Shown piece by piece: positions 1 through 24,769 of a DNA stretch of 24,769 nt. A program made the translations under genes and the position numbers. Origin of the DNA: a virus; the IMG/VR virus record IMGVR_UViG_3300032006_000078, positions 1 to 24,769 of that record; one strand, 5' to 3'. The notes under the pieces were generated by a model. It had not been told where the DNA came from. It worked only from the letters and a program-made list of their open reading frames with translations, and made no database searches. Each line of letters starts with the position of its first letter. Position 1 is the stretch's first letter.

Positions 1-3000
1 GGTCTCCTCTTTGAGCTGCGGTAAGTGGACCATATGTAGTTTGCCATTCCGGTGTTCTATCGACGAACATTTCAAGTTTCTTAACAGTTTCTGTTCCAAC
101 ATCTACGGATACATTCAATAGAAGCAGTATACCTATTTCTCCAAAAACATTCCAACCAGCGGGGTGGACAAAAGACCGCACCAAATCTCTAAATTCATTA
201 ATTTGAATATCCGATCTTAAAACGTACGAAAAATCTTGATAGTAGTAAGAATCTTGGATTCTGATAATATTACTAACCATTCCAAGTTGATCTTGAAATT
301 TTCCAGGATATTCTGTTAGGGCAGTTCGTCTAGCTAAAAATGTTGCATTATTATCACCATCGGGGGCGGTTACATCGGGCGTTAGGCTATAATTAATACC
401 AGCTGAGGAAATTGCGATAGATTTAATTGCACCAGTTTTTAAAGCGCCGGCTTTTAAAATAGCATTATTACCATATCCGGATTGTGTTTCTAAGGAAGTT
501 ACATTCGAAGTCGCTAAATTTGCCATTCTAGCACCTTTAGCGGATATAAGAACTTCACCAGCTTGAAATTCTGATGGTTCCATTATCATAAACGAATCTA
601 TATCATCAGCGGTATTAAATCCTTCAAATTGTAATTTACCACGTGCGGAAATATTAGCAATCGATATATTATCTATATGTAAATCATATGAAGAAGAAAG
701 TTGAGTATTTGCAAATAAGTAAACAGCGTGATAACGATCTGAACTAGCAACAAATTTTCCTTCAAAAGTATAAACTTGATCTGCATTAGTTGTTTCTGGA
801 TGTGTATAAACAACTGATTCTGTTAGCCCAACATTAACCCCTGATGGTTCATAATTTGCATCAGTGTCTGAATGACCATATCTTAATTCAACAAATCTGA
901 GGCTTGCACTGGTTTTAAAAGAAATTTTAGCCTGATATTGATCACCCGGAATAATAGTATTTGCGTAAGCTTCTCCAGTTTCACTATCTAAAGATCTTAG
1001 ACCAATGTAAATATCTAATTGATCATTAACTGCCATTTTACCACTATAAGAGCCGGATATAGGAGCAGCAGATTCTAATGAAAGCGTATGATTACCAGTA
1101 TCTACTTCTGTTCTTTTATAAGTAGAGGCGGAAAGACCTGAAATACTTCCATTTTCAAAATCTCCAACATTATTTAAAAGCACATTTTCATCTTCAAGAG
1201 AAAAAATTGTTTCCTCTGGAAGAACTTTCATTGTACTAAAAGTAGAATTTGATGAAGTATTAACATAAGGTAAAATTACTTTGCCTTTTGCACCAGATGT
1301 TACTCCTATAACAGATTCGCCAAATCGATATTTTCCGTAAATATTTTCGCGAAAATTTAAATATGTTAATCGACCAGTATTTTTTCCAGTTATAGGATCT
1401 TCAAATCTCCATTGTTCTAAACCTAGCGTTCCTTCATTTTTTGCTTCGTATGTAGGTCCTTTTATATAATCTATGCCCGTAGTTATTACTTGTGTATTAG
1501 AAATAGATCCAAATTTTGTATAGGTGTAACTAGTTCCGCCGTAGTAATCAAAAATATCTGTAAAGCCGTCGCCGAGCTGATTTACCGGCAAACCAGTGTC
1601 TGCATCTAAAGTTTCAAAATAACTAGCTGGTTGAATTGTGCTAATGGTAAACAGATTAGATTTACCAGGAACTGCAGATCCATTTGCACTATAATAAAGA
1701 GAACCATATGAACCTTCAACGAAATTGGGTGCTTGTGGACTTTCTAATGCATATACAAAAGATGAATTATTTACAGAGGGCCCAGCAATCGTTCCTTTAG
1801 CACCTGTTTTAGAATCATACACATAATAACCCGGTTGCATATCATCTTCGAAAGCTTCTGTATGTAAAAGAATATTATCACCTGCATCAGCACTACCATC
1901 TGTGCTATCAATAAGAATTTGACCTAATCCTTCTTCTAATAATATATTTGCTCCGCCTTCGGCAGTATCTTGATTTGTTACTTCGGCAACAAATGTAATT
2001 GTATTACTTGAACTAAAATGTGTATTAATATTTTCTGGGTATCTAACACCTTCTTGTTCAATGGAAAAGGAAGGTTGATTTAACAATATGGCTGATTCCG
2101 CCGTGCCGCCTTCTGCAGTTGATATAGCCGCACTAATTAATGTATTGGAGGTTCTATACATTCCTGTAGGAATAACTCCACGAACAGCGCCTGTATGACC
2201 TGATCCTCCGGTGCCAGCACTCTGAACTACTAAAGCTTCTCCTCCTATATAACCATTACCGCCATCATCAATAATAATTTCATCAATAGCTCCATTAGCA
2301 GTGGCGTTTACACGTGCTACAGCACCAGTACCTGGACTATTAGTAAATACAAGAGTATCATTAACCTTATATCCTGTTCCGTTACTTATAATATCAACTT
2401 CACCGATAACCGCAATACAAGTTCCTCTAGAAGAACCTGTTGGAAAATCCATAGCATAAACAGCATCACTTGAATTATTACTACTCATTAATTCCATATC
2501 AACGTACGCTTCAATCGTTGCTATGGTTTCATCTGCTTTAAAATCGGAATAAGTATCAAAACGAATATCATATCCTTTAGTATAATCAGTTAAAAATAAT
2601 TCTGTTATACCAGTTGTTCCTTCAAAATATGAAATTGAATTATCAACAGTGGCTGTTGCTTGAGATTGTTCTCCTTTAATAATTTTACTATTAAAATCAT
2701 CTGGATTTAAAGATGTACCGGTATAAACCTTAATAGATTTTAATGATTTCCAGGTACCGTCTGAAGGTCTTAATAATCTTTCTTTTGGATATATAAAGGA
2801 AAGTTGTTCGGAACCATAAACAGTTCTCCATAACCATAAAAATGAATCTTCTGTTCCTCTGGATCTATAAATTTCTCTGGCTGTTTTTATTGCTTGTCTT
2901 AAATCACCAATTGAGTCCATGGGAATATTTGTTAAAAAATCATCCCTGAACCTTTCCAAAAATAAATTATCAGTTTCATCTATATCATTTACTAAATCAA

Positions 3001-3856
3001 AATCTGCTGACGCACGAAGAGGGTTTCTTGTAATATCTTTATCAGTTTTTCCAACATATGCTTTAGCCCTTGATCTTCTACCAGTTATTGTTTCTCCGTG
3101 AAGAAAAGCCTTACCATTTGTTGGTCGAGCGAATAATAGATGAGGATCAGTTTTATAATTATCACTAGTAATATCAGAAGATTGGTATTTACCTGCCGGG
3201 AAAACTCCATGATTTTGTGTTCCGGTGACTATTGCTTCAACTCCAGAATCGGAACCCACAACTGATTCGCCTAATTGAAATGTTGCAGTAGTTGGGTCTC
3301 TATCTGATTCAACTAATGCTTCGTCATATGGTGCTACGAGAACGCCTTCTATTTCTGCAGTACTTTCTAGTACAAATTTTCCAGTAGCTGTATATTGAGT
3401 TAATTCTGTTGTGGGAGGATCATTTTCAAATACTCCAAAATTAATACCGGATTCGCCACCCTTTTGAGGCATATAAAATTTTAGTCCAGCCCATTCTTCA
3501 AATTCTACTGTATATACTATTTCAGGATTATCTGAGGCGGCTATTGCGGCTGGTTTATTTCCATATACTGGGAAAAAATAACCTGTTTGTAATCCAATAT
3601 CAATTGGTCCAATATGTCCATGGCTTTCTTGATACATTACTCCGGTATCTAAAGCGGTACCGTGAATATAATATGAATTATTATCATCTTCAAGAACTAA
3701 ATTAAATTCATCTAAAATTAAATCAGTATATTCAATTTGATAAGATTCTAAAAATTCAAAATATTTTGTGAGAAAAAGAGGGAGATTGGAACCCTCTTCC
3801 ATAAAAAAAGAAGGTAATTGATTTTGAATAATTTCAGAAATTCTATTATCAGCCAT
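1..3856 (-). CDS. Giant baseplate/virion structural protein, partial (C-terminus beyond left edge)
   Basis: The frame starts at an ATG that overlaps the gp6 stop by one base (TAATG) and stays open to position 1, giving about 1285 residues with the end missing. The N-terminus (MADNRISEIIQNQLPSFF, then a Tyr/Phe-Leu-rich helix) is of a type I associate with large structural proteins downstream of gp6 in marine T4-like phages. The residues nearest the left edge contain a QDFSYVLRSDI...HPAGWNVFGEIG stretch, also familiar from those proteins. Between these ends lie long Ser/Thr/Gly-rich beta-type segments. Residues about 898-1065 look like a CBM4/9 jelly-roll: DFENGS at the start, an SGK turn, and DLHIDNISI at the end. 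By position it could fill the gp7 or an outer-baseplate role, but I see no clear T4 gp7 similarity. Structural assignment is fairly sure; the exact role is not. Confidence 0.75.
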   Translation of the reverse strand, partial: MADNRISEIIQNQLPSFFMEEGSNLPLFLTKYFEFLESYQIEYTDLILDEFNLVLEDDNNSYYIHGTALDTGVMYQESHGHIGPIDIGLQTGYFFPVYGNKPAAIAASDNPEIVYTVEFEEWAGLKFYMPQKGGESGINFGVFENDPPTTELTQYTATGKFVLESTAEIEGVLVAPYDEALVESDRDPTTATFQLGESVVGSDSGVEAIVTGTQNHGVFPAGKYQSSDITSDNYKTDPHLLFARPTNGKAFLHGETITGRRSRAKAYVGKTDKDITRNPLRASADFDLVNDIDETDNLFLERFRDDFLTNIPMDSIGDLRQAIKTAREIYRSRGTEDSFLWLWRTVYGSEQLSFIYPKERLLRPSDGTWKSLKSIKVYTGTSLNPDDFNSKIIKGEQSQATATVDNSISYFEGTTGITELFLTDYTKGYDIRFDTYSDFKADETIATIEAYVDMELMSSNNSSDAVYAMDFPTGSSRGTCIAVIGEVDIISNGTGYKVNDTLVFTNSPGTGAVARVNATANGAIDEIIIDDGGNGYIGGEALVVQSAGTGGSGHTGAVRGVIPTGMYRTSNTLISAAISTAEGGTAESAILLNQPSFSIEQEGVRYPENINTHFSSSNTITFVAEVTNQDTAEGGANILLEEGLGQILIDSTDGSADAGDNILLHTEAFEDDMQPGYYVYDSKTGAKGTIAGPSVNNSSFVYALESPQAPNFVEGSYGSLYYSANGSAVPGKSNLFTISTIQPASYFETLDADTGLPVNQLGDGFTDIFDYYGGTSYTYTKFGSISNTQVITTGIDYIKGPTYEAKNEGTLGLEQWRFEDPITGKNTGRLTYLNFRENIYGKYRFGESVIGVTSGAKGKVILPYVNTSSNSTFSTMKVLPEETIFSLEDENVLLNNVGDFENGSISGLSASTYKRTEVDTGNHTLSLESAAPISGSYSGKMAVNDQLDIYIGLRSLDSETGEAYANTIIPGDQYQAKISFKTSASLRFVELRYGHSDTDANYEPSGVNVGLTESVVYTHPETTNADQVYTFEGKFVASSDRYHAVYLFANTQLSSSYDLHIDNISIANISARGKLQFEGFNTADDIDSFMIMEPSEFQAGEVLISAKGARMANLATSNVTSLETQSGYGNNAILKAGALKTGAIKSIAISSAGINYSLTPDVTAPDGDNNATFLARRTALTEYPGKFQDQLGMVSNIIRIQDSYYYQDFSYVLRSDIQINEFRDLVRSFVHPAGWNVFGEIGILLLLNVSVDVGTETVKKLEMFVDRTPEWQTTYGPLTAAQRGD

Positions 3857-5742
3857 TATGCAGTATTAGCTCCATATACTACTAAAGAGGGAGTTTCATT
3901 AGCGGTTGCCTGAACAAAATCACCAGTCTGTGCCGCGGTGTCTAATATCATATTAACCACTACATCTTTTTTATTAATTAATATAACTTGCTCTCTAATA
4001 GGAGTAACGTCTTGAACATTTGTTTCAACATATATCTCAATAGTATTAGTATTAACTACTTGTTCAACTTCGTAAGGTTGAAATCCTACTAATGTCATTT
4101 TACCGGTTTCATAATTAACTGTTCCAACATTAGAATTAACAATTGCTACAGCTCCAGCTTCTTCTTTTATAACTTGAATAATTCCATCAGCATCACTCAA
4201 TTGTGTATTTTTTTCTAATACATTAGTATTTTCATTAATATACGAAAATTTTGAAGATGTTAATGTTCCTTTATATCCTTTATATGGATACTTTAACTGG
4301 TTAGAAAAATTTTGAGCGTAGTTAAAAGCTTGTCCGAGTTCAACTACTAATCGTTTAAATAATAAAACTGTCGTTTGATTATTCAAAATTGCTGGGTCAG
4401 AATTATCAATTAAAGTTGTTAATCTTGAATATCTAAATCTTAAATCAAATTTTCCTAGTTCTTGAGTATTATAACCTATAGCTGTTTGTACAATTCTTTC
4501 ACCAATTTCTTGCGGGGACTGTACAGTTTTATTTGGATTATATCGAACATTAGAAGTAATCTTTATATAAAGATAATCAGGAGGTACAATTTCTGGTGTA
4601 ACAGAAACCATATTTTTTGATAATAAAATATCTTTTTTAATAGACTCTTTATCTTTTGTTGTTAAAAATAATCCACTTTTAGGTCTAACAGCAATATAAG
4701 CTTTTCCATACCTTGGGGGATCATTTTGTTCTCCGCCCCAACATGTAACTGATTCGGCATTAACCCATTCTTTTTCTACGATTCTTTTATAATCATTTAA
4801 TGTTACACATCTATTTTGTGTTTCATATAATTTTGGTGCATTATATTTAATTTCTGCAACAGATTCCCTATCAGCTCCACCATAACCTCGAGTAGTTGTC
4901 AAAATAGCAACATTACTATATCCACCTATTGGGTCCATTGCCTTAAACACACTTGCCGCATTGGTTACAACCCCATCAGATATATTTGATGATAAAATAA
5001 TTTGACTACCGTCAGCTGGTTTATAACCGACTTTATTATCACCAAATTGGACTTCAAATTGATTTTCAAACGCTTCATATAAAAAATATACATTAGAAGT
5101 TGGTGTAACCTTAACTGTATCTGATACTTGTTGATAAGCATGTGTTTCGGTTGAGGCCGCTGAAGTCTTTACAGTAACAGAAAGAGTAGATATATCGGTA
5201 TTAGTATTAGGCAACATAAATGTTTGTTCTTTATTACTATAATCCATTGTATATTTGTGTGTTAACCTGACCCCTTGATTTAACTGAACGTCGCCAATTC
5301 TAAATCTTCCATCACTAGCAATTACTCCCGCATAAGAATCTGCTGTTGTAAATATATATTTTTGTTCATTGATTGTTGATGAAAATCTTTTATTTTTTTC
5401 AACAATCATGGTTGTTGCATTATCATTTGGCATAATAGTTAATTGAACTATAGCTCTAGTTCCTCGAACCGATCGCGGCGTATAACCTATTTGCTTAGCC
5501 CTTTGTACAACAGAATTTCTAAGTTCAGCTGTATCTAAAAACATTTCATTTGCTAGCATATTTAAATAAAAAGAATTATAATACGTATTATATGAAAGTA
5601 AATCCATTATAACATCTAAGCCGGACCCGGCAAAATCAAAATTTGCAAATTCACTTTGACTTTTTAAAAATGCTACTAAGTTTGATTTAATAGAAGCGTA
5701 GTCTAATTCAGATACTTTTAATTTTGCTGATTGTTCCGCCAC
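3856..5742 (-). CDS. 6: Baseplate wedge protein gp6
   Basis: This 628-aa protein matches T4-like gp6, the J-family wedge subunit that dimerises to tie the six wedges into the inner baseplate ring. Recognisable features are the N-terminal region with FAGSGLDVIMDLLSYNTYY, a segment with the GY(T/S)PR motif (residues about 87-93), and a central region around LNDYKRIVEKEW near residue 316, both typical of the family. The length is close to T4 gp6 (660 aa). The start is GTG at 5742-5740, preceded by TAGGAAT about 8 bases upstream. No nearer in-frame ATG suits the family N-terminus. It follows gp25 by 8 bases, and its stop overlaps the next gene by one base, so translation is probably coupled. Adjacent gp25 and gp6 is the usual conserved wedge-gene pairing. 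Confidence 0.9.
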   Translation of the reverse strand: MAEQSAKLKVSELDYASIKSNLVAFLKSQSEFANFDFAGSGLDVIMDLLSYNTYYNSFYLNMLANEMFLDTAELRNSVVQRAKQIGYTPRSVRGTRAIVQLTIMPNDNATTMIVEKNKRFSSTINEQKYIFTTADSYAGVIASDGRFRIGDVQLNQGVRLTHKYTMDYSNKEQTFMLPNTNTDISTLSVTVKTSAASTETHAYQQVSDTVKVTPTSNVYFLYEAFENQFEVQFGDNKVGYKPADGSQIILSSNISDGVVTNAASVFKAMDPIGGYSNVAILTTTRGYGGADRESVAEIKYNAPKLYETQNRCVTLNDYKRIVEKEWVNAESVTCWGGEQNDPPRYGKAYIAVRPKSGLFLTTKDKESIKKDILLSKNMVSVTPEIVPPDYLYIKITSNVRYNPNKTVQSPQEIGERIVQTAIGYNTQELGKFDLRFRYSRLTTLIDNSDPAILNNQTTVLLFKRLVVELGQAFNYAQNFSNQLKYPYKGYKGTLTSSKFSYINENTNVLEKNTQLSDADGIIQVIKEEAGAVAIVNSNVGTVNYETGKMTLVGFQPYEVEQVVNTNTIEIYVETNVQDVTPIREQVILINKKDVVVNMILDTAAQTGDFVQATANETPSLVVYGANTA

Positions 5743-5750
5743 GGTGATTC

Positions 5751-6173
5751 CTATCTATATAAAAATTGTTCGAAGGTTTCTTCGGATTGTTGGGTCATCA
5801 TAGTAAAAATAATTTTTACTCTGTATCTGTTTAAATCTTCTTCAGAACTAACCTGAATATCTTTAATTTGAGCACGTGGTTCTAAATTCTGCATAGTTAT
5901 TTCGATACTTTGTCTTAATCGAGTTTCCGTTAACGCATTCATCTGATCAAATAATAATGACGATAAATTTGACCCAATCTCAGGATGTCCTATTCTTTCG
6001 AATTCTCTAGTTTGCAAAATATTTCGCATAGATTGTTTTATAACAGTAGCATTCTTTGTTTTAATTATATCACCCGTTGTAGGATGAACATTAAACGATA
6101 AATCTACGTCGGAATATATTGCGGCACCCGTTTCGCGATCATATTCAATTTCTGTAAATTCTGCATCTGCCAT
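5751..6173 (-). CDS. 25: Baseplate wedge protein gp25
   Basis: This 140-aa protein is of the gp25/lysozyme-like-fold wedge family (also related to type VI secretion TssE), a core component of the wedge that helps start sheath assembly. The sequence shows the family pattern: DLSFNVHPTTGDI near residues 24-36, the conserved helix after it with QSMRNILQTREFERIGHPEIGS (the T-x-x-x-E-R-x-x-x-P-x-x-G signature), and a beta-rich C-terminus. Its length is close to T4 gp25 (132 aa). The ribosome-binding site ATGGAGAAATTATAAATG precedes the start. A late-promoter-like GATAAATA sits just upstream, overlapping the end of the preceding gene. It lies directly before gp6, as in many contractile phages. Confidence 0.92.
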   Translation of the reverse strand: MADAEFTEIEYDRETGAAIYSDVDLSFNVHPTTGDIIKTKNATVIKQSMRNILQTREFERIGHPEIGSNLSSLLFDQMNALTETRLRQSIEITMQNLEPRAQIKDIQVSSEEDLNRYRVKIIFTMMTQQSEETFEQFLYR

Positions 6174-6193
6174 TTATAATTTCTCCATTACTT

Positions 6194-6201
6194 TATTTAT
6201 C
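6194..6201 (-). promoter_or_regulatory. Candidate T4-type late promoter before gp25
   Basis: The minus strand reads GATAAATA, one base from the T4 late -10 consensus TATAAATA. It is positioned 21-28 bases upstream of the gp25 ATG and merges with the TGA stop of the preceding gene (TGATAAATA). The predicted transcript start, around 6187, would leave a short leader that still includes the GGAG ribosome-binding site. In such AT-rich DNA one match can arise by chance. Confidence 0.4.
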
Positions 6202-9200
6202 AGGTTGAATCCGGATACTGCCTAGTATCTGCAGTCTCACCGGAACTCGGATCAACAATTTTATGATATCCACCTAAAGATGATCCACCTTTGGCTGGGG
6301 AGGTCATATCCGGCCAATTTTTATTTGAGAGCACATCAAGATCCTGATATACTTGTTCCGCGAGTGCATTGACGTATGTTAAATGATCTGTAAACGCTTG
6401 CCTACTTTTTTGAACCTTTTCTGATTTTGCTGCCACTGTTGCCCCTGCGTCTGAAATTTTAACCGACCAGTTTTCATGATATTTAAACATCTCTATTGCT
6501 CCTTGTGCACCTTGACGAATAGGAGCAGAAATCGCAATATATTCTACACCAATTGTTTCTTCAATCGATGCAGTAATCTCAGTATCTGAACCAAATGAGA
6601 TAACTAATATATCATCTTGAGAAACACCTATTCCCATCCATGAAGATGCTATACCTTCTCCGGCAACCTGGCCTAGGGCTGTTTCTTCTACTGCGCCAAT
6701 ATTATCTGGTTCATCTAAGAATTGATCAGATAAAGGTGATGTTCCGTTTAATTTTATTATAGTTCCTCTTGGATAATAAGATTCAGTACGTTTTGCTCCT
6801 GTAGTGCCGACTGTATCATCTTCAAATAACGGAAGATCTTTATATTCTCCGTTAGATTCCGGAGCAACTACCGAAACAGTATTAGCTTTAGCATAAAATT
6901 CTCTTAATCTATAACCCGGATGCTTATAATGAGTAGTATTTGCAGCATTATCGGTTGTATTATAAGGCGGAAAGTTTTGGGATTTAGGGAAAAATATATC
7001 ATAAGATAATGCTACACCTACATCAGCTTCAAATGCTTCGTCTAAAACAGCCACAGTTGAATTAGATAATTTTTCAACTGCCCTGGTACTCCCTGAAGCA
7101 TCAGAAAGAGGATCCATTATAGTAATTGTGGTATTCTTTTTAATTTTACGATCACCTTTAAGAAAATCGTCAGTATCCACAAAATCTTTAAATTGGCCGC
7201 CGCCCACTAACATCAATGTTTTTCCTTTAGTTCTTAAACTTCCTGGTCGAACACCATCTGGATTTTCCGCAGAGTAAAGTGTCGCGGTTCCAGACACGAT
7301 TTGCATTATATCAATTTCAGTTATTATTTCCTCAATTCTTTCAACCAACAAATCTAATTCATATATACAATTATCCCTCATTTGTTTTAATTCTATAAAA
7401 ACATTATAATTTTCTCCTTCAAATAAGCCAGTCAAAATATTTATTTTACCAAAAAGTGCAACTTTCATTATTTTTGATCTTAAAGAAGCAGCACTTGGGC
7501 CATCTAGTATGTTTAGAATAGATTGTAAACTTGTTTTAGCTAAATCTAACCAAGCTAATTTGTCTTTCTTTAATTGTTGTGGGCTTCTAGGATCTCCTGC
7601 GATTACTTCCTCATCCGGGCCTAGATCTAGATCGAGTGGTTTCCAGAAAACACCATTAAGAATATAAAGCCCAGAAGGAACACCAGTATCGGGATCTACT
7701 GCAGTGTCTTTAATTAATGGTGCTCCAGTCTCTGATGGATCATCTTTAGTATCCAATATACATTCATAGTTCTTTCCTCTATAATATACTTTATCACCTT
7801 TCTTATAAAACTTTGTTGTTGGATTCCCATCTTTATCAAGTGGACCAACATTTGTCCAAGCTGGAATAGCTAATTGAGTTAATTTTGCTTGTGCTTTCTT
7901 TTCGTCTGCTGTTTTATCTCTCACACCTAATAATAAAGCTAACATGTTTATAGCTTTCTTGGTTGCGTTTGTTGCAGATCCCCCACCTAAAAAACAAAGC
8001 CCAGCACAAAATTTTAAATCTTCTGGTGGCTTATTTGGGCCGCCGGCACTCAACATTCTTTCTCTAAAAACCTTTGTTCCTCCGGCTTTTGGTTTAAGAT
8101 ATAGAGTATATACGCCGGTTGCTGGTAATCCGTTGGCAAATAAATCTAATATATTTTCAATATCTTTCCCAAAAACTTCTAATTCGGCTACTTTATTATC
8201 AAGCCATTTTATAATCGGATCAAAAGATTTTCTAGCTACTGCAACAGTTGCTTTCATTCCTCGTACTTCACCTTCAACTTTATCAAGAAAAGGCCCCCAC
8301 CCAGGAAATAATGTCTCTAAACTTTTACCATACCAATTAGGAGGATTTCCTACTCCCTCACCAATAAAAGAATTAACTACTCTTCCTACTGTAACTTGCC
8401 CCGGTTTAATTTGACCATATGTGGTTCCCATCGGGCTGGCCTCTGCATCTTTTATTACATCATCTACTTTTGTTACTTTACCATCGTCTGTGGTTGAATG
8501 CATTGCCGATGTGGAGGTTGGTAGGCATTCATATATTAACTCACCGGGTTTAAATTCTTCACCGGGAAACTGCATCACAACATCTAATATTTGTTGCTGA
8601 TATGGTAATACATTTTTATTTACTTTTTCAGTTTTAGACATTGCTCTTATTCTGCGTTCTGTCAAATCCATATCTCGAGATGCTTCAGGACCAGCATTCC
8701 AACTCATATCTGCTGGTTTATATTCTTCTAATAACATATTTTTAGTTTCAACAACTTCTTTTATTCGCGCCACCTTCCCCCCATCAGTCATAATTCTTCT
8801 GTCGGTCATTCTGGGGCCTTTATTTGGTTGTGCTCTAAAAGATCCTGCCCTTTCAGCTTTTTTGTGAAATTCTTCTTGTGCAGCTTCATCTGCTCCCGCG
8901 ACGAGGGTTGTATCATCGTATAGCTGTCCGCCGGCGCTTTGCTCTTCCTTCGTCAATTTTCCAATATCAATATTTGCAACATGTTGTACTTTAATTCGGT
9001 GAGTGGCTTCATCATCTTCCCATAATTTAACAATATCTTCTGTCATAGACTTAAAAGATCTTACATCAAAAAATTTTTGAAAATTTTCCATAACTGTTAG
9101 GAATCTATTAGCATCTGGTGCACCTATAATAAAAATCATTCCACCAACAACAGATGAATCTGAAAAAATTGGACGACCAGATTGATAATAAGACGGATCC

Positions 9201-10168
9201 ACCAAGTTCTCTAATTTTTTCATATCAGTAGGGTTCCACATTTCCTTTGTAATCTTTTCCCCATCTGTGGTTTTCGCTGTTCCTTCTCTAATCTTTTTTA
9301 ATATATGCTTCGGAACATCATTTGCATCATCAAAAGATTCATCTATAGTTCGTAAAATTCCCTGCGGAGTTAATTGTACTAAATGAGTCATTGGATTGAC
9401 CATCATGAGAGTTTGCTTCGCTAGCGCCACAGCTCCCGTTGCGGATCGGCCTACGTCCCCCGCGTCTGCGCCACCGCCCTGTAGAAGTAAGCTATCCGGA
9501 TTTACATTATCCAGGACAGTATTCATAGGCTGCACAGAAGCATCTGCAACATAATTTATTTCACCAGAGATTGGATCTCTAGCAACATTCATTGCATCTA
9601 TTTGTTCCCGAGACATTGACTGCATTTCTGTAGCCCTTTCCCTGGCACCCTGAAGCACTCCACTTGAAGGGGCTACTGTACCGGGCACAAACCCGGCGGG
9701 TACTAATTCTCCTTTCATATTTCTTCTAGCGGGCACATAAGCTTGACCACCAACAAAAAGCGTACCAGTTACAGGATTTTTTGTTACATTTTGTCTGACA
9801 GAAGTAGCGGTAACAGGAAGCATATAAAAACCAAGAGACTTCAAATCTTGTAATATTTTTATAATTTCATCTAAAATTGCATCAAGTGCCGCGAATAAGG
9901 GATCTATCGTGGATAATAAAAAAGCTTTATTTATTTCATAAAAATCTCTAACAAATTTTGAATTTGCTTTATGAAGGTCTAAAGCTTTTTGAGCACATTC
10001 AGCAAAAGCTTTTATGTAAGAATTATCACCTAATGTTTGAGATTCCCAAAGATCTGGCCCTGTATCTTCTTCTTCTCCGATGTTAAAAATCGGACCGGCT
10101 GCTTCCTCTCCAGCTTCAGTTTGAGTCGTTCCGAAGACTCCTGCTCCTCCAATAGTTATTTCAGCCAT
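6200..10168 (-). CDS. Large virion structural protein (1322 aa) between gp5 and gp25, with carbohydrate-binding-like insert
   Basis: This 1322-aa protein is encoded between the hub/gp5 genes and gp25. It has no T4 homologue I recognise, but large proteins at this spot are typical of marine T4-like phages and are virion components. Residues about 1-40 are acidic and low-complexity. Residues about 60-115 form helical, coiled-coil-like segments (LHKANSKFVRDFYEINKAFL). Residues about 768-843 resemble a CBM5/12 chitin-binding type 3 domain: AW, then FYKKGDKVYYRGKNYEC, then a closing VFWKPL. After this comes a helical region with EDL-type repeats (ELDLLVERIEEIITEIDIMQ) and a beta-rich C-terminal third. 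The start overlaps the preceding 63-aa gene by 8 bases. A baseplate or tail location is inferred from context. Confidence 0.75.
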   Translation of the reverse strand: MAEITIGGAGVFGTTQTEAGEEAAGPIFNIGEEEDTGPDLWESQTLGDNSYIKAFAECAQKALDLHKANSKFVRDFYEINKAFLLSTIDPLFAALDAILDEIIKILQDLKSLGFYMLPVTATSVRQNVTKNPVTGTLFVGGQAYVPARRNMKGELVPAGFVPGTVAPSSGVLQGARERATEMQSMSREQIDAMNVARDPISGEINYVADASVQPMNTVLDNVNPDSLLLQGGGADAGDVGRSATGAVALAKQTLMMVNPMTHLVQLTPQGILRTIDESFDDANDVPKHILKKIREGTAKTTDGEKITKEMWNPTDMKKLENLVDPSYYQSGRPIFSDSSVVGGMIFIIGAPDANRFLTVMENFQKFFDVRSFKSMTEDIVKLWEDDEATHRIKVQHVANIDIGKLTKEEQSAGGQLYDDTTLVAGADEAAQEEFHKKAERAGSFRAQPNKGPRMTDRRIMTDGGKVARIKEVVETKNMLLEEYKPADMSWNAGPEASRDMDLTERRIRAMSKTEKVNKNVLPYQQQILDVVMQFPGEEFKPGELIYECLPTSTSAMHSTTDDGKVTKVDDVIKDAEASPMGTTYGQIKPGQVTVGRVVNSFIGEGVGNPPNWYGKSLETLFPGWGPFLDKVEGEVRGMKATVAVARKSFDPIIKWLDNKVAELEVFGKDIENILDLFANGLPATGVYTLYLKPKAGGTKVFRERMLSAGGPNKPPEDLKFCAGLCFLGGGSATNATKKAINMLALLLGVRDKTADEKKAQAKLTQLAIPAWTNVGPLDKDGNPTTKFYKKGDKVYYRGKNYECILDTKDDPSETGAPLIKDTAVDPDTGVPSGLYILNGVFWKPLDLDLGPDEEVIAGDPRSPQQLKKDKLAWLDLAKTSLQSILNILDGPSAASLRSKIMKVALFGKINILTGLFEGENYNVFIELKQMRDNCIYELDLLVERIEEIITEIDIMQIVSGTATLYSAENPDGVRPGSLRTKGKTLMLVGGGQFKDFVDTDDFLKGDRKIKKNTTITIMDPLSDASGSTRAVEKLSNSTVAVLDEAFEADVGVALSYDIFFPKSQNFPPYNTTDNAANTTHYKHPGYRLREFYAKANTVSVVAPESNGEYKDLPLFEDDTVGTTGAKRTESYYPRGTIIKLNGTSPLSDQFLDEPDNIGAVEETALGQVAGEGIASSWMGIGVSQDDILVISFGSDTEITASIEETIGVEYIAISAPIRQGAQGAIEMFKYHENWSVKISDAGATVAAKSEKVQKSRQAFTDHLTYVNALAEQVYQDLDVLSNKNWPDMTSPAKGGSSLGGYHKIVDPSSGETADTRQYPDST

Positions 10169-10352
10169 TATTTTTTCCTTTTACTAATTCTTCATTCTGT
10201 TTTAAATATTCAACATCTTTTCTAAATCGCTTTAATAATTGGCTTTCTAAATCTAACATTTGTTTAGTTTTTTCAGCTAGTTCCATCAGCAAAGGATGAG
10301 CTTGCATTTTTGTCGCTTTTTCCCATTCTTCTTGTTTTTTATTTTTTGCCAT
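10161..10352 (-). CDS. Small helical protein (63 aa) between gp5 and the 1322-aa protein
   Basis: This short, highly charged protein is predicted from its sequence to be almost entirely alpha-helical. Lys/Glu-rich stretches (KKQEEWEKATK, then LMELAEKTKQMLDLESQLLKRF) give a likely coiled coil with leucine spacing. It starts one base after the gp5 stop and overlaps the next gene by 8 bases, so it is embedded in a coupled baseplate operon and is unlikely to be a chance frame. I do not recognise the family. It could be a small assembly factor or chaperone for the large neighbouring structural protein; this is an inference from location only. Confidence 0.65.
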   Translation of the reverse strand: MAKNKKQEEWEKATKMQAHPLLMELAEKTKQMLDLESQLLKRFRKDVEYLKQNEELVKGKNNG

Positions 10353-10353
10353 A

Positions 10354-12480
10354 TTAATCTGCTAATAATAAGTTTAAATTCTTTTGAGACTGGATTGCCT
10401 GAACAGCATTATATATCCACTCGGGCGCTACACTAGTTCCCTGTGCCTTTGCCATTGCTCCTGGCATAAGAGATCCCGTATTGGTAGCCCCAACAACGGC
10501 GTGAGAATGATTTAAATAATCTTGCATGAACTCATCAAGAATTCTTCTTAGAGAAATTATTTGATTTTTAATCGCAATAGTACCTCCAGCATCAATTGTC
10601 ATTTCTGCTGTTGCTGTTTGCATTTTAGCCTCTCCTTGGGGGCCGTTCGTAGACATTAAAACACTTCCACCATCATTTTTCCCAGCGATAGATATTTCTC
10701 CAAGCTTGTTTGCCATTGTTACGGGTCCAAATTGTGATGCTAATTTTATTTTGGCTGATGAAGGATCTTGTGGACCGATAGGCATAATAGAAAGATAACC
10801 GCTAGCATTAACAGGCGAAGCGGAAGGCATAGCATTTAATTGTAACAGACAACCGCCATTTTGAACAATACCGCCACTTCTTATATTAATAATACCGTTA
10901 GTAACACTGATCTTTTTTGCTTCTGTACCGTCGCCGGTTAATACATTGGCACCAGTAATAACTTCTTCGCTTCTATGAGTAACACTTAGTAAACTATTCT
11001 GAGCGGACAGCGCCATAGCAGCTGTTGATCCAACAGCAAATTTCCCACAATTTATAGCTCTTTCGCCTATTATATCTTCATGGAAATGTCCGGATCTTTT
11101 AATATAAGTCCTTAAACCTTCACCCTCTGGATCTGGGTTCATGGGTCCGCCATGCCTTGAAGGTTCTTCTGCTACAGTTTCTCCTTGAGTATATTTCTTA
11201 GTATTCATTACGATTTCTTCTTTTGCATTAAATTCGATTCGGTCTGCTTTAATAAAAGCAATCCCGTCTCTACAATACATTTCAATATTACCACTTTCTG
11301 ATTCCATATGAACATCCCCGGAACCTTTAACTCTCAACCAATAATCATCTGTTCCATGGTCGGCATTTACCATTAATTCATATCCTTTATGTATAGTTGA
11401 AAATTTATCACCTGCTATATGTTCGTAAGAATTTCTTAAAACGCAAGACCAATAATCCTCATTTGATTTATCAACTATTGTACCTTGGGGGTGCATTTCT
11501 CGATATGATCCGGACCGATGATACCAATGTAATCTTTCATGTGAAGGGGTGTCATCAATCTCAATAGCATGCCCACTCTCTGATACATGTACATGATTAT
11601 ACGGATACGTTGCATCGTAAGGGGGTTCTGGTTCTCGAAATGTATTAGGAGATTTTACTCCTTTAGCTTTCCACGCCGTACCCATTCTTAAATCCATTTT
11701 TGTTTGAACTATAGAATTATTATCTCCCCAGTCTTTTATAATTAATTCACTTTTAGTATTTGTACCTAATATAGATTTAAGACGTGTACTTTTATCGGCG
11801 AATCCTCTGGCCAGTCTCGGAGTTGTTGGTTCTCCTAAAAATCTTTCGAGGGGATAATTATAACTATATTCATAATCTGGTAATACTGTACCAGGCGTCG
11901 TTCCTTCGCCTCCAGGTCCAGTTGATTCTGGAACAATTTCATCACCGACTACTTTAGTAGCTTTATCAGATCTTTCAAATATTTTAATACGATTTACAGC
12001 AGGAAAAGGTGGTCTTTGTTCAGTATCAAATTCAACTTTTAAAGGATGTTGTGGTACATTTGTAAATTCTACCTTTTCAGTTCTAATATTTCCAAGTTCA
12101 TCCACATCATAAAACGTTGGAAACCAATCTCTCGGGTCATTAAAACCTTCATCGGGATTACATGGTAAATCCGGCCGACCCGGTAATGTGCCAAGCATAA
12201 CGGGATCACTAGCATCTTCTCCATCTCTAAAAAAACCCATTATCCAAGAACCTTCTACTGGTCCAGTTGGACTAGTCCCAACACCGGTTTGAGAAGCAGA
12301 AGTAAGCGGCATTAAAGGAAAAGCCCATGGCAAAGCATCTGTAGGCAAATCTTGTTTATCTTTAGTATGCCAACCTAGCCATCTTACTTTACATCTTCCC
12401 AGATATAAAGGATCAAATCTATTTTCAACTACTCCGACGGCCCAGGTAAAGCCTTCTTTGCCCATAAAATTTGGTTCCAT
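10354..12480 (-). CDS. 5: Baseplate central spike / hub protein gp5 (lysozyme domain absent)
   Basis: This 708-aa protein is the gp5/VgrG-like spike. Residues about 10-105 form the OB-fold (WAVGVVENRFDPLYLGRCKVRW...GSWIMGFFRDGEDASDPVMLGTLPGRP), which plugs the hub. Residues about 290-345 carry the characteristic ESGHAIEIDDTPSHERLHWYHRSG motif that opens the spike. After this, repeated short beta strands (MESESGNIEM, EFNAKEEIVMNT, GIINIRSGG) form the C-terminal beta-helix needle, ending near NHSHAVVG. T4 gp5 has a lysozyme domain between the OB-fold and the needle. Here that interval (about 110-290) shows no glutamate-based lysozyme motif and instead holds Pro/Gly-rich linkers. The start has a good ribosome-binding site (AGGGGAAC) and lies 11 bases after the 699-aa hub gene. 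Confidence 0.88.
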   Translation of the reverse strand: MEPNFMGKEGFTWAVGVVENRFDPLYLGRCKVRWLGWHTKDKQDLPTDALPWAFPLMPLTSASQTGVGTSPTGPVEGSWIMGFFRDGEDASDPVMLGTLPGRPDLPCNPDEGFNDPRDWFPTFYDVDELGNIRTEKVEFTNVPQHPLKVEFDTEQRPPFPAVNRIKIFERSDKATKVVGDEIVPESTGPGGEGTTPGTVLPDYEYSYNYPLERFLGEPTTPRLARGFADKSTRLKSILGTNTKSELIIKDWGDNNSIVQTKMDLRMGTAWKAKGVKSPNTFREPEPPYDATYPYNHVHVSESGHAIEIDDTPSHERLHWYHRSGSYREMHPQGTIVDKSNEDYWSCVLRNSYEHIAGDKFSTIHKGYELMVNADHGTDDYWLRVKGSGDVHMESESGNIEMYCRDGIAFIKADRIEFNAKEEIVMNTKKYTQGETVAEEPSRHGGPMNPDPEGEGLRTYIKRSGHFHEDIIGERAINCGKFAVGSTAAMALSAQNSLLSVTHRSEEVITGANVLTGDGTEAKKISVTNGIINIRSGGIVQNGGCLLQLNAMPSASPVNASGYLSIMPIGPQDPSSAKIKLASQFGPVTMANKLGEISIAGKNDGGSVLMSTNGPQGEAKMQTATAEMTIDAGGTIAIKNQIISLRRILDEFMQDYLNHSHAVVGATNTGSLMPGAMAKAQGTSVAPEWIYNAVQAIQSQKNLNLLLAD

Positions 12481-12491
12481 GTTCCCCTTTT

Positions 12492-14591
12492 TTAATTTTG
12501 CGTATTAGTCGCCGGATCGTAGCCTGGCGGCATATGTGATTTAAGAGCATCTTCCCTACTACCGTAAACAGGCCCGTATGCTGCCTGTGGCTTATAATCC
12601 GGTGGGCCACTGCCGCCAAATTCGTCCGTACCATACTCACTGCCGATTAATTCTCCAGCTTTGTCATACCACGGAGGCCCTCCAACTCCCTCCATCGCCT
12701 TTGCTGTAGGATCTGCACCAGCCATTGGAGTCATAACAACCAGTGGTGTCGAGTTAATTTCCTCCGCTACCTCATCTCCAAATTGTCCGACTTCTGCTTC
12801 TGCACTAACATCTTTAGTAGTTACTACCTTTTCGATTTCAAGGCCTGGTGCCCAATTATGTAAAGAATCTTTTCTAAGTTGAAGTTCTTGAGTATATCTT
12901 TCCATAGAAAATGAATGTTTTATTTTTGTTATGAGATATTTACCTCCCAAGAAAAAATCATCACCTCCGGCATGGTCTTCATTCATAATTTGAGATGGCA
13001 TATGCCATTCTATAATATCTCCAACTCTTAAAGATGAATCTCCAGGTATTTTAACTGTTATTTTTATATTATCAAGTTGCTGTAATTGAGAAGCTCTTTT
13101 TTGAACTCTTAGTTCCACATTATTTTCATTAATTCCCGGTTCTCTTCCGCCTCCACCTGGACCCTTTCTATTGTGGGCTAAAAAATATGAATGATTCATA
13201 TTTGTTGCAGTAAATTTTACAAGAGAACCTTCTCCTCCCGAATCATCGAGTAAACAATCATGATTATATGAACAAAGTTTGCCCGGACCCAATTGTCGAG
13301 TTAAATCTATTAGTCTTCTTCTTGATGTATCTGCATCCGGTGTTTTTCCGGCAACAGTAGTTGGTGTTTCAGAGAATTCTGCCGCATGTATTTCTGCTTC
13401 GTGCTGATCTTTATTTTCAATATATCTATATCCTATTTGATTATATCTCATTCGAATTATATCGTGAGTTATTAGTTTAGAAGAATACATACCTTCTCTC
13501 ATATTCTGAACAACATCAAAAAGACTATCAACTTGATATTTTTCTGCATTATTAAGTTGACCCGGAACATGTACTTTCTGTTTAATTAGTTCTGGATCAT
13601 GCTCAGTTGATACAGTTGATACAATATGTCGTTTAGGTTCTCTTTTAAAACTAGTTTCTAAACTTTCAAATTTAAATGCCGATAAAGTTTCATAAAACAT
13701 ATATAGGGCACCGTCGGCAGGCGCATTTTCATCCTCATTATCTAGTGCTCGTTGCGCGGCCTGTGCTTCCTTTTTCTGTTTTACGGCCGCGGCCAGTCCC
13801 GGATCAACTGATGCTTCTCCGTATCCTACATTTTCAAATCCCCCATCATCATCCATTTCCGGTGCAGGAGTTGCCTTTTCTGCTAAATTTTCAATAATAT
13901 CAAAAGGAGATTTAAAGGGAAAACAAAAATCATATATATCTGCTGTTGGTTCAATATGAAGTTTTTTAGGAGCTTGACCATCTAGATAAGGACCATAAAA
14001 ACTAGATAAGGGTTTTGCAATATAATTTTTATAAAGATCTTGAACAACCCTTTCAATTTTTACACCTTTATATCCTTTACTTATTTTTCTTTTTTCACTA
14101 ATAATAGCCTCTATTGAAATACAACGAAGAACATATGTTTTCATAGTAGGAGTATTATCAATTATAGGAGATATAGAATATACTCTAAAAACTTTTTTAA
14201 CAATACCGTCAAGATTATTATCAGATTCAGGCATTTCCCCAGCTGTAAAGCCTAGTGTTGCTGCCTCAAAAGAAATAAATTCTTCGCCTATAATTGGAAC
14301 CTGTTCTCTAAGACCCATTCCATCATGTATTTCAAATTCTGCTAATAAATAAGGTGTATTAATATTTTCATAAATGTATACTTGATCTATCATGGGTATA
14401 ATATTAATACCGCCAGATCCAGACGCTTCAATATTCGGGGACAATAAATCACATTTGGATATTTTATATTCTCCCGGCATTTGATGAGTTCTTATTTTTT
14501 CATCTTTGCCCGGCGCATCTTCCCCAATTGGAGATCTTACTTGTGGAGGTTTTTCAACTTGTACTACTGAATTCGGATCACCTATGGCCAT
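12492..14591 (-). CDS. 27: Baseplate hub protein, gp27-like (699 aa)
   Basis: This 699-aa protein lies directly upstream of gp5, where the hub trimer partner of the spike is expected. Residues about 30-190 fit the first tube-like barrel of gp27/gp44-type hubs: DQVYIYENINTPYLLAEFEIHDG, then VFRVYSISPI and YVLRCIS, strand-rich segments that form a pseudohexameric adaptor between the sixfold tube and threefold spike. A second barrel is suggested at about 515-590 (VKIPGDSSLRVGDIIEWHMPS and GKYLITKIKHSFS). It is far longer than T4 gp27 (391 aa). The excess is a low-complexity insert (about 250-295, rich in Ala, Gln and Asp) and a Gly/Pro-rich C-terminal tail of about 90 residues. It starts 6 bases after gp53. 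Hub assignment is strong by context and moderate by sequence. Confidence 0.78.
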   Translation of the reverse strand: MAIGDPNSVVQVEKPPQVRSPIGEDAPGKDEKIRTHQMPGEYKISKCDLLSPNIEASGSGGINIIPMIDQVYIYENINTPYLLAEFEIHDGMGLREQVPIIGEEFISFEAATLGFTAGEMPESDNNLDGIVKKVFRVYSISPIIDNTPTMKTYVLRCISIEAIISEKRKISKGYKGVKIERVVQDLYKNYIAKPLSSFYGPYLDGQAPKKLHIEPTADIYDFCFPFKSPFDIIENLAEKATPAPEMDDDGGFENVGYGEASVDPGLAAAVKQKKEAQAAQRALDNEDENAPADGALYMFYETLSAFKFESLETSFKREPKRHIVSTVSTEHDPELIKQKVHVPGQLNNAEKYQVDSLFDVVQNMREGMYSSKLITHDIIRMRYNQIGYRYIENKDQHEAEIHAAEFSETPTTVAGKTPDADTSRRRLIDLTRQLGPGKLCSYNHDCLLDDSGGEGSLVKFTATNMNHSYFLAHNRKGPGGGGREPGINENNVELRVQKRASQLQQLDNIKITVKIPGDSSLRVGDIIEWHMPSQIMNEDHAGGDDFFLGGKYLITKIKHSFSMERYTQELQLRKDSLHNWAPGLEIEKVVTTKDVSAEAEVGQFGDEVAEEINSTPLVVMTPMAGADPTAKAMEGVGGPPWYDKAGELIGSEYGTDEFGGSGPPDYKPQAAYGPVYGSREDALKSHMPPGYDPATNTQN

Positions 14592-14597
14592 ATTTTA

Positions 14598-15155
14598 TCA
14601 CCTGTATCGTTTAGTTTGTGCTTCTTTTAAAATACCTTCAACATATGACCTGCTGATTATTTTAATTTCTCTGTTCTTTTCATTTCTTTTAAATTCCATA
14701 TCATACTTAGTAATTCTTTTTTTCTCTCCAGATGGTAGAGCATTGTAAGCATCTTTATCAATTATAACTTCTTTTAATGTAGTCGTATCTGTTTCTTCTT
14801 CTATAATTTGTCTGTATTGATGAATTTGTTTTTTGGCTCTTTCGACAGAACCATATTTTCCTTTTATCATCTTTGTAAAATCCTGACTACTTAAAGGCCA
14901 ATCAAAATATGGATTAAACATTTGATTTGCTAAAAATATTATCCAATCATATTTAACACTACCATATACAAGATAAGATGTTGTATCGGGTCTTTCACCA
15001 TCTCCAATAGTATGTTTTTCAAAATCTATGGCTTTTTCAACTACATTTTGTTTTATTAAGTTTCGAATAAAAATATCTCTCGCGGTAAATGTTTCACCAT
15101 ATTTATTACCCCTTATATTATATTCTATTTGTGGTAAGTATCCAAAATATGACAT
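14598..15155 (-). CDS. 53: Baseplate wedge protein gp53
   Basis: This 185-aa protein matches gp53, the wedge subunit that clamps neighbouring wedges around the hub. Typical features are the opening MSYFGYLPQIEYN, then a DIFIRN helix at about 27-35 and the conserved SVKYDWIIFLANQMFNPYFDWPLS segment (about 67-91), where phages of this group keep the WIIFLAN core. The C-terminal half is charged and helical. The length agrees with T4 gp53 (196 aa). Its ATG overlaps the stop of the preceding tube-cap gene (TAATG), so translation is probably coupled. The adjacent gp48/54-type gene supports a baseplate role. Confidence 0.9.
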   Translation of the reverse strand: MSYFGYLPQIEYNIRGNKYGETFTARDIFIRNLIKQNVVEKAIDFEKHTIGDGERPDTTSYLVYGSVKYDWIIFLANQMFNPYFDWPLSSQDFTKMIKGKYGSVERAKKQIHQYRQIIEEETDTTTLKEVIIDKDAYNALPSGEKKRITKYDMEFKRNEKNREIKIISRSYVEGILKEAQTKRYR

Positions 15156-16021
15156 TAAAATCCTTGTTCTACTAAGTCTCTAGTTATAATAGAAGTTTCT
15201 GTAAAAGTAATAGTCATTTTTACTTCAAATGGGGAAGATTCAGAATCATCGAAAAAGAATGGTTGTCCTGCCGCGGCATAATTAGTGATTATACTATTAC
15301 AAACACATCTCGCAATTTTAAAAGGAGTGCCTATTTTTCCAGTTTTGGAATGACCAAATGTTATATCCCAAGTACTCGGGAATGTAAAAAAGTTTGTGCC
15401 CGCTCCTCTTTCTTTTGTTGATCCGCCAGAGCCGGATTTTTTATCACCTATTAATTGTTTATATCCGGGCAAGGTAGATGATCTGAAGCGTCGTATAATA
15501 TCTCGTATTTTTGCCGAGTCATTCGGTTCTTCTGCGATCATGGGAAATTCAAAAGTAAACTTTCTAAATTTTCCTGGACCTTGATATAATAAAGACATTT
15601 TAGGATTCACAGCCAAATTTGCACCGGCTAGCACCCTTTTTGCTAAATCCGTTTTTCTAATTGTTGAAGCCAACATAAATTCTGCTGAAGCCTCTCCCTT
15701 ATCTTTAACATCTGACCAATTTAAATTTTTCCAAGCAGCCACCGCTACTTCTGACATATCTCCACCTGATTTTTGAAAATCGCCAAGTCCTACTGCGGCT
15801 TTCCTCGCGGCATCTGTTATCACTGTTCCAAGCCCTTCTTGTTCTGCATATATCGCTTCCGCTGTTGAAATTAAAGACTGCGCGGACATGGGAAGAGCAA
15901 TAGAATATTCTATTTGATTACTCGATGACATGAAAAGTGAAGGAAAAGAATTAAATAACACCCAATGGCCTTCGCCACCTGTAGCGCTTCCGAGATTATT
16001 CGGATATGTGAGTGTTTCCAT
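15155..16021 (-). CDS. 48: Baseplate tail-tube cap/initiator, gp48/gp54-like
   Basis: This 288-aa protein opens the minus-strand baseplate operon. The N-terminal part (METLTYPNNLGSATGGEGHW...FNSFP) and the C-terminal tube-like beta barrel (residues about 180-288, with LPGYKQLIGDKKSG, TFPSTWDITFGH and PFEVKMTITFTETSII) fit the gp48/gp54 family, which caps the hub and nucleates the tail tube. T4 gp48 is 364 aa and gp54 is 320 aa; which one this corresponds to is unclear. The start is supported by GGAG 11 bases upstream and a late-promoter-like GATAAATA further up. It is divergent from gp4. Confidence 0.75.
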   Translation of the reverse strand: METLTYPNNLGSATGGEGHWVLFNSFPSLFMSSSNQIEYSIALPMSAQSLISTAEAIYAEQEGLGTVITDAARKAAVGLGDFQKSGGDMSEVAVAAWKNLNWSDVKDKGEASAEFMLASTIRKTDLAKRVLAGANLAVNPKMSLLYQGPGKFRKFTFEFPMIAEEPNDSAKIRDIIRRFRSSTLPGYKQLIGDKKSGSGGSTKERGAGTNFFTFPSTWDITFGHSKTGKIGTPFKIARCVCNSIITNYAAAGQPFFFDDSESSPFEVKMTITFTETSIITRDLVEQGF

Positions 16022-16037
16022 CTTTTTTTATTCTCCA

Positions 16038-16045
16038 TATAAATA
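16038..16045 (+). promoter_or_regulatory. T4-type late promoter for the gp4 operon
   Basis: The plus strand carries an exact TATAAATA, the T4 late -10 consensus recognised through gp55 with the gp45 clamp and gp33. The predicted start near 16052 would give a leader of about 27 bases to the gp4 ATG at 16079. It sits in the only divergent intergenic gap of the structural region, where a promoter is required. Confidence 0.7.
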
Positions 16046-16059
16046 GGTTAATATTTAAT

Positions 16060-16067
16060 TATTTATC
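16060..16067 (-). promoter_or_regulatory. Candidate late promoter for the baseplate operon
   Basis: The minus strand reads GATAAATA, a near-consensus late -10. It would start transcription near 16053 with a leader of about 33 bases before the gp48/54 ATG at 16021, leaving the GGAG site intact. It points towards the plus-strand TATAAATA, with only 14 bases between the two boxes, so the two open complexes would overlap. Confidence 0.5.
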
Positions 16068-16078
16068 GATTATTTATT

Positions 16079-16522
16079 ATGGCATATAAGGGAAAATTTA
16101 AACCGAAAAATCGCGATAAATATAAAGGAAATCCCACTAATATAATTTATAGAAGTTTGTGGGAAAGGCGGTTTATGGTTTATTGTGATTCTAATAATAG
16201 TGTTGTAAAATGGTCTAGTGAGGAAATCGTTATACCATACAGGTCGCCGTTTGATAGAAAAATACACAAATATTATCCAGATTTTTGGGTTAAAATAAAA
16301 AAACACGATGGATCTTTTGAAACATCTATTATTGAAGTAAAACCAAAGTCACAAACTATTCCTCCTAAAGATACGAGCAGAAAACGAAAAAGTGGAAGGT
16401 TTTTATTAGAAATGAAAAGATATGGTGTAAATGAAGCCAAGTGGAAGGCTGCTACCACATATTGTAAATATAAAAATTGGAAATTTAAAATTATAACGGA
16501 AGAACATTTGCTCGCTAAATAG
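16079..16522 (+). CDS. 4: Head completion protein gp4
   Basis: This 147-aa protein is the gp4 (50/65) head-completion family, which acts after DNA packaging to prepare the head for tail joining. Family hallmarks are present: YRSLWERRFMVYCD near residues 24-37, IPYRSPFDRKIHKYYPDFWV (about 52-71), IIEVKPK (about 83-89), and the C-terminal KWKAATTYCKYKNWKFKIITE. The E...D...E-x-K arrangement (glutamate in WERR, aspartate in PDFW, EVK) resembles the TnsA/restriction-enzyme-like nuclease fold that the family shares. The length is close to T4 gp4 (150 aa). No Shine-Dalgarno sequence is obvious, so the ATG rests on homology and on its distance from the late promoter. It is the first gene of the plus-strand operon. 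Confidence 0.9.
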   Translation: MAYKGKFKPKNRDKYKGNPTNIIYRSLWERRFMVYCDSNNSVVKWSSEEIVIPYRSPFDRKIHKYYPDFWVKIKKHDGSFETSIIEVKPKSQTIPPKDTSRKRKSGRFLLEMKRYGVNEAKWKAATTYCKYKNWKFKIITEEHLLAK

Positions 16523-16525
16523 TAT

Positions 16526-17194
16526 ATGGCACTACGAAAACTTTCATATATAGAAGATGAATCGGTAAGATGGCTCATGGAAAAATGGGAAAAACTCCGT
16601 GATGATCTGAGATATGGAAGAGCCGGTTCACTTAAAGATGGCGCCAGTATTATAAAAGATAGTAAAAGAGAATCCGGCTTACAATTTGGCAGAATGTATT
16701 TTTTCCATTATCAGCCCAAATTAAGAGAAACATTACCTTATTATGATATATTTCCGCTAGTAATACCGATAAGAGCTTATCGTAAAGGAATGCTGGGAAT
16801 GAATTTTCATTATCTTCCTTATAGATTAAGAGAAAGATTAATGAAAAAATTAATCGGATTTTTAAATGAAGAGGGCATGCAAGCATATTTAGATGTTTCA
16901 TATAATGATATTAAAAGGAACTTCCTTCGATATAAAGAAGTTAAACCTACCATCCATAAATATGATTTAACAGGGGGATATGTTCGTTCTCAGTTTATTC
17001 TTATTGAACCCGATGAATGGAATACCGCATTACATTTACCCGTAGAAGAATTTAGATCTCGTGGTGGTGGACGAGGAGTTTCAAAACAACAAGTTTGGGG
17101 TGATAGCAGCGATATTATTGAAGAAATTGAACCGGGTAATAAGAATCCTTTGCGTAACGTATATAGATATCTTAAAAAACCTTTAAATGTTTAA
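16526..17194 (+). CDS. Probable DNA end protector / head protein gp2-like
   Basis: This 222-aa protein starts 3 bases after gp4 with no clear ribosome-binding site, which suggests translational coupling. The central block with YFFHYQPKLRETLPYYDIFP and the following MNFHYLPYRLRERLMKKL is a conserved signature I associate with this locus in marine T4-like phages. In T4, gene 2 (DNA end protector, 274 aa) is a close neighbour of genes 4 and 53, so the context favours gp2, which binds packaged DNA ends and protects them from RecBCD-type nucleases. The sequence is basic and the C-terminal quarter is Gly/Arg-rich (FRSRGGGRGVSKQ), consistent with DNA contact. I am unsure of direct T4 gp2 homology and therefore leave the symbol blank. 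Confidence 0.6.
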   Translation: MALRKLSYIEDESVRWLMEKWEKLRDDLRYGRAGSLKDGASIIKDSKRESGLQFGRMYFFHYQPKLRETLPYYDIFPLVIPIRAYRKGMLGMNFHYLPYRLRERLMKKLIGFLNEEGMQAYLDVSYNDIKRNFLRYKEVKPTIHKYDLTGGYVRSQFILIEPDEWNTALHLPVEEFRSRGGGRGVSKQQVWGDSSDIIEEIEPGNKNPLRNVYRYLKKPLNV

Positions 17195-17203
17195 CGGAGT
17201 TTT

Positions 17204-17812
17204 ATGAGTCCAGATCAATTTATAACAGCATTAGATAAGGGTAAAGGTTTAGCTCCTTTAAATAGATTTGTAGCCAAAATTAAATTTCCTGATGCATTAA
17301 AACCACAAGCGACTACGGAAGAATTATCATTGTTTTGCGATTCAGCTCCGATGCCGGGAAGAACGATAGCAACTGCAGAATTAAGACATTATGGTCCAAC
17401 ACGAAAAGTTGCAAGAGAAATGACCTATGGAGAATTTTCATTAGGATTTATAATGACAAATACCCACAGTGCAAGAAACTCATTTTTACAATGGATGGAT
17501 TATGCAGTAAATCCTGTAACAGCGGACATGAGATATTCTTCACAATATAAAGGTTCCGTTAAAGTATTAATGTTTGCGCAAGATTCTATTGGTTTAAGTT
17601 CCTCTGAGGCTTCTTTTGGCGCTGAATATTTAGAATCATTTCCAACAGTTGTTGATCCAATTACTTTGGGTTGGGATCAAACAAATACTGTGGGAAAATT
17701 TAATGTAACTTTTCATTATAAAACATGGAAACCATTAGCAGCAGCTGGTTATGCAGATCCGAATGCCGGAAGCACATTTGCGTTTGGTGAAGGCCAATTT
17801 GAAGCAACATAA
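17204..17812 (+). CDS. Tail-tube-fold protein (gp19-like)
   Basis: This 202-aa protein has the tail-tube signature: RFVAKIKFP near residue 22, LSLFCDSAPMPGRTIATAE (about 41-59), an RHYGPTRK turn, EFSLGFIMTN, the SFLQWMDYAV helix, and a late GKFNVTFHYKTWKPL strand. T4 gp19 is 163 aa. The protein could be the major tube or a paralogue placed at the tube end. The major tube normally lies with gp18 and gp20, which are not visible in this window. A CGGAG ribosome-binding site precedes the ATG. It is followed by the tape-measure chaperone and the tape measure, the same order as in lambda-type tail modules (tube, chaperone, tape measure). Confidence 0.7.
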   Translation: MSPDQFITALDKGKGLAPLNRFVAKIKFPDALKPQATTEELSLFCDSAPMPGRTIATAELRHYGPTRKVAREMTYGEFSLGFIMTNTHSARNSFLQWMDYAVNPVTADMRYSSQYKGSVKVLMFAQDSIGLSSSEASFGAEYLESFPTVVDPITLGWDQTNTVGKFNVTFHYKTWKPLAAAGYADPNAGSTFAFGEGQFEAT

Positions 17813-17855
17813 TCATACACTGCATTAATTATATAATTTTTAATATGGAGATATA

Positions 17856-18566
17856 ATGGCATTACCAACCGTGAACAGTCCCACATATGAACTTAAATTA
17901 CATAGTGTGGATCAAAAAATAAAATATAGACCTTTTTTAGTTAAAGAAGAAAAGATCTTATTAACCGCCCTAGAAGGTGGTGAAACTGCAGACATTGTAA
18001 GAGCTACAAAAGAAATCATTAAAAATTGTTGCCTTACGGATAATATTGAAATTGAAAAACTCCCTGCTTTTGATATAGAATTATTTTTTCTAAATTTAAG
18101 AGCGCGCTCAGTTGGCGAAAATGTTGAAGTTAACTTATCCTGTCAGGAAAAATCATGCGAGGGGGAAACACCGGTCGTAGTTAATCTTGATGGCGTTGGT
18201 TTAGATACTGGCAAAGATCATAAAGATATAGTAAGGCTTACTGATAAAATAAAGGTTAAATTAAAATATCCAAATATTGATAGAATGACAAGGCCTCCTG
18301 ATGAATCTCAAATGGATTCTATTTTTGAAATAACCAAAGCATGTATAGACACAATTCAGGACGGTGATGAAATGCATGATATAAAAGATTATACAGAGAC
18401 AGAAATAGAAGATTTTATCATGTCTTTAAATCAACAACAATTTGGAAGTATTGTTGCTTTTTTTAATACTATGCCAAAATTAAGACATAAAGTAGGTTTT
18501 ACTTGTCAAAAATGTAATAAAAAACAAGAAGTAGTCTTGGAGGGGCTACAATCTTTTTTCGGCTAG
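17856..18566 (+). CDS. 26: Tape-measure chaperone / baseplate hub assembly protein gp26
   Basis: This 236-aa protein belongs to the T4 gp26 baseplate family (T4 gp26 is 208 aa), which acts in hub and tape-measure assembly. Visible features are the N-terminal YELKLHSVDQKIKYRPFLVKEEKILL (residues about 11-36), a four-cysteine set (CQEKSC at about 110-115 and CQKC near 221-224) that could bind zinc, and a C-terminal segment ending SFFG. The ribosome-binding site GGAGATATA precedes the ATG. The last codons contain a TTTTTTC slippery run just before the TAG stop, after which a coding-like frame continues for 65 codons with no start codon of its own. It lies directly before the tape measure, as G does before H in lambda. 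Confidence 0.8.
   Translation: MALPTVNSPTYELKLHSVDQKIKYRPFLVKEEKILLTALEGGETADIVRATKEIIKNCCLTDNIEIEKLPAFDIELFFLNLRARSVGENVEVNLSCQEKSCEGETPVVVNLDGVGLDTGKDHKDIVRLTDKIKVKLKYPNIDRMTRPPDESQMDSIFEITKACIDTIQDGDEMHDIKDYTETEIEDFIMSLNQQQFGSIVAFFNTMPKLRHKVGFTCQKCNKKQEVVLEGLQSFFG
18554..18560 (+). promoter_or_regulatory. Programmed -1 ribosomal frameshift site (T TTT TTC)
   Basis: The zero-frame codons here read TCT TTT TTC GGC TAG, so the heptamer T TTT TTC fits the X XXY YYZ rule exactly. Both tRNAs can re-pair as TTT TTT after slipping back one base. The zero-frame stop follows one codon later at 18564-18566. The new frame, beginning with CGG at 18560, stays open to a TAA at 18755. A stem-loop candidate lies downstream. 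Confidence 0.75.
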
Positions 18567-18757
18567 CGCTCAGTCATAATAGTTTACATAACTATTATAG
18601 AACTCTATTCGCTATCGTCCAAAGTCATAAATGGAGCTTAGCTGAGCTGGAAAATTTAATTTGTTATGAAAGAGAAATATATCTTACATTATTGATAGAA
18701 TTTATTGAAGAAGAAAATGAAAGAATGGAACAAGAAGCAGCTAAATATAGAAATTAA
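18560..18757 (+). CDS. -1 frame extension of gp26 (gp51/GT-like), made by frameshift
   Basis: This frame encodes 65 residues and is joined to gp26 through the slippery site, giving a predicted fusion of 300 residues encoded by 17856-18757. No ATG, GTG or TTG exists in this frame between the in-frame stop at 18518 and the far downstream part (first TTG at 18692, first ATG at 18725). Independent translation of most of it is therefore unlikely. The sequence looks coding: it begins RLALSHNSLHNYYRTLF, continues with KWSLAELENLICYEREIYL, and ends in a charged helix. This parallels the T domain of lambda gpGT, which recruits the tape measure. The position also matches T4 gene 51, which lies next to gene 26, though I cannot show sequence homology to gp51. 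Confidence 0.7.
   Translation, partial: RLALSHNSLHNYYRTLFAIVQSHKWSLAELENLICYEREIYLTLLIEFIEEENERMEQEAAKYRN
18576..18598 (+). repeat. Perfect 9-bp hairpin downstream of the frameshift site
   Basis: ATAATAGTT at 18576-18584 and AACTATTAT at 18590-18598 are exact inverted repeats around a TACAT loop. The stem begins 15 bases after the slippery site, further than the usual 5-9. No T-run follows, so it is not a terminator. A second possible stem pairs GCTCAG (18568-18573) with CTGAGC (18642-18647), which begins 7 bases after the slip site and would enclose this hairpin. Confidence 0.45.
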
Positions 18758-18771
18758 TAAAAGGAAAATAA

Positions 18772-21087
18772 ATGGCTGAAGAAACCGTTACCATACAGGG
18801 TACAACTAAAACTGATCCAAAAGAAGCATCGGCGCGCCAAAAATGGCAGGATGAAGTCTCTTCTCAATTAAACTCGGACGCGATTTCTAATGCGATGTTT
18901 GTAAATCAAATGAAAACTTCTTTTGATAAGCAGGATCGATATTATACTAGTATGGTTCGCGGCAAAGATATGAGTAATCAACTCCTTCAGTCAGTCGAAA
19001 CAAATACATTTCGAACCGCAAATCTTTTTGCAGATTACCTAGATTTCATAAAAGATGTTGAACGTAAAAGAGCAGAAGCAGCAATGGAAGCTGCGCGAAA
19101 GAAAGATCAAAAAACAGGTGGAGATAGTGATCTAACAACAGAAAAAATGGATAGTACTTGGGCTACTCTCGGTGGAATAATGGCCGGAACTTTAGGAGCA
19201 ATAGGGGCAGGCTTTCTAGCATTTAAAGATAAGTGGGGTGGATTCTTTACCACTGCTGGAAATCAATTGAAAGATATGGATAAACCAAAAGCCGGTTTCT
19301 TTACAAGCCTGAAAAAATTCTTTGGTTTTGGTGATAATGCTAAAGATATTAAAGATCTTGGTAAAGCACGAAGTGGATTTTTCTTTAAATTAGGAAAATA
19401 TTTTGGTTTTAATCAAGCATTCCCGGATGAACTCGCAAAACAAAAATCTGGATTTTTTAAATCAATCTCAAAATTTTTGAAGTTTGGTGATGATGCAGAA
19501 GGACTCGCATCAACTAAAAAAGGAAACTTCACTAAGGCACTGAATAGAATGATGACATGGGCTGGTGATACTGAAAAATTAACAGATGCGAATAAATCAA
19601 AATTTTTCAAAACCCAAGGCAATATGTTGAAGTGGTTGGATACTTCCGAAGATATGACCGATATTGCTAAAAAAGATTTTTTATCTAAGCAATCTAAAAT
19701 GCTCCGGTGGGTAACTGAACATACCGAGGGTATGGATAAGTCCAAAATAAAATTTTTAAAAGATCAATCTAAAATGTTAGCTTTTGCTGAAGATGCAGAA
19801 GGATTATCTAACAAAGCAAAAATAAAGTTCTTGAAAAAACATTCTAATATATTAGATATAGGTGAAGGTGCTATTGATTCGAGTAAAGTAGCTAAAGATT
19901 CTTTCTTCGCAAAACAATTAAAAATGCTGGGGTTAAACCCTGCAGATGTTGATGGTGTTGAATTAAAAAAACAAGGTATGTTTTCTAAATTGAAAGGTAA
20001 AATTTTCAATATAGGCGATGATGTTGGTGAAGCTATTACTAAAGCAAAAACTGGTATGAGCACAAAAATGACAAACTTTTTTAAAATGCCAATGTTTGCG
20101 CCGGATAGTAATTTAATGAAATTTAAGACTGGCTTCTTAACTTCTATGGAGAATATGTTAGGAACATTATGGAAAGTCACAAAAGGATTTTTTAAATTAG
20201 TAAATGTAATGAATTTTGGGACACTTGGATTTTTAAACGCGGAGGCTTTAGCTAAACCAGTAGAAACATTTAAATCTATTAAAGCTTCAACAGGAGCCGC
20301 ATTCGGACCAGAAGGTGTTTTCACTAAAATTGGAAAAACATTTAAAGCTATAGTCGCACCACTAGGTGATTGGATGAAGCCAATAGGAAAAATATTAAAA
20401 GTTGTAAAAACAATCGGAAAAATTTTCGGTAGAATTTTTGTTCCGCTTGGTATTTTATTTGGTGCTATTGATGTTATAACAAATGTTGTAAAAGGGTATG
20501 AAGAAGGCGGAATCGCTGGCGCAATAGGTGCAGGTGTAGAATCTATATTTGATGATATTATAATGTTTATTCCAAATCTCTTAGGAGAAGCTGTCGCGTG
20601 GGTATTAAAGAAAATGGGTTTTGATAACGCGGTAAAATTTATTGATGAAAATCTAAGAGATGCAGATGGAAATTTTTCTTTATTCAACGGTATTAAAAAT
20701 TTATTCTCAATGATTGGAGATGTAATCGCTGATATTTGGAAAAAAGTTACAAATTATTTAACCATTGATAATATTATGACGATGATGGGTGCGGACTTAA
20801 TAAAACGTGGTCATACAACAGTGGCGGGAATGCTATTAACAGATAAATTAGAAGATAGAGCTAAACTGCGAGCGAAAAGCGAAGAATCTTATCAAGCACT
20901 GGTAGCACAAGAAAGAGCAAAAGAAGAACTTAAAGAAAAAGAAAGAGAGAGACTAGCAGAAAAGAGAGAAGCAGCCGTTATGGATACGCGAGATCAAAGT
21001 CAGAATATTACTCAAACAATTACCCCCCAAATAATACCATTGAAAACTGATTTTCAAAATGATCCGTTGAAAAAGAATTCGAAGTAA
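18772..21087 (+). CDS. 29: Tail tape measure protein with tandem ~25-residue repeats
   Basis: This 771-aa protein fits a tape measure (the role of T4 gp29, 590 aa), which sets tail length and sits inside the tube. The N-terminus is helical. A glycine-rich hydrophobic segment covers residues about 133-151 (LGGIMAGTLGAIGAGF). Residues 171-470 hold about 12 degenerate repeats of 24-27 residues, each of the form Lys-x-x-(Gly)-Phe-Phe, then Lys and hydrophobic pairs, then an acidic turn. Residues about 555-625 form a second hydrophobic, glycine-rich zone (VPLGILFGAIDVIT). Residues about 693-745 are a charged coiled coil. The ribosome-binding site AAAGGAAA precedes the ATG, 14 bases after the end of the gp26 extension. 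Gene order and composition make this assignment firm, although similarity to T4 gp29 is not evident to me. Confidence 0.82.
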   Translation: MAEETVTIQGTTKTDPKEASARQKWQDEVSSQLNSDAISNAMFVNQMKTSFDKQDRYYTSMVRGKDMSNQLLQSVETNTFRTANLFADYLDFIKDVERKRAEAAMEAARKKDQKTGGDSDLTTEKMDSTWATLGGIMAGTLGAIGAGFLAFKDKWGGFFTTAGNQLKDMDKPKAGFFTSLKKFFGFGDNAKDIKDLGKARSGFFFKLGKYFGFNQAFPDELAKQKSGFFKSISKFLKFGDDAEGLASTKKGNFTKALNRMMTWAGDTEKLTDANKSKFFKTQGNMLKWLDTSEDMTDIAKKDFLSKQSKMLRWVTEHTEGMDKSKIKFLKDQSKMLAFAEDAEGLSNKAKIKFLKKHSNILDIGEGAIDSSKVAKDSFFAKQLKMLGLNPADVDGVELKKQGMFSKLKGKIFNIGDDVGEAITKAKTGMSTKMTNFFKMPMFAPDSNLMKFKTGFLTSMENMLGTLWKVTKGFFKLVNVMNFGTLGFLNAEALAKPVETFKSIKASTGAAFGPEGVFTKIGKTFKAIVAPLGDWMKPIGKILKVVKTIGKIFGRIFVPLGILFGAIDVITNVVKGYEEGGIAGAIGAGVESIFDDIIMFIPNLLGEAVAWVLKKMGFDNAVKFIDENLRDADGNFSLFNGIKNLFSMIGDVIADIWKKVTNYLTIDNIMTMMGADLIKRGHTTVAGMLLTDKLEDRAKLRAKSEESYQALVAQERAKEELKEKERERLAEKREAAVMDTRDQSQNITQTITPQIIPLKTDFQNDPLKKNSK

Positions 21088-21111
21088 AAAGAGGGATTCT
21101 AAGAACCCCCC
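21086..21111. terminator. Hairpin terminator between convergent tape measure and gp32 genes
   Basis: GGG-A-TTC (21093-21099), loop TAA, and GAA-CCC (21103-21108) form a stem with one bulge. On the minus strand the stem is followed by CTCTTTTTAC, a T-run expected of an intrinsic terminator for gp32 transcripts. The plus-strand side has no proper T-run, so it is best read as the terminator of gp32. It may still slow plus-strand polymerase. Confidence 0.65.
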
Positions 21112-21123
21112 TATTAAATTGAA

Positions 21124-21996
21124 TTATTCTTCGTCGGCCAACTTAGCAAAATAAGAAAGACTACTAGAATCTTCTCCAGACCCTTTATCCATATTACTAT
21201 CAAAAGGTGGCGTGTCAACTGGACCGATTATAGTTTCTTCTGCTCTTTGCATACTAGGATCAACTCCAGTACCAAGAACTTTATTAAGTCTCGCTTGAAG
21301 TTCATCATAAGATTTAAAATTTTCCGGCTTGAGGAATTCTTGAAGTGGATATTGTTGTTTCCACGAAGCTTCCATTTTTTCATCATCTTCAAATAATGGT
21401 GAAGGCGAAGCAAATTCAGCTTTATCATAATTAGTAAAACCTTCTACTTTACGAATTTTTAATTTAAAATTCGCTCCTTCCCAAAAATCAAAAGGGTTAA
21501 CAGAAGTTTCATCTTCGAATTGAGGATTCATCATATCATTAATTTTATCGAAAATTTTCTTTCCGAATTTAAATAAAAATACTTTACCCTCATTTTCTGG
21601 TCGCTTAGCATCCTCTACAACCATAATATTTGTGTAATAGGTTAAGCGCCTTTTTTGTTTACGAACAATATCTCTATTGGCTTCGAGACCTGTATCCCAG
21701 AGTTTAGAATTATACTCAGAAACAGGATCTTTTTTGCCATTAGTGGTAAGACTGTTTTCAATATACCAACCACCTGGTCCTTGAAAACCATGATTAAAAA
21801 CACGTACCCATGGAATGTCTTCTCCTTCAACAGGAGGAAGAAATCTAATAACAGCATAACCGTTACCAGCTTTGTCTAGATCCGCTTTCCAGAATCTATC
21901 ATCAACACCAACTTGGGGACTGTTTATTTTATTAAGCTCTTCGCTGAGGCGGCTTAATGAGGAACCTCTTTTCTTTTTCATATCTGCAAACGACAT
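21124..21996 (-). CDS. 32: Single-stranded DNA-binding protein gp32 (zinc ligands lost)
   Basis: This 290-aa protein is clearly gp32, which coats ssDNA in replication, recombination and repair. Shared blocks with T4 gp32 are FWKADLDKAGNGYAVIRFLPP (about 35-55), NHGFQG...GWYIENS, RLTYYTNIMVV, PENEGKVFLFKFGKKIFDKIN and the FWEGANFKLKIRKVEGFTNYD block. The Lys/Arg and Ser cluster KKKRGSS near the N-terminus fits the LAST cooperativity motif, and the C-terminus is acidic (ending KLADEE), as needed for partner binding. T4 zinc ligands are H64, C77, C87 and C90. Here the histidine remains in NHGF, but the rest of the site reads DPVSEY where T4 has CPVCQY, and the protein contains no cysteine. AAGGAG precedes the ATG. 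It follows gp59, as in T4. Confidence 0.95.
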   Translation of the reverse strand: MSFADMKKKRGSSLSRLSEELNKINSPQVGVDDRFWKADLDKAGNGYAVIRFLPPVEGEDIPWVRVFNHGFQGPGGWYIENSLTTNGKKDPVSEYNSKLWDTGLEANRDIVRKQKRRLTYYTNIMVVEDAKRPENEGKVFLFKFGKKIFDKINDMMNPQFEDETSVNPFDFWEGANFKLKIRKVEGFTNYDKAEFASPSPLFEDDEKMEASWKQQYPLQEFLKPENFKSYDELQARLNKVLGTGVDPSMQRAEETIIGPVDTPPFDSNMDKGSGEDSSSLSYFAKLADEE

Positions 21997-22059
21997 ATAT
22001 ACTCCTTATATCTGCTTTGTTATTTTGTTGTTTCGTTATGTCCACGCTGTCATAATATA
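21997..22059 (-). promoter_or_regulatory. gp32 leader, possibly autoregulatory
   Basis: The transcribed leader between the promoter and the gp32 ATG is about 63 bases. It has a weak hairpin (TTATG...CATAA) followed by an unstructured, A-rich run (ACGAAACAACAAAATAAC) and then AAGGAG. T4 gp32 represses its own translation by binding an unstructured A/U-rich leader next to a pseudoknot. This leader has the A-rich part, but I see no convincing pseudoknot. Confidence 0.3.
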
Positions 22060-22065
22060 ACTAAT

Positions 22066-22094
22066 ATTATAACCTAGATCCTACTGAATTTCAA
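22066..22094 (-). promoter_or_regulatory. Sigma70-type promoter for gp32
   Basis: On the minus strand, TTGAAA (22094-22089) is followed by 17 bases and then an exact TATAAT (22071-22066). This is a near-ideal host-type promoter. The -35 lies in the end of gp59 and the predicted start is near 22059. It would let gp32 be expressed separately from the upstream operon. Confidence 0.65.
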
Positions 22095-22677
22095 GAACTT
22101 TTTTTAAAGTCTTTTTACTATCATTAAGATCATGATTAAAGAAAGGTTTATACTTCACACACATTTTAAAGTAGTCCGGCCACACTATTGTATCCTGCAA
22201 CTCTTTATTAAATTTTGGTATGAAGCCCAAGATATCATCCAACATAATAAATGTTTCAATACTTATTTTTTTTGACAATACATGTCGAAATATTGGTGGA
22301 TGTTGACCGTCAATTATTTCAAATAAATTATCAAAACTTTTGGGGTCGTCATCCATGATACTTGTACAATCAGAACGAAAAATATATTGTAAGCTCTCAA
22401 TACGTTTTTTCCATTCTCGATAAGTTGATACACACCTTTCTCCAAATGCATCACCTATCCACATATTTATATTACTTGAAAAATTAGATACTAAGAAATC
22501 TACTAATTCCTTACTATTATATTCTCGTGATAATTTTTTAAAGAAAAATCTCTCTCTTCGTTTATTAAAAGATTCTACTGTAACATTACATTTTCCATTA
22601 TATTTAAAATAATCATAATCTGTTGTAAAATGTAATTTTAAAGCCGTGTAAGTACTATAACATTCAAATTCATTCAT
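22081..22677 (-). CDS. 59: Helicase loader gp59
   Basis: This 198-aa protein is gp59, which loads the gp41 helicase onto gp32-coated forks. Conserved parts are YDYFKYNGKCNV, the RRERFFFKKLSREYNSKELVDFLVSNF block (about 40-66, matching T4 KRRDKYFFQKLS...), the NMWIGDAFGE turn, and the C-terminal ISIETFIMLDDILGFIPKF helices. T4 gp59 is 217 aa. Its ATG overlaps the end of the preceding membrane-protein gene by 4 bases. The gp33-gp59-gp32 order, with an extra small gene, matches T4. Confidence 0.9.
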   Translation of the reverse strand: MNEFECYSTYTALKLHFTTDYDYFKYNGKCNVTVESFNKRRERFFFKKLSREYNSKELVDFLVSNFSSNINMWIGDAFGERCVSTYREWKKRIESLQYIFRSDCTSIMDDDPKSFDNLFEIIDGQHPPIFRHVLSKKISIETFIMLDDILGFIPKFNKELQDTIVWPDYFKMCVKYKPFFNHDLNDSKKTLKKVLEIQ

Positions 22678-22859
22678 ATCTTAATTGCTATAATAATAAG
22701 AAGTATATTGGCGATGGCTAATTCAACCACGAGAAGTGTGTGATACCATACCCACTTAGTTTCATATCTCCTATCACGTTCTAATTCTACTTTTGTCTTA
22801 CCTTCTTGTAATTTTGGTAACCAAATATTTTCCCAACTATGTTTGAGTTTCTCGAACAT
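22674..22859 (-). CDS. Small single-pass membrane protein (61 aa)
   Basis: This 61-aa protein has a charged N-terminal half (MFEKLKHSWENIWLPKLQEGKTKVELERDRRYETKWV in part) and a C-terminal hydrophobic helix (about residues 41-59, LLVVELAIANILLIIIAI). The pattern gives one transmembrane segment with the positive part probably cytoplasmic. It lies between gp33 and gp59, with a 10-base gap upstream and a 4-base overlap with gp59 downstream, so it is likely translated. I do not recognise the family. It could tether a replication or host-interaction factor to the membrane, but nothing in the sequence shows this. Confidence 0.65.
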   Translation of the reverse strand: MFEKLKHSWENIWLPKLQEGKTKVELERDRRYETKWVWYHTLLVVELAIANILLIIIAIKI

Positions 22860-22869
22860 TTATTGTCTC

Positions 22870-23118
22870 TCATAATGGTAATTTTGAAGTTGTTTGAATA
22901 AAATTTAAATCTTCCGCTTCTTTTCTTAACATCCTTTTGAGGTCTGTTGAAATCAAAGAGGCAGCGGTTTCATATTCTAATTTGTGCTGCTCACAATAAT
23001 GTAATATTGCTTCCATCAAAGGCATCTTATCAGATAAAGTTTTTACCTCCATATTAAATTTTTCTGGAGATAACATCTTAATTATATCTTTCTTATCAAT
23101 ATCAACTTTTTTCGCCAT
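22870..23118 (-). CDS. 33: Late-transcription coactivator gp33
   Basis: This 82-aa protein resembles gp33 of marine T4-like phages, which bridges RNA polymerase and the gp45 sliding clamp to activate late promoters. The conserved core is MEAILHYCEQHKLEYETAASLIS (about 40-62) with the LKRMLRKEAEDLNFI stretch, matching T4 YLEATTAFLEENS and EKIQSEAIDENLL. The C-terminus ends SKLPL; T4 gp33 has a hydrophobic clamp-binding end there. I chose the ATG at 23118 because AAGGAG lies directly upstream, between it and the earlier in-frame ATG at 23130, so the earlier one lacks a ribosome-binding site. It overlaps the preceding gene by 17 bases. Confidence 0.75.
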   Translation of the reverse strand: MAKKVDIDKKDIIKMLSPEKFNMEVKTLSDKMPLMEAILHYCEQHKLEYETAASLISTDLKRMLRKEAEDLNFIQTTSKLPL

Positions 23119-23572
23119 AATCTCCTTCATATTTGTGAAGTGTTTCGGCTTCGGCTATAATTAAATGAGCAAATCGAGTTTTTGGTTTTACCGTTGTTTC
23201 GCCACCAATATTATACATAGTGGCCCCGGCAAAATCTTTAAAACCAGAATCATATATTGAACTTACGATTAATACTCCATTTCTATTAAATGTACTTCGA
23301 CCGAGAAGAATTGCTATTTCTCCTTCTGCTATATCTACATGTTGTTTAGATTGAATTTCATAGCATGCTCCGTGTTCTAGAACAAAGTTTCCATCTTTGT
23401 CAACTGTTTGTGCTATACGTTTTCTATGATCTTTTTTCTTTTCATCCATGTGCATTGGTCCTGCACCTATTCGCCAAACCTTATCAATTCGCAAATCAAT
23501 AGTATTAGGCTGAATCATTTTTTTATCAATATTCGTTACCTCAGTAGAGGCATTCACGGGATGTTTAAACAT
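23102..23572 (-). CDS. dCTP deaminase/dUTPase-family nucleotide hydrolase
   Basis: This 156-aa protein has the trimeric Dcd/Dut fold. Visible motifs are IQPNTIDLRIDKVWRI (residues about 20-36), the GRSTFNRNGVLIVSSIYDSGFKDF stretch (about 91-114), and ATMYNIGGETTVKPKTRFAHLIIAEAE (about 116-143). These match the RSS and DPGF/DSGF blocks that position the nucleotide. Deaminase Dcd has a catalytic glutamate in a VLEFYN context. Here the equivalent site reads ATMYN, so it lacks that glutamate and may be a dUTPase or an altered member. The short C-terminus (KYEGDYGEKS) resembles the tail that closes over the site. It overlaps the amidotransferase by one base and gp33 by 17. The likely role is controlling dUTP/dCTP pools. 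Confidence 0.7.
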   Translation of the reverse strand: MFKHPVNASTEVTNIDKKMIQPNTIDLRIDKVWRIGAGPMHMDEKKKDHRKRIAQTVDKDGNFVLEHGACYEIQSKQHVDIAEGEIAILLGRSTFNRNGVLIVSSIYDSGFKDFAGATMYNIGGETTVKPKTRFAHLIIAEAETLHKYEGDYGEKS

Positions 23573-24219
23573 TATTCTCCAAAATGATAAGGGTTTTCTT
23601 TCGTTTCAAATTTCCACTTTTTTTCTAAAACACTTGTTTCAAAATTCAAACTCCACATCGTATTTGGTGGTACAGGTATGGAATCTTCAAACTTGGTTGA
23701 AGAAAAAGTGGTGCCATTACTAAACAAAGGACTAATTTCATTGCGAAATACGAACATTCTATGACCATGATACATCATACATGCGAACGTGCCGTCTGCT
23801 TCACTTATCCCAGCTTCAAATCTTTTAAGGGGACTTTTTCTCAAATCTTCCAATACAAGATCAAATAACCATTCTGTGTCCCAATCGCCTTCAAATTTTC
23901 CTTCTTTGATAATACCATTATGCCATAAAAAGGATTTTTCATTTTGAGCTGGATGAATAAATCTTCCGGTAGCTAAATCGGTATTGTTAACTTCTTTAGA
24001 TGTAGGCGCTTGTTGATGGACTATACAATAATCCCAATCTTTTTCTAATAAATTTATATCAAAAGGCCCGTAAGATTTTTGTTGTCTCCTAACTTGGAAT
24101 CCTTCTCCTTTATGATATTTAAATTGAGTAGCGGAATGAGATTCTTCGCCTCTATATCTGTTTAGTTCTATTAACTTTAATAAAACTTCTTTATCTTTAC
24201 TCGCAGAGATACTACACAT
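23572..24219 (-). CDS. Class II glutamine amidotransferase (stand-alone, next to QueC)
   Basis: This 215-aa protein is a complete class II (Ntn-type) glutaminase domain. It begins MCSIS, so Cys2 becomes the catalytic N-terminal nucleophile after Met removal. Further motifs are RYRGEESHS (about 22-30), CIVHQQAPTS (about 64-73), FLWHNGIIKEG (about 96-106), DTEWLF, the EADGTFACMMYHG strand, and MFVFRNEISPLFSNG, matching asparagine synthase/GlmS-type glutaminases. It has no synthetase domain of its own. Its ATG overlaps the queC stop by one base (TAATG). In archaea, a class II domain fused to QueC (Gat-QueC) makes archaeosine from preQ0 and glutamine. Here the two parts are separate adjacent genes, so a shared job in 7-deazaguanine chemistry is plausible but unproven. 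Confidence 0.8.
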   Translation of the reverse strand: MCSISASKDKEVLLKLIELNRYRGEESHSATQFKYHKGEGFQVRRQQKSYGPFDINLLEKDWDYCIVHQQAPTSKEVNNTDLATGRFIHPAQNEKSFLWHNGIIKEGKFEGDWDTEWLFDLVLEDLRKSPLKRFEAGISEADGTFACMMYHGHRMFVFRNEISPLFSNGTTFSSTKFEDSIPVPPNTMWSLNFETSVLEKKWKFETKENPYHFGE

Positions 24220-24769
24220 TAATCGCCTTTCTTATATCTTACTTGATATGGTATCGGATCTGTTTCTTGAATATTTGCAAAAGCTTTTATTCTTTCAGAA
24301 CAAGAAGGACATCTACCACAACTACGACCTTCATCGTCTGGATCGTAACATGTTAAAGTGTGCTCCAATAAATAAAATGTTCCTAACTCTTTACAAATTT
24401 TAAGTTCTTCTGTTTTACTTAATAAAGAAAATGGTGCAATGATTTGTGTTTTAAATGTTCTATTTAGAGCAGTAATACCATTTAATGCATCTACAAAAGC
24501 TTGACTAGTATCCCAATAACCATATTCATCATGAACTTGAAGACCACAAAAAATATATTCCGCCTTTACCACTTCTGCAAAAGCACAAGCATTACTCAGT
24601 AACATCATATTCCTAAATGGAACATATGTTACGGGTTGAGGGTCTCCTAATACTTCTTTAATGTCAGGCATATCAATATCAGTACCAGATATATTTGCAC
24701 TAATAGGTTGAACTAATTCTCCAAAATATCCAATATCTAATTGTTTATGTGCTACACCTAATTCCCTAC
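24219..24769 (-). CDS. queC: QueC-like 7-cyano-7-deazaguanine synthase, partial (N-terminus beyond right edge)
   Basis: The frame is open to the right edge and continues upstream of the apparent ATG at 24671 (residues GYFGELVQPISANISGTDID precede it), so this is the C-terminal part of a longer gene. It matches QueC, which converts CDG to preQ0 using ATP and ammonia. Evidence includes YVPFRNMMLLSNACAFAE (VPxRN motif), GLQVHDEYGYWDTSQAFVDALN, KTEELKICKELG, and the zinc motif CYDPDDEGRSCGRCPSC (C-x9-C-x2-C-x2-C). The ATP-binding SGGxDS loop should lie outside the window. It is the first gene seen in the right-hand operon, followed without a gap by a class II amidotransferase. Function: preQ0 for tRNA queuosine or for DNA modification. 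Confidence 0.88.
   Translation of the reverse strand, partial: RELGVAHKQLDIGYFGELVQPISANISGTDIDMPDIKEVLGDPQPVTYVPFRNMMLLSNACAFAEVVKAEYIFCGLQVHDEYGYWDTSQAFVDALNGITALNRTFKTQIIAPFSLLSKTEELKICKELGTFYLLEHTLTCYDPDDEGRSCGRCPSCSERIKAFANIQETDPIPYQVRYKKGD

Follow-up and report, generated by a model that had tools for sequence, protein, structure and literature searches.

A probable programmed -1 ribosomal frameshift joining gp26 to a gp51-type domain in marine T4-like phages

Results

The gp26 gene of a marine T4-like phage very probably encodes a tail assembly chaperone and uses a programmed -1 ribosomal frameshift to yield a short form and a C-terminally extended fusion. The window analyzed here is the whole 24,769-base record of this phage, whose DNA matches in the phage collection are all short; relatives of its gp26 are about 45% identical in that collection, and closer relatives, at 80 to 86%, occur in IMG/VR. 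The features of the locus are given in Table 1.

Table 1. Features of the gp26 locus and its neighbors in the window
Feature	Position	Strand	Basis
Tail tube family protein, immediately upstream of gp26	17204..17812	+	PHROG 45, E 4.6e-33
gp26, short chaperone form (TAC-N), 236 aa	17856..18566	+	Pfam T4_baseplate PF12322, E 1.1e-63; PHROG 150, E 4.9e-69
GGAGGGG, Shine-Dalgarno-like candidate stimulator within gp26	18539..18545	+	Sequence; 8 nt upstream of heptamer
Slip heptamer T TTT TTC	18554..18560	+	Sequence; T6 heptamer in phase across homologues
-1 frame, C-terminal domain (TAC-C, gp51 family), 65 codons plus TAA (18755-18757)	18560..18757	+	PHROG 634, E 1.3e-23
Zero-frame stop TAG, one sense codon past heptamer	18564..18566	+	Sequence; equal spacing in 87/94 homologues
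Predicted RNA hairpin ATAATAGTT-TACAT-AACTATTAT, candidate downstream stimulator	18576..18598	+	40-nt fold, -8.5 kcal/mol, z about -3
Probable tape measure protein, 771 aa	18772..21087	+	Position and size only

The gp26 junction

The zero-frame codons at the end of gp26 read TCT TTT TTC GGC TAG. An earlier note, made from the letters of this DNA alone, had described an in-frame T TTT TTC followed one codon later by a stop, and both are present in the right phase. Past a stop at 18518, the -1 frame stays open up to its TAA; its post-slip part ends, as the note had it, after 65 codons just before the tape-measure candidate. It was also correct that this frame lacks a start codon until near its end: the earliest ATG, GTG, or TTG past the slip is a TTG at 18692 (codon 45 of 65), and the earliest ATG is at 18725. 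The predicted fusion (TAC-NC) is exactly 300 residues long, where about 300 had been expected, and the short form has 236. A programmed -1 frameshift that fuses gp26 to a second domain, as first proposed, appears to be the best reading of this arrangement, with slip site and open frame found in the sequences of all homologues surveyed.

The slip site is conserved across the T4-like loci surveyed

The slip site is kept in all homologues surveyed, the outcome of an alignment of gp26 and its downstream region that the earlier note had suggested. We compared two sets of loci. Set 1 holds 94 unique loci, of which 80 come from IMG/VR and were retrieved with a pattern matching the N-terminal part of gp26, and includes phages of Synechococcus, Prochlorococcus, Pelagibacter, Vibrio, Rhizobium, and Sinorhizobium; set 2 holds 80 loci fetched through the C-terminal end or domain, some on contigs common to set 1. 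A T6 heptamer stands in phase at the end of gp26 in 94/94 T4-like gp26 genes of set 1 (85 TTTTTTC, 5 TTTTTTT, 3 TTTTTTA, and 1 TTTTTTG) and is present in 80/80 loci of set 2 (61 TTTTTTC, 14 TTTTTTA, and 5 TTTTTTT), counts that do not represent independent events, since the members of both sets are related and partly overlapping.

Within set 1, the base before the slip codons is T in every gene (94/94), the zero-frame stop falls exactly one sense codon past the slip in 87 of the 94, and the -1 extension measures 57 to 69 residues. Codon choice at the junction is biased: TTT-TTC is used there in 85/94 genes, compared with 7/94 for other Phe-Phe pairs in the same genes, which are mostly TTC-TTT or TTT-TTT.

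Departures from the common pattern were also seen. In Pelagibacter phage Mosig (L009, 1195-1228), the zero-frame stop lies 8 codons past the slip instead of 1, and the short form therefore has a longer tail. Loci L131 and L136 carry a T9 run (GATTTTTTTTTAT) in place of T6C, and transcriptional slippage could also act on such runs.

The -1 frame encodes a gp51-type domain under purifying selection

The translated -1 frame of the window matches PHROG 634, "baseplate hub assembly catalyst" (gp51), and three helices are predicted for it, in keeping with its earlier description as protein-like and helix rich. A tblastn search with this frame matched 482 phage records, mostly of cyanophages; in the records compared, the -1 match overlaps the end of the gp26 match by its final base, a step back of one base. 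Among 91 aligned homologues, the -1 frame has no stops in 50 codons, versus means of 5.7 and 4.7 in the other frames, and its pN/pS is 0.22, versus 1.05 and 2.25 (91 aligned extensions). The PHROG match, these values, and the codon choice at the junction lie far outside chance, and the -1 frame domain is under purifying selection. The earlier note had allowed that homologues might lack a conserved open -1 frame; it is open in all those surveyed. Constraint is weaker over the first seven codons (pN/pS of 0.57 versus 0.97 and 1.78), which stand ahead of or around most candidate ATGs, and a conserved R-[ILV]-x-[ML]-x-H motif directly past the slip precedes any ATG.

The position of these residues bears on whether gp51 might instead be a separate gene, with its own start or expressed by termination-reinitiation near the TAG at 18564. 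GenBank records either list gp51 as a CDS of its own or leave it out; a joined CDS for gp26/gp51 is absent from all 12 annotated frameshift-type records that we inspected, and in the annotations of S-PM2, P-SSM2, and Bellamy gp51 starts at about the post-slip ATG. Homologues with a real start, named in the earlier note as evidence against frameshifting, do exist in number: in set 1, the first ATG past the slip is at codon index 3 in 46/94 and at index 6 in 18/94. The slip site is kept in those genomes too, however, as it is in all members. Moreover, the window and its near relatives (loci L005 and L101) have no ATG, GTG, or TTG until codon index 43 to 55, 35/80 loci of set 2 have no start before codon index 12, the residues ahead of the ATG are conserved, and T4 gp51 carries the domain fused. 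A separate gp51 gene is therefore improbable. In its favor stands the distant Dickeya phage phiDP23.1 (Ackermannviridae; L019, 2290-2460), in which the stop of gp26 and the start of the gp51-like frame overlap as TAATG and the junction lacks the T6 slip site; this sequence suggests reinitiation as an alternative solution. Since an ATG stands 3 to 6 codons past the slip in many relatives, reinitiation could add a separate small protein there.

Candidate stimulators flank the slip site

The GGAGGGG of the window has a predicted anti-SD pairing energy of -9.8 kcal/mol. Across the family, the best anti-SD pairing averages -7.56, versus -5.42 (standard deviation, 0.14) under synonymous resampling. 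The Leu-Glu-Gly upstream of the slip is encoded so as to yield a GGAGG-like sequence: the Glu codon is GAG in 67/85 compared with 31% elsewhere, and the Gly codon is GGG in 26/92 compared with 7% elsewhere.

Downstream, the first 16 codons past the slip fold more stably than expected from amino-acid-preserving resampling (mean z of -2.08 in the family and -2.4 in the window). The excess is limited to these codons, the later -1 segments having mean z values of -0.37 and -0.79. Hairpins of 9 to 14 bp are predicted in many members (14 in S-PM2, 11 in P-SSM2-like phages, and 9 in the window). RNAalifold returned no consensus downstream structure for the family because the hairpins are lineage specific, and a search of Rfam gave no match.

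The Escherichia coli dnaX cassette is built of an upstream SD-like element, a heptamer, and a downstream hairpin. The gp26 junction has the same three-part layout; dnaX differs in being a cellular gene with an A-rich heptamer.

A T run could also invite transcriptional slippage, by which an altered U count would give rise to the fusion from a changed mRNA, and runs of T7 to T9 occur in a few members (L017, L131, and L136). Nearly all members have just six T's, however, against the nine A or T residues of the examples in PMC5009743, and in 85/94 a C closes the run. The fixed phase, the SD-like element, and the hairpin fit ribosomal slippage, and we regard the transcriptional route as very improbable. 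Homopolymer runs are common sites of sequencing error, but we reject an erroneous or decayed frame, with next to no probability left to it, because the site recurs with an equal phase relation in 94 homologues, including cultured and separately sequenced phages.

T4 has paralogous genes in place of one gene with a probable frameshift

T4 serves as a natural control. PF12322 matches both of its hub assembly chaperones, T4 gp51 (E 4e-52) and T4 gp26 (E 9e-64). T4 gp51 is a single ORF that runs on into the PHROG 634 domain, which it has in common with the -1 frame of the window. T4 gp51 aligns gap-free across the slip point, and T4 gp26 stops there at ...EFFELL; the T4 forms are therefore paralogous genes, as opposed to the one gene with a slip site in the window. 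T4 gp51 corresponds to the predicted fusion from end to end and T4 gp26 to the short form. The earlier note had named genes 26 and 51 as separate T4 equivalents of the two parts. They are indeed separate, but gp51 is not the second domain alone: it is a gp26 paralogue with the second domain in frame.

In 1334 phage records, T4 gp51 is matched over nearly its whole length. In T4 and in Acinetobacter phage Konradin the two forms come from two divergent genes, whereas the window has one gene with a predicted -1 frameshift; it does not contain two separate full-length genes as in T4, and the domain occurs only in the -1 frame of gp26. Vibrio phages VH7D and 6E35.1a (Straboviridae) keep the slip site. 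We lean toward a history in which the dnaX-like three-part cassette (SD-like element, T6, and hairpin) is near universal in the chaperone gene of T4-like phages from the sea and of several others, and the T4 pair arose by later duplication and in-frame fusion, leaving the marine state as the candidate ancestral one.

Predicted folds

The two parts of the fusion, gp26 and the C-terminal domain, were predicted apart. In the AlphaFold2 model of gp26 (pLDDT 89), residues 1 to 96 gave as the best of 997 alignments 3fgx (Z 8.0), the HK97 tail assembly chaperone 2ob9 (Z 7.5), and YqbN 3klu (Z 6.8), at a Z level at which chance arrangements occur; the next matches had Z values of 5.0 and 4.1. The likeness is only suggestive because Foldseek E values for the model were not significant. 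The model suggests that the N-terminal part of gp26 is like tail assembly chaperone folds. The C-terminal domain was modeled as three helices (pLDDT 86) and, searched alone, gave no clear structural match. A sequence search of the PDB returned only a leucine-rich repeat design, which looks like a chance match.

Discussion

Our proposal follows phage lambda gpG/gpGT (PMC5009743), by analogy with which we infer slippage, its frequency, the proportion of the two forms, and a chaperone role toward the tape measure. Most ribosomes would terminate at the TAG at 18564 and release the 236-residue gp26. A minority would pause between GGAGGGG and the downstream hairpin, slip from TTT TTC to TTT TTT, and continue in the -1 frame, giving the 300-residue fusion with its gp51-type helical domain. 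The N-terminal part common to both forms may coat the tape measure protein encoded by the adjoining gene, and the extra domain of the minor form may recruit parts of the tail tube or baseplate hub, as the lambda model would predict.

The comparison with lambda, already drawn in the earlier note, is apt given the in-phase slip site and the open, selected -1 frame. In lambda gpG/gpGT and HK97 gp14, and probably in the window, a -1 slip toward the 3' end of the gene that precedes the tape measure gives a second form extended C-terminally; the predicted N-terminal fold may be similar. The window differs in its T TTT TTC slip site, in extra beta and metal-ribbon-like parts, and in the T4-like contractile tail, and we did not find a sequence relation to the lambda and HK97 proteins. 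Phage P2 has a contractile tail, and its E/E+E' locus may resemble the gp26 locus. A -1 frameshift producing E and E+E' within the P2 tail gene operon is attributed to Christie et al. (2002) in PMC12859696. The TAC locus of Vandenendeviridae and Andersonviridae, as described in PMC12846349, is also alike, with a conserved GTTTTT slip motif, an open -1 frame, and a downstream tape measure, although these are other phage families and are likened here by locus description.

The G-T frameshift was called conserved among long-tailed phages "except T4" in a 2016 review (PMC5009743), and the earlier note knew of no such description for T4-like phages. That statement was too strong. The tail assembly chaperone genes of T4-like phages were identified by Vladimirov, Gautam, and Davidson (2022, Virology 566:9-15). 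In secondary accounts, the same work is credited with poly-T -1 signals in T4-like TAC-N genes (PMC12846349) and is cited for T4-like phages in which a short gene is accompanied by a separate gene for the long fusion, in place of frameshifting (PMC10885494). We found no cyanophage cases in PRFect, GeneTack, or recoding reviews. The frameshifting kind of tail chaperone gene is thus known (lambda G/GT and P2 E+E'), and, going by these accounts, T4-like cases have already been described, at least partly; what may be added to the earlier work is the statistics on the SD-like element and the hairpins and the range of marine phages surveyed.

These comparisons tie T4 gp26 and gp51, long named and poorly understood, to the short and long chaperone forms of the lambda type. 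Abundant ocean phages very likely hold both forms in one frameshifted gene, and gp51 is therefore misannotated or missed in cyanophage records.

Other genes of the window

Two further genes of the window lie on the minus strand. A 1322-residue ORF in the baseplate region (6200-10168) has no PHROG match at E 0.001. The gene at 10354-12480 encodes a gp5-like baseplate hub and tail lysozyme protein, in which the lysozyme domain may have diverged or be missing, since the strongest PHROG stretch covers the N-terminal part only. The tape-measure candidate downstream of gp26 has no Pfam, PHROG, or NCBIfam match and shows neither a PF18013 nor an ART-like match. Both are seen in the presumed tape measure of S-PM2, the gene after gp51 (L181, 957-4460), in which PF18013, a phage tail lysozyme domain, is matched at E 7e-25 and an ART-like match lies at the N terminus (E 1e-5).
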